Of a stretch of DNA of 64,000 bases, positions 1-64,000 are shown one piece after another (within the stretch, counting starts at the first letter, position 1; each line of letters opens with the position of its first letter). Location: assembly GCF_007751715.1 (NCBI RefSeq), contig NZ_CP036292.1:2604001-2668000 (forward strand), read 5' to 3'. The position numbers were made by a program, and so were the translations under genes. The stretch comes from Rosistilla oblonga. Its GTDB lineage: Bacteria > Planctomycetota > Planctomycetia > Pirellulales > Pirellulaceae. Below the pieces are notes generated by a model that was not told where the DNA came from, made no database searches, and saw only the letters and a list, made by a program, of their open reading frames with translations.

Positions 1-1
1 A

Positions 2-2410
2 CCAGCGTCCAGCACCGCCCCGGGGACGATCATCCGTCTGTCCGATGTGGCTCGCGTGGAGTTGGGGAGCGAAGAACCGACAGCGACAGCGCTCTATCGC
101 GGTGAGAAAGCGATTTATGTGAGCGTTTGGCCACTGCCCGGCAGCAACGAGATCGAAGTCGCGACGCGGTTGCGGGCGGCGATGGCTGATCTACAACCCG
201 ATCTGCCGACGCACGTCGACATGCAACTGGCGTACGACGGCACCAAGTTCATGACGAAATCGTTGTCGGAGATCTCCAAGACGCTCACCGAAACGATTCT
301 GATCGTCGGCTTTGTCGTCTTCCTGTTCATGGGCTCGGTCCGAACCGCGATCGTTCCCTTGGTCGCGATGCCGGTCTCGCTGGTCGGTGCGGCGATCGTG
401 ATGTATCTGATGGGATTCTCGTTGAACCTGCTGACTCTGCTGGCGATCGTGTTGGCCGTTGGTCTGGTTGTCGACGATGCGATTGTTGTCGTCGAAAACG
501 TGCAGCGCCACCTGCAGGAAGGGAACGACAAAATCAAAGCCGCGCTGATGGGATCGCGCGAATTGGTCGGTCCGATTTTGGCGATGACGATCACGCTGGC
601 GACCGTTTACGCACCGATCGGTTTTCAGGGAGGGCTGACCGGGATGCTGTTCCGCGAGTTCGCCTTTACCTTGGCCGCGGCGGTTGTCGTTTCCGGGATC
701 GTGGCGGTGACGCTGTCGCCGATCATGAGCGCCTATCTGGTTCCTTCGGGAGGTCGCGAGGGAGCGATGACTCGTTTCGTGAACCGCATGTTTGCAGCGG
801 TTCGCGATTTCTATGGCAAGCTGTTGGGCGGAGTCTTGCAGCTGCGTTGGTCGATCGCTTTGGCGACGCTGTTGGCCGGTGCGGCGGCGGTTCCGTTGTA
901 CATGTTCTCTCCGAAAGAACTCGCGCCGGTCGAAGACGAAGGGGCTGTTGCGGTGATGCTGACGGCCGCTCCCGATTCTACGCTCGCTTCGTCGACGCGG
1001 TGGACTCAGCAATTGTCCGACGGTTTTCAGGGGATCGAAGAGACCGATTACATGTGGGCTGTCGTCACGGCGAGTGGCGGGTTTGGCGGTTTGATCACCA
1101 AGGATTGGGACGACCGCCAGCGGAATACTCAAGCGATGTTGCCCGAGGTGTTTGGTGCGGCGTCGCAGAGTGCTGGGCTGGAAGCGTTTCCAGTCCTGGT
1201 GCCTCCGTTGCCCGGAGCCGGAAATTTCGATGTCGAATTGGTGCTCAAGAGCGATCTGCCGGTCTCGCGGCAGCGCGAATTGGCTGAAGAAATTGTGAAA
1301 CGTGGCCGCGAAGCGAACATGTTTATGTTTGTCGACGCCGATTTGAAAGTCGATCTGCCGCAGGCGCGAGTGATCGTCGACCGGGAACGGCTGGCTGATC
1401 TTGGGCTAGACCAAGCCGCGGTTGGCCGCGAGCTTGGCGTTTTGCTGGGCGGTGGTTACGTCAACCGCTTCAATTATTTCAACCGCTCGTATCGAGTGAT
1501 TCCACAGCTGGAGGCCGCCGATCGACAATCGACCGGCGCGCTGATGGACCTTCGCGTCCGTGGCCCTTCGGGAGAACTGATCCCCGTTTCGACATTTGCT
1601 TCGATCGAACCCGAGACCGCCCCGCGGACGCTCAGCCGATTCCAGCAGCAGAGTTCGTTTAAGGTCTTCGCCGCAGTCTATCCCGGCGTGACTAAAGAAC
1701 AGGGGCTGACGACGCTGGAGAATATCGCCACCGATGTTGTCGGCGGATCGATGACGCTCGATTACGCGGGCGAATCGCGGCAGATTCGCCACGAAGGCGG
1801 CTCGCTGGCGGTCACGCTCGGCTTCGCGCTGCTGCTGATCTATCTCGTCCTTGCGGCTCAGTTTAAATCGTTCCGCGACCCGTTGATCGTATTGTTGGGG
1901 TCGGTGCCGTTGGCGATGACTGGAGTTCTGACGTTAACCTGTTTGGACTTCACCACGATCAATATCTATTCGCAAGTCGGGCTGATCACGCTTGTCGGGT
2001 TGGTTGCCAAGAACGGGATCCTGATCGTCGAGTTTGCCAACGCGTGTCAGGAGAGTGGAATGAGCAAGCGGGCGGCGATTCTCGAAGCGTCGCAAACGCG
2101 TTTGCGTCCGGTGTTGATGACATCGGCGGCGACGATTCTGGGACACCTGCCACTGGTCTTTGTGACCGGCGCGGGAGCTCAGGCTCGTAACAGCATCGGG
2201 ATCGTGTTGGTCGCCGGAATGGCGGTGGGAACGATCTTTACGTTGTTTGTCGTCCCCGCTCTCTATCTGATTTTGGCAGCGGCGCATCGCCACGATACCA
2301 GCGAATTCGAACGCATCGAACAATCGTTGCAGTCGCCTTCGCATGCCAATGTCGGTTTGGAACAGCGTGAGCTGAACGCCAGCCAGCAGGATCAGCCGAG
2401 TTTGGCGTGA
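2..2410 (+). CDS. RND efflux pump inner-membrane subunit (HAE1/AcrB family), 5' truncated
   Basis: This is the C-terminal ~800 residues of a resistance-nodulation-division permease; the frame is open from base 2 and the start lies before the window. Such pumps use the proton gradient to export drugs or other hydrophobic compounds from the inner membrane and periplasm, together with a membrane-fusion protein and an outer-membrane channel. Visible hallmarks are the TM4 proton-relay motif VVDDAIVVVEN, with both aspartates, and the TM10 motif VAKNGILIVEFA, with the relay lysine. Between the two membrane blocks lies a large periplasmic porter domain. The TGA at 2408-2410 is preceded by a short Gln/Ser-rich tail. 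The adaptor gene is presumably upstream, outside the window. The family is certain; the substrate is unknown. Confidence 0.95.
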   Translation, partial: PASSTAPGTIIRLSDVARVELGSEEPTATALYRGEKAIYVSVWPLPGSNEIEVATRLRAAMADLQPDLPTHVDMQLAYDGTKFMTKSLSEISKTLTETILIVGFVVFLFMGSVRTAIVPLVAMPVSLVGAAIVMYLMGFSLNLLTLLAIVLAVGLVVDDAIVVVENVQRHLQEGNDKIKAALMGSRELVGPILAMTITLATVYAPIGFQGGLTGMLFREFAFTLAAAVVVSGIVAVTLSPIMSAYLVPSGGREGAMTRFVNRMFAAVRDFYGKLLGGVLQLRWSIALATLLAGAAAVPLYMFSPKELAPVEDEGAVAVMLTAAPDSTLASSTRWTQQLSDGFQGIEETDYMWAVVTASGGFGGLITKDWDDRQRNTQAMLPEVFGAASQSAGLEAFPVLVPPLPGAGNFDVELVLKSDLPVSRQRELAEEIVKRGREANMFMFVDADLKVDLPQARVIVDRERLADLGLDQAAVGRELGVLLGGGYVNRFNYFNRSYRVIPQLEAADRQSTGALMDLRVRGPSGELIPVSTFASIEPETAPRTLSRFQQQSSFKVFAAVYPGVTKEQGLTTLENIATDVVGGSMTLDYAGESRQIRHEGGSLAVTLGFALLLIYLVLAAQFKSFRDPLIVLLGSVPLAMTGVLTLTCLDFTTINIYSQVGLITLVGLVAKNGILIVEFANACQESGMSKRAAILEASQTRLRPVLMTSAATILGHLPLVFVTGAGAQARNSIGIVLVAGMAVGTIFTLFVVPALYLILAAAHRHDTSEFERIEQSLQSPSHANVGLEQRELNASQQDQPSLA

Positions 2411-2650
2411 TCCGTTTCCGTCGCTGAAGTTTGCGTTTCAAAGTCCGATCGCAGGTTGCCAACGCCGCAGCCTGCGATCGATCTGACGCTGCCGCCGCCG
2501 AGCATTTGGGGCGGCCAGCGTCGTCATGGGAGAGGTGTCGCGGGGCCCGCAAGCTTTCTTTTGCCATCGGCCGGTTTAGGGGTGTACAATCGTGGCTCGG
2601 TTCCATCGACCGATTTCACTCCTGCTACCACTCGCCCCCACGAGTTCTTC

Positions 2651-5600
2651 ATGATTCGCCTGTCGTTTGCTCTTTTGTTGCTGACGTTACCCGCCACCGA
2701 TTTGATCTCAGCCGATCCGCCCACCGTTGTCAGTTGGGAGACGCACCAGTTGTCGACGCAGTTCTTCAGCGAAGGAGCGACGGTCGGCGATTTCAATCGC
2801 GATGGCATCGCCGATGTCGCATCGGGACCCTTCTGGTACGAAGGGCCTGACTTCAAAGCACCACATCGGTTTTACGCCCAAGACGCCTTCGATCCCCATG
2901 GCTATTCGAACAACTTCTTCGCTTATACCGACGACTTCAACAACGACGGTTGGGACGACATCCTGATCTTTGGCTTTCCCGGCAAAGATGCGTCGTGGTT
3001 TGAAAACCCGAAGGGGCAGGATCGATTTTGGCCGCGTCACAAAGTGTTGGACGTCGTCGAAAACGAATCGCCAACGTTCGCCGATCTGACCGGCGATGGA
3101 TCTCGCGAGATCGTTTGCAGTTCGGGAGGCTTCTTCGGTTATGCCGAGATCAACCGCGACGATCCGACAGCGCCGTGGAAGTTCCATAAGATCAGCGACC
3201 AATCGGCGGGCGGCCGGTTTACGCACGGTTTGGGCGTTGGCGACGTCGACGGCGATGGGCGGATGGATCTGTTGGAGAAGAGTGGATGGTGGCAGCAACC
3301 GGCATCGCTCGACGGAGATCCCGTTTGGAAAAAGCATCCCTTTGAATTTGCCCCCGGCCGCGGCAGCGCTCAGATGTTTGCATACGACGTCGACGGCGAT
3401 GGCGATCAGGACGTGATCACTTCGTTGGACGCTCACGGATATGGACTGGTCTGGTATGAACAGCTCGACAGCGCCGCCGGTGGAACCGCTTCGCCGTCAT
3501 TCGAGAAGCATACGATCCTCGGCTCCAAGACGAGCGAAAGTCCGTTTGGAGTCCTCTTTTCACAGCTGCATGCTATCGATTTGGTCGACGTCAATGGCGA
3601 TGGACTCAAGGATATCGTGACCGGAAAACGCTGGTGGGCTCATGGTCCGCGAGGCGATGCCGCACCCAACGATCCGGCGGTTCTGTATTGGTTCGAACTG
3701 ACGCGCCCCGGCGGCGACGATGGCGATGTCGTCTGGGTGCCTCACCAAATCGATGATGCTTCGGGAGTGGGGACCGATGTCCGCGTCGCCGATCTCAACG
3801 GCGACGACGCTGTCGATGTGATCGTCGGGAACAAAATGGGGACGTTCGTCAGCCTGCAACGACGCGAGTCGACCGATGCGGCGACGCAGGCTCGCCAACA
3901 ACCGCGACCGCTGTCGATGAATGCGCGCAGCGCTAGCGATGGCCTGCCGACTAACGAAGGGCTGTCGCCCGCTGATGCCGCGGCGGCGATGACGGTTCCC
4001 GAAGGCTTCCGCGTGCAATTGGCGGCCGGTGAGCCGATGGTGCATCAACCGATCGCGATGACCTTCGATGCTCGCGGCCGATTGTGGATCGCCGAAGCCC
4101 ACACCTATCCGGTCCGCGCCGCCGAAGGGGAGGGGAAAGACAAGATCATCATCCTCGAAGACATCGACGGGGACGGCGTCTTCGACAAACGGAAGATCTT
4201 CGCCGAGGGGCTGAACCTGGTCAGCGGGATGGAGGTCGGATTTGGCGGCGTGTGGGTTGGTGCCGCTCCTTACTTGATGTTCATTCCCGATCGCGATGGC
4301 GACGACAAACCCGATTCGGAGCCACAGATTCTCTTGGACGGCTTTGGATATCAAGACACGCACGAGACGCTCAACGCCTTCATCTGGGGCCCCGAAGGCT
4401 GGCTGTACGGATGCCACGGTGTCTTCACGCATTCGAAGGTCGGCAAACCGGGGACTCCCGAAGATCAGCGGACGCCGATGAATTGTGCTGTCTGGCGATA
4501 CCATCCGACGCGGCACGAGTTCGACATCTTCGCTCGTGGCACCAGCAATCCTTGGGGCGTCGATTTTAATGAGCATGGTCAAGCGATGATCACCGCCTGT
4601 GTGATCCCGCATATGTTCCACATGATCCAAGGGGGCCGCTACCAACGTCAGGGCGGACAACATTTTAATCCCTACGTTTACGACGACATTAAAACGATCG
4701 CCGACCACGCACATTACGCCGGCAATATTCGCGATCACGCTTGGTGGGGACGCGACGCGGCGGCGGATCAAACCGACACCAACGCTGCCGGCGGTGGGCA
4801 CGCTCACTGCGGCGCGATGATCTACCTGGCGGACAATTGGCCGGCGCAATACCGCGGTTCGATCTTCATGGCGAACATTCATGGCAATCGGATTAACAAC
4901 GACATCCTGCGACGCAACGGCAGCGGCTACATCGCCTCGCACGGCGCCGACGTGCTGTTTGCCAACGACCGTTGGTTCCGCGCCATCAACATGAAATACG
5001 GCCCCGACGGCAGCGTTTATCTGATCGATTGGTACGACAAAAACGCTTGCCATCGCCGCGACATCGAGGTTTGGGATCGTACCAACGGCCGCGTTTATCG
5101 CGTCGCGTTTGGTGGCACCGATCTTCCCCGACCGACCTTTCACGACGCGTCGCTGCAGGAATTGGCGACAGCGCACCGCAGCACCAATGAACACCATGTC
5201 CGCACCTCGCGGCGGTTGCTGCAAGAAAGGTTCGCCGCTGACGCGGGGTTGGCGAGTTCTCCTGAGGGAGCGAAGGCGATCGGGCTGTTGCGTGAACAAG
5301 CGTTTGGCAGCGACAGTGTCGAGGACCGGTTGCGAGCGATCTGGACGTTGCATGCGGTGCAGCAGTTGACCGAAGCGGACACGATCGCGTTGTTGGACGA
5401 GCGTGGCCATCGATCGGAATACCTCCGCGGTTGGGCGATCCAGTTGGCGCTGGAGGACTTGGAAGTCAGCGATTCGCTGTTGCAGCGTTTCAGCGAAATG
5501 GCACGCGGCGAGCAATCGGCGTTGGTGCGTCTGTATCTCGCATCGGCGCTGCAGCGTCTTCCATTGCAGCAGCGTTGGGAGATCGCGGCGGGACTGGTTT

Positions 5601-7363
5601 CGCACGGCGAGGATGCGCAGGATCACAATCTGCCCAATCTGATCTGGTACGGGATCGAACCGTTGGTGCCAAACGATACGACGCGGGCGCTGGCGTTGGC
5701 GAAGGAGACGCGGATTCCCAAGGTCCGGCAATTCATCTATCGCCGTGCCGCTGCGGATGTCGATAGCATCGGTCCGCTGTTGGCTGAGCTGGGAAAAACG
5801 GACGACAAGGCGATGCAAGGGACGATCCTGAACGAAGTCGTTGCAGCGATCAAGTCGCAGGGACGGCTGAAGATGCCCCCGGGTTGGCCCGCCGTTTACG
5901 CAAAGTTGTCGGCGAGCGAAGACGCCAAGATTCGAGAGCAAGCGCAGCTGATCACGGTCAAATTCGGCGACGTGTCGATCTTCCCAGTGCTCCGCGAAAT
6001 CGCAGCGAATCCAAAAGCTTCGCTCCCACAGCGAACGAGCGCGTTGGACGCTTTGCTGACGGGAAAAGATCAGGCGTTGGTGCCGACGCTTGTCGGTTTG
6101 CTGGACGATCAAGCGCTGCGAGGCAAAGCGATTCGCGGGCTGGCGCGGTACAGCGATGACACGATCGCTGACGAACTGTTGCAACGCTATCCCGCCTTGG
6201 ATTCCGATTTGCGGAGCGACGCGGTTGCGACGTTGGCTGCTCGAACCGCTTGGGCGGATCGTTTGATCGACGCAGTCGCCGCGGGGAAGGTCGATCGACA
6301 AGAGCTTTCGGCGGCGACGATCCATCAGATCCAATTGCTCAGCGACGCCAAGCTGTTGGAAAAAGTGCAGCAGACCTGGGGGACGATCCGGTCGATGTCG
6401 GCTGATAAGAAGCAGCACATCGCGGCTTGGAAAAAGCGGCTGACGCCGGAGGTTTTGAGCAAAGCGGATCGCTCGCATGGACGCCTGGTCTATGACAATA
6501 CGTGCGGCAAATGCCATCGATTGTTCGGATCGGGAGGCCAGATCGGTCCCGACATCACCGGCAGCAATCGAGCCGACTTGGACTACACGCTGTTAAACAT
6601 CTTGGATCCCAATGCCTTGGTCGGCCGCGATTATCAAACCACGATGGTCGTGACCTTGGACGGGCGAGTGATCAACGGGCTGCTGAAAGAAGAGAACGAA
6701 AGCGCTATCGTGTTGCAGACCGCCAACGAACGCTTGGTGATCGACCGCGATGATATCGACACGCGTCAGCTGGCTGAAACATCGATGATGCCCGAGGGGC
6801 AGTTGGATCAGATGAAGCCGGACGAAGCCCGCGACCTGATCGCTTATCTGGCCAGTGCCACTCAAGTTCCTCTGCCCGGTGAAGGGCCGTTTCTGGATGA
6901 GAAGACGGGCCGCGTTGCGGGTGCGATGGAAGGGGAATCGCTGCGTGTGATCGAGAAGTCGGCGGGAACCACACGTGGCCAGCAGATGGGAGCATTTAAA
7001 GCGGATCGCTGGAGCGGCAACGATCACTTGTGGTGGACTGGCGCGAAACCGGGGGATACGCTGACGCTGAACCTGCCGGTTGAAAAAGCGGGAGAATACG
7101 ACGTGTTTGTCGCGATGACCAAGGCCCGCGACTATGCGATCGTCGACTTTGCCGTCAACGCCGCGGCGGTTCCTGGCAAGCACGACCTCTATCACGGGAA
7201 CAACGTGATTTCGACCGGCCCGGTTTCCCTGGGTAGACACCGTTTGAATCAGGGGGACAATACGTTGCAGGTGTCGATTGTGGGATCACATCCCGACGCG
7301 GTGAAAGGTTTTATGTTCGGATTGGATTATGTCTATCTGAGCGACAAAGAGATTTCGGAATAG
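2651..7363 (+). CDS. Secreted FG-GAP / PVC-type dehydrogenase / HEAT / cytochrome c fusion protein
   Basis: A 1570-residue exported protein. The ATG at 2651 is chosen because it opens a clear signal peptide (MIRLSFALLLLTLPATDLIS); the frame is open further upstream, but that extension looks non-coding. In order: VCBS/FG-GAP-like repeats with Asp-rich loops such as DFNRDG, DGDG and DVNGDG (about residues 30-420); the planctomycete 'membrane-bound dehydrogenase' beta-propeller domain starting near PEGFRVQLAAGEP (about 450-830); alpha-helical HEAT-like repeats (about 850-1260); a PVC-type heme-binding domain with CGKCH at residues 1285-1289; and a C-terminal carbohydrate-binding-like beta domain. 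These domain families are typical of planctomycete sugar oxidation and polysaccharide degradation outside the cytoplasm. The substrate is unknown. The domain assignment is strong; the catalytic reaction is inferred. Confidence 0.9.
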   Translation: MIRLSFALLLLTLPATDLISADPPTVVSWETHQLSTQFFSEGATVGDFNRDGIADVASGPFWYEGPDFKAPHRFYAQDAFDPHGYSNNFFAYTDDFNNDGWDDILIFGFPGKDASWFENPKGQDRFWPRHKVLDVVENESPTFADLTGDGSREIVCSSGGFFGYAEINRDDPTAPWKFHKISDQSAGGRFTHGLGVGDVDGDGRMDLLEKSGWWQQPASLDGDPVWKKHPFEFAPGRGSAQMFAYDVDGDGDQDVITSLDAHGYGLVWYEQLDSAAGGTASPSFEKHTILGSKTSESPFGVLFSQLHAIDLVDVNGDGLKDIVTGKRWWAHGPRGDAAPNDPAVLYWFELTRPGGDDGDVVWVPHQIDDASGVGTDVRVADLNGDDAVDVIVGNKMGTFVSLQRRESTDAATQARQQPRPLSMNARSASDGLPTNEGLSPADAAAAMTVPEGFRVQLAAGEPMVHQPIAMTFDARGRLWIAEAHTYPVRAAEGEGKDKIIILEDIDGDGVFDKRKIFAEGLNLVSGMEVGFGGVWVGAAPYLMFIPDRDGDDKPDSEPQILLDGFGYQDTHETLNAFIWGPEGWLYGCHGVFTHSKVGKPGTPEDQRTPMNCAVWRYHPTRHEFDIFARGTSNPWGVDFNEHGQAMITACVIPHMFHMIQGGRYQRQGGQHFNPYVYDDIKTIADHAHYAGNIRDHAWWGRDAAADQTDTNAAGGGHAHCGAMIYLADNWPAQYRGSIFMANIHGNRINNDILRRNGSGYIASHGADVLFANDRWFRAINMKYGPDGSVYLIDWYDKNACHRRDIEVWDRTNGRVYRVAFGGTDLPRPTFHDASLQELATAHRSTNEHHVRTSRRLLQERFAADAGLASSPEGAKAIGLLREQAFGSDSVEDRLRAIWTLHAVQQLTEADTIALLDERGHRSEYLRGWAIQLALEDLEVSDSLLQRFSEMARGEQSALVRLYLASALQRLPLQQRWEIAAGLVSHGEDAQDHNLPNLIWYGIEPLVPNDTTRALALAKETRIPKVRQFIYRRAAADVDSIGPLLAELGKTDDKAMQGTILNEVVAAIKSQGRLKMPPGWPAVYAKLSASEDAKIREQAQLITVKFGDVSIFPVLREIAANPKASLPQRTSALDALLTGKDQALVPTLVGLLDDQALRGKAIRGLARYSDDTIADELLQRYPALDSDLRSDAVATLAARTAWADRLIDAVAAGKVDRQELSAATIHQIQLLSDAKLLEKVQQTWGTIRSMSADKKQHIAAWKKRLTPEVLSKADRSHGRLVYDNTCGKCHRLFGSGGQIGPDITGSNRADLDYTLLNILDPNALVGRDYQTTMVVTLDGRVINGLLKEENESAIVLQTANERLVIDRDDIDTRQLAETSMMPEGQLDQMKPDEARDLIAYLASATQVPLPGEGPFLDEKTGRVAGAMEGESLRVIEKSAGTTRGQQMGAFKADRWSGNDHLWWTGAKPGDTLTLNLPVEKAGEYDVFVAMTKARDYAIVDFAVNAAAVPGKHDLYHGNNVISTGPVSLGRHRLNQGDNTLQVSIVGSHPDAVKGFMFGLDYVYLSDKEISE

Positions 7364-7381
7364 TCCGCGCGGAGAACTCGC

Positions 7382-8104
7382 TTGACGCCATCGGTTTTGA
7401 ATCGCCCCGCCAACCAAGTCGATCACAATCAAGTGGCTTGGATTCGCAAGCTGGAAGCCCGCGCGTCGGCGCGTTACGCCTGGCACTACGAACCGGTCAT
7501 GGCCGCGGGCAAGCGACGTCGGTTTGCCTCGGCAACCTGTCCCGACGATCTCCTTGTTGCTGCGACTAAGCGACAGGAAGCGGGGGAACAGGGAGTCGAA
7601 GAACCGTTTTGGGCGACGGTTTGGCAGGCAGCGGTGGGACTCGATTGGTTCATCGAAACGTTTGATCTGCCTGGCCGCCAGGTGCTTGAACTGGGAGCCG
7701 GAACGGGCCGTGCTGGCCTGGCGGCGGCGCTCCGCGGTGCGGAGGTGACGATCACCGACGGGATGACCGATCCGCTGTTGCTGGCTCAGCTGTCGACTTG
7801 GGATCTGCCCAATTGCCACGTCCGCCGCTTGCGATGGGGCGAAGAGCAATTGGACCGCAAGTTTTCATTGATCCTCGGTTCCGACGTGACCTACAACCGC
7901 AAGTTCTGGACGGAGTTGGAAGTTGCGATGCGGCAACATCTGGAGCCCGGCGGAGTGATCCTGTTTTCGGATCCCTGCCGTTTGATCGCCAATGAGTTTC
8001 GCGACTGGATCGGGCCGCGCGGCTGGTCGTACAGCGAGAGCCACGTGCCACATTGCCAAGACGCCCACCGCAGCATCCGCATCATGCAACTGCGCCTGTC
8101 CTAA
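7382..8104 (+). CDS. Class I SAM-dependent methyltransferase, METTL21/Methyltransf_16-like
   Basis: A 240-residue cytosolic methyltransferase. The SAM-binding motif I is VLELGAGTGR at residues 101-110, followed by an acidic residue after the second strand (EVTITDGMTDP) and a motif ILGSDVTYN that resembles the catalytic-site loop of the protein-lysine methyltransferase-like Methyltransf_16 group. The start is TTG at 7382, supported by GGAG at 7371-7374, seven bases upstream; the next ATG would remove the first 39 residues. The gene begins 18 bases after the upstream dehydrogenase stop, so the two may be co-transcribed. The target, whether a protein lysine or a small molecule, cannot be read from the sequence. 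Confidence 0.85.
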   Translation: MTPSVLNRPANQVDHNQVAWIRKLEARASARYAWHYEPVMAAGKRRRFASATCPDDLLVAATKRQEAGEQGVEEPFWATVWQAAVGLDWFIETFDLPGRQVLELGAGTGRAGLAAALRGAEVTITDGMTDPLLLAQLSTWDLPNCHVRRLRWGEEQLDRKFSLILGSDVTYNRKFWTELEVAMRQHLEPGGVILFSDPCRLIANEFRDWIGPRGWSYSESHVPHCQDAHRSIRIMQLRLS

Positions 8105-8175
8105 CAACGCACCGACCCTGACGCGCTGGAGTCAAGGCTTCAGCCGATCGACACGCGCAGGGCGACGCCCCCGTC

Positions 8176-8755
8176 GTTTAACCGCGTGCCCATCGGGCCG
8201 CGCGTTTCGAGAGTTCGATACTGACGCGCGGGGCGTTGCCACCGCGGTTAAACGATTGTGTCGGCGTGCGAACTCGTTTAACCGCGTGCCCATCGGGCCG
8301 CGCGTTTTTGGAGCGAGACTCGGACGCGCGGGGCGTTGCCACCGCGATTAAACGATTGTGTCGGCGTGCGAATTCGATTAACCGCGTGCCCATCGGGCCG
8401 CGCGTTTCGAGAGTTCGATACGGCCGCGCGGGGCGTTGCCGCCGCGGTTAAACGATTGTGTTGGCGTGCGAACTCGTTTAACCGCGTGCCCATCGGGCCG
8501 CGCGTTTCGAGAGTTCGATACTGACGCGCGGGGCGTTGCCGCCGCGGTTAAACGATTGTGCCGGCGTGCGAATTCGTTTAACCGCGTGCCCATCGGGCCG
8601 CGCGTTTCGAGAGTTCGATACGGACGCGCGGGGCGTTGCCACCGTGGTTAAACGATTGTGTCGGCGTGCGAACTCGTTTAACCGCGTGCCCATCGGGCCG
8701 CGCGCTTCGAGAGTTCGATAGGGCCGCGCGGGGCGTTGCCACCGCGGTTGAACGA
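8176..8755. repeat. Tandem array of six 100-bp palindromic units
   Basis: Six copies of a unit recur with an exact 100-base period; the core accgcgtgcccatcgggccg starts at 8181, 8281, 8381, 8481, 8581 and 8681. Each unit has arms GTTTAACCGCG and CGCGGTTAAAC (GTTGAAC in the last copy) around CGCGCG-rich blocks, so each can fold into a long hairpin. Copies differ by a few substitutions and no indels are evident. It fills the junction between the convergent methyltransferase and aminotransferase genes. The same family recurs singly or doubled at 11676-11747, 30106-30286 and, degenerate, near 53418-53560. Because 100 is not a multiple of three, the short ORFs it creates on both strands are artefacts. 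Confidence 0.95.
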
Positions 8756-8769
8756 TCGGGATCGTACTT

Positions 8770-9945
8770 TCACACCAGCAGCTTCGGCAGCAGATCGGCT
8801 AGGCGATCGATCTGCTCGACGTCGTTGTAGGCTTGCAACGAAACTCGCATCAGACGCGTGTCGGGTTTGGGGCCGGGATAGATCGGGAATTCGAAGCCGT
8901 GTTGATCGCGGAGAATTTTTTGCAGCGGAGCGTCCGAGATGGGCAGCGGCAACGCGACCAAGCTGCCGAGCATCGCATCGGGAGCTGGCGGTTCGATGTC
9001 GAGCGCCGCACACAATCGATCGCGCGACTGCAATGCCATGCGATGGTTCGACTGCATCAGTTCCGCGATCCCGCCGGGAAACAGCGAGTCGAGGAACTCG
9101 ATCGCGGCGGGAACCGCCAACAACGGCGAGGGATCAAACGTGCCGGTCCAATCGAATTCGCTGATGAAGCGCGAGCGGCCATCGATCGCACGGTTGGCAG
9201 CATGGCTGATCACCGTCGGCCGCACCTGTGCCTGCAGCTCTGGCTTGACCCACAAAAATCCGGAGGTCTTTGGCGCGCAGAGCCATTTGTGGTGATTGGC
9301 GGTGTAATAGTCGACGCCGAGTCGCGGCAGATCGATCGCGAGCATTCCCGGTGCGTGAGCGCCGTCGACAAGCACACGCACGCCGCGTCGGCGGGCGACG
9401 TCGGCGATCGCTTCGATCGGGAAGACCAAGCCGGTCGGACTTGTAACGTGGTCGATCAAAAGCAACCGTGTGGCGTCGTCGATCGTCCGCCCGATCGCGT
9501 CAACGACTTCGTCGGGACTTGCGATCGGAAACGGGATCTCAGCCACTCGCACCTCCGCGCCGCAGCGCTCGGCGGCGTAGCGAACGGCGTTGCTGCACGC
9601 GTTGTAACCGTGATCGGTCACGACGACGTTGTCGCCCGGTTTCAGGGGGAACGATTGCACGACCGCGTTGACGCCGTCGGTGGCGTTGCGGACCCAGGCG
9701 ATGTCGCGTGCGTCGGCATTCACAAGCTGTGCGATTACTTCGCGAACACGATCCAACTTGGGCAGCAGTTCGCGTTCGGGAGCAAGGAACTCGATCGGAT
9801 CGCTTTCCATCGCGTCGCGGAATCGACGTTGGGCTTCCAGGACCACGGTCGGTGTTGCACCAAAAGAACCGTGGTTGAGGAAGTCGATCGCCGGATTCAA
9901 TTGCCAATGCTCGCGGCGATGTTGCCCGGTCGCGCTATCGTTCAT
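8770..9945 (-). CDS. PLP-dependent class V aminotransferase, isopenicillin-N-epimerase-like
   Basis: A 391-residue pyridoxal-phosphate enzyme of the class V (NifS/CefD-like) fold. The internal-aldimine lysine is K220 in TANHHKWL; the cofactor-binding aspartate and histidine are in VDGAHAPG (D194, H197). The opening motif FLNHGSFGATP is typical of isopenicillin N epimerase-like proteins, and length fits the family. The actual reaction (racemase, lyase or desulfurase) cannot be assigned; a CefD role is unlikely because no beta-lactam genes are nearby. The gene is convergent with the methyltransferase across the 100-bp repeat array and is followed upstream by palindromic repeats and an IS element, so it seems to be a single-gene unit. 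Confidence 0.9.
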   Translation of the reverse strand: MNDSATGQHRREHWQLNPAIDFLNHGSFGATPTVVLEAQRRFRDAMESDPIEFLAPERELLPKLDRVREVIAQLVNADARDIAWVRNATDGVNAVVQSFPLKPGDNVVVTDHGYNACSNAVRYAAERCGAEVRVAEIPFPIASPDEVVDAIGRTIDDATRLLLIDHVTSPTGLVFPIEAIADVARRRGVRVLVDGAHAPGMLAIDLPRLGVDYYTANHHKWLCAPKTSGFLWVKPELQAQVRPTVISHAANRAIDGRSRFISEFDWTGTFDPSPLLAVPAAIEFLDSLFPGGIAELMQSNHRMALQSRDRLCAALDIEPPAPDAMLGSLVALPLPISDAPLQKILRDQHGFEFPIYPGPKPDTRLMRVSLQAYNDVEQIDRLADLLPKLLV

Positions 9946-9987
9946 GGTGTTCCTTTCTGAATCGGTCCGAATCCAAGATGGTCGCAG

Positions 9988-10067
9988 ATGGTCGCCTTTC
10001 GCTCCGCGAAAGTGCGGACGGAAAGAAAAATCAGGGTACGCACTTTCGCGGAGCGAAAGGCGACCAT
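9988..10067. repeat. Long inverted repeat with 29-base arms
   Basis: Arms at 9988-10016 and 10039-10067 are perfect reverse complements of each other, separated by a 22-base AT-richer loop. Each arm also contains the smaller palindrome TTTCGCTCCGCGAAA. It lies upstream of the aminotransferase start (9945) and directly abuts a second palindromic element. It looks like a dispersed REP-type repeat rather than a gene or operator, but no second copy occurs in this window. Confidence 0.85.
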
Positions 10068-10118
10068 ACTAGCACGAAGCGCGAGCGAGTGATTTCACCC
10101 GGAACACTCGCTTGCGCT
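10067..10118. repeat. Left part of a palindromic repeat split by an IS4-type insertion
   Basis: One arm (10067-10091, beginning TACTAGCACGAAGCGC) pairs with a second arm that starts at 10105 (CACTCGCTTGCGCT) and stops at the IS end. The missing end of the second arm, TCGTGCTAGTA, is found on the far side of the IS at 11647-11657. Joining the two flanks rebuilds a near-perfect hairpin, so the repeat predates the insertion. Confidence 0.8.
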
Positions 10119-11638
10119 TTTTGATGTTGCGCCGATGGATGCTTTAGTCAGGCGAGGCACCGGTATTCCTGGGATAAAAGCTCAGTGTAGCGTTTCCTCA
10201 GTGTGCGGAGGCCGTGGTTGGTTTTTAGCCGTCGCAGATGCCACTGGTGCTCGCGATAGCGAATGCCTAACAACAACGCCTCGCGGACGGTGTAGCTGCG
10301 AGCGTGCTTCCAGCATTTGCGCTGCCGATCGTCGATTCGGCGATCAGCCAGCTTGCGGCGACGAGTCCATTCCAGATAGCAGAACGTGATCAAGACGATC
10401 CCCATCCAGCTCTCGACCGCCTCGAAATCTTTGAAGCTGTACTGGTTCATTCCCAGCGTGCTCTTGAGTTCTTTAAAGAACAACTCGATCTGCCAACGTA
10501 GACTGTACAGCTCACACACCTGCCGAGCCGACAAGTGCTTTGCATTGGTCATCAACAACTTCGTCCCTTCACGTTGAATCTTTTTGCCAATCGGCTTACT
10601 CGAGGAAAAGACGAGCATGACCATGCCCACATTGTGGACCTCGCTTCTCTCGCTGTGGACGTGATACGTCCGAGTTGACTTCGTCCCGTCGCGGCGGAGT
10701 GCCGTTCGGTGGCAGGAGGCTCGACGCTGAGCAGCGTAAGGCCCCGAACCGATCGAAAGACGAATGGTTTGGAAACGTGATGCAGGAAGTTGTTCGATTC
10801 GCAAACTCACACGAGGCCGCTTGCCGTGCTTCTTTGCAGAGAAGACGCGATTGGTGTTGACCGGAACGATCCAGAAATAGCCTCGCTCCTGGCAAGCCGC
10901 ACGCACGCATTTGGCGTCAAATGCGGTGTCTCCGAGCACAAGTCAGTTCGATGCCGGCGGGTACCTGCGCGTCGCAAATCAACTGCGCCGCAAGCTGCGC
11001 CTGCGTCCGATGTTTGATCTTGTGGGCCTTCGCATAAGGCTTGGTGTAGTACGGCAGCCACATCGGTACTCGTAGTCCATCGGGGGGCAGCAGCAATGCG
11101 AACACGAAACAGTGGCAACTCTTTCGTTGATACTTGTACTTGGTGTAGCGGCGATTCTTGGCTGGTCGTCGCTTGGAGTTACCGGTGCTGAAGGTGTTTT
11201 CGATGGTCTGGCCGGCAGTGGCGACGAGCGTTGAATCGAGCAGCAGGAGATAGCGGCCGTTCCAATCCTGATCACGAAGCATCTTTAGGGTTATCGCCGC
11301 GAGCAAATCGGCGATCGCCTGCCGGTACCGTTTAAGGAAGCGTCCGGGTTGTGCCCGATGCCGCGGTTTTCCCTCGATGGCGGAGGCAGCAGACATGCAC
11401 GAGTTTCGACCGTGCCGCGTAAGAATAGCGATTAAGAATCGCAGCAGCATACTTCGAAAGTGAGCAGAAACCTGCGTGTTCGGCAGAAACGACTTGATCG
11501 CGGGGAGGGAATCTTCCATGATTGCCATCGGTGAGCTCCTGGGCTTTGTTTGTGTGGTAACTCACAAACTCAGGATGTCTCACCTCTTTCTGCAATACCA
11601 ATTTTCGCTAGCAACCCCATCAACGCGCAACATCAAAA
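10119..11638 (-). mobile_element. IS4-type insertion sequence, ~1520 bp, degenerate
   Basis: The element is bounded by 14-base terminal inverted repeats TTTTGATGTTGCGC (10119-10132) and its complement (11625-11638). CTTGCGC is duplicated immediately outside both ends (10111-10117 and 11639-11645), with the eighth base differing (T versus G), consistent with a target-site duplication of about 8 bases. It carries one transposase gene on the minus strand, which is frameshifted. The insertion lies in one arm of a palindromic repeat. No second copy lies in the window. Confidence 0.82.
10148..11528 (-). pseudogene. IS4-family DDE transposase, frameshifted
   Basis: Two overlapping frames together make one ~460-residue transposase. 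The N-terminal frame (10917-11528) carries the first catalytic aspartate in LLLLDSTLVATAG. The C-terminal frame (10148-10939) carries the second in LGDTAFDAK and the IS4 signature YSLRWQIELFFKELK, which fits Y-x2-R-x3-E-x6-K. The frame changes near 10939-10945: one extra base turns the expected IEL..VLGDTAF into IELTCARRHRI followed by a stop. No slippery heptamer is visible there, so disabling mutation or a sequencing error is more likely than programmed frameshifting. Without an intact copy elsewhere the IS is probably immobile. Confidence 0.88.
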
Positions 11639-11657
11639 CTTGCGCGTCGTGCTAGTA
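11639..11657. repeat. Right remnant of the IS-split palindrome
   Basis: CTTGCGC is the duplicated target; the following TCGTGCTAGTA completes the arm that was interrupted at 10118. Confidence 0.75.
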
Positions 11658-11675
11658 TTGCCATCCCCCAACTTC

Positions 11676-11747
11676 GTTTAACCGCGTGCCCATCGGGCCG
11701 CGCGTTGGGGCTCCAGGTAGCGCGGGGCGTTGCCACCGCGGTTAAAC
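11676..11747. repeat. Single copy of the GTTTAACCGCG palindromic repeat
   Basis: It has the same arms and CGCGCG core as the 100-bp array at 8.2 kb, but is shortened to 72 bases in the centre. It lies between the IS and the 3' end of cdd, where it could also act as a hairpin downstream of the cdd transcript. Confidence 0.85.
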
Positions 11748-11789
11748 GACTGCTCTCGATCGAGCTTGTGTGACCGCCAACAATGGCAC

Positions 11790-12221
11790 TTACCCCTCGC
11801 GAAAATTGCTGAACTGATTCGGCAACAGCTCGCTCAATGAAATCCGCTGGGTGATTTGGCGGGTCGACGCTTCGACCAGCACGATTTCCAACGCCGCACC
11901 AAATTCGATCAGGAACTGTCGGCAGGCGCCACACGGCGAGACGCTGCCGGTTGTTACCAGCACCAAGGTTTTGAATGCGCGTTCGCCCGCGGCGACCGCA
12001 GCGCTAGCGGCCGTTCGCTCGGCGCAAAGGGTCAGTCCAAACGAAACGTTTTCGACGTTGCAACCTCGGTAGATCGCTCCCGATTCGGCCAGCAGAGCCG
12101 CACCGACTTGGAAGTTGCTGTACGGTGCATACGCTTGTTGGCGGACGTCGCAAGCGACGTCGATCAACGGAGTCAGCGGATCGGGATCTTCGGCGGCAGG
12201 CTTAGCGTCGTTAGGATTCAT
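11790..12221 (-). CDS. cdd: Cytidine deaminase
   Basis: A 143-residue cytosolic enzyme that deaminates cytidine and deoxycytidine to uridine and deoxyuridine in pyrimidine salvage. The zinc site is complete: CAERTA (C66, E68 as proton shuttle) and PCGACRQ (C97, C100). The substrate motif CNVEN is at residues 54-58, and YAPYSNFQVGAA matches the family N-terminus. The start ATG overlaps the stop of the upstream thymidine phosphorylase by four bases (ATGA at 12218-12221), so the two are translationally coupled and act in sequence on nucleosides. Length is typical of the homotetrameric class. Confidence 0.97.
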   Translation of the reverse strand: MNPNDAKPAAEDPDPLTPLIDVACDVRQQAYAPYSNFQVGAALLAESGAIYRGCNVENVSFGLTLCAERTAASAAVAAGERAFKTLVLVTTGSVSPCGACRQFLIEFGAALEIVLVEASTRQITQRISLSELLPNQFSNFREG

Positions 12222-13513
12222 GGTTTCTTCGATTCGATGCGTTGAATGATCAATGGCCGCGGCGCGACAACTTCATCGGCGATGATAAATGCCTGCTGCA
12301 GTTCCTTCGTCCAGCGTTCGGCTTGGTCATCGCTGCAGAAGACGAAGCCGAGTGGTTGCCCCGATTCGATCCGTTCGCCGATCGCGACGTCGACTTGCAC
12401 ACCAACCGCCGGATCGATCGAGTCGCCGGTGCTGCGACGTCCGCCTCCCAGTTCGACCACGCATTGGCCGATCGTCGAGCACTCGATCGCGCTGACAAAT
12501 CCCGCCCGCTGCGTTACGATCGGGTGCTTTGCTGCGACGGGCAGATGGCCGGAGATCCGGCCACCTTGTGCGGCGATCATCTTTTCAAATCGCTCCATCG
12601 CCGAACCATCATCCCAAACGCGTTGCAGACGCAACAGGGCCTGGTCGCGCGATTCGCAGGCCTTCGCGGCGAGCAAGGCTTCAGCCGATAACTGAAGCGT
12701 CAGTTCGCGAACTTCCCGCGGCCCCTCGCCTCGCAACAGGTCGAGGACTTCGTTCACCTCCAACGCGTTGCCGACAGCGCGGCCCAGCGGTTGATCCATA
12801 TCGGTCATCAACGCCGTCACCGGCAGCTGCATTTCGCGGCCGGTCTCGACCAGCGAGTTCGCCAGTCGCATGGCATCGGCTTGCGATTTCATAAACGCCC
12901 CCGAACCAACTTTGACATCCATCACCAACGCGTCCAACGACGCTGCCAGCTTCTTGCTCAAGATGCTAGCCGTGATCAACGCCGCCGATTCGACAGTCCC
13001 CGTGACATCGCGCAGACTGTACAGTCGGCGATCGGCCGGCGCCAACCGCTCGCTGGCGCTAACGATATGGCAGCCGACCTCCTTCAGAAGAAGGGCGGAT
13101 TGATCGAGATCGAAGTTGCAGCAGAACCCGGGGATCGATTCGAGTTTATCCAACGTGCCGCCGGTCAGGCCCAACCCGCGGCCGCTGATCATCGGAACCT
13201 GCACGTCGCAGCAGGCCAACAACGGAGCGAGGATCAAGGAAACCTTGTCTCCCAAACCGCCGGTGCTGTGCTTGTCGACTCGCGGAACGCTTGAAGAGTC
13301 GCGTGGCAAGGTTTCGCCACTGGCCAACATCGCCGCCGTCAACGCCGAGATCTCCTGCGGCGTCATGCCTCGCAAACAGATCGCCATCGCCATCGCCGAC
13401 ATCTGCGGATCGGAGACCTCACCGCGCATGAAGGCCTCAATGAACCAAGTGATCTCGGCGTCGTTCAACGGATGTCCATCGCGTTTCTTCGCGATCAATA
13501 CTGCGGGGATCAA
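12218..13513 (-). CDS. deoA: Thymidine / pyrimidine-nucleoside phosphorylase
   Basis: A 431-residue enzyme that splits thymidine or uridine with phosphate into base and pentose-1-phosphate. The family signature KHSTGGLGDKVSLILAPLLA is intact and the N-terminus IAKKRDGHPL aligns with the family. I place the start at TTG 13513 because GGAGG lies seven bases upstream and the resulting MIPAVLIAKKRDG is the expected N-terminus; the longer open frame to 13564 adds 17 residues not found in the family. A possible extended -10 lies at 13567-13575. It is coupled to cdd by a four-base overlap. Whether the substrate is thymidine only (DeoA) or all pyrimidine nucleosides (Pdp) is not settled. Confidence 0.93.
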   Translation of the reverse strand: MIPAVLIAKKRDGHPLNDAEITWFIEAFMRGEVSDPQMSAMAMAICLRGMTPQEISALTAAMLASGETLPRDSSSVPRVDKHSTGGLGDKVSLILAPLLACCDVQVPMISGRGLGLTGGTLDKLESIPGFCCNFDLDQSALLLKEVGCHIVSASERLAPADRRLYSLRDVTGTVESAALITASILSKKLAASLDALVMDVKVGSGAFMKSQADAMRLANSLVETGREMQLPVTALMTDMDQPLGRAVGNALEVNEVLDLLRGEGPREVRELTLQLSAEALLAAKACESRDQALLRLQRVWDDGSAMERFEKMIAAQGGRISGHLPVAAKHPIVTQRAGFVSAIECSTIGQCVVELGGGRRSTGDSIDPAVGVQVDVAIGERIESGQPLGFVFCSDDQAERWTKELQQAFIIADEVVAPRPLIIQRIESKKP

Positions 13514-13566
13514 TCCATTGCCTCCATTCGTAAAATCGACTCGATTCAGCAGCCTGTCCAGCACCC

Positions 13567-13575
13567 GTTATACCA
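13567..13575 (-). promoter_or_regulatory. Possible extended -10 promoter of deoA-cdd
   Basis: Read on the minus strand this is TGGTATAAC, an extended -10 (TGn plus a 5/6 TATAAT), 54 bases upstream of the TTG start. No good -35 box accompanies it. The pattern is seen; function is inferred. Confidence 0.35.
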
Positions 13576-13638
13576 CGCTTCGCGTTCGTTTCGCACGCTG
13601 AGAAACGAACGCCAAGCGTGTTGGCGGCCCCCAAAAGA

Positions 13639-13668
13639 TTGTCCTCCACATTGCGAGTGGCATAAAAT
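13639..13668 (+). promoter_or_regulatory. Possible sigma-70 promoter of the decarboxylase gene
   Basis: TTGTCC (13639-13644), an 18-base spacer and TAAAAT (13663-13668), 48 bases before the ATG. The match to consensus is moderate. It lies in the 203-base divergent gap with deoA. Confidence 0.35.
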
Positions 13669-13716
13669 GCACTCCAGGGATCGTCTCTTCTCGAAAACCG
13701 AAAGGCTGGTACAACG

Positions 13717-15423
13717 ATGTCAAAAGCGGAGTCCAATCACAACGGAGCGGCGGAGTCACGGCGACCGATGGCCAACCTGTCGATCGGGGAATATTTGATC
13801 CGACGACTCAGCGATTATGGAATCGAACATCTGTTTGGGATCCCCGGCGACTACGTCCTGTCGTTCTACAGCATGCTGGAACAGAGTCGCTTGAAGGTGA
13901 TCGGCTGCACGCGAGAGGACTGCGCCGGATACGCCGCGGATGCGTACGCCCGACTGCACGGCATGGGCGCTGTCTGCGTGACCTATTCGGTCGGCGGACT
14001 GAGCGTCTGTAACAGCATCGCCGGTGCGTATGCCGAAAAGTCGCCGGTCGTCGTGATCTCCGGAGCACCGGGGATGAACGAGCGGAAGAACAATCCGCTG
14101 CTGCACCACAAGGTCCGCGACTTCCGCACCCAATTGGAAGTCTTCCAAAAGGTGACGATCGATGCACTGGAGTTGACCGATCCATTGACCGCCTTTGCCG
14201 ACATCGATCGGGCGCTCGATGCCGCCGACCGCTTCAAGCGACCGGTCTATATCGAACTGCCGCGCGACATGGTCCACGCCGTCCCGCCGATCACGCATTC
14301 GTTCCGCCAGCCGACGTGGGAGCCCGACGTCAAAGCGATCGACGAAGCCGCCGCCGAAACGGCGCAGCGGATCGCCGCTGCGGAGCGTCCCGTGATCGTC
14401 GCCGGTGTCGAACTGCATCGATTCGGATTGCAGAACCAATTGGTCGAATTGGCGGAAAGGATGCAGATCCCGATCGCCACGACGATCCTTGGTAAAAGTG
14501 TGATCAGCGAACACCATCCGTTGTTTGTCGGATTGTACGAAGGGGCGATCGGCCGCAACGAAGTGACCGAGTTTGTCGAACAGAGCGATCTGATTCTGCT
14601 GTTGGGCACCTTTATGACCGACATCAATCTTGGCATCTACACCGCCAATCTCGATCTCGACAAATGTGTCTACGCGACCAGCGAAGCGTTGCAGATCTCG
14701 CATCACCATTTTCATAACGTCGCGCTGGGCGAGTTCCTCGACCGGCTGAACTCCTTGGACCTGAAGCCGACGACGCGAACGATTCCCGATGCGATCACCT
14801 TCCATCGAGACCGCGAACCGTTTGAGATCGAACCGACAGCACCGCTGCGGATCAGCCGCTTGATGTCGCGACTGAACACCTGTTTGGATCTCGATACCGT
14901 TGTGATCGCCGACGTCGGAGACGCACTTTTTGCGGCGACTGAATTGGTGACTCACGATCGCGGCGAATTCCTCAGTCCCGCCTATTACACTTCGATGGGC
15001 TTTAGCGTTCCGGCAGCGGTTGGTGCCGCGGCGGCGAGGCCCGACCATCGCGTGGTCGTATTGGTTGGCGACGGCGCGTTTCAGATGACCGGCTGCGAAT
15101 TGTCGACCTTGGTCCGCAATGGGTGCAGCCCGATCGTGATCGTCTTGGACAACCACGGTTATGGAACCGAACGCTATCTGCAAGCGGGCGACTGGGAATA
15201 CAACGAGATCCAGCCGTGGGCCTATCACAAGATGCCCGAACTGCTCGGTGGCGGTAAAGGATTTTTGGTCGACACCGAAGCGGAATTCGACGCGGCGCTG
15301 TCGGCCGCTTGGGACGATCGATCCCAGCCGACGATCATCCAAGCCCGGCTGGTGGAAAACGACGCCAGCGAAACGCTGAAACGTTTGGGACAACGAATGG
15401 GCGAAAAGGTTGCCGGTCGATAA
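13717..15423 (+). CDS. ThDP-dependent 2-oxo acid (pyruvate/indolepyruvate-type) decarboxylase
   Basis: A 568-residue thiamine-diphosphate enzyme. Family features are the catalytic glutamate in CTREDCAGYAADAYAR (E67), the active-site HH pair in NPLLHHKVRDF (H130-H131), which marks the pyruvate/indolepyruvate decarboxylase branch over acetolactate synthases, and the ThDP/Mg motif beginning GDGAFQ near residue 451 and ending at LDNHGYG. Such enzymes decarboxylate a 2-oxo acid to an aldehyde without oxidation. The exact substrate (pyruvate, indolepyruvate, phenylpyruvate) cannot be told. The first ~18 residues precede the usual domain start, so translation could begin at the internal Met18. It is a single gene, divergent from deoA and followed by a hairpin. 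Confidence 0.93.
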   Translation: MSKAESNHNGAAESRRPMANLSIGEYLIRRLSDYGIEHLFGIPGDYVLSFYSMLEQSRLKVIGCTREDCAGYAADAYARLHGMGAVCVTYSVGGLSVCNSIAGAYAEKSPVVVISGAPGMNERKNNPLLHHKVRDFRTQLEVFQKVTIDALELTDPLTAFADIDRALDAADRFKRPVYIELPRDMVHAVPPITHSFRQPTWEPDVKAIDEAAAETAQRIAAAERPVIVAGVELHRFGLQNQLVELAERMQIPIATTILGKSVISEHHPLFVGLYEGAIGRNEVTEFVEQSDLILLLGTFMTDINLGIYTANLDLDKCVYATSEALQISHHHFHNVALGEFLDRLNSLDLKPTTRTIPDAITFHRDREPFEIEPTAPLRISRLMSRLNTCLDLDTVVIADVGDALFAATELVTHDRGEFLSPAYYTSMGFSVPAAVGAAAARPDHRVVVLVGDGAFQMTGCELSTLVRNGCSPIVIVLDNHGYGTERYLQAGDWEYNEIQPWAYHKMPELLGGGKGFLVDTEAEFDAALSAAWDDRSQPTIIQARLVENDASETLKRLGQRMGEKVAGR

Positions 15424-15446
15424 GCCGGTTTCAATAGTCGTCTTTT

Positions 15447-15484
15447 GCGAGAGCCCAGCCAGTCACGGTTCGGCTGGATCTCGC
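15447..15484 (+). terminator. Hairpin downstream of the decarboxylase
   Basis: GCGAGA-g-c-CCAGCC pairs with GGCTGG-a-TCTCGC around an 11-base loop, starting 24 bases after the stop. No T-run follows, so intrinsic termination is only possible. Confidence 0.5.
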
Positions 15485-15721
15485 TGGTTACCGATCACAG
15501 ATCGAAGCCCCCTCTCCGATCAGCCATTGCGACACGACGGCGCTGTTCTCGAGCGAGTCGCAGTGACGGCTGGGCAACCAAGCTGACCGATCATACGCCT
15601 GACCGGTGGTTGCTGTTTTATCTGCAACTGCTCCGCAACATCGACGGGGCCGACCGCTTTTCTTTTATTGCATGTGGCTCTCTCCATATCGATCGGGCTT
15701 AGAGCCGCGTTGCGTTTTTGG

Positions 15722-15738
15722 TTGGCACGCGATGTGCC
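15722..15738 (+). promoter_or_regulatory. Candidate sigma-54 (-24/-12) promoter
   Basis: TTGGCAC with GC of TGTGCC exactly ten bases after GG, matching the sigma-54 spacing rule; the -24 half is perfect and the -12 half is one base off TTGC. It lies 103 bases upstream of the secreted glycine-zipper protein. A near-identical element precedes csrA. No enhancer-binding protein gene is in view. Confidence 0.45.
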
Positions 15739-15840
15739 ATTTAGCCAAACATTACGATGGGCTGCGATGTCGAACTCGGGTGGGTCCGACGCGATCCGCG
15801 GCCCCATTCCCCCGACTGATTTGGTACGGAGAAATTTGCG

Positions 15841-16842
15841 ATGAGACGAACTACATTTTGCACCGCCGCATTGGCTGCAAGTTTATTTGGATTCCAAGCC
15901 GCGAAGGCTCAGGATGTTGGCGACGCCGTCGACGGGGCGTTGAATGCGACCGGCGAGGCGGCTGCCGAGCTGGGGCAGGAGATCGGTGACGCTGCGGAAG
16001 CGGCAGTGCCGAATCAGCCAGCAGCCGAAGCGCAGGCCGATCTGGACGTTGATGCCGATGTCGAAGCAAAGGCGAACGTCGACGCGGATACTGACACGAA
16101 GGCTCAGGTCCAAGGCGATGGGCCGACGGCTGCCGATGTTCAGACCGGAACGAACACTCCGCTAGGTGTAGGCGTCGATGAGAATGGCAACCGACCCGCT
16201 GGAGTCGATGCCGATGCGGGAATCAATCCTCAAGCCGATCTGCAGTCGCAGCAGACTCGCGATTCGCAGGCACTACTGCAAGGCGACGCGGCACTTTCGG
16301 GAGACGCCGAATCGCAAGCCGATGCCAACGCAAACGCTCAAGCGAATAACGATGCCAACGACAAGTGGCGTTTCCGTCAACACAACGATCGCTGGTGGTA
16401 TTGGTTGGGTGATCGCGGCAACGGTCGCTGGGCCTACTGGGATGATGGTCGCTGGTTCGACTACACCAACAACCGCTACCTGAACCCACGCCGCCAAGCG
16501 GGACACGACGACGGACATCAACCACGACATCGTATGGGCTACCGCGGCGATGCCAATAACCAAGGCGAGTTCGATGGTCCCTACTACTTCGACCGCGACG
16601 GCCGCCGATACCGCCGCGATGGCGATCGCTACATGAACGATTCGCAGTGGAACGACCGCGTCTGGGATGATGGCTACGGCCAACGCCACCAAGGCTATTG
16701 GAACGATCGCAACAACGGACGTTCCAGCACAGGAGCTCGCACTGGAGCATCGATCGGTGCAGAAGCAGGCGAGGCGATCGGCGGCCGTGCCGGCAGTCGA
16801 ATCGGAGCTGAAGTTGGCGGAGCGATCGGTCGCGATCGTTAA
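15841..16842 (+). CDS. Secreted protein of unknown function with Asp-rich middle and glycine-zipper tail
   Basis: I do not recognise a named family. The 333-residue product has a signal peptide ending near QAAKAQD, then a low-complexity acidic stretch (residues ~40-170) of Asp, Ala and Gln with patterns like ADVEAKANVDAD. A Trp/Tyr/Asn/Arg-rich region follows (about 175-270: WRFRQHNDRWWYWLGDRG, NGRWAYWDDGRWFDY). The C-terminus TGARTGASIGAEAGEAIGG is a glycine zipper with small residues every fourth position, as in outer-membrane-associated glycine-zipper proteins. It is probably periplasmic or cell-surface bound. It is preceded by a sigma-54-like element and followed by a strong hairpin, so it is likely monocistronic. 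Confidence 0.85.
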   Translation: MRRTTFCTAALAASLFGFQAAKAQDVGDAVDGALNATGEAAAELGQEIGDAAEAAVPNQPAAEAQADLDVDADVEAKANVDADTDTKAQVQGDGPTAADVQTGTNTPLGVGVDENGNRPAGVDADAGINPQADLQSQQTRDSQALLQGDAALSGDAESQADANANAQANNDANDKWRFRQHNDRWWYWLGDRGNGRWAYWDDGRWFDYTNNRYLNPRRQAGHDDGHQPRHRMGYRGDANNQGEFDGPYYFDRDGRRYRRDGDRYMNDSQWNDRVWDDGYGQRHQGYWNDRNNGRSSTGARTGASIGAEAGEAIGGRAGSRIGAEVGGAIGRDR

Positions 16843-16876
16843 TCCGGACCGACGCAATCAACAATTGCAACCACAT

Positions 16877-16910
16877 GACGCCCGCTGCACCATTCGCGTG
16901 CACGGGCGTC
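16877..16910. terminator. Hairpin between convergent genes
   Basis: GACGCCCG pairs with CGGGCGTC, with an inner TGCA/TGCA pairing, between the glycine-zipper gene and the minus-strand GYF/PH gene. It could serve both transcripts; no long T-run is present. Confidence 0.55.
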
Positions 16911-17013
16911 GTCGGGCGATTCGCTGTAGTTCTCAGTTGTTGTCGACGTATCCAAATTCCACGAGACTGCGTGGGCGAAACTTCACCGCCATTACAACGG
17001 TCGAAACTGAAGA

Positions 17014-17724
17014 CTAATGTGAAGCGTAGTCCACCTCTCGAACACGTTTACGATCACGCAATTCTTCAACGACCGTTCTCAATCTTTCACGAACCATCTT
17101 AGCCCGGGTTGCAGGGATACTTTCGATGGATGTATATGGCGTCGAACTATCAGACGACGTAATCGAAATCGTCGCAAGGCCCGTAAGTCTCTGGAAAAAC
17201 GTCTGAGAAAAGCCAATGTCTTTCACTCGATACAACTCCAGTTCGTTCATGTGCCGAGACAATACGCCCCACGAAACCCTGAACCTCTGATTCGTCAGTT
17301 CGTACCGAATAGAGTTTACGACCAAGTATCTCCAAATCGCGACGAAAATTGGGACAATGAGCCAGCAGAACAGGGCGCACATGATGTACGATTTTATATT
17401 CGTGATCTGGGACGGGCGGCCCTTCCACAACTCCTCTTCGCCACGCGAAATATTCTGTGTCGCATTCGACGTGATCGCTTCAGGCACAAAAGGAGGTGCT
17501 GGCTCAGGGATCTGCGGTGGCAGTTCAGGCATGACGTTGGTGGCAGCCTGATTCTTCAATTTAAGACTCGTCAACCGAGTGACCGGATGCCACGGCCCTG
17601 ATTTGTCGTTTGCAACTTGAGCTGTGGATTCGATGCGACCTTCAGACGCAAGTAACTTCAATTTATCTGATCTATAGGGACCAAAACTTTTTCCACCCTG
17701 ACGAATAAACCATTCTTTGGCCAT
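17014..17724 (-). CDS. GYF-like and bacterial PH domain membrane protein
   Basis: A 236-residue protein. The N-terminus (MAKEWFIRQGGKSFGPYRSD, residues 1-60) matches the GYF_2 domain, a small fold common in planctomycetes. A Pro-rich linker (EPAPPFVPEA) follows. A C-terminal region begins with a membrane hairpin (IMCALFCWLIVPIFVAIWRYL) and continues as a YdbS-like bPH_2 domain (NSIRYELTNQRFRVSWGVLSR). The PH part is typically cytosolic and membrane-anchored. Its partners are unknown. It stands alone between a terminator-like hairpin and the antiporter operon. Lower GC and different codon use relative to its neighbours hint at a different history. Confidence 0.85.
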   Translation of the reverse strand: MAKEWFIRQGGKSFGPYRSDKLKLLASEGRIESTAQVANDKSGPWHPVTRLTSLKLKNQAATNVMPELPPQIPEPAPPFVPEAITSNATQNISRGEEELWKGRPSQITNIKSYIMCALFCWLIVPIFVAIWRYLVVNSIRYELTNQRFRVSWGVLSRHMNELELYRVKDIGFSQTFFQRLTGLATISITSSDSSTPYTSIESIPATRAKMVRERLRTVVEELRDRKRVREVDYASH

Positions 17725-17951
17725 TCAACGTCACCCAATTTGCGTAGTGTGCTTTCGAAACTGCTATCCTACTCGGTTTTACGATAGCTTCAAGATTGGG
17801 CAAAGCGGCGGATGCTCAGTACCGCTACGATTCAGCGGTCATAGACGTGATATGTTTCGCCGGTCACTGCTCTCAATTAAAGAAACGCGTGAGCCTCCGC
17901 TTGGCCGCAATAAGACGCGGACCTCATTGGATACCGCATGCTTCTCATCAC

Positions 17952-19655
17952 TTACAGATAATACAGCAGCAGACAGACGGCTAGCAGCAGGGTGGCCCAG
18001 AGGGTCATTGTGCTGCTGGACCAGGTGCGGCCCAAGATGCCGTTTTCGTTGAACGTCGCTCGAGTGAAGTCCATGATGCCGTGGACGATCACCACCATGT
18101 CGCTGCGGAATGCGTCGTTGACGACATCGTAAACAGTTCGCAAGCCGCGGATGCAGGCGGGCAACAAGCGGCGGTAGATCCAGTCGGTGTCGAGATTCGT
18201 CGACCGCTGTTCGGCGGGATACAGCCCCGACTTCATCAACACGACAAAGGCCAGCAGTGCGAACAACAACAACTGCATCTGCGTGACCACATGCGTCACG
18301 GTGTAGGGATGGTAGTCGACCGCGTAGGGGAGCATCCGGTACAGCAGCGGATAAGCGATTCCCAAGCCGACGCAGAAGAAGGCGGCGATCGCCATCGCGG
18401 TCAGCATATTCCAAGGTGCCTCTTCCACTCGCTTGCCCGAATCGTGAGCGAAGAAAGCGAAGAAGGGGATCTTGATTCCCGAGTGCTCCATCACGCCCGC
18501 CGATGCGATCAGCAGCACGATCCAAACCCAGAACTGATGCTGTTCGGCGGCGGCGGAGATGATCATCGATTTGCTGATAAATCCGCTCAGCAACGGGAAC
18601 CCCGAGATCGCTCCGGCACCGATGATGCAGAAGAGCGTCGTCCAAGGCATCGATTTGTGGAGCCCACCCAACTCGGTAGCCTTCGTCGTGCCGACGCGAT
18701 ACAGCACAGCTCCCATCGACATGAACAGCAGCGATTTGTAGATGATGTGACAGAACGCGTGAGCCACCGTGCCGTTGATCGCTAGTTCGGTTCCGATCCC
18801 AACGCCGACGACCATGAACCCCAATTGGTTGTTCAGACTGTAGGCGAGGACGCGGCGAAGATCGTTTTCGATCACTGCAAATACGATCGGGAAGAGCGTC
18901 ATCGCGCAGCCGATCGGGATCAAAAGATCGAGCCCCGCAAAACCGCGGATCAATGAATAAACGGCCAGCTTCGTCGTAAACGCACTCAGAAAAACCGTCC
19001 CCGTCGCTGTCGCTTCGGGGTAAGAATCTTGCAACCAATTGTGCAGCAGCGGGAAGGCGCATTTGATACCTAGAGCCAGCAGGATCAAGGTCGCTGCGAG
19101 TCCCAACGGTTCCCCTTCGACGACAAAACTGGCGAACGTCAAGCTGCCGGATTGCACGTAGTGGATGATCGCTCCAGATAACAGCAGCACGCCCGAGGCG
19201 ACTTGAATGATCAGGTAACGCATTCCGCTGCGATACGATCGCTCGCTGTCGCTAGCCCAGATCAGAAAGACGCTCGACAGCGCTGTCAGTTCCCAGAACA
19301 CGAACAGCGTGATCAGGTCGCCAGCGCAACAGGCGCCGATCGCTCCGCCAGCGTAGACCAACGCGGCGATATGCTGTCGCGGATCCCGGACATGCAGCGC
19401 GTAGATCGACGACACGATCGCGGCAATATGAAACACGATCCCAAAGATCCGGCTCAGCGAATCGATCCGGACCATATTCAAGGTCATGCCGAACAGCGTG
19501 ATGTTGCCATGTTCACCGGCGGGCGTGATCAAAAACAGGGCAAGGCTGATCACCGAAAGGGCCAAGACGCCGTAGGCTTGCAGCCGACGAGCGACAAAGG
19601 GCAACACGAGGGCCCCGAGAATCATGACCAAGCCAGGAGGCAGATTAGCGATCAT
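17952..19655 (-). CDS. Proton-conducting membrane subunit, third MrpD/NuoM-like paralogue
   Basis: The last gene of the antiporter operon: 567 residues, about 14-15 membrane helices, proton_antipo_M family. The channel motif FPLLHNWLQDSYPEATATGT and the following FTTKLAVYSLIRGF carry the lysine/histidine network shared by MrpD, NuoM and NuoN. Such subunits move protons or sodium across the membrane and rely on partner subunits. It is the most NuoN/NuoM-like of the three D-type proteins here and has an extra C-terminal amphipathic helix and TM hairpin. Its start overlaps the preceding small gene by 11 bases, so it is translationally coupled. The ion specificity is unknown. Confidence 0.92.
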   Translation of the reverse strand: MIANLPPGLVMILGALVLPFVARRLQAYGVLALSVISLALFLITPAGEHGNITLFGMTLNMVRIDSLSRIFGIVFHIAAIVSSIYALHVRDPRQHIAALVYAGGAIGACCAGDLITLFVFWELTALSSVFLIWASDSERSYRSGMRYLIIQVASGVLLLSGAIIHYVQSGSLTFASFVVEGEPLGLAATLILLALGIKCAFPLLHNWLQDSYPEATATGTVFLSAFTTKLAVYSLIRGFAGLDLLIPIGCAMTLFPIVFAVIENDLRRVLAYSLNNQLGFMVVGVGIGTELAINGTVAHAFCHIIYKSLLFMSMGAVLYRVGTTKATELGGLHKSMPWTTLFCIIGAGAISGFPLLSGFISKSMIISAAAEQHQFWVWIVLLIASAGVMEHSGIKIPFFAFFAHDSGKRVEEAPWNMLTAMAIAAFFCVGLGIAYPLLYRMLPYAVDYHPYTVTHVVTQMQLLLFALLAFVVLMKSGLYPAEQRSTNLDTDWIYRRLLPACIRGLRTVYDVVNDAFRSDMVVIVHGIMDFTRATFNENGILGRTWSSSTMTLWATLLLAVCLLLYYL

Positions 19656-19923
19656 AATAATCCTCCTTGCGGCCCACGATCATTCGCAGGATGCGGCCCA
19701 GGAAAACGATCACGACAAAGGAGACGAAGCCGAACCAAGCTTGGAATCCAAACGAGGTCTCGAGGTCGAAGTGCGGATGCGGATTGGTGTAGAACAGATC
19801 GGCGACAACCAACAATCCGCAAACGATCACCAATCCGGCGATCATCGCGTTGATGTTCCGCGGCTGTTCGAACCAGCTGGGCGGATCGGTCACTCGTTTG
19901 GATTTATGTTTGGAGGCATTCAT
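19645..19923 (-). CDS. Small two-helix membrane protein of the antiporter operon
   Basis: A 92-residue product with two predicted membrane helices (AMIAGLVIVCGLLVVADLFY and WFGFVSFVVIVFLGRIL) joined by an acidic/His loop, and charged ends. I do not recognise a named family, but it is locked between two D-like subunits by overlaps of 4 bases upstream and 11 bases downstream, so it is very likely a structural accessory subunit of the same complex. Confidence 0.85.
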   Translation of the reverse strand: MNASKHKSKRVTDPPSWFEQPRNINAMIAGLVIVCGLLVVADLFYTNPHPHFDLETSFGFQAWFGFVSFVVIVFLGRILRMIVGRKEDYYDR

Positions 19924-21413
19924 TGCGATGAGACCAGCGGCAGCAAGACTTCGTAAATCGAACCGGCGGTGAAAAACAGCACGATGCTAAGCGCCGCGGT
20001 CAGGCACAGCGGCACGACGCACATCCACGGAGCCTCTTGAATCCCTGAGGGGGCAGCGTGCGGATCGGCTGTCGTTTCCTGGGGAGCCATGAAGGCGCGG
20101 ATCGGAATGGGAATCAGATAGGCGATGTTCAACAGCGAGCTGACCATCAGCGCAGCGGTCAACAGATAGTGCTGCGTTTCGACAGTGCCAACCGCCAGGA
20201 ACCATTTGCTCCAGACGCCACCACCAGGAGGCAGGCCGATAATGCTGAGCGATGCGATCAGGAAAGATGCAAACGTGAAGGGCATCTGCCGCCCCAGTCC
20301 CTGCATTTCGCTGATGTTCTTTTTATGCGTCGCCACGTAAATCGCACCGGCACAAAAGAACAAGGTGATCTTGCCGACGGCGTGCATCGCGATGTGCATC
20401 CCACCGCCGATCACGCTCGCGGGCGTCGCCAACGCGGCTCCCAACGAGATGTACGCCAGTTGGCTGATCGTCGAATAGGCAAGCCGAGCCTTCAGGCTGT
20501 CCTTCGTCATCGCGACGAGCGAAGCGGTCACCAGCGTCCCCGCGGCGACATAGGCTAGCCAGATGCTGACGCCCGTCGTTCGTAACAGGTCGATACCGAA
20601 GATGAAGACGGCGACTTTAAGGACCGAAAAGACGCCGACTTTCACGACAGCCACCGCGTGCAGCAGAGCACTGACGGGCGTGGGTGCGACCATCGCCGCT
20701 GGTAGCCAGCGGTGGAACGGCATCAAGGCAGCTTTGCCGATTCCAAACGCAAACAGCCCCAGCAAAACGCCGAGTTGTGTTTCGGTGATCTTCCCATCGG
20801 CCAAGGGCTCGGCAAGGATCCCACCCAATCGAAAGTCGAGTGTGCCGGCGATGTTCGACGTCCAAGCGATCGCGAACATAAAGAACGCAACCGAAGTCGA
20901 AAGCAGGATCCCCAAGTAGACGCGGCCTCCGTTGCGAGCCTCGCGGGTGCCGTGGTGCGTGACCAACGGATAGGTGGAGATCGTCATGATTTCGTAAGCG
21001 ACGAACAGCGTGAACAGGTTCGCGGAAAAGGCGGCTGCCAAAGCTGCGAAGATCGCCGCGGCAAAGCAGGCGAAGAACCGCGTCTGGTGCGATTCGTGGT
21101 TGCCACGCATGTAGCCCGCGGCATAAACGGTCGTCAAAATCCAAAGCCCCGACGCGACCAAGGCGAACAGCATCCCCAACGGTTCGACCGCAAAAGCGAT
21201 CTCGAACCCAGGGATCATTTCACCGATATGCCACTCGGGACGTCCGCCGGCAAAAACGTGTGATGCCAACAGGCAGGTGATGCCAAACAGCGCGATCGCG
21301 ATCGTCAGCGAAGCGGCTTCGCGCACGTTCGGCAGCTTGCCAACCAGGAAGACCAGGCCGACGCCGATCAACGGCAATCCCATCGCCAGGATCAGAAGGT
21401 TTTCAGGAGTCAT
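19920..21413 (-). CDS. Proton-conducting membrane subunit, second MrpD/NuoL-like paralogue
   Basis: A 497-residue polytopic protein of the proton_antipo_M family. I start it at ATG 21413, which overlaps the upstream mrpD stop by one base (TGATG); the longer frame adds a non-family leader. The motif MPFHRWLPAAMVAPTPVSAL, continuing as LHAVAVVKVGVF, is the typical NuoL/MrpA-type half-channel with conserved His and Lys. A conserved glutamate lies in a membrane helix at VAYEIMTISTYPLVTHHG. It probably takes the place of the N-terminal NuoL-like half of MrpA, which has no separate full-length gene here. Coupled by four bases to the small membrane protein downstream. Confidence 0.93.
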   Translation of the reverse strand: MTPENLLILAMGLPLIGVGLVFLVGKLPNVREAASLTIAIALFGITCLLASHVFAGGRPEWHIGEMIPGFEIAFAVEPLGMLFALVASGLWILTTVYAAGYMRGNHESHQTRFFACFAAAIFAALAAAFSANLFTLFVAYEIMTISTYPLVTHHGTREARNGGRVYLGILLSTSVAFFMFAIAWTSNIAGTLDFRLGGILAEPLADGKITETQLGVLLGLFAFGIGKAALMPFHRWLPAAMVAPTPVSALLHAVAVVKVGVFSVLKVAVFIFGIDLLRTTGVSIWLAYVAAGTLVTASLVAMTKDSLKARLAYSTISQLAYISLGAALATPASVIGGGMHIAMHAVGKITLFFCAGAIYVATHKKNISEMQGLGRQMPFTFASFLIASLSIIGLPPGGGVWSKWFLAVGTVETQHYLLTAALMVSSLLNIAYLIPIPIRAFMAPQETTADPHAAPSGIQEAPWMCVVPLCLTAALSIVLFFTAGSIYEVLLPLVSSQ

Positions 21414-22894
21414 CAGGGTGTTCCTCCCAACAAACCGATCGCAGCAAATTGAGCCAAGCCGGCCGAATAGACGGTCCAAACGCCAAAGACCAATGTCGAT
21501 CCAATCACCAGATAGGTCGGAATCAACATTCGCAGCGGCGGTTCGGTCGCTTGGCCCGCGATCTCCGTCGGCTCGTTAAAGTACAGCGTCTCGACGACTC
21601 GCCAGATATAAAGCAACGCCAACAGGGAACTCAGCAGCATCAAGATGCCGACCGGCCAGGCTCCCGAATCGATGACCGCCGTCAACAGCATCCACTTGCT
21701 GACAAAGCCGGCGGTCACGGGGACGCCGATCAAACCGAGGCCGCCGACGGTCCAGGCCAGCGCGGTCCAAGGCATCGTCCGCCCGGCGCCTCGCCAGTCG
21801 CTCAATTGGCTCGAACCCAATCGCAGTGTAAAGCAACCGACGACCATAAACAGACCACCTTTGATGATCGCATGGTTAAACATGTGAACGATCCCGGCGG
21901 ACAGTCCCGCTTCGTTGCTGATACTGATCCCCAACAACATGTATCCGACTTGGGCGATGCTGGAGAAAGCGAGGATGCGTTTGACATCTTGTTGATAGAT
22001 CGCAGCGAGCGAGGCGGCGAAGATGCCGACGATCGCCATCATCATCAGCCCCTTGGCCAACGGCAATTCGACAAACGCAAACTGCGGTGAGATGATTCCA
22101 AAGACGATGCGAATAAATGTGTAGACCGAGACCTTGGTCGCCGTTGCGGCGATGAAACAGGTGACAACCGAAGGGGCGTAGGTGTACGCTCCGGGCAGCC
22201 AAGTGTGCAGCGGAAAGACCGCCATCTTGATGCACAGCCCGATCGTTAAAAACGCAAACGCCACCAACCCGGTTCGCGTTTGCAAACCAACCGGCAACCG
22301 CTGGGCGATGTCGGCCATATTCAACGTGCCGGTCATCTGATAGATCAGCCCGATTCCGATCAGAATAAACGTGGCCCCCACGGTTCCCATGATCAAATAC
22401 TGAAGAGCGGCCAACGGCGCGCGGCGGGTTCGCCCCAGACTGATCAATGCGTACGACGACAGCGACGAGATCTCTAAGAAGACAAAAACGTTAAACAGAT
22501 CGCCGGTGATGCAGATCCCCAACAATCCGGTCAGGCACAACAGATAGGTTGCGTAAAACAGATAGTGCTTCGACGCCGGGATCTCGGCTTCCACGCTTGG
22601 CGGCGCGTATAGCAGCACGACCACACCGATCGCAGAGACAAACAGCAGCACAAATCCGCTGAGTCCATCGACGACGTATTCGATACCGTAGGGAGGCGCC
22701 CAATTGCCGATGTTGTAGTGAATCGGACCCGATCGAACGACCTCGGCCATCAGACCAACCGACATCGCAAAGACGGCGCAAGCGACGGCGAGAGCCAGCA
22801 AATAAACGAGCTTGCGATTTCCAATCAGCACGCACAGCGGTGCTGCAATCAACGGTACCACGATCAGCAGGACCGGCAGGTTTTGAGCGATCAC
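21413..22894 (-). CDS. mrpD: Mrp antiporter subunit D homologue
   Basis: A 493-residue, ~14-helix ion-translocating subunit. Motifs are FVFLEISSLSSYALIS, with the membrane glutamate, FPLHTWLPGAYTYAPSVVTC, and TKVSVYTFIRI, all standard for MrpD/MbhH. It sits directly after mrpC, as in Mrp and Mbh operons, and its ATG overlaps mrpC's stop by four bases (22891-22894). Of the three D-like proteins it is the one in the canonical position. It works only as part of the hetero-oligomeric complex in the cytoplasmic membrane, exchanging Na+ or other cations against H+. Confidence 0.95.
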   Translation of the reverse strand: MIAQNLPVLLIVVPLIAAPLCVLIGNRKLVYLLALAVACAVFAMSVGLMAEVVRSGPIHYNIGNWAPPYGIEYVVDGLSGFVLLFVSAIGVVVLLYAPPSVEAEIPASKHYLFYATYLLCLTGLLGICITGDLFNVFVFLEISSLSSYALISLGRTRRAPLAALQYLIMGTVGATFILIGIGLIYQMTGTLNMADIAQRLPVGLQTRTGLVAFAFLTIGLCIKMAVFPLHTWLPGAYTYAPSVVTCFIAATATKVSVYTFIRIVFGIISPQFAFVELPLAKGLMMMAIVGIFAASLAAIYQQDVKRILAFSSIAQVGYMLLGISISNEAGLSAGIVHMFNHAIIKGGLFMVVGCFTLRLGSSQLSDWRGAGRTMPWTALAWTVGGLGLIGVPVTAGFVSKWMLLTAVIDSGAWPVGILMLLSSLLALLYIWRVVETLYFNEPTEIAGQATEPPLRMLIPTYLVIGSTLVFGVWTVYSAGLAQFAAIGLLGGTP

Positions 22895-23400
22895 GGCAGC
22901 CGATCCATTTCCAAAATCTTCTCCTCATCGATCGTTCCGTAGTCTTCACGGATACGCACGATCAACGACAGCGCCAGTGCGGTCGTGGCGATACCGACCA
23001 CAATCGCCGTCAGCATCAAAACACTCGGCAAGGGATTCGAGTAGATGATCCCATCGACTTCTCCCGACATCCTCGCTCCCGCTTCGATCACCTCTTCCAC
23101 ACTCTTGCCCGTTGCGTGAGCCACTTCGGCCGCGTGCGAGGCGGCGTGTCCGGCGGCTTCCCCGTCGGCATGTCCATCGTGAGCGTGGTTCTGCACGATC
23201 CGAGGAGGAACGATCGGCGCGGTGCCGCCGTGGATCTTCCCCATCGTGATGTACAACAGGAAGACCGAGGTTTGGAAGATGTTCAGGCCGATGATCGATT
23301 TCATCAAATTGCGTCGGGCAATGACCATATAGAACCCGGTCATCATCAAAAAGATGACAACCCAGTAGTTATACAATCCGACGACTTGTTCCATATTCAC
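22891..23400 (-). CDS. mrpC: Mrp antiporter subunit C with a His-rich insert
   Basis: A 169-residue NuoK/MnhC-type protein with three membrane helices. The family core is recognisable as NLMKSIIGLNIFQTSVFLLY and PLPSVLMLTAIVVGIATTAL. MrpC is usually about 110-125 residues; the excess is an insert at about 70-117 between helices 2 and 3 that holds six histidines (H72, 74, 77, 85, 89, 95) plus acidic residues. The insert should lie in a soluble loop and could bind metal or sense pH. Coupled to mrpB (four-base overlap) and mrpD. Confidence 0.93.
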   Translation of the reverse strand: MNMEQVVGLYNYWVVIFLMMTGFYMVIARRNLMKSIIGLNIFQTSVFLLYITMGKIHGGTAPIVPPRIVQNHAHDGHADGEAAGHAASHAAEVAHATGKSVEEVIEAGARMSGEVDGIIYSNPLPSVLMLTAIVVGIATTALALSLIVRIREDYGTIDEEKILEMDRLP

Positions 23401-23834
23401 AGAACGTGTTTCCTTCCCGCAAACGTGTAGAAGATCATCGTCATCACCGCGGTCACCGTGATCCCTACACCAAGCTCCACAACAAAGATCCCCAAGTGTT
23501 GGCCATGCGGCAGGATGCCGGGCAACAGATGGTGATCGAGGACTTCATAGTCGAGGAACTTTCCGCCCAACAAGATGGTGGTGATCCCCGTCCCCGCGTA
23601 GATCAAGACGCCCAACGCCATCATCTTTTCAACGGCCCAAGCTGGAACGACACGCTGCACCGCTTGCAGTCCGAAGACCAAGCCGTACAGGATCAACGCT
23701 GCAGCCAAGATCACGCCGGCTTGGAAGCCGCCGCCGGGGCCAAAGTCGCCGTGGAATTGAACGTAGAAACCAAACAACAGGATGTAGGGAATCAGTAGTT
23801 TGGTGACGACTCGAATGATCGGAAACGCAATCAT
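23397..23834 (-). CDS. mrpB: Mrp antiporter subunit B (MnhB domain)
   Basis: A 145-residue, four-helix membrane subunit. The ATG at 23834 gives MIAFPIIRVVTKLLIPYILL and overlaps the upstream gene by four bases (23831-23834); the much longer open frame reads through that gene and is not credible. The family motif GDFGPGGGFQAGVILAAALI is intact, as is the final helix pair GIFVVELGVGITVTAVMTM. It corresponds to MbhF of archaeal membrane-bound hydrogenases. Confidence 0.94.
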   Translation of the reverse strand: MIAFPIIRVVTKLLIPYILLFGFYVQFHGDFGPGGGFQAGVILAAALILYGLVFGLQAVQRVVPAWAVEKMMALGVLIYAGTGITTILLGGKFLDYEVLDHHLLPGILPHGQHLGIFVVELGVGITVTAVMTMIFYTFAGRKHVL

Positions 23835-24382
23835 TGGGAGACAGCCTCCCGTTCGGGTTCGTCTTTCTCTTTTCGTAAGATCAGCAGCACCGCGATACCA
23901 GCGGTCAAAACAACCGTCGTTTCGCCAAGCGTATCGTAACCGCGATAGCTGGCCAAAACGGAGGTGATCACGTTCGGCAAGCCGTGCATGTCGACTTGCG
24001 ATTTTTCGACAAACGATGGCCGCGGATGCAGGTGAATCGGATCGTTGGGATCGCCAAAATGAGGCATGTCCAGCGTGCCGTAGACCAACGCACAACCGGT
24101 GATCGTGACAACCGTCAACGGCACCAGGGCAGGCTTGCGACGGCCGGCGTCGCTGGGACCGACCAGGACCAATGTGCTGAGCATCAGGACGGTCGAGATC
24201 CCCGCGCCAACAGCAGCTTCGGTAAACGCGACGTCGGGCGCGTCGAGGATCAGCATCCAACTGGCGCTAAGAAAACTGTAGATCCCCGTGAACATGATCG
24301 CTGCCCACAGATCGCGGATCCGCGCGACAGTGACCGCGGTCGCGGCGAGCATTGCGAGAATGGTAAAGACGATCAGATTCAT
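23831..24382 (-). CDS. MbhD/MbhE-like fusion (C-terminal part of MrpA)
   Basis: A 183-residue protein. The first half is DUF4040/MbhD, with the diagnostic DAPDVAFTEAAVGAGISTV; the second half is MbhE-like, with YRGYDTLGETTVVLTAGIAV. In standard Mrp antiporters these two domains form the C-terminal end of MrpA, after the NuoL-like domain; in Mbh hydrogenases they are separate genes. Here they are fused to each other but separated from any NuoL-like domain, which supports an Mbh-style organisation. The ATG at 24382 overlaps mrpG's stop by four bases. Confidence 0.93.
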   Translation of the reverse strand: MNLIVFTILAMLAATAVTVARIRDLWAAIMFTGIYSFLSASWMLILDAPDVAFTEAAVGAGISTVLMLSTLVLVGPSDAGRRKPALVPLTVVTITGCALVYGTLDMPHFGDPNDPIHLHPRPSFVEKSQVDMHGLPNVITSVLASYRGYDTLGETTVVLTAGIAVLLILRKEKDEPEREAVSQ

Positions 24383-24714
24383 ACTTCCGTTCCCGAGCTT
24401 CCATCGCGTGGTGGGGAATCCAACACAGGCTTCAACCCATGTGTGACGGCGGACCGCGCCAACGCGTGGCACGAACTGGGGCTGGTCACCAGTAAGAAGA
24501 ACAAGATCATTATCAACTTCACGGCGGCGAGACTTAGCCCTACTTGGAAGACCAGTCCCAACAAGATCGCTCCGGCCCCCATCGTGTCGGTGATTCCAGC
24601 GCCATGCAGTCGCGAGAAGAATTCGGGCAAGCGGACGATCCCGATTCCACCGACGATCGAAAAAAAGCCACCGATCAACATCAGGGCCCAGCTGAGGATA
24701 TCCAACGCGATCAT
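24379..24714 (-). CDS. mrpG: Mrp antiporter subunit G
   Basis: A 111-residue MnhG-family protein with three helices. The motif GIGIVRLPEFFSRLHGAGIT is characteristic, followed by MGAGAILLGLVFQ. The hydrophilic C-terminal tail (SSCHALARSAVTHGLKPVLD) resembles MrpG tails. Four-base overlaps at both ends bind it to mrpF and the MbhD/E gene. Confidence 0.94.
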   Translation of the reverse strand: MIALDILSWALMLIGGFFSIVGGIGIVRLPEFFSRLHGAGITDTMGAGAILLGLVFQVGLSLAAVKLIMILFFLLVTSPSSCHALARSAVTHGLKPVLDSPPRDGSSGTEV

Positions 24715-24992
24715 AGCTCGGTCCCCTCGCGGCTGAAGCTGCCGTATTCGGTGAATCGCAGCAGGGCGACCATCCCGATGAAGTTCATCAGGCTGTAGAG
24801 GAGTGCGAGGTCGAGAAAATCACCGCGTTCGGTGGCGACATCGACAACGGAAATCAGCAGAACGGTTTTTGTTCCGACCATGTTCAGCGCCAGCACGCGG
24901 TCGAAAACGGTTGGGCCGAGCATCGCACGGATCAGAGCCAACGCCATCGTGATCAGGATCGCGATCGATGTTACCAGGAAGATGCCGGTCAT
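24711..24992 (-). CDS. mrpF: Mrp antiporter subunit F
   Basis: A 93-residue three-helix protein of the MrpF/PhaF family. The conserved segment RAMLGPTVFDRVLALNMVGT is present, as is the acidic DVATERGDFLDLALLYSLMN. The ATG at 24992 follows the mrpE stop by five bases; the open frame to 25016 would overlap mrpE and adds nothing family-like. Confidence 0.93.
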   Translation of the reverse strand: MTGIFLVTSIAILITMALALIRAMLGPTVFDRVLALNMVGTKTVLLISVVDVATERGDFLDLALLYSLMNFIGMVALLRFTEYGSFSREGTEL

Positions 24993-24997
24993 GATCG

Positions 24998-25480
24998 TTA
25001 CTTCTCCAATGCGCAAACGCGGCGATCCATTTCGCCGGAGAGGTCTTCGGCGGCCCCTTCAAACGACAAGGCATGGACCAGAATCGAATTGCCTTCGACG
25101 CGAACGGTCACCGTTCCGGGAGTCAGGGTGATCGAGTTGGCGAGAATAACGCGGCCCAACTCGGTCTTTTGATTCGCCGAAACGCGGATCATGCTCCGTT
25201 GCAGCGGCATTTTGGGTGACAGGATGATCCGTGTGACTTCCATGTTCGACTGAACGATCTCTTTGATCAGCCACGGCGCGTAGGAGGTGAACGGTCGCAG
25301 GCCCAGATGAGCCGGCGCCCCTTCCTCGTCGACGATCTTCATCCGTCGCGAGATCGCCACTGAAATCAAACACGACCCAACTCCCAAAGCGATCAGGAAG
25401 GGATCGTCAAAGTGCCCCGACCACAACAACCAGGTTGCGAACAAGGCGATGCTGAGAGTGATGATAAACAGGTATTTCAC
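24998..25480 (-). CDS. mrpE: Mrp antiporter subunit E
   Basis: The first gene of the operon, encoding an MrpE/MnhE-type protein: N-terminal helices (IITLSIALFATWLLWSG and FLIALGVGSCLISVAISRR), then a soluble domain with PWLIKEIVQSNMEVTRIILS and SITLTPGTVTVRVEG, which are family motifs. The start is uncertain. GTG 25480 gives 160 residues, the usual family length; ATG 25573 gives 191 residues with an unfamiliar leader. Neither has a strong ribosome site. MrpE is needed for assembly of the antiporter. The 400-odd bases between it and the divergent gene at 25898 should hold the operon promoter. Confidence 0.88.
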   Translation of the reverse strand: MKYLFIITLSIALFATWLLWSGHFDDPFLIALGVGSCLISVAISRRMKIVDEEGAPAHLGLRPFTSYAPWLIKEIVQSNMEVTRIILSPKMPLQRSMIRVSANQKTELGRVILANSITLTPGTVTVRVEGNSILVHALSFEGAAEDLSGEMDRRVCALEK

Positions 25481-25897
25481 AGTATGCTCTACGCATTCAC
25501 GAACGATAGGCAAGATGGAAGCACTATAACGATCGATCAAGTCGACTTGCAGGGGGGCAGTTAGCCATTTCATGCTCTCGCTCGCCCCGTTTTCACCGCC
25601 TCCCCGCCAATGGCAACCGGTCCCGCCCAACGCCGACGCGGCGGCATCGAGGTCGCCTCTATAGACGCAGCGATCGAACAGCCCCGATCTTCGGCAAAAC
25701 CGATTGGACCATCGACCCTTTGCTAGCCGCAGTGGTTCGATTGCGATTGCTGTTGCAGCGGCTAGAGCTAGATTTCCGAGGCGATACCCTAAACGTCTCC
25801 CCCGCGCCGACTAAGGTTGCGGCAACCCAAACGCCAGTTTCACCAACGCCCAAACAACGTGACGAATTACCAAGGCCTGCCCGATTCGCTGAGTCTG

Positions 25898-27556
25898 ATG
25901 CTGATGAGTATCAGTCTATTGGTGGCGTTTTGGATCAGCGGCCCGCGAGATTCGGGCGGCGGCGTTGCCGCGGCGGTCGATTCACTCTCCAAACGCCCCT
26001 GGATCAGCCTGCTGCTGGTGTTTGCCGTCTCGTTGTTGACGAATCTCGGACTGACGCTGATTCGGTATCCGTTGCCTCGAATTCACGACGAGTTCAGTTA
26101 TCTGCTGGCCGCTGACACCTACGCCTCGGGGCGGCTGACCAATCCAACGCACCCGTATTGGAAACACTTCGAGACCTACCACGTCCTCTCGCAGCCCAGC
26201 TACATGTCCAAGTATCCGCCGGGGAACGGGATCTTCCTGGCGCTAGGGCAGGTGACTACTGGGCATCCGATCGTCGGCAGCTGGCTGGCGTTGGCTCTGG
26301 GAATCGCCGCCACCTATTGGGCGTTGCGCGGCTGGATCCATCGTCGCTGGGCTCTGATTGCCGGACTGTTGCTGGCGATTAACGTCCCGATGCTGATGGC
26401 TTGGGGACAGACCTACTGGGGCGGCGGAGTCCAACTGCTCGGCGGTTCGCTGTTGATCGGCGCCCTGCGGCGGATCGTCGACCGCGATCGCTGGCCACGC
26501 CCAGTCTGGCAATACGCGAGCCTGTTTGCATGCGGAGCGGTCATTTTGGCGAACAGCCGCCCGCTGGAAGGCTTTTTGCTGTGCGGCGTCGCAGCCGTTG
26601 TGTTGCTCCACTGGCTCTGGAAGTCCCCCGCCTCGGATCGCATCAACAATTTGGTTCAGTTAGCGCTGCCGAGCCTGTTGATCGGCGGCATCGGGATCGC
26701 GAGCCTAGCGATCAACAACGCGGCGGTCACTAGCCGGGCGACTCAGTTGCCCTATTCGGCTCACTCCAAACAATACACCGCCACGTCGATGGTGATATGG
26801 AACGCATTGCCGCCGGTTCCGAAATACAACCTTCCCGCGATGGAAGCCTTTTACCGCGACTGGTGCCGACAACGGCAGCTCGATGCGCAAACGTTCGCTG
26901 GCTATACCGCCTTGGTTTCCAGCAAGCTGCAGCACCTGAGTCACTTTTACACGTTCATGGGCGGTCTGTGCCTGTTGCCCGCGTTGGCCCTGGTCCGCCG
27001 CGACCGATGGTTGCTGTTTGCCGTCGCCGTTGTGCTGGGGCTGTTGGTGATCGAGTTTCAATTTGTCCATTCGCGGACCTTCCCGCACTACGTCGCTCCG
27101 GTCGCTTGTCTATTTTATGTCGCAATGTTTCAGTCGCTGCGGTGGCTGCACGCCGCCGGACACCGCAATCGGCTGGCCCGCATGGTCTTGCCGACGATCG
27201 TCTTCTACAGCCTGTTAGCCTTGATCGCTTATGGCGTCGGCAACGCGACGCGAATCGAATCGCCCAACCGATCCGAGATCGCCGAACTTCTGGAACAAGA
27301 GCCGGGCAAACATCTTGTGTTGGTGGAATATTCGCCCGATCACAACGTCCATCGCGAGTGGGTCTACAACCGCGCCGACATCGACAACGCTCCAATCGTC
27401 TGGGCCCATCGCCTGGGGCCCGAAGCCGACGCGCCGCTATTAAAACACTTCGCCGATCGCAACACCTGGCTCTGGCAAGCCGATCGCGGCGCCGAAGGTC
27501 TAACGCAGTTCGAGCCACCGGCCGACAAACGGTATCGAGCAATCTTCTCTCAGTGA
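25898..27556 (+). CDS. Polytopic glycosyltransferase-like membrane protein (PMT/ArnT-like)
   Basis: A 552-residue protein with about 10-12 membrane helices. After the first two helices comes RIHDEFSYLLAADTYASGRL, where the acidic DE pair in the first periplasmic loop resembles the catalytic region of GT-C glycosyltransferases (PMT_2/GT39, ArnT). A C-terminal soluble part begins after the last helix (LLEQEPGKHLVLVEYSPDHN). Such enzymes transfer sugars from polyprenyl-linked donors. The start is chosen at ATG 25898; the frame stays open to 25817 and GTG 25859 is an alternative. The acceptor is unknown. It is convergent with the LtaS-like gene, which may act on cell-envelope glycans too. Confidence 0.8.
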   Translation: MLMSISLLVAFWISGPRDSGGGVAAAVDSLSKRPWISLLLVFAVSLLTNLGLTLIRYPLPRIHDEFSYLLAADTYASGRLTNPTHPYWKHFETYHVLSQPSYMSKYPPGNGIFLALGQVTTGHPIVGSWLALALGIAATYWALRGWIHRRWALIAGLLLAINVPMLMAWGQTYWGGGVQLLGGSLLIGALRRIVDRDRWPRPVWQYASLFACGAVILANSRPLEGFLLCGVAAVVLLHWLWKSPASDRINNLVQLALPSLLIGGIGIASLAINNAAVTSRATQLPYSAHSKQYTATSMVIWNALPPVPKYNLPAMEAFYRDWCRQRQLDAQTFAGYTALVSSKLQHLSHFYTFMGGLCLLPALALVRRDRWLLFAVAVVLGLLVIEFQFVHSRTFPHYVAPVACLFYVAMFQSLRWLHAAGHRNRLARMVLPTIVFYSLLALIAYGVGNATRIESPNRSEIAELLEQEPGKHLVLVEYSPDHNVHREWVYNRADIDNAPIVWAHRLGPEADAPLLKHFADRNTWLWQADRGAEGLTQFEPPADKRYRAIFSQ

Positions 27557-27927
27557 CTGCTACCTAAGTTTCACCCCAAACTCCTAAGCCCGGAGGGCGG
27601 AACACGAACTGCCGGTGGTGTGCACCACCGAAACCGCGGAGCACCAAACCAGCTTCAAAGGCCGGAGGCCGACAAATTCTCTGCCGGTGGTGTAAACCAC
27701 CGGAACCGGGGAGCCGCAAGCATTTTTAAAGGCCGGAGGCCGACACACTACAACCTGCCATTGGTTTTGGTTGGGGAAAGCAAGGCCTTGTGCCGGCCTC
27801 CGGCCTCGTGTTTTCGGGGTTGCTTGCTACCGGTGGTTTACACCACCGGCAAAGAATATGCCAGCCTGCGGCCTCCACCACCGGCAGAGACTTTGCCGAC
27901 CTTCGGCCTGACGGGCGATACCCCCTC
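27557..27927. repeat. 371-base gap filled with mirrored GCCGGTGGT-type palindromic repeats
   Basis: The palindrome GCCGGTGGTGT...ACCACCGG is at 27683-27703 and its exact inverted copy at 27830-27850; degenerate copies lie at 27610-27631 and 27877-27886. Between them 'aaggccggaggccgaca' recurs at 27658 and 27729, and its inverted form follows near 27792. The left half is thus roughly mirrored by the right half. It separates the convergent glycosyltransferase and LtaS-like genes. No gene is seen. Confidence 0.85.
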
Positions 27928-30042
27928 TCAACCCGCATCATTCAACTTCTGAAGCTGCTGGTCCGAGAGGGTTGGCGGTTGGGGCGGGTAGAAGTTTTGG
28001 TAGTAGGCTGGAAAGCGGTAGTAGGCCAATTGTTGGTCGTACCAACGGGTCAGAACATCGTGCAGGACCGCCGCAATGACGGGGTGTTCGCCCGCCACGT
28101 CGGTCGATTCCTGCGGGTCGTTTTCCAAATCGAACAACTGGACCGAATGACGCTGGCGATCGATCACCAGCTTCCATCGGCCGGCCCACTGCACTGCATC
28201 GCCGAGAGCGGCGCCGCTGTTGACGTGATGAAAGATCAGTCGCTGCGACAAGGGCGTTCGCTGATCCGACAACAGATCGCTACCTTGCAAATTGGGATGC
28301 GCCGGCCAATCGAGCAGCCCCATCACGGTTGGCAACACGTCGATATGTTCCAACGGATAATCGTCGGTCGCCGGAGCGATGAGATTGGGAGCGTGGATCA
28401 CCGTCGCCACGTGCAGCGCCGGTTCGACCGGCTCGCGGGCGTGCCCCACCGATCCGTTTTCGTGGAACGCTTCACCGTTTTCACCCAATACGACCAAGAT
28501 CGTATCGTTCAAAACGCCTTGCTCTTGGAGATGCTCCACCAACCGGCCAAGCTCCTTGTCGCAGTTGTGGATCGCGTTGTAATAGGCGTTGCGAACCAGC
28601 GGCGTCTTCTCCGGCGGATGGTACATAAACGTCACGTCGCGATCCATCCGCGCCGGCTGAAACGGCTCCTCCGTCCCCGGCGGCAACTCATACGGAAAGT
28701 GCGAAGTCTGCAGGTTCATGCTAATGAAATAGGGCGTCTGGCTGGCGAGTTGATCATCGATCCATTGCAGCGTGCGGTCCATCGTTTGGTTGTCGTAAAG
28801 ACTGCCCGCGTGGAACGCTCCCACCGCTCGTTCCAACGCAAACCCGGGATCGCGAGCTGATGTGTAGGTCTCCAGGTTGCTGCGAGCCGAATCGAAGAAC
28901 AGATCCAACGAAGGAACCTGCAGGAATTGATCCATCCCGCCCCACGATTCGTTTTGGCTGGACATGATCGCTGTCGCGTAGCCCGCTTGCTTGAATAGAT
29001 CGAAAGCCAACGTCTTCGGCCATGGATCGTCGCTGCGGTAATAATGGTGCCGCTGAGTCCGCAGCGGATAGAGCGACGAGACGATGCAGACGTCGGCATA
29101 ATCGCTGTGCGTCGATTGCGCGTAGGCTCGATTCCAAGTGAGTCCTTCGGCCGCCAGGCGAGTCAGGTTGGGAGCGACCAGTTTGCCCTGGTGCCGCAAT
29201 CCGACGACGTCCGATCGCAGCGATTCGATGGCGAGAAAGATCACCGATGGCCTCGCGCTGTTTTCTGGCACGGTCCACGATGCCTCGCGAGCGACCAACG
29301 ATTTCGGATCGATCGACGCCTGGATCGGCTCATGAGCCAGCAGGTCGTAGCTGGATGAGGCGAGCGTGACCAACGGGTGCAAGCGGCTGCGAACCGATTC
29401 GATCCGCGTCGCCGATCGATGGGCGCTGAGATCGCTGGCGATGGGCGTCCAGATTCCCACGAGTACGATTCCAGCCAAAATCCAGCTGGCGCGAAGATCG
29501 CGCGGCGAGCGGTCGCGGGACAGCGACGGCGTGTGCCGCAACAACCAACAAAACGCCCAGATCACCGCCGGAGCGGCGAGGCTTGCCAGGACGATCGATC
29601 GCCGTTCGCCCGGGCCCATATGATCCCAAGTCGAGAGGAGCGGGTTGGCGACGAGAAACAGCAGCGTATCCAAAGTGGCGAAGCGACCGATTTGAGTGTT
29701 CAGCCCCCAGCTGCCGATGCTGATCGCAACGATCATCGCCAGAGTGCAACCGACGGCCACGCGGAACAGTCGGGCGGCGAGCAATCCGCCACGCTGCTGA
29801 ATCCAGTCGGCAGCCCGCGCCAGTCCGTAGATCGCCCAAGCGATCGTGATCCACAGCCAAGCCATCATCGCGATGGTGAATTGCGCCAACGGCGAGCCTT
29901 CGGCCAGAATGCCGCTCGCGTTGGTGATCTGCAGCGTGAGATCGATTCCAAAACCGAGGGAGCAGAGCGCCGCGAGGATTCGCGTCGGGAAGACCGTATC
30001 GACGGCATACGCCAGTCCGCGAAGCAGTTTCCGTTTCATCAT
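27928..30042 (-). CDS. LtaS-like membrane-anchored sulfatase/phosphotransferase superfamily protein
   Basis: A 704-residue protein: five or so N-terminal helices (residues 15-200) then an extracytoplasmic alkaline-phosphatase-superfamily domain. Residues 266-273 (SVIFLAIE) give the metal-binding acid, and the nucleophile region is AYAQSTHSDYADVCIVSSLY; a Thr or Ser near 311 is the likely nucleophile because the formylglycine motif C-x-P-x-R is absent. Later metal ligands lie in the GENGEAFHENGSVGH stretch. Architecture matches lipoteichoic-acid-synthase or phosphoethanolamine-transferase-like enzymes rather than true sulfatases. I start at ATG 30042; the open frame continues into a palindromic repeat and that leader is artefactual. 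Confidence 0.88.
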   Translation of the reverse strand: MMKRKLLRGLAYAVDTVFPTRILAALCSLGFGIDLTLQITNASGILAEGSPLAQFTIAMMAWLWITIAWAIYGLARAADWIQQRGGLLAARLFRVAVGCTLAMIVAISIGSWGLNTQIGRFATLDTLLFLVANPLLSTWDHMGPGERRSIVLASLAAPAVIWAFCWLLRHTPSLSRDRSPRDLRASWILAGIVLVGIWTPIASDLSAHRSATRIESVRSRLHPLVTLASSSYDLLAHEPIQASIDPKSLVAREASWTVPENSARPSVIFLAIESLRSDVVGLRHQGKLVAPNLTRLAAEGLTWNRAYAQSTHSDYADVCIVSSLYPLRTQRHHYYRSDDPWPKTLAFDLFKQAGYATAIMSSQNESWGGMDQFLQVPSLDLFFDSARSNLETYTSARDPGFALERAVGAFHAGSLYDNQTMDRTLQWIDDQLASQTPYFISMNLQTSHFPYELPPGTEEPFQPARMDRDVTFMYHPPEKTPLVRNAYYNAIHNCDKELGRLVEHLQEQGVLNDTILVVLGENGEAFHENGSVGHAREPVEPALHVATVIHAPNLIAPATDDYPLEHIDVLPTVMGLLDWPAHPNLQGSDLLSDQRTPLSQRLIFHHVNSGAALGDAVQWAGRWKLVIDRQRHSVQLFDLENDPQESTDVAGEHPVIAAVLHDVLTRWYDQQLAYYRFPAYYQNFYPPQPPTLSDQQLQKLNDAG

Positions 30043-30105
30043 TGGTCTCAATTGGGTTTTCAAAAGTTCGGCGGCAAGTCGTGGGTAGGCACGTCCGGCC
30101 CCTTC

Positions 30106-30186
30106 GTTTAACCGTGTGCCCATCGGGCCGCGCGTTTACGTTGGGATAGTGCTTCGCCGCGCGGGGCGTTGCCCACGCGGTTAAAC
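30106..30186. repeat. GTTTAACCGCG-family palindromic repeat, copy 1 of 2
   Basis: Arms at GTTTAACCG (30106) and CGGTTAAAC (ends 30186), with the same CGCGCG blocks as the 8.2-kb array. It begins exactly 100 bases before the next copy, keeping the array's period. Confidence 0.85.
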
Positions 30187-30205
30187 AACGCGTCCCTCCC
30201 CCTTC

Positions 30206-30286
30206 GTTTAACCGCGTGCCCAGCGGGCCGCGCGTCAAACCGCATCCCAAATCTAAAAGCGCGGCCCGCTGGGCACGCGGTTAAAC
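30206..30286. repeat. GTTTAACCGCG-family repeat, copy 2, perfect 28-base arms
   Basis: Arms 30206-30233 and 30259-30286 are exact reverse complements over 28 bases around a 25-base AT-richer loop. It is the most regular hairpin in the family here. The rest of the gap to the next start (30287-30589) shows nothing clear. Confidence 0.9.
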
Positions 30287-30589
30287 TAACGAGCGTGTGC
30301 CGGTGGGTTTGTCGTTGGCGTTCGCGCGACAGGGAAACCTACAGCGCAGCACGTTGTTTTCTGGCAACATTCGATTGCATCCCCGTCCTGCGAGCCGCGA
30401 CGGGCAGGTGAGTTGAACGGTTGCAGCGATTGTGCTGTTTGCATCATCGCGTCGCTTGGGGAAATCGATGCGGGCAAGCTGCATGCGTTGCGATTTCACA
30501 TCATCGACGAAAACGATGTCGTAGAGTCGTGCAGCAATTTGCAGATTCCCTCGCGATCTTCGATCGCCTATTTACCGCACGATCCGATC

Positions 30590-31909
30590 ATGAAAAACCC
30601 AATCCGCATGCTGATGCTGACGCTATCGTTGACGATCGTCTGCAGCCAGGCGATGGCGACCAACGTCATGTGTCCGGTGCTGCGCGATCGCGAAGCAACC
30701 GACGAATACGTGACGACCTATCAAGGGAAAACGGTTCGCTTTTGCTGCAATGAGTGCCGACAGGAGTTCGAGCAAAACGCGGAACTGTACGCCAGCGAAG
30801 TGCCTCAATTACAAAACCTTGCCTGGAGCGATCGGCTGCGTGATTTCTTCGACACCAACACCCGATACGTCGCGATCGGTTTACTGCTAACGCTACTGAT
30901 CGGATTGCGAGCCTACGGCTACCAGTCAACGAATCGAATCGGCGACGATCCGCCCACCGAAGCGGCGATCGACGTCGATGAACAATTTGCTCAACCAGCG
31001 TCCCTTCCAGCCGAACGCTTGCCACTGCGGCAGCGGTTGCTGACCGGCAAGGTCTCACCAGTGATCCCGTTGGTGATCTTGTGCGGATATTTGGGATACG
31101 AGATCTGGTCGCTGCGCGATCACATCGCGTCGACCGCCCTCGCCGAAGAGATCCACTTTGCAACCTTCTACGATTTCGGAACACCTCCGGTCCCCGAGCG
31201 GCCTGCCGATCTCGAGAATCGTTTGTCGGGATCGTATTATCGCGGCAACGACGAGCGCAGCCCGCGGTTGTTCAACGAAGGGAACTACCGCACCGCAACC
31301 TTTCATATCCAATTAGTCGACGCGCAAGGGACGCCACTGGTTGCCGGGGACGACATTTCCGATCGCGAGGTCTTCCTGAACCTCGACATCGATCGGCCAC
31401 CGTTCACTCCTGATTTCCTCTATCTGCCACGGGTGATGGAGACGATGTTCTTGACCCGCAAGAGCGAGATCTTTTTGGGACGCGACAGTCCGGTCGAAGA
31501 TGCGGTCATGTTGGAAACAGTCGAGCCGATGCAGCGTTGGAACGCACGTTTTTCGCTGGGCAAGATCTCCTGCTGCAGCAAAGAACTGCGCGGCGTCGTC
31601 TACGTCAGCGAACAACGGTTCTACAAGCCGCACTGGTGGTCCAGCAGCGAACAGGTCGGCGGCGCACGGATGCATTACGGCATTCGGTACGATCTGGCGA
31701 CCGAAGTCGGACGACTGACCGAGGCGTCGGACATGTACATGGGAGCGCTCTATCGGACGCGGAAGTTTCCCAAATGGAAGGTCCCGATGACCGAGTGGTT
31801 CTCGCACCAACCGATCCCCGAACTGCCCGGCCCCAACGTCGAAGATAAAGCGCTGCTGGGAATCGACGACCACGAAGCCGATCGCGGCGTGATCGCCGAA
31901 ACGCTATAA
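30590..31909 (+). CDS. YHS-domain membrane protein of unknown function
   Basis: A 439-residue protein. The ATG at 30590 opens a signal peptide (MKNPIRMLMLTLSLTIVCSQ, then AMA). Residues 25-70 form a YHS domain: MCPVLRDREATDEYVTTYQG and then FCCNECRQEF, with C28, C52, C53 and C56 as likely metal ligands. Two membrane helices follow (YVAIGLLLTLLIGLRAYGY and VIPLVILCGYLGYEIWSL). The C-terminal ~250 residues are a soluble domain without a recognised family (patterns LYLPRVMETMFLTRK, ISCCSKELRGVVYVSE). YHS domains accompany copper and other metal handling; that role is inferred. The open frame upstream to 30413 adds a non-signal leader. It is probably single-gene. Confidence 0.82.
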   Translation: MKNPIRMLMLTLSLTIVCSQAMATNVMCPVLRDREATDEYVTTYQGKTVRFCCNECRQEFEQNAELYASEVPQLQNLAWSDRLRDFFDTNTRYVAIGLLLTLLIGLRAYGYQSTNRIGDDPPTEAAIDVDEQFAQPASLPAERLPLRQRLLTGKVSPVIPLVILCGYLGYEIWSLRDHIASTALAEEIHFATFYDFGTPPVPERPADLENRLSGSYYRGNDERSPRLFNEGNYRTATFHIQLVDAQGTPLVAGDDISDREVFLNLDIDRPPFTPDFLYLPRVMETMFLTRKSEIFLGRDSPVEDAVMLETVEPMQRWNARFSLGKISCCSKELRGVVYVSEQRFYKPHWWSSSEQVGGARMHYGIRYDLATEVGRLTEASDMYMGALYRTRKFPKWKVPMTEWFSHQPIPELPGPNVEDKALLGIDDHEADRGVIAETL

Positions 31910-32249
31910 GCGGCCGCCCGAAGGCACGGCTTCTCTAGCAGCTTGCTGAGGTAGCCCACTTCAACAACAATGCAATCCACCCGCCGGGCTTCGCCAGGCG
32001 GGTGAAGTGCATGTTGCCAACGCGAGACTTCACCCTCCCACAAACGAAGTTTGGCAGGGGAGGGTCGAACCAGCGAAGCGAGGTTCGGGGAGGGGAGTCC
32101 ACAAGGCAATTCCGCATCGATCGAAACAGCGTAAGGCCCTCCCCGAAAAACTTGCTAAACGCTCGTTTTCCGACCCTCCCGGCTTCGCCAGGCGGGTGAA
32201 GTGCTCGCGGCGTGAAATGCTCGCGGGGAAGAAGGCGTTTGGGAGAAGC
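31910..32249. repeat. 340-base convergent gap with short dispersed repeats and hairpins
   Basis: GGCTTCGCCAGGCGGGTGAA occurs twice (31987 and 32182). Between them, ACCCTCCC (32032-32039) pairs with GGGAGGGT (32058-32065), and several ccctcccc/ggggaggg blocks follow. It looks like a composite of dispersed repeat pieces; no ORF of interest. Confidence 0.7.
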
Positions 32250-33047
32250 TCAGGATTTTTCGCCCAAGGCGTCGACGGGGCGGTCTTCGGGATAGATCGA
32301 CAGCCCGCCGGAAGCTCGCAATTCGATGAGGTACGACTTGCCAGCTTCGGTCTTCACCGAGACTGCTTCGCCATGGGCGGCGCGGATCCCTTTTTCGGCC
32401 GCCAGTTTGCGATCGTTGGCGAACTCCCAAAATTTCGACCAGATCTCCTGCTCGAATTCGTTGGGTTCTCCGCCTCGCAGATAGGCCTGCGGCATCGACC
32501 CAACCTCATCGATCACAAACCCATCGCTGGGCGTTTGGTGTTCGCCAAAGACGCGGCGGAAGAGGGTCAGCGACGTACCGCGGGCGATGTCGGCCGATTC
32601 GACAAACTTGTCCTCGAACTTCACCACCCAGTTATCGATGTAGACGACATCGCCATCGATCGTGAAGACCTTTGGTTTGCCGATCGGGTTCCCCTCGGGA
32701 GAGAGTTCGGTGAAACGGACTGTCGTCGAGACCATCTCCGACGCCAGCTGCGGTTGCTGGCTGAGCACTTCCAATCGCGCCAGACGCTGGTCGACCTTCA
32801 ACAACTGAAGCGCCGTTTCCATCCGCGTGATCGTCTTGGCTTGTTCCGCGATCTCGACGCCGGCGTTTTCGAGTTCGACCTGAGCCGTTGCAAGTGCCGA
32901 TTCGGTCTCGGCCAGCTTGCGTCGCTCGGCGTCGAACATATCGTAGGTCACGTATCCGGCGCTTCCCAGGATGCCCGCGACGCAGACCATCAGGAACGTG
33001 CGGACCGTGGTGTTGATCGTGTGTATCGTTTCTCCGACACGTCCCAT
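32250..33047 (-). CDS. Membrane-anchored coiled-coil protein of unknown function
   Basis: A 265-residue protein starting at ATG 33047, with AGGAG eleven bases upstream. One membrane helix (residues ~18-38, FLMVCVAGILGSAGYVTY) is followed by a coiled coil (about 40-100: AERRKLAETESALATAQVEL and on) and a soluble beta-rich domain containing KPKVFTIDGDVVYIDNWVVK. The topology suggests a short cytosolic N-terminus and a large periplasmic part. I do not recognise the family; it looks like a conserved planctomycete protein. Confidence 0.82.
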   Translation of the reverse strand: MGRVGETIHTINTTVRTFLMVCVAGILGSAGYVTYDMFDAERRKLAETESALATAQVELENAGVEIAEQAKTITRMETALQLLKVDQRLARLEVLSQQPQLASEMVSTTVRFTELSPEGNPIGKPKVFTIDGDVVYIDNWVVKFEDKFVESADIARGTSLTLFRRVFGEHQTPSDGFVIDEVGSMPQAYLRGGEPNEFEQEIWSKFWEFANDRKLAAEKGIRAAHGEAVSVKTEAGKSYLIELRASGGLSIYPEDRPVDALGEKS

Positions 33048-33471
33048 CGTGAGGACTCCTGAGTTGAAAACATGGCATCGCGCCGCGAGGCGATAGCAAT
33101 GCGAGAATTTCGTTTCGAATTCAACCGCCTCGACTTGCATTCAATCGGCTGGTCGCATTGATTTGCAACAAGCTGTTTCTCCTTGAATAGCAATGAGTTA
33201 CGGAGATTTCTTGTCAATTCCTGAAGGATACACGGATTTCACGATGCCGACTATCCAGTTTTTGCAACTGATTTCCTGGGTGCGGGTGAGTTGAACTCCA
33301 ACCTCGTCATCCTTCTCGACCGGCAAATGCTAGCTGCGGGGGCGGATGCGCTACAGGATGCCGTCCCCCCATGATCTTTACGATTATGGGCCGTTGTATC
33401 ACGCGGTGAATGCTTTGACGGTGAGCATCTCGGATAGGGCGGGAAATAGAGAGCTCAAAAAAGCGAGTCGA
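33048..33471. other. 424-base gap without a recognised feature
   Basis: It lies upstream of the coiled-coil gene and downstream of the first sulfatase. Only short frames occur. The 33048-33200 part should hold the coiled-coil gene promoter, but no convincing boxes were found. Confidence 0.4.
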
Positions 33472-35841
33472 CTATTTCAGTTCCACCTTGAAACGGTTGA
33501 TCGTTCCATTGAACGCAAACGGTCGTTTGTCGTAGTAGTTCAGCGATACGGTCGAACCGAGATCCGTGCCGACGTCGAAGGTTTCACTCGCCGAGAATGC
33601 GGCGGGGACCGTACGAGCGAGTTCGACTTGCCCGACTTGCTTCCCGTCGACGATCAGGGTCGCCGTGCCACTTTTGCCCGGCCCCGCGATCGTCGTCTCA
33701 ATCTCGATTTGATGTTTACCAGCATCCAGCGGCTGGCGGCTGCGAGCTTCATACTGTTCGATGATGAACAGGTTGTACAGGTAAACAAGATGTCCATCCT
33801 CTAGGTACACCGTCACTCCGCCGCCAGCGCCGCCGAGTGCATAAAGCACGCCGTTGGCTTTCTCGGGAACTTCGAGATCAATCGTGATCTTATTGCTTTG
33901 GCGGCCGATACCCGGCGCAGCGAACTCCGGCATTCGCTTCGTGTTGGCGGTAAAGTTCCAACTTTTGTAAGCGGTCTTCACGCGGTCTTCAGGGTGCAGC
34001 CGCAGCCATAGTCCTGCTCCAATTGGAAAGTCGTTGTTGTCTTCTGCCAGCGCCAGAAACTGTTTCTTCAGTTCTTCGAGCTTCTGAGGTTGGTCCGCCG
34101 CTAGGTTGTTGGCTTCTGAAAAATCTTCGCTGATGTTGTAGAGCTCCCATTCATCCGAAGCAGAATCCCACTTCGCAACGCGAGGAACCGATGCCGGTGT
34201 GTTCCACGGAATGAACGGGCCAAACGCACAGGCAACCCAGCCGTCCTTGTAGATCGCGCGGCTGCCGTTGTTGTCAAAGAACTGGACGTCCTTTTTGGTT
34301 TGTGCATCGCCGTCAGTAAAAGTGTAAGCGAGACTCGTGCCGTCGATCTCGATCTGGTCCAGACCATTGACGGTCCGCGGCGGAGTGATCCCCAGTATTT
34401 CGTAGATCGTCGGTGCGATGTCGACGACGTGATGAAACTGGTCGCGGATCGTTGTGTCGGGTTTGATCCCCTTTGGCCACGAGACAACCATTGGATTCCG
34501 AGTGCCGCCGAAATGTGAGGCGACCAACTTGGTGGCTTTGAATGGAGTACTGCCGGCCCAAGCCCATCCCGAATGATACATGTTGTCCGTCTTGGGCGAG
34601 CCCAACGCATCGAGTCCGCCGATCTTGTCGAGTGCAGCAATTTGTTGTTCGACGGTGTTGGGAATATTGTTCTGCGCAAGCAACTCACTGATCGAACCTT
34701 CCTGTCCTTCGGCGCTCGATCCATTATCGCCCCAGATGTAGAAGATCAACGTGTTATCGCGCAGCCCACGTTCCTCCAGTCCGGCAACCAATCGGCCGAC
34801 CTGCGCGTCGGTGTGTTCGGCGAAGCCAGCGAAGATCTCCATCCCACGACGTTGAAATGCGAGCTGGTCTTCGGGGATGTCTTCCCACGCGGTCATCGTG
34901 GGGTCGCGCGGCGTGAGTTTCGTTCCTGGAGGAATGATCCCCATTTCGAGTTGTCGTTGGTGAACGCGCTCGCGGTAGGCATCCCAACCGTCGTTGAACT
35001 TGCCTTTGTATTTGTCGGCCCACTCGGGAAAGATATGGTGTGGACCATGGACTCCGCCGGATGCCCAATACATCAAAAAGGGTTTGTCGGGAGCAAACGC
35101 CTGTTGATCATCGAGCCACGCGAGCGCCTTGTCGGTCAAATCTTCGGTGAGGTGATAGCCTTCATCTTCCGGCGGTTCGACGGCGTCGTAGTTTTCGACC
35201 AGTCGCGGTTCCCACTGCGATGTTTCGCCGGCCAGGAAGCCATAAAAGTATTCGAAGCCGTAACCGTTGGGCCAGCGATCCTTCGGGCCGATCGAAGTCG
35301 TTTCTGTCGCCGGGGTGTTATGCCATTTCCCAAACGCGGAGGTGTGATATCCATACTGTTTCAGCACCTCGGCAAATGTAGCGGCCGTCTTGGGGATAAC
35401 ACCTGTGTAACCGTCGAAGGCAACCGCCCGTTCGGCGATCGTCCCCGAAGATACACGCGTGTGGTTCCGCCCCGTCAACAACGCAGCTCGAGTAGGCGAA
35501 CAGATCGATGTTGTGTGAAAGGCGTTGTATCGCAGTCCTTCGTTCGCAAGCTTGGTCAACGTCGGCGTGTGGACCTCCCCACCAAAAGTCTCCGAGATTC
35601 CAAAGCCCACATCGTCGACAAGCACAACTAAGATATTCGGCGAATCCTTGGGCAATCGTTGCGCAGGCTCGGGCCATTTCATCTGCGAATCTTGCAACCG
35701 AGGTTTCGTGACGCTCTTCATTTCCTGCGGAGGAAACGGAAGAACCGATCCGTCATCGGGAGGAGATTGCGAGAGGAGTTGGTTCGGTTGGATCGCTGCG
35801 AGCAAGCTCAGGAAACCGGCACAGAATAGAGTTCTTATCAT
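33472..35841 (-). CDS. Formylglycine-dependent arylsulfatase, secreted
   Basis: A 789-residue exported sulfatase. Signal peptide ends near residue 25. The metal-binding aspartates are D76-D77 (LVVLVDDVGFG), and the modification motif is CSPTRAALLTGR with C114 as the formylglycine precursor. FGKWH and the GDNGSSAEG motif complete the active site. The C-terminal ~150 residues form a jelly-roll-like beta domain (GVTVYLEDGHLVYLYNLF). It resembles the large aryl- and carbohydrate sulfatases of the S1 family that remove sulfate from polysaccharides in marine planctomycetes. The substrate is unknown. The second sulfatase starts upstream on the same strand with a 111-base gap, so the two may form one transcript. 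Confidence 0.95.
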   Translation of the reverse strand: MIRTLFCAGFLSLLAAIQPNQLLSQSPPDDGSVLPFPPQEMKSVTKPRLQDSQMKWPEPAQRLPKDSPNILVVLVDDVGFGISETFGGEVHTPTLTKLANEGLRYNAFHTTSICSPTRAALLTGRNHTRVSSGTIAERAVAFDGYTGVIPKTAATFAEVLKQYGYHTSAFGKWHNTPATETTSIGPKDRWPNGYGFEYFYGFLAGETSQWEPRLVENYDAVEPPEDEGYHLTEDLTDKALAWLDDQQAFAPDKPFLMYWASGGVHGPHHIFPEWADKYKGKFNDGWDAYRERVHQRQLEMGIIPPGTKLTPRDPTMTAWEDIPEDQLAFQRRGMEIFAGFAEHTDAQVGRLVAGLEERGLRDNTLIFYIWGDNGSSAEGQEGSISELLAQNNIPNTVEQQIAALDKIGGLDALGSPKTDNMYHSGWAWAGSTPFKATKLVASHFGGTRNPMVVSWPKGIKPDTTIRDQFHHVVDIAPTIYEILGITPPRTVNGLDQIEIDGTSLAYTFTDGDAQTKKDVQFFDNNGSRAIYKDGWVACAFGPFIPWNTPASVPRVAKWDSASDEWELYNISEDFSEANNLAADQPQKLEELKKQFLALAEDNNDFPIGAGLWLRLHPEDRVKTAYKSWNFTANTKRMPEFAAPGIGRQSNKITIDLEVPEKANGVLYALGGAGGGVTVYLEDGHLVYLYNLFIIEQYEARSRQPLDAGKHQIEIETTIAGPGKSGTATLIVDGKQVGQVELARTVPAAFSASETFDVGTDLGSTVSLNYYDKRPFAFNGTINRFKVELK

Positions 35842-35952
35842 TACGTTTTCCCGAAGCTCTTGAATCGTATTAACAACAGGTAAGGAACTCGCCGCCGACG
35901 TCAGGGTGTGAGGCAGAGGCGAGCGAGGAATCGCGGATCGCGCTGCGGCGAA

Positions 35953-37548
35953 TTACAGCCCGACGTCTTTGGGTGGATACTTTTTGAAGGTCGCAGCATG
36001 TTGCTTAAGCTTCCCAAGGACCGTTGCCAGGAATGCATTTCGGCGGTGGCCGACTGGCATCTGTTCCTTCGGGTCGATGTAGAGGTTGAACAGCCACGGT
36101 GCTAGTCCAACATCCTGTATGGTCGCGTAGTCGATATGCATGTGCGTCGATTCGGGAAGTGCAACCTTAAGGTGTACTTTATATTCCCGCATCCGGCAGG
36201 CCATCAGTTCCGTGCCCCACCAAAAGTAGACGGCTTCACGTTGGGAATGACCTTCGTCGTGAAGCAGGAACGAAGTTTGATCGATGAAGTCGTAATACCG
36301 ATCGGTTGGCAAGGTGTCGTGTTTGACACCACCGACGTTAAGGGCGACGCCGAAGAGATCCATCAGGTCGAACAGGTCATCGCTTTCGCGGCCCGGTTCG
36401 ATCATTCCTTTCCAGTAGGCGATGCCGGGAACCCGGACACCTCCTTCAAACGTGGTCCCCTTCGCGCCACGAAACGGCGTGTAGCCCGCGTCGGGCCATC
36501 CATCCATCTGCGGGCCGTTGTCGCTGGTGAAGAAGACGAACGTGTTCTCCAGCACGCCCGCCTCGTCTAAGGCTTTGATGATTTCACCGACGTGCAGATC
36601 GACTTCCGCAACGGCTTCCTTGTAGAAGTACTTCGCGGCGCTCAGAGACCCGAGATCTGGGTTGGGAAAGTTGTCGCAGTGAACCTTCATGAAACAATGT
36701 TCGATGAAGAAGGGCTTGTCCCCTTTGGCCAACTCTTTGATCTTCTCAATCGTGAAATCTGCCAGGACCTTTTCGGCTCGCCCCATGTCTTCGAGCGATT
36801 GCACCTGTGCAAGCTTCTCGGTGCGGCCCCCCTTGAAACCGTGGGTGAGGTGATTGTCAGGCGCGATCGCCTCGAAGGCCCGCATTCGTTCCGGATCGTT
36901 GACGAGATCGGGGAACCGGCGGGAATCGAACCGTTGGGAGATCTCCTTCTGCGCCGGGTAGTAGCCGTAATATTCATCGAATCCGATATCGTGCGGCCGC
37001 ATTCCCTCGGGTTCTCCCACATGCCATTTACCGGTGAGCATCGTGAAATAGCCGGCGTCGCTGAGCAACCTTGCCAAGCTCACTTCGTCCGCCCAAGGAT
37101 TCTTGGTGAGTTTGTCGCCCGCTAGGATCGGCCGCGTCAATCCGGTTCGGTGAGGGAGTCGCCCTGTCAGAATCGCCGAACGCGTTGGCGTGCATGTCTG
37201 TTGCGAATAACAACTGGTCAGCTTCAGCCCTTCCCTCGCCAAGCGATCGATATTCGGAGTCGCTGCACCGACCGCGGCACCGCCGCCATAACATCCCGGG
37301 TCGCCGTATCCCATGTCATCGACGACCAACCAAAGAATATTCGGCTTTCGGCCTGTCTCCATCTTCAGCTTCGCAAGCTTCGTCGCAACAACGTCGTCCT
37401 GATCCGAACGTGGTATCGCCGGTTCGAAGTTGTCCGCGGTTCGCAAGGTGCGATCCAGATTGGGCTTTTGACCGAGTCCGACTGAAACCGGTCCCAACAA
37501 TATCAATCCCAGCAACGTCGAAGTGGCGATCGGGTAAACAGTTCTCAC
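35953..37548 (-). CDS. Formylglycine-dependent arylsulfatase, secreted (second copy)
   Basis: A 531-residue S1-family sulfatase with signal peptide (residues 1-26). Active-site landmarks are LWLVVDDMGYGDPGCYGGG (D77-D78), CTPTRSAILTGR with C119 as formylglycine precursor, LTGKWH, and FTSDNGPQMDG. The length and motif GCYGGG put it near classical arylsulfatase A-like enzymes. It shares little beyond family motifs with the next gene downstream, so the pair are paralogues of different subfamilies, not a recent duplication. Maturation requires a formylglycine-generating enzyme, which is not in the window. Confidence 0.95.
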   Translation of the reverse strand: MRTVYPIATSTLLGLILLGPVSVGLGQKPNLDRTLRTADNFEPAIPRSDQDDVVATKLAKLKMETGRKPNILWLVVDDMGYGDPGCYGGGAAVGAATPNIDRLAREGLKLTSCYSQQTCTPTRSAILTGRLPHRTGLTRPILAGDKLTKNPWADEVSLARLLSDAGYFTMLTGKWHVGEPEGMRPHDIGFDEYYGYYPAQKEISQRFDSRRFPDLVNDPERMRAFEAIAPDNHLTHGFKGGRTEKLAQVQSLEDMGRAEKVLADFTIEKIKELAKGDKPFFIEHCFMKVHCDNFPNPDLGSLSAAKYFYKEAVAEVDLHVGEIIKALDEAGVLENTFVFFTSDNGPQMDGWPDAGYTPFRGAKGTTFEGGVRVPGIAYWKGMIEPGRESDDLFDLMDLFGVALNVGGVKHDTLPTDRYYDFIDQTSFLLHDEGHSQREAVYFWWGTELMACRMREYKVHLKVALPESTHMHIDYATIQDVGLAPWLFNLYIDPKEQMPVGHRRNAFLATVLGKLKQHAATFKKYPPKDVGL

Positions 37549-38210
37549 GTGTTGGCTCTCAGGTTGGCGGATGCGGTCGAGATATGCTCGCGGATTTGAA
37601 AAGTTGCGATTGCCGATGACCGCTGTTCGACAACGAGGAATGAGCCGGCATGAGTTACCGATCTCATGGAACGAAGGTACAAACCGTGAACGATTCGCAG
37701 GGCTTGTTGGATCGATGTATCGCTGGAACGATTGCTTTATATCTTTCCAGAACCTGATTTACTACTTCTAGCCAAACACATTTGCTGCCGATGCGTCCGG
37801 TCGACAAAGTGATTCCGGCAAAGACATGCCATCCGAGGCAAATTCTAACTGTCACAGTGCCGAATCCCGCGGGATTGAATTTCTGTTTAATTTCGCAAAG
37901 TTTTCCCTAAGTCGTTTCGCCAACGATGTTTGCGACGGCACTTCCAACCGTTTGCTGTCTGAAATCGCAAAGTGGACGCACCGCGATCTCCTATAATCGG
38001 GATAAGCGGGAAACTTCCGATCGGTGCGTCGATTGCGCCCCTCGGTTTTGTCGACCGCCTGTCGGATGACGGGCGACTGCGAACTGCTTCGCATTCTCCG
38101 GCAACCGACGTCCTGCCGCCGTGAATCTAGTCTTTGCCCGCCGCAAGTAATCCAAACGACGAATTTTCGCGGGTGGGACTTCAAGCTTTTGCGCATTTGG
38201 GAGATTGCAC
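37549..38210. other. 662-base divergent gap between sulfatase and prkA operons
   Basis: No gene recognised. A TATAAT hexamer occurs at 37992-37997 on the plus strand, 213 bases before prkA, but without a good -35. The gap must hold promoters for both directions. Confidence 0.4.
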
Positions 38211-40163
38211 ATGGCCACCACAAACCGAACGGACATCGTTCAGCTTTATTCCGAGAGCTATTCGCAACACAAACAAGTCCGACTCTCTTTAAAGGAATAT
38301 CTCGAAGCCGCCGGGAGCGATCCAAGCCTCTACGCATCCGCGTCGGAGCGGATGGTCAAGGCGATCGGCGAGCCCGAACTGATCGATACGTCCAACGACC
38401 CACGGCTGGGCCGGATCTTTATGAACCGGACCATCAAGTCTTATCCCACGTTCAAGAGCTTCTACGGATTGGAAGAGACGATCGAGCGGATCGTCGGTTT
38501 CTTCCGCCACGCCGCCCAAGGCCTAGAGGAGCGTAAGCAGATCCTTTATCTGTTAGGCCCCGTCGGTGGCGGCAAAAGTTCTTTGGCCGAAACGCTGAAA
38601 CGGTTGATGGAAAAGCAACCTGTTTATGTGCTGTGCGCCGGCGACGAGATCAGCCCGATCTACGAGAGCCCGCTGGTTCTGTTCGATCCCGTCACGATGG
38701 GATCGGTGCTGGAAGAGGAATACGGCATCCCACGCCGCCGCTTGGCGGGTTACATGTCCCCCTGGGCGATCAAGCGGCTGGATGAATACGGCGGCGACAT
38801 CTCCAAGTTTTCCGTCGTCCGCGTGACGCCGTCGGAGCAGCGTGGCTGCTGCGTGGCCAAGACTGAACCGGGCGATGAGAACAACCAGGATATCTCATCG
38901 CTTGTCGGTAAGGTCGACATTCGCAAGTTGGAATACTTTGGCCAGGACGACGCCGACGCCTACTCCTACACCGGCGGCCTTAACCGCACGACGCAGGGGC
39001 TGTTGGAATTTGTCGAGATGTTCAAAGCGCCGCTGAAGATGCTGCATCCGCTGCTGACCGCGACTCAGGACGGGACTTACGTCGGCACCGAAAACGTCGG
39101 CGCGATGCCTTACCAAGGGATCATCGTCGCCCACTCGAACGAGTCCGAGTGGGAGACGTTTAAAGCGAACCGCAGCAACGAAGCTTTCCTTGACCGGATC
39201 TGCGTCGTCAAGGTTCCGTATTGCTTGCGAGTGACCGAAGAGACGCAGATCTATCGCAAATTGATCCAGAACTCGCAGCTGGGGAACGCTCCGTGCGCTC
39301 CCGATACGCTGGAGTTGATGTCGCAGTTTTCGGTCCTGACGCGTTTGAAGGAGCACGAAAATTCGAGCCTGCACGCCAAGCTGCATGTCTACGACGGCGA
39401 GTCATTAAAAGATACCGACCCGCAGGCGCGGACGGTCCAGGAATACCGCGACGCCGCGGGCGTGACCGAGGGGATGGACGGGATCTCGACCCGCTTCGCC
39501 TACAAAATCCTCTCGGAGACTTTCAATTTTGACAACGAAGAGGTGGCTGCCGACCCAGTCCACCTGATGTACGTGCTGGAACAGTCGATCCGCCGCGAGC
39601 AGTTGCCCGAGGAGACCGAACAGCGGTACTTGGAGTTTGTCAAAGAGGAATTGGGAACGCGGTACGCCGAGTTCATCGGCAACGAGATTCGCAAAGCCTA
39701 TCTCGAGTCGTACCACAGTTACGGCCAGAATCTGTTCGACCGCTACATCTCGTACGCCGACGCCTGGATCGACGACCAGGACTACAAGGATCCCGACACC
39801 GGCCAGTTGATGGACCGCGATGTCTTGAACGAGGAACTGGAGAAGATCGAACATCCCGCGGGGATCGGCAACGCCAAGGACTTCCGTTACGAAGTCGTCA
39901 AGTTTGCGCTGCGGGCTCGCGCCAAGAACAACGGGCGGAATCCCGATTGGACTTCGTACGAAAAGATTCGCGAGGTGATCGAGAAGCGGATGTTCAGCCA
40001 GATCGAAGAGCTGTTGCCAGTGATCAGCTTTGGCGCCAAAAAGGACAGCCAAGCTCAGCAGAAGCACAGCGAATTTGTCGACCGCATGACGCAGCGTGGC
40101 TACACCCCACGCCAAGTCCGCCGCTTGGTCGATTGGTACATGCGGGTCAGTAAATCGAGCTGA
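38211..40163 (+). CDS. prkA: PrkA-type AAA+ serine protein kinase / stress ATPase
   Basis: A 650-residue cytosolic protein. ATG 38211 is chosen because MATTNRTDIVQLYSESYSQH fits the family start; the ORF extends only two codons further. The AAA domain has Walker A GPVGGGKSS (about residues 119-127) and the PrkA N-terminal region (PRLGRIFMNRTIKSYPTF); the C-terminal PrkA domain follows (KKDSQAQQKHSEFVDRMTQR). In Bacillus and E. coli (YeaG) it acts in sporulation or starvation responses. It heads a three-gene cluster with YeaH- and SpoVR-type genes, the usual arrangement. Confidence 0.96.
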   Translation: MATTNRTDIVQLYSESYSQHKQVRLSLKEYLEAAGSDPSLYASASERMVKAIGEPELIDTSNDPRLGRIFMNRTIKSYPTFKSFYGLEETIERIVGFFRHAAQGLEERKQILYLLGPVGGGKSSLAETLKRLMEKQPVYVLCAGDEISPIYESPLVLFDPVTMGSVLEEEYGIPRRRLAGYMSPWAIKRLDEYGGDISKFSVVRVTPSEQRGCCVAKTEPGDENNQDISSLVGKVDIRKLEYFGQDDADAYSYTGGLNRTTQGLLEFVEMFKAPLKMLHPLLTATQDGTYVGTENVGAMPYQGIIVAHSNESEWETFKANRSNEAFLDRICVVKVPYCLRVTEETQIYRKLIQNSQLGNAPCAPDTLELMSQFSVLTRLKEHENSSLHAKLHVYDGESLKDTDPQARTVQEYRDAAGVTEGMDGISTRFAYKILSETFNFDNEEVAADPVHLMYVLEQSIRREQLPEETEQRYLEFVKEELGTRYAEFIGNEIRKAYLESYHSYGQNLFDRYISYADAWIDDQDYKDPDTGQLMDRDVLNEELEKIEHPAGIGNAKDFRYEVVKFALRARAKNNGRNPDWTSYEKIREVIEKRMFSQIEELLPVISFGAKKDSQAQQKHSEFVDRMTQRGYTPRQVRRLVDWYMRVSKSS

Positions 40164-40224
40164 CCCGTGGGTCGTCGTTCCGTGATCTGTGCCGCCTTCA
40201 TTAGTTCGCAGGGAGATTATCGCG

Positions 40225-41520
40225 ATGCACGTAGTCGATCGTCGTCAAAATCCAAAAGCGAAAAGCCTTGGCAATCGCCAACGTTTTCTGCGGCGGGTGA
40301 AGTCGCACATGCGGAAGGCATTTGCCGAATCGATTCGGCAGCGGAAGATCGCCGACCTCGAAGGAGGGCAAGAGGTTTCGATCAGCTCCAAAGATCTGCA
40401 CGAACCGACGTTCCACCACGATCCCAAAGTCGGGCATCGCGATTACGTGCTTCCCGGCAACCACGACTATCGCCCCGGCGACGAGATCGAAAAACCGAGC
40501 GGTGGTTCGGGCAGCGGATCGGGGGGCAGTGCCGATGGCGACGGAGAGGACAGTTTTGTCTTCGCCCTGACTCGCGAGGAGTTTCTGGATCTGTTCTTCG
40601 AAGATCTGGAGCTGCCCAACCTCGCCAAGCGGAAACTGAAGTCGATGGCTTCTCCATCATGGGTCCGCGCCGGGTATTCGACCGATGGTTCGCCGCAGCG
40701 GCTGAATAAGCGCGAGACGATGCGCCGCAGTCTGGCTCGCCGGATCGCCTTGGGCCGGCCAAAGCTTGCTGAAGTCGAAGCGTTGCAGGCCGAATTGCAG
40801 CAGGCGGAGACCGCGGGAGACGCCGACGAGATCGCCCGACTGCGGAAGCTGATCGACGCGCAGCAGACTCGGATGCGAGCGGTTCCCTATCTGGAGACGG
40901 TCGACCTGCGTTACAGCCGCATCCAACGGGTCCCCAAACCGACGACACAGGCTGTGATGTTCTGTTTGATGGACACGTCGGCGTCGATGACCGAACAGCT
41001 GAAGGACATGGCGAAGCGGTTCTATATGTTGCTGCATCTGTTTCTGAAGCGGCACTACAAAGCGGTCGAACTCGTCTTCATCCGCCACACCTACACGGCT
41101 CAAGAAGTCGATGAGCAGACGTTTTTCCATGGCCGCGAGACGGGCGGCACCGTCGTTTCGTCGGCTCTCGAAGAGATGTTGAAGATCGTCAAACAGCGGT
41201 ATCCGGTCGAGGACTGGAACATCTACGCCGCCCAAGCTTCCGACGGGCACAACTTCGATCACGACATGCCGCAGACGCTGCGTCTGTTGGAACAAGAGAT
41301 CCTGCCGATCTGCCAATATTACGCTTACATCGAAGTCAACGACGACCAATGGCCGGGGGATAGCGTCCTGTGGCACGGCTACTTTCCTTTGGTCGATCGT
41401 CACGACAACTTCGCTCAAGCGGAGGTTGCCACGGCCAGCGAGATATTCCCCGTCTTTCGCGATCTGTTCGACAGCAGGCAACGTTCGGGCTCAAGCACCA
41501 AACCGCGGGTGGATCGATGA
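40225..41520 (+). CDS. yeaH: YeaH/YhbH family protein (DUF444)
   Basis: A 431-residue protein. The ATG at 40225 has AGGGAG about nine bases upstream. The N-terminus (DRRQNPKAKSLGNRQRFLRR) and the VWA-like segment with a MIDAS-type start (MFCLMDTSASMTEQLKDMAK) are typical of DUF444. A Gly/Ser-rich linker (GGSGSGSGGSADGDGED) lies at about 95-111. In E. coli YeaH partners with the YeaG kinase. It is 61 bases after prkA and its TGA overlaps the spoVR ATG. Confidence 0.95.
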   Translation: MHVVDRRQNPKAKSLGNRQRFLRRVKSHMRKAFAESIRQRKIADLEGGQEVSISSKDLHEPTFHHDPKVGHRDYVLPGNHDYRPGDEIEKPSGGSGSGSGGSADGDGEDSFVFALTREEFLDLFFEDLELPNLAKRKLKSMASPSWVRAGYSTDGSPQRLNKRETMRRSLARRIALGRPKLAEVEALQAELQQAETAGDADEIARLRKLIDAQQTRMRAVPYLETVDLRYSRIQRVPKPTTQAVMFCLMDTSASMTEQLKDMAKRFYMLLHLFLKRHYKAVELVFIRHTYTAQEVDEQTFFHGRETGGTVVSSALEEMLKIVKQRYPVEDWNIYAAQASDGHNFDHDMPQTLRLLEQEILPICQYYAYIEVNDDQWPGDSVLWHGYFPLVDRHDNFAQAEVATASEIFPVFRDLFDSRQRSGSSTKPRVDR

Positions 41521-43061
41521 ACAAACGGCACGGCAAGCTTTTATACAGCGGGTCGCAGTGGGACTTCCGTCTGCTGCACCGCGTCTACGATGCTGTCGAA
41601 GAGATCGCCTTGGGCGAACTGGGGCTGGACGTCTATCGCAACCAGATCGAAGTCATCACGTCCGAACAGATGCTGGACGCTTACGCGGCGATCGGGATGC
41701 CGCTGCTGTACCGCCACTGGTCGTTTGGCAAGCGTTTCGCCCGCGAGGAATTGCTGTACCGCAAGGGAGCCCAATCGCTGGCGTATGAATTGGTGATTAA
41801 TTCGCAGCCCTGCGTCTCGTACGTGATGGAAGAGAACACGATGACGATGCAGACGCTGGTGATCGCTCACGCAGCGTTTGGCCACAATCATTTCTTTAAA
41901 AACAACCACCTGTTCCGTCAGTGGACGCGAGCCGATCGCGTGCTGGATGAACTCGCGTATGCAAAGAGCTACATTGCCGATTGCGAGCAGCGGTATGGAT
42001 TTGCAGAAGTCGAATCGCTGTTGGATTCCGCTCACGCGCTGATGTCCCACGGCGTCAACCGCTACGCCACGCGGCGTCGTTCGCCGCGCGAACAGCAAGC
42101 GCGCAGCGAAGCCCGCCGCCAGCATCTCGAATCGACTTACAACGACTTGTGGCGGACCGTCCCGACCGAATCGAGCGACGCAAATGAAGTGCGGTCCATC
42201 GAACAAGATGAAAACGACATCGAAGCGGCAGCGTTGGAGCTTCCCGAGGAAAATCTGTTGACCTTCCTCGCCAACCACGCACCAAAATTGAAGGACTGGC
42301 AGCGGGAGGTGCTGCGGATCGTTCGCACGCTGGCTCAATATTTCTACCCGCAGCGACAGACCAAGATGATGAACGAAGGTTGTGCGACCTTTGTGCACTA
42401 TGAAATCATGAACCGCTTGAACCATCGCGGTCAGATCGACGAGGGATCGATGCTGGAATTCCTGCACATGCATTCGGCGGTCGTCGCCCAACCGAATTTC
42501 GATTCCCGCGGCTTCGGCGGAATCAATCCCTACGCGTTGGGTTATGCCATGGTCCGCGATATCGCCAGGATCTGCGACGACCCCGACGACGAAGACCGCC
42601 AATGGTTCCCCGAGATCGCCGGGAAGGGGCGTTCGCTGGAAACGATCCGCGACGCTTGGGAACACTATCGCGACGAGAGCTTTATCCTGCAGTACTTGAG
42701 CCCGCGGTTGATCCGCGAGATGCGGTTGTTCAAAGTCAGCGACGACGCCGACGACGAACATATGACGGTCACCGCGATCCACGACGAATCGGGATACCGC
42801 GAGGTCCGTCGCCAATTAGCCGCCCAATACGACATCTCCAAGCAGGAACCCGATATCCAGATCAGCGACGCCAACCTGAAAGGGAACCGACGATTGGTCC
42901 TGACCCACCGCGTGCGCGATGGCAAGCTGTTGGAGAAATCCGAAGCCAATCGGATCTTGCGGCATCTGGCAAAACTGTGGGGCTACCGCGTCCGGATGGT
43001 CGAAGTCGACGCCGAGACTAAACGTCCACTCAGCGAATACGACGCCGTCTCGATGCCGTAA
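41517..43061 (+). CDS. spoVR: SpoVR family protein
   Basis: A 514-residue cytosolic protein. The ATG at 41517 overlaps the yeaH stop (ATGA), so I take it rather than the longer open frame. Family motifs are YSGSQWDFRLLHRVYDA, HAAFGHNHFFKNNHLFRQWT and NEGCATFVHYEIMNRLNHRG, a possible metal-binding set of His and Glu residues. SpoVR is needed for spore cortex formation in Bacillus, but here, in a non-sporulating lineage, it marks the conserved PrkA-YeaH-SpoVR stress module. Confidence 0.96.
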   Translation: MNKRHGKLLYSGSQWDFRLLHRVYDAVEEIALGELGLDVYRNQIEVITSEQMLDAYAAIGMPLLYRHWSFGKRFAREELLYRKGAQSLAYELVINSQPCVSYVMEENTMTMQTLVIAHAAFGHNHFFKNNHLFRQWTRADRVLDELAYAKSYIADCEQRYGFAEVESLLDSAHALMSHGVNRYATRRRSPREQQARSEARRQHLESTYNDLWRTVPTESSDANEVRSIEQDENDIEAAALELPEENLLTFLANHAPKLKDWQREVLRIVRTLAQYFYPQRQTKMMNEGCATFVHYEIMNRLNHRGQIDEGSMLEFLHMHSAVVAQPNFDSRGFGGINPYALGYAMVRDIARICDDPDDEDRQWFPEIAGKGRSLETIRDAWEHYRDESFILQYLSPRLIREMRLFKVSDDADDEHMTVTAIHDESGYREVRRQLAAQYDISKQEPDIQISDANLKGNRRLVLTHRVRDGKLLEKSEANRILRHLAKLWGYRVRMVEVDAETKRPLSEYDAVSMP

Positions 43062-43103
43062 AGAAGCAGCTAGCATCGAGTGCTTTCGTTTATTCAACGA
43101 AGC

Positions 43104-43172
43104 GTAGTGGACGAGGTTACGAGTCCCAGCGATTTGGTCTGATGCAAAAGGACTCGTAACCTCGTCCACTAC
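43104..43172. terminator. Perfect 23-base inverted repeat between convergent genes
   Basis: Arms 43104-43126 and 43150-43172 are exact reverse complements (core GACGAGGTTACGAGTCC) with a 23-base loop. It lies between spoVR and the Hsp70 gene and could end both transcripts; it may also be a dispersed repeat. Confidence 0.65.
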
Positions 43173-43184
43173 GTCCCGCCGATT

Positions 43185-45014
43185 CTATTCTTGCGGTTCG
43201 TCGCGGACGTTGAATTCCAACTTCCAGCGGCCGTCGCCATGAACCGCCACGCACCACAGTTCCAGAACGCCCAGTTCGGTGATGTTGGCATGGAATTTAA
43301 CCGGCACGTGCGATTCGGTCGCTCCATCGGCCAGCGTTAACGTCGCTTCCATCGGATCGGTTTCGGTTAGTTCTGTGTCATCCCACCAATCCAATTGTTC
43401 GCCCGGCGTGTCGTCGGTGCGGACATTCGAACTGAAGAACCGGAACCGAGCCGGTTTGCCGACAACCAGACCGATCTCGCCCGAAGGGACGTCGGTCTCG
43501 GTACCCTCTTCCATTCCAAAGGGAACCACGCAGAGCGCCTTCAGCGGACGTGGGGCTCCTGGAATCGCCAGCCCCGCGGTTTCGATGCCGACGTAATATG
43601 AACGGGCCGTGCCGCCGCGAATCCGCAGACCGCCACGCTGTTTGTTCAGCCCGTAGTAACAGGCGCCGCGAGCGACGGCGTGGTCGAGGTCGTGAACGCC
43701 CTGCAGCGGTTGGACCTTCGAATCGCCCGCGTCGGCGGACCAGCTGTTGACGATCTCCAGCATCCGATTGCGGAATCCATCGGCTTTGAAGACGCCGCCG
43801 TTGAACAACACAAAATCGGGAAGCGACACGCTGTCGCTCTCCGCCGCGGCGCAGTGATTGGAGACAAACGAGGCCAAGTGCCGCGTGATGCCCGGATCGG
43901 ATTCGAAGGGCAGTCCGATCTCTTGGAAGCCCGACGCGGCTTGCCGCTGCGGGACAGCATCTAATCCACACTTGGGAAGGAAGCCATCGACCAACAGCTG
44001 CGATATCGATTCGCGATCGACTTCGACACTCACCGTGCCGCCGATCAATTTGCTGCCGCGGCCAAGAACCGAGATCGTCTGTTTTTCGGAACCCTCGGGA
44101 GCCAGCAACGCCTCTTTCGCCGCGCGGCACGAATGCCACAGCGAGACCGATTGCCAAGGGTTTAGTTTCGTCTTCTTCTTGGCGAATTCCCCGGCCACGA
44201 CATGGGCCATCGTCAGATCCATGTTGTCGCCACCGACCAACAGATGATCGCCAACCGCTTCGCGTCGCAGCGTCAGATCGCCTCCGTCCTCGTCGACGGT
44301 GATCAGCGTCAGGTCGGTCGTACCGCCACCAACGTCGCAGACCAGCACGCGTTGGCCGACGGTCAACATCTTTCGCCACTGGTCGCCAACGACCGACAGC
44401 CAAGCATAAAACGCGGCTTGCGGTTCTTCCAGCAAAACAAAGTTGGCTGGCAGTCCGGCCGCGATCGCAGCTTCGCGGGTCAATTCGCGAGCGACAGGAT
44501 CAAACGATGCCGGAACCGTTAAGACGACTTGTTGTTGTTCGATCGGTGCGTCGGGGAACCGCTGCTGCCACGCCTGTACTAAATGCTGCAGGTACCGCTG
44601 CGAAGCGGTTACCGGCGAGATCTTCTCGACATCCTCGGGAGCTTGCCAAGGGAGGATCGGTTGGCGGCGATCGACACCGGTGTGGCAGAGCCACGATTTT
44701 GCAGCCCCCACGGTTCGGTCGGGAGCTTCGCCACCACGATCCCGGGCAAACTGACCGACAGCGTACGATTGATCCTTGCCCCAGGGAGCGTCCATGCCAC
44801 CGGCGGATCGCTCTGCTGCATTGGCCAGATAGACAAACGACGGCAGGCTGTCGCGTTCTTCGACGGTTCCGGCGGCGACCAATTGCGGAATCGGCAGCAA
44901 CTGGATCTCTGCCGCTTCCGAACTGCCCGCATTCGATTCGGGCTGAACCGGCGTGTAAGCCAGGACGCTGTTGGTCGTCCCGAGGTCGATACCGATGATG
45001 TATTTGGCTGTCAT
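43185..45014 (-). CDS. Hsp70-like protein (DnaK-type ATPase), truncated-substrate-domain class
   Basis: A 609-residue Hsp70 relative. The ATPase domain is clear: phosphate-1 motif IIGIDLGTTNSVLAY (residues 6-20), VLTVPASFDPVARELTREAA, and phosphate-2 LVCDVGGGTTDLTLI. The C-terminal domain is shorter and divergent from DnaK and lacks the usual lid. The ATG at 45014 overlaps the stop of the DUF2760 gene (ATGA). It is probably a dedicated chaperone working with that partner rather than the housekeeping DnaK; no dnaJ or grpE is near. Confidence 0.92.
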   Translation of the reverse strand: MTAKYIIGIDLGTTNSVLAYTPVQPESNAGSSEAAEIQLLPIPQLVAAGTVEERDSLPSFVYLANAAERSAGGMDAPWGKDQSYAVGQFARDRGGEAPDRTVGAAKSWLCHTGVDRRQPILPWQAPEDVEKISPVTASQRYLQHLVQAWQQRFPDAPIEQQQVVLTVPASFDPVARELTREAAIAAGLPANFVLLEEPQAAFYAWLSVVGDQWRKMLTVGQRVLVCDVGGGTTDLTLITVDEDGGDLTLRREAVGDHLLVGGDNMDLTMAHVVAGEFAKKKTKLNPWQSVSLWHSCRAAKEALLAPEGSEKQTISVLGRGSKLIGGTVSVEVDRESISQLLVDGFLPKCGLDAVPQRQAASGFQEIGLPFESDPGITRHLASFVSNHCAAAESDSVSLPDFVLFNGGVFKADGFRNRMLEIVNSWSADAGDSKVQPLQGVHDLDHAVARGACYYGLNKQRGGLRIRGGTARSYYVGIETAGLAIPGAPRPLKALCVVPFGMEEGTETDVPSGEIGLVVGKPARFRFFSSNVRTDDTPGEQLDWWDDTELTETDPMEATLTLADGATESHVPVKFHANITELGVLELWCVAVHGDGRWKLEFNVRDEPQE

Positions 45015-45571
45015 GCGATTTCCAATTCGATCGGTGCGATCACGCGATCCGATTCGGGGCTGCCCGACCAGCGAGGAAGCTCGCACTTCGCGGCCTTCCA
45101 GCCGTGATGGGCGATCGTTCCGCTGAAGGGAGCGGCTCCGTGGACGTTGCCGGTCAAACGGATCTGTCCCGGATCGACTTCCGCTGGCGTCTGCATCGAA
45201 TCCCCTTCTTCGGAATCGGTCAGCGGAGCGATCGCAAACATGCGGTCGAGCACTTTTTTCGTGTCGCGAAGGACGTCGCGAGCTGCCGCACCGACCTGTT
45301 CGTCGCTGTAAGCGTCCAGCGATTCTTGGACGAGGTCGACAAAGCGGGCTTCGCGCTGCAGCGCCGCCAACAAACCGATCGCATCGCTGCGCGTCGGTTT
45401 AGGTGGCGCAGGGGCTTGGGCTTTGGCCGGAGCTTCCGCTGGAGTCGATTGGGCCGCCGCCGGCGTCGGTTGATCGGCAGCCTCGCCGCTGGTCAGCCGT
45501 TGATACGCCGCCGCAGCTTCGCGGTTAGACAGGATCTTAAAGAACGCCTGGATGGCTAAACCGATGCTCAC
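45011..45571 (-). CDS. DUF2760 protein, partner of the Hsp70-like gene
   Basis: A 186-residue protein. An N-terminal helix (MSIGLAIQAFFKILSN), a Pro/Ala-rich linker (residues 36-58) and a conserved DUF2760 domain with DAIGLLAALQREARFVDLVQ and SDEQVGAAARDVLRDTKKVL. DUF2760 genes commonly sit next to Hsp70-like genes; the function is not established. It is cotranslated with the downstream Hsp70 by a four-base overlap. The gap of 112 bases to pgk leaves room for its own promoter. Confidence 0.88.
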   Translation of the reverse strand: MSIGLAIQAFFKILSNREAAAAYQRLTSGEAADQPTPAAAQSTPAEAPAKAQAPAPPKPTRSDAIGLLAALQREARFVDLVQESLDAYSDEQVGAAARDVLRDTKKVLDRMFAIAPLTDSEEGDSMQTPAEVDPGQIRLTGNVHGAAPFSGTIAHHGWKAAKCELPRWSGSPESDRVIAPIELEIA

Positions 45572-45683
45572 GGCAATACGTCTCCAATAAACCGACGGGG
45601 AGAATTCGTGGTCAGATTTCTATCAGCCGCCACGCGCGCGGTCCCCGACCGCGAACCGCACGCTAGCGTCGAACGAATGTAGC

Positions 45684-46868
45684 TTACGCTTCGTCCAAGA
45701 TATCGACAGCCTTAAACGCTTTGCCTTCGAGCATTTCCAAGCTAGCACCGCCACCGGTGCTCACGTGGCTGACCTTGTCGGCCAGACCGAACTGCTCGAT
45801 CGCCGCAGCGCTATCGCCACCGCCGATGATCGTCGTGCCGGGGCAATCGGCAACAGCTTGAGCAACGACGCGGGTACCGGCGTCGAACGGAGGCATTTCG
45901 AAGACGCCCATCGGCCCGTTCCAAACCACGGTCTTGGCCGACTTGATGATCTCGGCGTACATCACAGCGGTCTTCGGTCCGACATCAAAGCCTTCCCAGC
46001 CGTCGGGGATCTGCCCCGCATCGACAACTTGTTTGTTGCAGTCGCCCGAAAAAGCGTCGCCGCAGTGGGTGTCGACGGGAAGGACCAATTTGTCGCCACC
46101 CTTTTCGATCAACTCGCGAGCCAAATCGACTTTGTCCTTTTCGACAAGGCTGCCGCCGACTGCGCCGCCGCGAGCCAACGAGAAGGTGTAGGCCATCGCA
46201 CCACCGATCAAGATCTTGTCGCAGACCGACAACAGGTTGTTGATCACGTTGATCTTGTCGCTAACCTTGGCTCCACCCAGGATCGCCACAAACGGACGCT
46301 CGGGGCTGCTGATCGCATCGGCCAGGTATTGGATCTCTTTGGCGACCAGGTTGCCGACAACCTTGGGGCCGTCGATCTTTTGAGCGACTGCGTACATCGA
46401 AGCGTCGGTGCGGTGGCAGGTGCCAAAGGCATTGTTGCAGTAGATGTCAGCCATCGCCGCGATCTGGCCGGCGAAGGTTTCGTCACCCTTCTTTTCGCCT
46501 GGATTGAAACGCAGGTTCTCCAACAGAACGACGTCGCCATCCCCCATCGCAGCCACTTTGGCTTTGGCATCTTCGCCGACGGTGTCGGTAGCAAAAGCAA
46601 CGGGTTTGCCCAGCAGTTCGCTCAACCGCGCCGCGGCGGGAGCCAAGCTGTATTTGCTGTCGCTGGCATCGCCACTGGGACGGCCCAAGTGGCTGCCGAG
46701 GATCACGCGGCCGCCACGATTGACGATCGATTGGATCGACGGCAACGCCATCCGGATCCGGCGGTCGTCGGTGATCTTCAGCGAATCGTCCAACGGCACG
46801 TTGAAGTCAACTCGCATAAAGACTCGTTTTCCCGCCACATCGATATCTTCGATACTTTTCTTGGCCAT
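45684..46868 (-). CDS. pgk: Phosphoglycerate kinase
   Basis: A 394-residue cytosolic glycolytic enzyme that converts 1,3-bisphosphoglycerate and ADP to 3-phosphoglycerate and ATP. Signature [20 protein letters not shown] matches the family; the nucleotide-binding [12 protein letters not shown] and the C-terminal [13 protein letters not shown] loop are present. The GGGDS replaces the more common GGGDT, a conservative change. Length is typical. It is divergent from the secreted protein at 47157. Confidence 0.98.
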
Positions 46869-47156
46869 TGTTCGTTCTCGTGAATTGGTTCTTGTGGAAG
46901 CAGTGGGATCGTCGCCGACACTCGCTTGAAAAATGCTATCTCAACGGACTGATTATCTTGATCTTGGGCCACCTGTCGAGGGCGTACAAATAGCTAGCCT
47001 GAGCAAATCAGGCAGCTTGCGGGAACCTTTCCGGCTGGCATTCGACGGCTTCGCAGGATTGTCTGAACTTGAGGCCCCTCGGTAGACGAATAACCCATAA
47101 AGACGGCAGATTCGTAGTGGACGGATCGGCCAATTGCAGCCGCTTTGGGACGCGAA

Positions 47157-48155
47157 ATGCCGATGCCTGTTCGCCGGTTCACAACCGTCCTGCTGTATGT
47201 CGTCTGCTGCTTGATGCTACTTGCCGGCCCCGTCCAAGGACTGGATTTCGGCGACAAAAGGGCTGAACGGGAGGCAGCGATCGCAGCATTACCGCTCGAT
47301 CGCTTGACGCAGACCGCTCGAAAACGCGTGGAACAAATCATCTCGCATCCGACGATGTTTCGTCGCTTGCCGACCCAGGGGATGGATTGTGACCGCGATA
47401 TGTTTTTGTTTCTGGTGCGACACCCCGAAGTGCTCGTCGGAATTTGGGACGTGATGGATATCACCCAAGTTCAGATGAAGCGGACCGGTCCCTACAACTT
47501 GGTCGCCAGCGATGGCCAGGGGACAACATGCGAGATCGAACTGATCTACGGCGACTCGCAGACCCATCTTTATATAGCCCGCGGTAAATACGAGGGCTCG
47601 ATGGTCGCCAAACCGCTGACCGGCAGCGGCGTCTTTGTCCTGCACAGCAGTTACGCCCGCAGCAGTCGAGAGCGGGAGACGATCGGCGGACGGATGGATG
47701 TCTTCTTGGAACTCGACAGTCTCGGTGCCGACCTCGTCGTTCGCACCCTGGGACCGTTGATCGGTAAATCCGCCGACCATAACTTCATCGAGACGGCGAA
47801 GTTCATCGCCCAGATCTCGCAAGCTTCGGAAGTGAATCCCGAGGGGGTCAAGAAACTGGGGCTGCAGTTGCCTCAGGTTAGCGAGCCGGTGCGGTCGGGC
47901 TTCATCGACACCGCGATCGCTGTCGGACGCCGTAACGGGAACACGATCGCCGATGAACCTCCGATCGCCATGAACGATTCACCGCTTGGGCGGACTCTCG
48001 ATGGCAAGCCGGCTGTCGAAACCAAAGTTCCAACGCCCGTTCCGGTACGCGTCGCTTCGAGTCGCCCGGCCGCGATCGACGCCGATCAAGACGCCGTCGA
48101 TCGTTATGACAACCCGGTGCAACCGCGCAAGCTGGGCATGAATCTGCGTCGCTAG
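47157..48155 (+). CDS. Secreted protein of unknown function
   Basis: A 332-residue exported protein. The signal peptide is residues 1-26 (RRFTTVLLYVVCCLMLLAGP, VQG). The mature part begins with a basic helix and contains RLPTQGMDCDRDMFLFLVRH and IWDVMDITQVQMKRTGPYNL, with a Pro-rich basic tail (residues 285-332). I do not recognise the family; it reads like a conserved planctomycete hypothetical. I choose ATG 47157; TTG 47145 and ATG 47163 are possible. It is followed by a strong hairpin and is divergent from pgk. Confidence 0.82.
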   Translation: MPMPVRRFTTVLLYVVCCLMLLAGPVQGLDFGDKRAEREAAIAALPLDRLTQTARKRVEQIISHPTMFRRLPTQGMDCDRDMFLFLVRHPEVLVGIWDVMDITQVQMKRTGPYNLVASDGQGTTCEIELIYGDSQTHLYIARGKYEGSMVAKPLTGSGVFVLHSSYARSSRERETIGGRMDVFLELDSLGADLVVRTLGPLIGKSADHNFIETAKFIAQISQASEVNPEGVKKLGLQLPQVSEPVRSGFIDTAIAVGRRNGNTIADEPPIAMNDSPLGRTLDGKPAVETKVPTPVPVRVASSRPAAIDADQDAVDRYDNPVQPRKLGMNLRR

Positions 48156-48223
48156 CCGAAGCGGTTGCGAAATAGCGGCCACTGGTGCCAGGCTTCGTCG
48201 GTTGCTGCGTTCTTAAACGAAAA

Positions 48224-48249
48224 GATCACGCGACCGGAGTCGCGTGATC
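48224..48249. terminator. Perfect 11-base-stem hairpin between convergent genes
   Basis: GATCACGCGAC (48224-48234) pairs with GTCGCGTGATC (48239-48249) around a four-base CGGA loop, followed by TGTTTG. It suits a bidirectional terminator for the secreted protein and the peroxidase. Confidence 0.75.
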
Positions 48250-48307
48250 ATGTTTGAGTGACCACATTGCGTGGCCACATTACGTGGCCACAATTTTCAA
48301 CTTGTCG

Positions 48308-49552
48308 CTATTCGGGCAGGCGGTTTTCTTCGACCTTCGGGAACGGACCGGTCAGCCCTTCTTTCATGAACGCGACCACATCCTTCTCCTCTTGCTCGGT
48401 CAGGTTCAGCGGCTTGACCTTGTCGCTCAACCACGGGTTCTTGTGCCCGCCCTTGTTGTACCAAGCGACGACTTCTTCGAGCGTCTTTTGGCTGCCGTCG
48501 TGCATGTAGGGTTCCGACAAGGCGACGTTGCGTAGCGTCGGCGTCTTGAACGCTCCCTTATCCTTCTCTTCTTTCGTCACGACGTAACGTCCCAGATCGG
48601 GATCGTCCACTTCCATTCCGACGCCCAAGTTGTGGTACTGTTCGTCGGCGAAGTTACCGCCGGCGTGGCAGAGTGCACAATTCGCTTTGCCGAAGAAGAG
48701 CGTCATGCCGCGCTGCGCCGATTCGCTCATCGGGTGCTTCTGAGCCGCTGCGACCATGTCGTCGTATTGCTTCGCCAAATCGGGATCTTCGCTTCGCAAA
48801 GCGTCCATGTCTTCCAGGTCCAAGGCGAAGACCTCTTTGAATTTCGCCAGCGGATTCCAGTAGTCGTAGGGAGCCGGGCCGGTGACGATCGCTCGTTCAA
48901 ACGACGCCAATGCCTTGCCGACATTGTCGATCGTCACGCCGTCGTCGAAGATCGCTTTGAACTGCATTGCGTAGCCCGGAATCGCTCCCACGCATTCGAT
49001 ACACGCGTCGTGTGTGTTCCCCATCTCGATCGGGTTGGCGATCGGTCCGACAGCCTGTTCTTCCAGCGAAGCGGCACGGCCGTCCCAGAACTGAGCCTTG
49101 CTGAGGATCCGGTTGTAACTGATCGGTGAGTTCCGGTTGCCGGTCTGACCGCCGACGCCGACACCAAACTGAGTCTTGGCGCCGTAGCCCTCGCTGGGAC
49201 TGTGGCAGCTGGCACAGCTGATCGTTTGGTCGGACGAGAGTCGCGCGTCGAAGTAGAGCTGGCGGCCGAGTTCGATCTTGGCGCGAGTCAGCGGATTGTC
49301 TTCGGGAATCGCCAGGTTGGCGGTCGATGCGTCCAAGCCCTTGGGCAGACTGACCTCGAGCGTCACGTGGTTTTCCGGCTTGGCCAACCAGGCCTCGATC
49401 TCCGCTTCTTTCAGCGGGCCCTCTCCGGGAATTCCCGTCAGCAATCCATCCTCTCCCAAGTTCACCCGCGCCGATTTGGGTTGTTCGGCTTGCAGGACGA
49501 GTCCGCTGTGCAGCAGCAATGTGACGATGAAGAAACGCGTGACCGGTCGCAT
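48308..49552 (-). CDS. Di-heme cytochrome c peroxidase (MauG/CcpA family)
   Basis: A 414-residue periplasmic protein. ATG 49552 has GGAG eleven bases upstream and opens a signal peptide (MRPVTRFFIVTLLLHSGLVL); the longer frame is unsupported. Two heme c sites are CASCH (113-117) and CALCH (292-296); PYMHDGS holds the usual distal Met near the second heme. Such enzymes reduce hydrogen peroxide with electrons from small cytochromes or use it in cofactor maturation. An extra N-terminal ~60 residues precede the first domain. A possible promoter lies at 49680-49688. Confidence 0.95.
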   Translation of the reverse strand: MRPVTRFFIVTLLLHSGLVLQAEQPKSARVNLGEDGLLTGIPGEGPLKEAEIEAWLAKPENHVTLEVSLPKGLDASTANLAIPEDNPLTRAKIELGRQLYFDARLSSDQTISCASCHSPSEGYGAKTQFGVGVGGQTGNRNSPISYNRILSKAQFWDGRAASLEEQAVGPIANPIEMGNTHDACIECVGAIPGYAMQFKAIFDDGVTIDNVGKALASFERAIVTGPAPYDYWNPLAKFKEVFALDLEDMDALRSEDPDLAKQYDDMVAAAQKHPMSESAQRGMTLFFGKANCALCHAGGNFADEQYHNLGVGMEVDDPDLGRYVVTKEEKDKGAFKTPTLRNVALSEPYMHDGSQKTLEEVVAWYNKGGHKNPWLSDKVKPLNLTEQEEKDVVAFMKEGLTGPFPKVEENRLPE

Positions 49553-49912
49553 TGAGGATTCTCCGAGTTGAGTTGTCGATAGGGGAAAGCCAACAGGCGG
49601 CAAGATCAGCCTGGGACTGTGGGGAGGGGGTGGGAAGGTTGTGCAACCAAAGCAGGAAAGCTGCACAAGCTACTTTCAAATTATACCAGAAAAAAACTGC
49701 AGATAGTGATCCCAATTGACAGCCAGCGGGCGAAATCGAGTGGATCTTCGATGTTGGCTGCCGTTGCAATCGGTGGGAACCGCGCTGCCGTCGGTGCAAC
49801 CAGCTTTTCAGCATTCTGCCAACCGGCCCCCGACAGTTCCAAACGGCGAGTCAAACGCTGCAGGGAAATCAGGGGTTCAATTTGAGGTATCAGCCGGCAC
49901 AGCGTCCCGAAA
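49553..49912. other. 360-base gap upstream of the peroxidase
   Basis: No ORF is convincing. The gap contains the candidate promoter at 49680; nothing else structured was seen. Confidence 0.4.
49680..49688 (-). promoter_or_regulatory. Possible extended -10 promoter of the peroxidase gene
   Basis: On the minus strand the sequence is TGGTATAAT, a perfect TATAAT with the TGn extension, 128 bases upstream of the ATG. The -35 region is weak. Seen as a pattern; activity is inferred. Confidence 0.45.
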
Positions 49913-51607
49913 TCACTCCCCGTCGGTCAGGCCTAGTTGAGCCAGCCATTTGCGGCCCTTCGACTCCGGTTTCCCTTCGGCCTTGGTCGCTTCGCGCATT
50001 TCGGCCAGTCGCTGTTCGATGTCGATCCGTTCGCGAGCCAGTTTTGCCCGTTCCAACGAGACGTCGATCTCTGCCTGCCGCAACTTCTCTTCCCATTCGG
50101 CTTGGATCCGCTGCAGCTTGGCTCGTTCCTCTTGAATCAGTTCGTCCTGATCGAGCATCTGCAGAACCGCAGCTCCGCCGATCGCCATGTCGCCCGCCGC
50201 CATGCTCTGTTGTTCCAACAAGCACCGCAGTTCGGCGATCTCGGCATCGCGCTTGCTCAATTCGCGATCGGTCTTATCGATCACCTCTTCGATTTTCAGT
50301 CGCTGTTGCGCCAGTTCGCTGTCGTTTAGTTCGTCGTCTTCGGCGTTCAAACGCTGCAGCATATGTAGCTTCCGCTGCTCCCACGACATGCTCTCCAGCG
50401 AGACCTGTCCGTCGGTCCCCGCACCATCGACTTGGCTCGCCGCCAGCTTGGCCGCCAGTTCGCGATTCTGACTCCTCAGCTCCTCGATCTCGTCTTCCGC
50501 TTCGTCGCGGCGTTTCCTCAGCCCATCGACGGCAGCTTGCAGCGTCGCGTTTGCTTCGCCGCTATCGCCTGTCGTCTCCCGATCGGCTTCGATCGCTTGC
50601 AGCTTCTGCCGCGTCAGTTCCAATTCGGCTTCCAGTCGTCGGCAAGCATCGCGTTCCGCTTCGACATGCGCCAGCGCCCGCTTCAGATCCTCGTCCAGCT
50701 GCGCCCGCACCTCGGCGACAGCTTGTTCGCGTTCGGCATCCCACTGCGAACGCTCGTCGGCCAGCGACTGATGTTGATCGCGCTGCGACTGCAGATCGGC
50801 CAACGCCTGTTCCTGTTCGGCTGCGTGCTGCGACCGCAAATCGGCTAGCGATTGTTCCCGCTCGGCTTGGTGCTGCGACCGCAGATCGGTCAGCGCTTGT
50901 TCGTGTTCGGCTTCCAGACGAGAGCGCAGTTCAGCCAGCTTCTGTTCCTGCTGCTGAGCCTCTTGAACGCGGGCTTCGGCCAGCTTTTCTTCCAGCTGTT
51001 GTTCGTGCTGCGACGCCTGATCGGCCAACCGCCGTTCCAACTCGGCGTCGAACTCCTCCCGCACTGCATCGAGATCCATGTCGCCGGCGCGGCGCGCCAG
51101 TGCGACTTCGGCCCGCTGAGCTCGCAATTGTTGAGCGATCAGCCGCCGCTGCTGCGACGTCTTCGCCTGCCGCTGCTGCAGCTGTTGTTCTGCTTCGGCG
51201 ATCCGCTGCGCGTCGGCGTCCAACGCTTCGCTGCGTTCGAAGAGTTCCCGTTCGAGTTCTCGCAGCTCCTCTTCGCGCGGCTCCAGATCGCCTTGCATCT
51301 GAGCCCATTCGCTCTGCTGACGATGAAACTCCTGCTGTTTATCGTTCAGCTGAGTCAGCATCGTGTTGATCATGCAGAGCGATTGCAGCAGCGAATTGGA
51401 CATCTGCGGCGGCTCGGGGCTTTGCGCTCCGGCCAGATTCGCATCGATCGAATCGAAGAGATTGTCGGCCTGTTGCTCGGTCGTTGCCGCGTTGGCTGCA
51501 TTTGCATTGGGCGCTCGATCGACCTCGCGATCCGAACGTCCCTGATTGGCGACGTCCGAAGCGTTCGATAGCGGCTTTTGCTTTTTAATGCGTGACGAAC
51601 GAGCCAT
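49913..51607 (-). CDS. Long coiled-coil protein with 15-residue repeats
   Basis: A 564-residue cytosolic protein, nearly all helix from residue ~85 to ~545 and rich in Glu, Gln, Arg and Ala. Residues 224-311 contain six successive ~15-residue units, for example LTDLRSQHQAEREQS and LADLRSQHAAEQEQA, one of them shortened to 13. The basic N-terminus (MARSSRIKKQ) is followed by a disordered Asn/Ala stretch, and the end (GRKWLAQLGLTDGE) looks conserved. There is no signal peptide or membrane segment. The family is unknown; it could be a filament-forming or scaffold protein. It is divergent from csrA. Confidence 0.85.
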   Translation of the reverse strand: MARSSRIKKQKPLSNASDVANQGRSDREVDRAPNANAANAATTEQQADNLFDSIDANLAGAQSPEPPQMSNSLLQSLCMINTMLTQLNDKQQEFHRQQSEWAQMQGDLEPREEELRELERELFERSEALDADAQRIAEAEQQLQQRQAKTSQQRRLIAQQLRAQRAEVALARRAGDMDLDAVREEFDAELERRLADQASQHEQQLEEKLAEARVQEAQQQEQKLAELRSRLEAEHEQALTDLRSQHQAEREQSLADLRSQHAAEQEQALADLQSQRDQHQSLADERSQWDAEREQAVAEVRAQLDEDLKRALAHVEAERDACRRLEAELELTRQKLQAIEADRETTGDSGEANATLQAAVDGLRKRRDEAEDEIEELRSQNRELAAKLAASQVDGAGTDGQVSLESMSWEQRKLHMLQRLNAEDDELNDSELAQQRLKIEEVIDKTDRELSKRDAEIAELRCLLEQQSMAAGDMAIGGAAVLQMLDQDELIQEERAKLQRIQAEWEEKLRQAEIDVSLERAKLARERIDIEQRLAEMREATKAEGKPESKGRKWLAQLGLTDGE

Positions 51608-52001
51608 AAGTACTTTTGGGGAAGAGCCGAGCGGCGCTCGACTCTCGATCTGCATGGGAGAAGTGTTCCGACGATTTCGGGGAGATCATCTCTGTTTAAG
51701 TACGTTGTATAGCGTTGCACGTCAAAACTTCATGAGCCTCAGATCGCCGGAACGCCGCAGCGACCGGCGAGCGCTTCGTCAAAATCGAATCGACCGCGCT
51801 ACCCCCAACGATCCCACTCCCCCTTCAAGTTCCGCCCCGATCGGTTTCCCAAAATTGCAAACCGTTGTAAGAACGTCCAATCGCGCCGATCGCTCACCGG
51901 CCACCACGATCCCTCTGGACCAGCTTCCAAAAGAGCCAAACCCTTTACCTGAATAGACTTAGACGTCCCCGGAAGAAATGTTTAGCGATTCTGCCGCTGC
52001 T

Positions 52002-52018
52002 TTGGCACGCATTGTGCA
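52002..52018 (+). promoter_or_regulatory. Candidate sigma-54 (-24/-12) promoter of csrA
   Basis: TTGGCAC followed, ten bases after GG, by GC in TGTGCA: perfect -24 half and near-match -12 half. A start would fall near 52030, leaving a ~70-base leader. The element at 15722 is almost identical. Confidence 0.5.
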
Positions 52019-52035
52019 ATATCCCACCTTCGTTA

Positions 52036-52050
52036 CCGAGTACTACTCGG
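52036..52050. promoter_or_regulatory. 15-base palindrome in the csrA leader
   Basis: CCGAGTACTACTCGG is perfectly palindromic around a central C. It sits just after the predicted start, so it could be an operator or an RNA hairpin in the csrA leader. Confidence 0.4.
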
Positions 52051-52098
52051 AACGAGGTTTCAAACGGAAAGCTCTTCACTTAGGCAAAGGAGAATGCC

Positions 52099-52563
52099 AT
52101 GTTGGTTCTAACACGCAAAGCAAAACAACAAATTCGATTGGGCGACGACATCATCGTGACGGTGTTGCAAGTCAAAGGAAATTCGATCCGCTTGGGAATC
52201 GAAGCCCCCCGTGAGACGCGAGTTGTGCGAGGTGAATTGGAGTTCTACGAAGAGCAGCCCAAGAGCGAAGGGGCATCGGGATCCCGAAAGCAGCCGGAAC
52301 CGGCTGCCGTCGAAGCGAAGCCTGTCGCAGCCAAGCCGACCACGGCCGCTGGTCGATCGAGCGTTCGCGGCGCTTCGAAATCGAACGCCGCCGCGGTTCA
52401 AGTGCTGGGGCCGACGAAGCTGAAGATCCAGCAAAACTCGGCGGTCGCCACCCGCTTTCCGCGGACGGCTGAGCGAGGTCAGACCGTCGTCTCCGAAGTC
52501 AGCCCACTGAAACGCTTCATGCCCAAATCGATGGTGGAAGCTGTCGGGAACGTCTCGGTTTAA
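52099..52563 (+). CDS. csrA: Carbon storage regulator CsrA with long C-terminal extension
   Basis: The first ~50 residues (MLVLTRKAKQQIRLGDDIIV and on to ELEFYEE) are a complete CsrA: the RNA-binding strands LVLTRK and VRGELEFY with the conserved Arg are intact. CsrA binds GGA-containing mRNA leaders and blocks translation. Usual length is 60-80 residues; this one has 154. The extra ~95 residues begin with a Lys/Glu/Pro/Ala-rich linker and end in a more ordered segment (VSPLKRFMPKSMVEAVGN). The ATG has a strong AAAGGAG site. A hairpin follows the stop. Confidence 0.93.
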   Translation: MLVLTRKAKQQIRLGDDIIVTVLQVKGNSIRLGIEAPRETRVVRGELEFYEEQPKSEGASGSRKQPEPAAVEAKPVAAKPTTAAGRSSVRGASKSNAAAVQVLGPTKLKIQQNSAVATRFPRTAERGQTVVSEVSPLKRFMPKSMVEAVGNVSV

Positions 52564-52585
52564 GTGGTGGCGGCCTCCAGCGGTC

Positions 52586-52613
52586 GGCAATCCAGGAGGG
52601 ATTCCGGATTGCC
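52586..52613 (+). terminator. Hairpin after csrA
   Basis: GGCAATCC (52586-52593) pairs with GGATTGCC (52606-52613) around a 12-base loop, 23 bases past the csrA stop. No T-run follows. Confidence 0.45.
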
Positions 52614-52792
52614 CCTGAAGCGCCTGAGGGGGCTTAGGTAGCTCAACAAGTAGACCTTGTTTTCATGGGTGCGAAACGTTTAGAATTTTGATCGACCTCA
52701 ACGGTCCACATGCCAGGCAGACGCCAACGCTAGCAGCTTTGGGAGTCGCCAGCAGCCTCCCCCGATCGCAAAATTCAACGGACGACGCGCGA

Positions 52793-53365
52793 ATGCCAAT
52801 TCTGGGCGAAGAACCGGACATGTTTCCGGAAACAATCCTCGAGCTTCCCGATGAGCCCGATACGCAGTGGTGGGCGATGTACACCCGATCGAGGCAGGAG
52901 AAGCAGTTGATGCGGAAGCTGCGCGAGTTAGAGGTGGGGCATTATTCGCCGGTGATCAGTCGCCGTTATAAGAGTCCCGCTGGGCGGCTTCGGACGACGC
53001 ATCTGCCCCTGTTTGCCAACTACGTCTTCGTGCGGGGCACTGGGGAATCACGCTATCAAGCGGTTTCGACGGGCTGCGTTTCGCGATGCATCGACATCGC
53101 CGATCCAACTCAATTGGTCACCGACCTGCAACAGATCCACGCTCTGATCGAAACCGGCGCCGCACTGGCTCCCGAGGAGCGGTTGGAGCCGGGGGATTTG
53201 GTTCGCGTGAAGAGTGGTCCGTTCAACGGTTTCGAGGGGACTGTCGTGCAACGCGACGGCCAGCGACGATTGATCGTCGCCGTCCGTTTCATGAATCAAG
53301 GCGCCTCGGCCGTGCTGGACGATTGCCAGCTGGAATTCCTCGGCAAGTCGACGCCCGCCAAATAA
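52793..53365 (+). CDS. NusG-family transcription factor paralogue
   Basis: A 190-residue protein. The NGN domain starts at QWWAMYTRSRQEKQLMRKLR (residues ~24-43) and includes HLPLFANYVFVRG; the KOW motif is LEPGDLVRVKSGPFNGFEGT near residues 142-160. It lacks the housekeeping nusG context (secE, rplK), so it is a specialised NusG/RfaH-like antiterminator, commonly tied to long polysaccharide operons in planctomycetes. Start: ATG 52793 is chosen; TTG 52688 or ATG 52820 are alternatives, and no strong ribosome site is seen for any. Confidence 0.88.
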   Translation: MPILGEEPDMFPETILELPDEPDTQWWAMYTRSRQEKQLMRKLRELEVGHYSPVISRRYKSPAGRLRTTHLPLFANYVFVRGTGESRYQAVSTGCVSRCIDIADPTQLVTDLQQIHALIETGAALAPEERLEPGDLVRVKSGPFNGFEGTVVQRDGQRRLIVAVRFMNQGASAVLDDCQLEFLGKSTPAK

Positions 53366-53394
53366 CCGCCCGCCGACCAAGCTCACTTTCATTT

Positions 53395-53560
53395 ACCCGC
53401 GGCGGCAACATTCCATTTCGTTTAGCCGCGGTGGCAACACTATCTTTCGTTTAACCGCGGTGGCAACGCCCCGCGCGTCAAGCACGAGATAACGCTTCGT
53501 GCACCCGCGGCGACAACGCCGCGCGTGTCGATCGGCTATCGCCTGTCACTCCACGGCGCG
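53395..53560. repeat. Degenerate copies of the GTTTAACCGCG repeat family
   Basis: Four broken half-units (cgtttagccgcggtggcaac, cgtttaaccgcggtggcaac, cgcggcgacaacgccgcgcg and similar) fill the junction between the convergent NusG-like and lipoprotein genes. The left-arm type seen in the complete array is missing, so only right arms remain. Confidence 0.75.
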
Positions 53561-53608
53561 GCGGCGAGTGCGCCGCGCGTGTTACAGCGGCCCGATGGCC
53601 GGGCGATG

Positions 53609-54157
53609 CTACTTCTTTTCAGCGTGGTCGTGATCGTCGGCGTGATCATGCCCTTCGGCGTGGTCATGGTCATGGCCGTGCTCGACCTTGATTCCGGTTG
53701 CGGTTTGCAGAGCTTCGACAGCTGCGGTGATCTCGGCGGATACGTCAGCGTAGTCGACGCCTTCGTCGCCGTGCATCTTGGCATCGACTTTGCCATAAGC
53801 ATCGATCAACTTCTTCAGCGCTTCGCTGGCACCCTGCTTTTGTTCGTCCGACAGATCGCTTTTCGCGACCATCAGGCCAGCGGTTTGCAAGACGCTACCG
53901 ATGTCATGCAGAGGGCCGTGAGCTCCATCGGGATCATCGGCGGCAAACGACTCTTGAATTTCGTCGGCCATATGATCGATCGACTCGACAGCTTCGGCGA
54001 GAGTTTCGGGAGCGGCGTGGTCGCCGTGGCTGTGGCCGTGATCGTCGCTGAGCGTTGGCGGAGCATCGGTGGTTGTCGAAGCGGCGGGGCAACCGAGGTT
54101 CAAACAAACGACAACGCCGCACAGCAAGCCGAGGCAAAGGGAGGTCAAGTGACGCAT
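53609..54157 (-). CDS. His-rich lipoprotein of unknown function
   Basis: A 182-residue lipoprotein: signal peptide with lipobox LNLGC (C23), then DDHGHSHGDHAAPE at residues 39-51, a helical middle domain (ETLAEAVESIDHMADEIQES, DVSAEITAAVEALQTATG) and a tail with eight His alternating with Asp/Glu (starting VEHGHDHDHAEGHDH). The His/Asp clusters should bind zinc, nickel or copper. The middle domain has no name I recognise. It is anchored in a membrane, probably facing the periplasm. The open frame to 54526 lies in repeat DNA and is discarded. Confidence 0.88.
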   Translation of the reverse strand: MRHLTSLCLGLLCGVVVCLNLGCPAASTTTDAPPTLSDDHGHSHGDHAAPETLAEAVESIDHMADEIQESFAADDPDGAHGPLHDIGSVLQTAGLMVAKSDLSDEQKQGASEALKKLIDAYGKVDAKMHGDEGVDYADVSAEITAAVEALQTATGIKVEHGHDHDHAEGHDHADDHDHAEKK

Positions 54158-55238
54158 GATCTTTAGGTTCCTTGGAGACACAAGAAGGGAAACGGATGTG
54201 GGTTTGGAAACGGAGCTACAACCACAAACCGAGCAACCTCCCATTATGACCTCCCCCCAACGCCTCAGCCAAGAGGGCCCAAAGTCCAAGCGGTCCCGCG
54301 CCCCAAAACGCCGCAGGAGGGCCAGTCGCCCCCAGTTCGCAAGGTTGCCGGATAAAAAGGAAAGGCTCAGAACCGGCCCGCGAATAGCACGAATGCACGC
54401 GAATCGAAGACCAGGCAAGCGCACCAACTTTACAATGGTCGAGCCCCAACCATTCGCGTTATTGGCGTGATTCGTGGGCAAGTCAATGAGCACACCGGAG
54501 TTTGCCCGCGAATCGCGCGAATGCACGCGAATTGGAGATCAAGCAAACGCACCAACTTTAAATCGGTCGAGCCCCAACCATTCGCGCTATTGGCGTGATT
54601 CGCGGGCAAGGTGATGAGCGCACCGGAGTTTGCCCACGAATGGCGCGAATGCACGCGAATCGAAGACCAGGCAAGCGCACCAAATTTAAAATGGTCGAGT
54701 CGCATCATTCGCGTTATTGGCGTGATTCGTGGGCAAGTCAATGAGCGCATCGGAGTTGGCCCGCGAATGGCGCGAATGCACGCGAATCGAAGATCAGGCA
54801 AACGCACCAAATTTAAAATGATCGAGTTCCATCATTCGCGCTGTTGGCGTGATTCGCGGGCAAGTTGACGAGCGCAACGGAGTTTGCCCGCGAATGGCGC
54901 GAATACCGCGAATTTTGAGGCCCTGCATTTCGAGCTCGCTACTTCTCAACTCCTTTCAAATGATTCGCGTTATTCGTGTGATTCGCGGGCAAGAAACACC
55001 AGCGCATCAATGCCGGCCTGCAAATTGAAGACCGACAAAATCCTTGACTATCGGTGTGTCGCCTCGACTTAAATTTCGCGTGATAGGTGGGGCAATGGGG
55101 ATGAGAATAAGGAGCGAATGTTTCTGCTCCAACAACGCCCCGCCGTGTCGGCTGTTTTACGCTGTTTGCGGATCCAGTCGCCGCACTGTCGAAGCCAAGT
55201 TGTGATGTTTGGTGGTACGATCGGTCAGGAGTTGACGT
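54158..55238. repeat. Left block of ~127-bp palindromic tandem repeats and unique flank
   Basis: About five units start (gcccgcgaat-type) near 54376, 54503, 54630, 54758 and 54886, spaced 127-128 bases; a damaged sixth half-unit lies at 54960-55003. Each has an imperfect inverted pair attcgcg(t/c)tattggcgtg / cgcgaatgcacgcgaat, plus conserved text between (caggcaaacgcaccaa). From 55010 to 55238 the sequence is unique and upstream of the HicA-like gene; nothing else is recognised there. Confidence 0.85.
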
Positions 55239-55490
55239 GTGGCCATAAGCCATCCCAACAAAGAAATCCGAGCGGCACTTGCAGCGGCGGAAGCGGCTGG
55301 TTGGGCGGTAAAGAAAAGTGGACCACGTGCTCACGCCTGGGGTACAATACACTGCGGATTGGGGCACACCAGTTGTTGGATAGCGATCTATTCGACTCCA
55401 AGAAACCCACAAAATCACGCAAAACAAATCAAATGCAAGCTGGCAGCGTGTCCGGGGCAAGGCGGAGGCGACGAGGAATCAGATGACTGA
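55239..55490 (+). CDS. HicA-like toxin candidate
   Basis: An 83-residue protein. It starts at GTG 55239 with AGGAG seven bases before it. The pattern EIRAALAAAEAAGWAVKKSG followed by AHAWG (H32) and IYSTPRNPQNHAKQI resembles small HicA-family proteins of the dsRBD-like fold, in which the His is catalytic for mRNA interference. The C-terminal Cys-Pro (ACPGQ) also fits that branch. It overlaps the next gene by eight bases, as in toxin-antitoxin pairs. The family call is from memory, without a search; toxicity is untested. Confidence 0.68.
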   Translation: MAISHPNKEIRAALAAAEAAGWAVKKSGPRAHAWGTIHCGLGHTSCWIAIYSTPRNPQNHAKQIKCKLAACPGQGGGDEESDD

Positions 55491-55740
55491 ATACAGGTTT
55501 CGGGTGGTGATAAACCATCGCGTAGTCAACGAGCATCAGATGCTGGAGCTAGCGGACCGGCTCGCGGCAGCGGGATGCGATGACGGTCACCTCGGTGGCC
55601 ACTCCGACGGCATCGAAGTTGTATTTGACCGCGAAGCGGCATCGCGCGACGAAGCGATGCGGTCAGCTATCGAACAGATCGAAGGCTGCGGACTTGTTGT
55701 CAAACGAATCGAACTCGACAGAGAAGTACTTGCCGCATAG
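55483..55740 (+). CDS. Small partner of the HicA-like gene, putative antitoxin
   Basis: An 85-residue protein starting eight bases inside the end of the HicA-like gene. Motifs AAAGCDDGHLGGHSDGIEVV and FDREAASRDEAMRSAIEQIE match a family of small proteins found beside such HicA-like genes; in other genomes those usually carry a C-terminal helix-turn-helix, which is absent here. It may neutralise the toxin by direct binding. Without the DNA-binding part, autoregulation would need another factor. Confidence 0.7.
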   Translation: MTEYRFRVVINHRVVNEHQMLELADRLAAAGCDDGHLGGHSDGIEVVFDREAASRDEAMRSAIEQIEGCGLVVKRIELDREVLAA

Positions 55741-57206
55741 AGCCCTCGGATCGAACAGTAAACCCACCTGCTCTGCCCGCCAATCACGCGAAGCTAAGTC
55801 CCAGCACGTAGAGTTGGGTACCTGCCAACTCGTTCCAATACATTCGCGCTATTGGCGTGATTCGTGGGCAGGTTGATGAGCGCACCGGAGTTGGCCCGCG
55901 AATAGCGCGAATGCACGCGAATTCGAAGGCCAGGCAAGCGCACCAACTTTAAAAAGCTCTAGTCCCAATCATTCGCGTTATTAGCGTGATTCGCGGGTAA
56001 GGTGATGAGCGCATCAGAGTTTGCCCGCGAATAGCACGAATCACGCGAATTCGAAGGCCAGGCACGCGCACCAACTTTAAAATGTTCGAGTCCCTGCCAT
56101 TCGCGCTATTGGCGTGATTCGTGGGCAAGTTAATGAACGCACCGGAGTTTGCCCGCGAATAGCGCGAATGCCCGCGAATCGAAGACCAGGCAAACGCACC
56201 AACTTTTAAAATAGTCGAGCCCCTGCCATTCGCGCTATTGGCGTGATTCGTGGGCAAGTTAATGAACGCACCGGAGTTTGCCCGCGAATAGCGCGAATGC
56301 ACGCGAATCGAAGACCAGGCAAACGCACCAACTTTTAAAATAGTCGAGCCCCAATCATTCGCGCTATTAGCGTGATTCGCGGGCAAGTTAATGAGCGCAC
56401 TGGAGTTTGTCCACGAATCGCGCGAATGCACGCGAATCGAAGACTAAGCAAACGCACCAACTTTAAAATGTTCGAGTCCGATCATTCGCGCTGTTGGCGT
56501 GATTCGCGGGCAAGTTATTGAGCGCATCAGAGTTGGCCCGCGAATTGGTGACTCTGCATTTTAGAGTTCGGCACCTGTTCGCTCGTTTTAAACCATTCGC
56601 GTTATTGGCGTGATTCGTGGGCAAGTCAATGAGCACACCGGAGTTTGCCCGCGAATCGCGCGAATGCACGCGAATTGGAGATCAGGCAAACGCACCAACT
56701 TTTAAAATAGTCGAGCCCCAATCATTCGCGCTGTTGGCGTGATTCGCGGGCAAGTTGACGAGCGCAACGGAGTTTGCCCGCGAATGGCGCGAATGCACGC
56801 GAATCGAAGACCAGGCAAACGCACCAAATTTAAAATGTTCGAGTCCCACCATTCGCGCTATTAGCGTGATTCGCGGGCAAGTTGATGAGCGCACCCGAGT
56901 CTGCCCGCGAAGCGACGTGAATGAGACGCCCGGGAATAGCGTAACGGCTGTTGACTCGCGATCGAGACGCCGGTTGCGTTTCGACTGATTCCCGCGGTGG
57001 GAACGCGATCGTTTTGAGGTCCACTGGCAGTGGAGGGTGCTTGGAGGCGACGTGGTGCTTCTTGACGCTGGCGTGGCAACTGCGGCTTTTGTGTTGCGCA
57101 TGGAGCGGCTGGGGATGGTATGTTTTGTCCAATCCGCCGCGCTCCGCGGCCGATTAGAATCAGACTCTCCCCCTAAATCTCCAACCGCAAAACCTCGGAG
57201 CGATCG
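55741..57206. repeat. Right block of ~127-bp palindromic tandem repeats
   Basis: About nine units run from 55832 to about 56925, with the gcccgcgaat-type boundary near 55891, 56019, 56145, 56272, 56400, 56530, 56645, 56770 and 56900; most intervals are 126-128 bases and one copy is shortened. Units are the same family as on the left of the HicA-like pair. From 56926 to 57206 the sequence is unique, with only the oxidoreductase leader; no gene seen. Confidence 0.85.
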
Positions 57207-58391
57207 ATGAGCCTCCCGCGCCGCAGCTTTCTTCTCTCCTCCGCCTCCGCTTTAGCCGCCTCCCGCTTCGCCTGGGCCGCGCCAGCCAAACGCCGCGTCG
57301 CGGTGATCGGACATACCGGACGCGGCGACTTTGGCCACGGACTGGACACCGTCTGGCAACAGATCCCCGAAACCGAAATCGTCGCGGTCGCCGACGCCAA
57401 CGAAGCTGGTCTGGCGCGGCAACTCAACAAACTGAAGATCGATCACGGTTTCCGCGACTACCAACAAATGCTCCGCCAGGTGCAGCCAGAATTTGTTGCG
57501 ATCTGCTCCCGCCACGCCGATCAACACCATGCGATGGCATTGGCGGCGATCGAAGCTGGCGCACGCGGCCTGTATATCGAGAAACCGATCTGCCGTACGC
57601 CGGCGGAAGCTGATGCGTTACTGGCCGCCTGCGAGAAACACGACGCCAAGATCGCCGTCGCCCACCGCAACCGCTACCATCCCGCGCTGCCTCAAATCGA
57701 TAGCCTGATCGCCGACGGCCGGATCGGGAACCTGTTGGAACTGCGGGGCCGCGGCAAAGGGGACCACCGCGGCGGAGCGGAGGATCTGTGGGTGCTGGGC
57801 AGCCATGTGCTGAACCTCGTCGACCATTTTACCGGGCCTCCCCAAACCTGTTCCGCCGTGATGTTGCAGGGAGGTCGCCGAGTGACAGCGGCCGACGTGC
57901 GTCCGGGAGCGGAGGGGTTGGGGCCGCTGGCCGGCGACGCCCTGCACGCTCGCTATGAAACCACCGCCGGCCCGATCGCCTATTACGACTCCGTTGCCAA
58001 AGATGGCACCGCGGGGACCGCGTTTTGTCTGCAGTTGATCGGCAGTCGCGGGACGATCACGATCCACATGGACGGCCGTCCGTTGGCTTATCTGTGCGAG
58101 GGGAGTCCGTTTCGGCCGCCAGCCGAACCGCGGCGTTGGTTGCCGATCAGCAGTGGCGGAGTGGATGTGGCGGAGCCGAATCCCAAAGCGGTCGCGGAGG
58201 CGACGCACCACATTGCGGCAGTCAAAGACCTTATCGAATCGGTCGATTCGGGACGTCGGCCGCTGTGCGATATGCAAAACGCTGCGACGACGGTGGAGAT
58301 GATCTGCGGCGTCTTTGAATCGCACCGCCAGGAGAGCGCCGCCGTCGCACTGCCGCTAGCGAAAAGAGACAACCCGCTAACGCGACTGTAG
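57207..58391 (+). CDS. Gfo/Idh/MocA family oxidoreductase with Tat-like signal
   Basis: A 394-residue NAD(P)-dependent oxidoreductase. N-terminus LPRRSFLLSSASALAASRFA is a Tat-type signal (RR-S-F-L), so the enzyme is folded in the cytoplasm and exported. The Rossmann strand RVAVIGHTGRGDFG lacks the usual GxGxxG exactly but fits the fold; the catalytic lysine region is IEKPICRTPAE (E125-K126-P127). The C-terminal beta domain follows. The family oxidises or reduces sugars and inositols; the substrate here is unknown. The gene starts right after the repeat array. Confidence 0.92.
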   Translation: MSLPRRSFLLSSASALAASRFAWAAPAKRRVAVIGHTGRGDFGHGLDTVWQQIPETEIVAVADANEAGLARQLNKLKIDHGFRDYQQMLRQVQPEFVAICSRHADQHHAMALAAIEAGARGLYIEKPICRTPAEADALLAACEKHDAKIAVAHRNRYHPALPQIDSLIADGRIGNLLELRGRGKGDHRGGAEDLWVLGSHVLNLVDHFTGPPQTCSAVMLQGGRRVTAADVRPGAEGLGPLAGDALHARYETTAGPIAYYDSVAKDGTAGTAFCLQLIGSRGTITIHMDGRPLAYLCEGSPFRPPAEPRRWLPISSGGVDVAEPNPKAVAEATHHIAAVKDLIESVDSGRRPLCDMQNAATTVEMICGVFESHRQESAAVALPLAKRDNPLTRL

Positions 58392-58492
58392 GTTCGAACG
58401 CCGAACTCGCTCGGCCAAGCCAACGAGAAAGCCAACGCCAATACCCTCCGCCGCACTAACGCGAGCGGAGCAGTCCGGAACCGGAGAGCCCT

Positions 58493-58624
58493 TTAGTTGC
58501 GAACGATCTCCGAGACGGTCATCTGTTTGACGAACGTCTGCGAAGGATCCTCAATCCTCAACAGCACCTGAATCGCTTCGGGTGCCTGTCTCAACGGCGG
58601 TCGGCTCTTCAAGCCTGCCCCACG
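58493..58624 (-). pseudogene. Remnant of a PilW/GspJ-like C-terminus
   Basis: A 43-codon open fragment ending in TAA, with APEAIQVLLRIEDPSQTFVK then QMTVSEIVRN. It matches the end of the next gene upstream (PAAIQVTLRIEDKRSRQIRQ, LTVSEDL). The rest of the copy is missing and a stop precedes it, so it is a leftover of a tandem duplication. Confidence 0.7.
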
Positions 58625-58640
58625 CTATTTCAACAACGGA

Positions 58641-60623
58641 TTACAGATCTTCCGAGACGGTTAACTGTCGGATCTGCCGACTCCGTTTGTCCTCGATTCG
58701 CAGCGTAACTTGGATCGCGGCTGGCTTCGTTTGAAATGGTGCAACTGCATTTCCCAACGCGTCCAGCTCACCACCGATTGGTACCGTTGGCACGGTGCCG
58801 GTGGGAATCGGCCAAACCATCGTGTTGTACGTCGCGTCGTAATCGAAGGGAAAGCCCTCGGAATACTCCACCGACCACGTATCAAACGCGGGTTGATACC
58901 ATCGCGGGCCTCCCGCCGCGGACGAATAACCATATTTCCCCGACAGCCGTAGAGACCTCATATGATCGAGTGCTCCGGTGTTATCGTCGTATACTGCTCC
59001 GCTGAATTCCGACTCAAGCAGAAGTCGAGCATTGACGCCAACATTAGACGGCATGGTTTGAATCATGGGATCCATCCGAGCCCGCACATTGCCGCCACGC
59101 AACGTTGCGTAGCCCAGATCGACAAATGCGCCACGAGAGATCAGCAGCGGATCGTTATCGGCAGCGCCACCCGGATGATTCTGCGCCGAACGGACAGCGA
59201 TCGAACTATCGTCGGTTCCATCCCAATCGAGATTGGTATCGAAGAAATATCGATATCCTGGATCGTTTGGCGTAATCAAGACGTCGTCGCTATTGGCTTC
59301 CCCCATGTATTGCCACGCGTCTGGAAACGTTGGCGCAGTCCGATCATTCCCCGGATTGCCATCGTCTCCCGGCAGCATGACCAATGCCGTGCTGCGATCG
59401 AACAACTTTACGTCAAAACCAAGCATGTCGTCCAACACAACATCTTCGCCACGTCGGTCGCCGCCCCAGCCCGCGGGCATCGCGTACCCGTACGTTGTTG
59501 TTTGACTGGTTAGATCCGCAGCCGTTTGCGGGACCTGATATTCTTGTTTGAGCCCCAAGGCGAAATCGGGAAGCAAGAAGCCTTGCAGAAGGTGTGGACT
59601 TCCAAACGCCCAGGCTGGGTTGGTGTTTGCTCGAGCGACTCCAGAGGCAGCGGGCGTCGGCAGTGCGGACAACGCACTTGGATTCCCCATCGCCAGCAAC
59701 GGCAAAGTTGTCTTGGCAACACCGGTGGTCGGCAGTGGCATCCGAACGTGCGCAAACCGGTTTTCGGGCCGCGACAGATCCTTCAGCGAGTTGGCGCGGA
59801 TCTCGGTGCGTGGCTGGTCCCAGCCAATCGAACCTGACAGCGCTGACTGCGTTATGCGCGAGACCGAGAGGTCGCACATTTGATGAATCTTGGCCATCCC
59901 CGTAAGCCATCCAGCAGTTGCAATATTGTTGGCCCATGCGCCAGCCTGATACGCCGCGGGCAGCTGGAGATAGGGTTCGCCCCAAGCCATCGTGTTGTTA
60001 TTAAGATCGGGGCGGATCAGTAGCACCCGACGATGCAATTGCAGTCGATTGGGGACCGGGACCGCGGTCGGCAACGTTCCACTGACGGGCAATGGCGGAA
60101 TCGTATCGATCGAAAACGCTCCACCGGTTTCGGTGTAGGTAGGACCAATCCAATAGATGATCTCCGCATACTCCGACCGGATCGTAACCGGTGTCATATC
60201 GGTTCCCGTACCATCGGCGATAAACTTCGGCACGCTGCCGGTGAAGTAGGCGCCGGGAGGGGCTTGTGCGGTGAAGGCGAGGTAGTCATCGAAATCGCCC
60301 CACTTCGAAACATCTTCGCGGCCGATAGCCACCGAAGTCGTAACGTCAGCGACGGGCCCTTCGTAATAAACGAAGTAGCCGTCTTCCTGCCCGCGATCGA
60401 AGGAGATGTTTTGGACGGTGCGGTATTCGAGATCGTTCCGCAACTGCATCGCGACGCCACGCAGTTTGGTGCTCAGTCCGACCTCGACAGTCGTTTCGCG
60501 AATCCGCGTTCCAATCACGCTAAATGTCTGCGCCAACCCTGCCATGATCAGCAGAGTCACGGTCATCGCGATCAACATTTCGACCAGGGTAAAACCCGGC
60601 TGTTTTCTATATTTGACAAACAT
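58641..60623 (-). CDS. PilW/GspJ-like prepilin, very long
   Basis: A 660-residue protein with a type IV prepilin leader: QPGFTLVEMLIAMTVTLLIM, where cleavage follows Gly10 and the +5 Glu is present. Ordinary minor pilins are 150-250 residues; here a large beta-rich passenger of about 600 residues with many Asp, Gly, Pro and Thr residues follows the helix. The C-terminus is AIQVTLRIEDKRSRQIRQLT. It starts five bases after the stop of the giant upstream gene, so the two form one operon. It is probably a minor pseudopilin initiating a pilus or secretion filament. Confidence 0.88.
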   Translation of the reverse strand: MFVKYRKQPGFTLVEMLIAMTVTLLIMAGLAQTFSVIGTRIRETTVEVGLSTKLRGVAMQLRNDLEYRTVQNISFDRGQEDGYFVYYEGPVADVTTSVAIGREDVSKWGDFDDYLAFTAQAPPGAYFTGSVPKFIADGTGTDMTPVTIRSEYAEIIYWIGPTYTETGGAFSIDTIPPLPVSGTLPTAVPVPNRLQLHRRVLLIRPDLNNNTMAWGEPYLQLPAAYQAGAWANNIATAGWLTGMAKIHQMCDLSVSRITQSALSGSIGWDQPRTEIRANSLKDLSRPENRFAHVRMPLPTTGVAKTTLPLLAMGNPSALSALPTPAASGVARANTNPAWAFGSPHLLQGFLLPDFALGLKQEYQVPQTAADLTSQTTTYGYAMPAGWGGDRRGEDVVLDDMLGFDVKLFDRSTALVMLPGDDGNPGNDRTAPTFPDAWQYMGEANSDDVLITPNDPGYRYFFDTNLDWDGTDDSSIAVRSAQNHPGGAADNDPLLISRGAFVDLGYATLRGGNVRARMDPMIQTMPSNVGVNARLLLESEFSGAVYDDNTGALDHMRSLRLSGKYGYSSAAGGPRWYQPAFDTWSVEYSEGFPFDYDATYNTMVWPIPTGTVPTVPIGGELDALGNAVAPFQTKPAAIQVTLRIEDKRSRQIRQLTVSEDL

Positions 60624-60628
60624 CAGGC

Positions 60629-63600
60629 TCAGTCCAAATTTCGTGAATGAATAATGGCGCGTTTGGCCGATTCCCCGTCGCCTGGTTCGTAGCGAACGGG
60701 AATCGTGCGATCGATGATATAGAACGATCGATAGCGACGGTCCTCGCCAATATCGGCACCGTATTCGTCCGCGGGGTCACCATTGGAATCGATGTTGAAC
60801 AAACCAATCGTTGTCCAAACGGCAAACACCTGGGAGTTCGAATCGGTCAGATTCGGCAATCGTGTGATGCCCAAATTGCGATGGAATTGGCTGCGTGTAT
60901 TCGACATGGCGCGTACCGTATCGTCATCGTTGCGACGAAACAGCGGTTTGGTCGCCGAGGCAGGATCAGGACGCAAAAGTCCGGTACTCAACGGAGTCCC
61001 GTTTTGCATCGTGGTTGAATACGACGGCGTATTGGTTGATGCGTCATAGTTGATCACCAACGGCCCAACACCAGCAAACCCGGAAGGCTTAAAGGCTCCC
61101 GCAAATTGAGTCGGACGTGTTCCATCCAAATAGGGCGATACCGGAACAGTAGACGTTGCTGGAATAGCATAGCCACGCCGACTTTCAATGTATGAACTCC
61201 AAAACGCGGGAGCGTCATTTTCGGTCTCCGTGATTGTCGAATAGGGCTGCATCAGATCGAGAAACGTGCTTCGACTCTGCAACGTATTGAGGTTGATCTT
61301 GCCGGCTCGTCCTGAATTCGGCTTCCAGTTGAACGGCGGACGCAGGATTTCGAACGGAACGAGATCGCGGAAGTCAAACACGTTCGGGTAACTGTTGACT
61401 TCGGGAGGCCAGGTCTGCGCCGCACTTTGGATTGGGCCAAGGTAATGGCCCGGATGAATCATCTCGTGCCGATAATCGAATGGATCGGGAGTTCCAACCC
61501 ACTCCAGAACGCGTCCAAAGTTAGGGCTGTTATTGAAATCGGGATCCGCATCGAAGTAGTTGAAAAGATGCCCAAACTCACCGCGATACATCTGCGGAGC
61601 CGCGGGGGATCCGTTGGTCGTAGCCGACGAATCGTAGATGTTTCTCGCCGGCGTCACCATCGCGGGTGTTGAGAACTGCATCATCAACCGAGAACTGCTA
61701 GTCATCGGAACGTGCATGATTTCGTACGGCGATGCAAACGGCCGATTGTTCCACGTGATCCATGGGAATGGCCGTGTTGCGGGGGCGCCGACATAACGCA
61801 GTAGCTGACTCGATAGACTACCCGGATTTTGCACCCACCGTTCGCCAAACGCGGCATTCAAATAACCAAGCGTCGTCGAAGCGGTTCCCGCCGTAGGATT
61901 ATCCTGCGGGCCACTGTTCAACAAGTCGTGAGCAAAGTTAGAGGTCGAAAGTGCGATCTCCGATGTCGTCTCTGGGACGCGGGTGCCATACGAGTAGATG
62001 TTGTTGTGTCCCATCCCCTCATTCAAAACCGAATCCGCGGCATTGATATTCCCATCGCCGTTCGAATCGTAGGTCGCGAAGTCGACACCGTTTTTGTAAC
62101 GCGAAGCAAAGCGTTCATCCGGAGCACTTGTGTACGGATTTGGATCCGAAGGATCGATCCAGCCAGGCGTCCCGGCTTGATCGGTTTCCTGTTGGTTCTT
62201 CTCTTCACCGTTAAAGACCGTCAGATCCAACGGCATCCAATCGACAGTCATGTAGGGATTGGTCGTCGCGTTGTACGGCATGGTTGGATCAGCCAACCGT
62301 TGCAGGTACGCGGTCTTGTAGTTCAACCGTGTTCCCGTCCTTTGACCATCGGTAAAATCGTTCGCCAGTGGCGCCCACGATCGCTCGTCAAACGGTTGGT
62401 CGGGCAGACTGTTCGTTGGAGCTTCTTCATCGACATACGCGTCAAACGGATACGTATTGTCGGAACCTACCAGCCGATATTGTGGTTCGGGATAATAGGT
62501 CGTCTCCCATGGACCGGGTTCGGAGATGTTGACTCCAATTCGCTCCGGCGCCGTCGTCGCGGCATTCGACCAAGTTGCGGGAACTGGCGCAGATGCAATG
62601 ATTCCCACCACGTCGCGAATCTGTTCACTATAGATTGGCGTGATCATGGCCCCGGTGGTGTCGCGAGTTTCAATCGCGGTCGGGGTCAACGTGATCGATT
62701 GAGGACTCGCATAGCTGCTGTAGTTCAAACCGACAGGCGTCGGAACGTTTTGAGCTCCGATGGCAGTAAACGTTCGAGAACCAATCACAGCATACTGTCC
62801 TCCACCCAATAGAATCCCATCGGGCGAATAGCTCGTGTCGGCGTTAAAGCTGTAGAACACCTTGGGCGTGCCGCCAGCGGTTTTTGAATCGTCGGGAAGT
62901 GTAACCGCAGTCGGGTCTTGCGATGTCATCCAGATTACGCGGTCGAACTTGAACGCGGGATCCTGCCGATACGGGAATGGAGAAGCGGCGTCGATTTTGG
63001 GAATAAACTGCTCTACGTCCGCAGCTCCCAAAAGGTCATTTGCCGACAACGCAGGATCTTGCAATCGCGTGACGGGGCTCAGTTGAGGATCGTTGTTATC
63101 CGCCGTTGGGTCCGAACTGTGGTTCGGGGTGATTCCAATTCGCCAAACGGGATTGTTGTCGGGCGCTTTGGCAGAAAGATTCAAATACCGCGTATCGGGA
63201 ACCGAGTCGGCATCGGTATCGACAGCAGTGTAGAGATCGCTCGGAGCGGCCCAAGGGTTGGCGGGATCTGAACTGGTGTCGAACTTCTGAGGCGAACGCG
63301 GGCAGAACAATTCCAGGACTGTGGTCCCTTGGGGAATTCGATATTGATCGACGTCATCATCGTTGTCGCCCCAGTCATCCGTAGCGGGATCGGGCAGACG
63401 CTTGCTCATGTCTCCCGAATCAAATTCCGAATCTTTAACTCGACGATCGTGGAAGTTGAGCGACTCGGTCAGCAACAATTCAGGTGCTTCCATGCCCCAC
63501 ACGACACCGCGTGGCGTGGGGGTTGTACCATCGGGCAACGTGTCGTTGGTCGTCGCTAGGTTGCCGTCGACATCCCATCCATCGTACGGATCGACGTCGT

Positions 63601-64000
63601 ATTCGAAGCCTGTCATGATGCTGTCGCCGTCGCGGAAGTCGACAACATTGACAGCCCATTGGGCCAATCGCCATGCGCGATATTCGGCTTCCGTCGCAGG
63701 ATGCCCCGTTGTGCTCGAACGGTAGTCAAAGGCGGTGTTCGCGGATTCATCGCGAGTGACAAACATCGCCAAGCAATACAGGTGACGCGCGAGAAGCGTA
63801 CGGCTATTGCGTGACACCTCTTCAGGAGTCAAATCGGCAGCCATCACACTGCCAGTCCCAGTTGTCCACTGCGTGTTGACGATCGATCCGGACGTCGCAT
63901 CGATCGCTGGATAAAACGATTCGATCGCGGCTAGAATCTCTTGCGGATCATCGACAACACCGTCGCCATCGGTATCGATACCATTGCCGATCGGACGATT
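60629..64000 (-). CDS. Giant secretion/pilus-associated protein, N-terminus outside window
   Basis: The frame is open from 64000 down to a TAG-free end at 60629 (1123 residues visible); the start is beyond the window. It has an Asp-rich loop near the visible N-terminus (IDTDGDGVVDDPQE), a long Ser/Thr/Pro/Asn-rich beta-like body and, near the end, SGRAGKINLNTLQSRSTFLD, which resembles the NLNT segment of GspK/PilX-like minor pseudopilins. The last part (FAVWTTIGLFNIDSNGDPAD) resembles planctomycete pilus-assembly hypotheticals. I infer a GspK-like partner of the downstream prepilin; it could also be an adhesin. Confidence 0.75.
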   Translation of the reverse strand, partial: NRPIGNGIDTDGDGVVDDPQEILAAIESFYPAIDATSGSIVNTQWTTGTGSVMAADLTPEEVSRNSRTLLARHLYCLAMFVTRDESANTAFDYRSSTTGHPATEAEYRAWRLAQWAVNVVDFRDGDSIMTGFEYDVDPYDGWDVDGNLATTNDTLPDGTTPTPRGVVWGMEAPELLLTESLNFHDRRVKDSEFDSGDMSKRLPDPATDDWGDNDDDVDQYRIPQGTTVLELFCPRSPQKFDTSSDPANPWAAPSDLYTAVDTDADSVPDTRYLNLSAKAPDNNPVWRIGITPNHSSDPTADNNDPQLSPVTRLQDPALSANDLLGAADVEQFIPKIDAASPFPYRQDPAFKFDRVIWMTSQDPTAVTLPDDSKTAGGTPKVFYSFNADTSYSPDGILLGGGQYAVIGSRTFTAIGAQNVPTPVGLNYSSYASPQSITLTPTAIETRDTTGAMITPIYSEQIRDVVGIIASAPVPATWSNAATTAPERIGVNISEPGPWETTYYPEPQYRLVGSDNTYPFDAYVDEEAPTNSLPDQPFDERSWAPLANDFTDGQRTGTRLNYKTAYLQRLADPTMPYNATTNPYMTVDWMPLDLTVFNGEEKNQQETDQAGTPGWIDPSDPNPYTSAPDERFASRYKNGVDFATYDSNGDGNINAADSVLNEGMGHNNIYSYGTRVPETTSEIALSTSNFAHDLLNSGPQDNPTAGTASTTLGYLNAAFGERWVQNPGSLSSQLLRYVGAPATRPFPWITWNNRPFASPYEIMHVPMTSSSRLMMQFSTPAMVTPARNIYDSSATTNGSPAAPQMYRGEFGHLFNYFDADPDFNNSPNFGRVLEWVGTPDPFDYRHEMIHPGHYLGPIQSAAQTWPPEVNSYPNVFDFRDLVPFEILRPPFNWKPNSGRAGKINLNTLQSRSTFLDLMQPYSTITETENDAPAFWSSYIESRRGYAIPATSTVPVSPYLDGTRPTQFAGAFKPSGFAGVGPLVINYDASTNTPSYSTTMQNGTPLSTGLLRPDPASATKPLFRRNDDDTVRAMSNTRSQFHRNLGITRLPNLTDSNSQVFAVWTTIGLFNIDSNGDPADEYGADIGEDRRYRSFYIIDRTIPVRYEPGDGESAKRAIIHSRNLD

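Follow-up and report, generated by a model that had tools for sequence, protein, structure and literature searches.

A stand-alone Group 3 Mrp cluster with an extended D2-X-D3 arm in Rosistilla oblonga

What is the function of a gene cluster that combines the cation-module subunits of an Mrp or Mbh complex with three different antiporter-like subunits and no redox module? This question was raised by a locus of Rosistilla oblonga in the window analysed here (64,000 nucleotides, positions 2,604,001 to 2,668,000 of contig NZ_CP036292.1). The results suggested that the locus probably encodes a Group 3 cation/proton antiporter that stands alone and has three pumps, with its membrane arm clamped by a lateral helix.

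Gene order and relatives of the cluster

Translation and Pfam gave ten co-directional genes on the minus strand (25480-17952) in the order E-F-G-(MbhD/E)-B-C-D1-D2-X-D3. The features were as follows.

24998..25480, minus: MrpE/MbhA-like subunit, 160 aa, GTG start (PF01899 1.7e-30; best NCBIfam match PRK12652 E subunit)
24711..24992, minus: MrpF/MbhB-like subunit, 93 aa (PF04066 3.4e-15; alignments to five solved homologues)
24882..24884, minus: F subunit codon 37 (Asn), equivalent to Asp38 of B. pseudofirmus MrpF and Asp35 of A. flavithermus
24379..24714, minus: MrpG/MbhC-like subunit, 111 aa (PF03334 6.1e-24; TIGR01300 above cut-off)
23831..24382, minus: MbhD/MbhE fusion, 183 aa, equivalent to the MrpA C-terminal domain (PF13244 and PF20501; NF009159 206.7 bits, cut-off 141)
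23397..23834, minus: MrpB/MbhF-like subunit, 145 aa, PGGGF gate motif (PF04039 5.7e-30; NF009162 194.8 bits, cut-off 120)
22891..23400, minus: MrpC/NuoK-like subunit, 169 aa (PF00420 1.1e-22; best solved match MBS subunit G)
21413..22894, minus: D1, MrpD/MbsH-like antiporter subunit, 493 aa, GTG start (PF00361; MbsH 242 bits)
19920..21413, minus: D2, NuoL/MrpA-N-like antiporter core without lateral helix, 497 aa (PF00361 and PF00662)
19645..19923, minus: X, two-helix protein, 92 aa (no Pfam or NCBIfam family)
17952..19655, minus: D3, antiporter subunit with NuoL/MrpA-like C-terminal lateral helix and final TM, 567 aa (NF009310 735 bits, cut-off 564)
18054..18185, minus: D3 residues 491-534, predicted amphipathic lateral helix HL, 44 residues (AlphaFold2 secondary structure)
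17958..18017, minus: D3 residues 547-566, final transmembrane helix, TM16 equivalent (AlphaFold2 model)

E and F were separated by 5 bases. The junctions F/G, G/DE, DE/B, B/C, C/D1 and D2/X overlapped by 4 bases, D1/D2 by 1 base and X/D3 by 11 bases. Pfam matched MNHE, MrpF, PhaG/MnhG, MbhD and MbhE (in one protein), MnhB, Oxidored_q2 and three PF00361 proteins, and found neither full-length MrpA nor redox genes within the cluster. A preliminary description of this DNA had given the coordinates, strand, order and overlaps correctly, as seen from translation, Pfam and junction counts, and its Mbh-type order without a hydrogenase or Nuo gene in the cluster was confirmed by Pfam. Several cluster subunits are already covered by curated NCBIfam families, which exist for D3 (NF009310), MbhD/E and B. 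The MrpC-like subunit (22891-23400) carried a His/Ala-rich insertion of about 45 residues between helices 2 and 3, possibly metal- or proton-binding.

The single MrpA with NuoL-like and MbhD/E domains of Groups 1 and 2 was absent from the cluster. No full-length mrpA was present and mrpD copies accompanied mrpB, C, E, F and G, as in Group 3 Mrp (CPA3). A stand-alone Group 3 Mrp with the core order and no redox module is known from P. furiosus, Pf1147-53 (mrpEFGBB'CD) (PMC8415708). It shares with the cluster the core order, the fused MbhD/E (as 'MrpB') and the lack of MrpA and of a redox module. It differs in having a single D and no D2, X or D3, and therefore no lateral helix. P. furiosus MBS and MBH (6u8y, 6cfw) share the order A-H, with MbsH closest to D1 and MbsH' sister to D3, but have a redox arm attached and one or two antiporter subunits. 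Canonical seven-subunit Mrp (B. pseudofirmus 7qru, A. flavithermus 6z16, Dietzia 7d3u) has homologous E, F, G, B, C and D subunits and MrpA C-terminal domain, and its MrpA lateral helix is resembled by the D3 C-terminus. In contrast to the cluster, its MrpA is one protein, it has two antiporter subunits and a shorter lateral helix, and the MrpF Asp is kept.

GTDB genomes were scanned with a D3 profile, which gave at least 575 confirmed relatives, and the best 80 were examined as loci. Among these 80, every complete locus (66 of 66) had the identical order, MbhD/E being fused to B in 10, so the arrangement is not due to chance. The exact ten separate genes occurred in order in 56 of the 66 loci uncut by a contig end. 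The remaining 10 lacked a separately scored B, and their MbhD/E had about 335 aa, the length of the MbhD/E-B fusion family NF009161. Another 13 of the best 80 were cut by contig ends and agreed with the order as far as present. One locus (L051) had D2-X-D3 alone, though its upstream DNA was present.

The hosts of these best 80 belonged to Planctomycetota, Alpha-, Beta- and Gammaproteobacteria, Nitrospirota, Gemmatimonadota, Thermodesulfobacteriota and Myxococcota. The cluster is widespread and spans at least six bacterial phyla. Its distribution is patchy, since D3 occurred in 26 of 149 genomes sampled from the phylum and was not found in the one same-family genome or the six same-class genomes. 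Haloarchaea had a nine-gene version (L142, L143) with the order E-F-G-DE-B-C-D1-D2-D3 and the same three D clades, in which X was not found, E was longer and D2 had a long His-rich loop. A fusion of X into this longer D2 was considered and rejected, as no X match was obtained and the extra length was the His-rich loop.

In Ca. Nitrospira alkalitolerans, a Group 3 Mrp with two NuoM/L-like genes after mrpD was described from annotation (PMC7784846); it is very probably the same kind of cluster. The part of that paper dealing with it is at annotation level and does not mention X or helix length. A Nitrospira locus among the relatives (L060) had all ten genes in order. Thus the cluster belongs to Group 3 as a conserved Mrp that stands alone, and its distinctive part is the D2-X-D3 extension of its arm. 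The core order is known as Group 3, and the extended arm was partly noted before in annotation. The neighbourhood survey that the preliminary description had proposed bore out the ten-gene order; the view that the type is unusual was not upheld, because the order recurred in all complete loci of the best 80 and because the Group 3 order and, as far as its annotation goes, the Nitrospira cluster had already been reported. No functional study of the ten-gene type was found in the open-access literature searched.

Clustering of the flanking genes gave no partner shared by all loci. One locus (L119, 8592-14015) had D1-D2-D3 without adjacent E-to-C genes, the F gene of that genome lying on a separate contig. 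Two others (L120, 13844-16088; L136, 8048-10109) had X-D3 pairs with no recognisable D2 or other Mrp genes nearby. At L039, L043, L047, L056 and L079, a CoxG-like gene began 4-27 bases past D3 and was followed by CoxS- and CoxL-like genes; further alphaproteobacterial loci likewise had form II cox genes downstream of D3. The one CoxL sampled (L039) had AYRGAGR, typical of form II. These sequences suggest that the ten-gene Mrp is operon-linked to a form II CO-dehydrogenase-type enzyme in some Alphaproteobacteria.

Cation path and other ion pumps of the genome

The R. oblonga genome is a single 7.25 Mb contig with 99.85% completeness. It had seven PF00361 genes: three in the cluster, two in a canonical Mrp and two in a Dab-like pair. 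The canonical seven-gene Mrp A-G operon (G000:C1 3759635-3765500, at 3.76 Mb) provided a built-in comparison for the ten-gene cluster. At about 645 kb (L028, G000:C1 641000-647500), a 1,071-residue open frame was followed by two PF00361 proteins; judging from size and neighbours, this is probably a DabA/DabB-like inorganic-carbon system. Na+-NQR subunit A was found with 562 bits. Full canonical MrpA was not matched in 20 of 21 other D3-carrying planctomycetes, several with incomplete genomes, when this genome's MrpA was the query (E <= 1e-70). The ten-gene cluster may therefore be their only Mrp.

The residues of the cation path were partly kept. The MbhD/E fusion had E55 (MbhD type), and the conserved Glu of its DTLGE motif was the equivalent of MrpA Glu780. 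B. pseudofirmus MrpB Phe41 had an equivalent in the B subunit, and MrpB Asp121 was replaced by a conserved Glu, as judged via the 6z16 alignment. Gly stood at the MrpA Glu687 position, and a Glu preceded it by one turn, as in MbhD. In the alignment, the paired MrpC histidines named in PMC7419157 were not in place in the C subunit. The MrpF Asp38 position was Asn (N37) in the R. oblonga cluster and Asn in 84 of 86 relatives. Characterised Mrp, MBH and MBS have Asp at this position, as seen in alignments to five solved homologues, and so does the genome's own canonical MrpF. The Asp35-to-Leu replacement inactivates A. flavithermus Mrp, and Glu and Asn replacements of MrpF Asp have mild effects in B. 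subtilis (PMC7419157). Asn alone is thus no argument for inactivity. With the MrpC His and MrpA Glu687 also not kept, cation handling may differ from that of characterised Mrp.

These differences in MrpF and MrpC are consistent with an antiporter for another ion (K+, Ca2+), or with inorganic-carbon-linked transport, in place of Na+. Such an antiporter would overlap in architecture with the three-pump reading, the T. roseum group 1 Mrp is a Ca2+/H+ antiporter (PMC5703873), and a canonical Mrp is already present in the genome. However, the cluster retains equivalents of Glu780 and Phe41, the genus or sample names of many relatives are marine, and sequence alone cannot tell which ion is carried. 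This alternative is considered unlikely.

Antiporter-like subunits, lateral helix and protein X

The phylogeny of 65 D-like proteins was calculated by IQ-TREE, with solved-structure references entered as partial sequences from printed alignments. D1, D2 and D3 each formed one separate clade with support of 100/99 or better, and each clade had bacterial and haloarchaeal members. On this tree, D1, D2 and D3 are three ancient clades, and an origin of D2 or D3 as a recent duplicate was rejected. D2 was sister to NuoL and MrpA-N (100/98). D3 was sister to P. furiosus MbsH' (100/95), a long branch. D1 lay near MbhH, MbsH and NuoN with weak support, within its own clade (100/99), and its best solved match was MbsH. 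The preliminary description's view of D2 as NuoL-like was therefore borne out, and D2 and D3 fell in clades of their own outside ordinary MrpA or MrpD. Its derivation of the MrpA parts from MbhD/E and D2 stood for the NuoL-like part, as D2 grouped with MrpA-N, but not for the C-terminus, as the MrpA lateral and final helices match D3 and not D2.

The proton-path residues were nearly invariant in D1 (E141, K223, K254, K400), D2 (E141, K227, H252, K403) and D3 (E122, K198, K229, K362). The TM5 Glu, TM7 Lys, TM8 Lys (H252 in D2) and TM12 Lys were kept across the three subunits. Of 101 D3 homologues, 7 had Asn and 2 had Ser or Cys in place of the TM7 residue K198; in those lineages D3 may thus be an altered or inactive pump.

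The AlphaFold2 single-chain model of D3 (pLDDT 82.4, pTM 0.80) showed an antiporter core followed by C-terminal helices: helix 453-476, taken as TM15, then the 44-residue helix 491-534 and the final TM 547-566. The top Foldseek matches were MrpA 7qru_A (E 1.1e-22) and NuoL 9g83_L (E 2.7e-19). Helix length was counted between two motifs, starting at an aromatic anchor of W-x-Y type and ending at the Gly of an N-G-x-L type motif ahead of TM16. The MrpA helix had 15-24 residues, with a median of 21 (11 measured, this genome's MrpA entered twice). The NuoL helix had 40-50 residues in 14 of 17, with a median of 49. Three planctomycete NuoL (L176, L189, L193) had 73-75 residues, the length expected for a four-pump complex I. 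A four-pump complex I was reportedly described by Chadwick et al. 2018. In the ten-gene family, the D3 helix had 45 residues in 27 of 28 sequences, including R. oblonga, and 51 in one; its sequence varied while its length stayed constant. A helix of complex-I length (45, versus 21 for MrpA and 49 for NuoL) points to a three-pump array. A few distant planctomycete D3, such as those of L123 and L130, were longer. In L123, L124, L126 and L130 the C-terminal segment of D3 was much extended (anchor-to-end length about 112 residues for L123 and L130), which the three-pump ruler does not explain.

Protein X belonged to a conserved family without a name, with the motif H.HF..E...GF...yGF...(A)K.LR....R.EDYY, and was present in all 66 complete loci of the best 80. 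Lying strictly between D2 and D3, it may serve a structural purpose or act at an interface.

D2-X-D3 of the same clades also occurs in the rhizobial green complex I (S. meliloti pSymA nuo2; PMC9040806), where it replaces NuoL in the order J-K-D2-X-D3-M-N-A-(B)-C-D-E-F. That enzyme is a full NADH dehydrogenase with NuoM and NuoN and, unlike the cluster, has no E-F-G-B cation module. Similar Nuo contexts, with D2 and/or D3, were found in two planctomycetes (G021, G079). In the IQ-TREE analysis, the D2 and D3 clades also took in the corresponding proteins from the Nuo clusters of S. meliloti and G021, so the module is common to antiporter and dehydrogenase. The rhizobial and G021 D3 helices had 73-74 residues, about 28 longer in the green complex I than in the cluster, and an extra pump is accompanied by a 26-residue HL insert (PMC9040806). 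By this length argument, which is strong, D3 is predicted to have three-pump length in the cluster and four-pump length in the green complex I.

It is quite improbable that the cluster is an ordinary Na+/H+ antiporter that works like a seven-subunit Mrp through only two active proton paths, with D2 and D3 as accessories. In favour of this are the subunits E, F, G, B, C and D1, all of ordinary Mrp/Mbh kind, the stand-alone P. furiosus Mrp, which functions with a single D (PMC8415708), and the TM7 Lys of D3, which is Asn or Ser in some relatives. Nevertheless, D2-X-D3 occurred in every complete locus of the best 80, which had been chosen by their D3; hardly any variation is seen in the charged residues of D2 and D3; and the lateral helix keeps its length despite varying sequence.

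Redox partner and proposed function

PF00146 (NuoH, HycD, MbhM type) was absent from the whole R. oblonga genome, while the same search was positive for 11 of the 14 genomes used as controls. This rules out complex I and group-4 hydrogenases as partners, and a remote redox partner encoded elsewhere in the genome was rejected. Thus the preliminary description's stand-alone reading was supported for this genome, which has D2-X-D3 and, unlike the green complex I, no Nuo membrane genes or NuoH-type gene. Among the best 80 genome-contig loci, no Nuo or hydrogenase gene was found beside the cluster except on one Gemmatimonadota contig (L057, 297-13324), where the whole ten-gene set lies between nuoK-L-M and nuoN. 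Proximity to catalytic genes, which the preliminary description had named as counter-evidence if seen in close relatives, was thus seen in part: in L057 and in the Nuo operons of rhizobia and some planctomycetes with D2-X-D3 homologues, all of them diverged relatives. These Nuo operons, L057 and the cox genes past D3 would fit a detached membrane arm of a redox enzyme with catalytic subunits encoded elsewhere, but this is very improbable, and largely refuted for R. oblonga, as the obligatory redox-arm link is missing from the genome and no Nuo or hydrogenase neighbour was found in the other 79 loci.

The three-pump antiporter is supported by the subunit families, the order in 66 of 66 loci, the lack of PF00146, the Na+-NQR, the D residues and the helix ruler. 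It is weakened by the MrpF Asn, the MrpC His and Glu687 changes, the D2-X-D3 homologues in complex I and the long-tailed planctomycete D3. In the proposed mechanism, the subunits would assemble as one complex, with the three antiporter-like subunits in line in the membrane arm: D1 beside MrpC, then D2, and D3 at the far end. The lateral helix of D3 would clamp the row as that of NuoL does in complex I, and X may hold a structural place in it. The cation (Na+ or K+) would pass through the E-F-G-B-MbhD/E-C module and protons through D1, D2 and D3, the two flows being coupled electrostatically along the central charged axis. This coupling is proposed by analogy with Mrp, for which two antiporter subunits and 2 H+ per Na+ are supported (PMC9568556). 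With three proton paths, a higher H+ : cation ratio than in two-pump Mrp would be possible. In a cell with Na+-NQR and without complex I, the cluster would interconvert proton and sodium gradients. The normal direction would be export of Na+ (or K+) paid by H+ entry, and in reverse a proton-motive force could be made from the sodium gradient.

A further-reaching version of the three-pump reading is put forward tentatively and is rather doubtful: a redox-free complex-I-like machine moving about 3 protons per cation, with a cation path unlike all characterised Mrp, X as a new structural subunit, and a D2-X-D3 module that has passed in one piece between antiporters and complex I.

The helix lengths of about 21, 45-49 and 73-75 residues for 2, 3 and 4 pumps would form a sequence rule from which the number of pumps in an unknown complex could be predicted. 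A central open question of complex I is how a distant driving reaction is linked to proton flow through a row of antiporter-like subunits. If the three-pump antiporter is true, a three-subunit complex without redox chemistry, driven by ion gradients alone, would isolate this coupling question. If stoichiometry rises with pump number, it would help explain how sodium and proton gradients are balanced in Na+-NQR bacteria without complex I.
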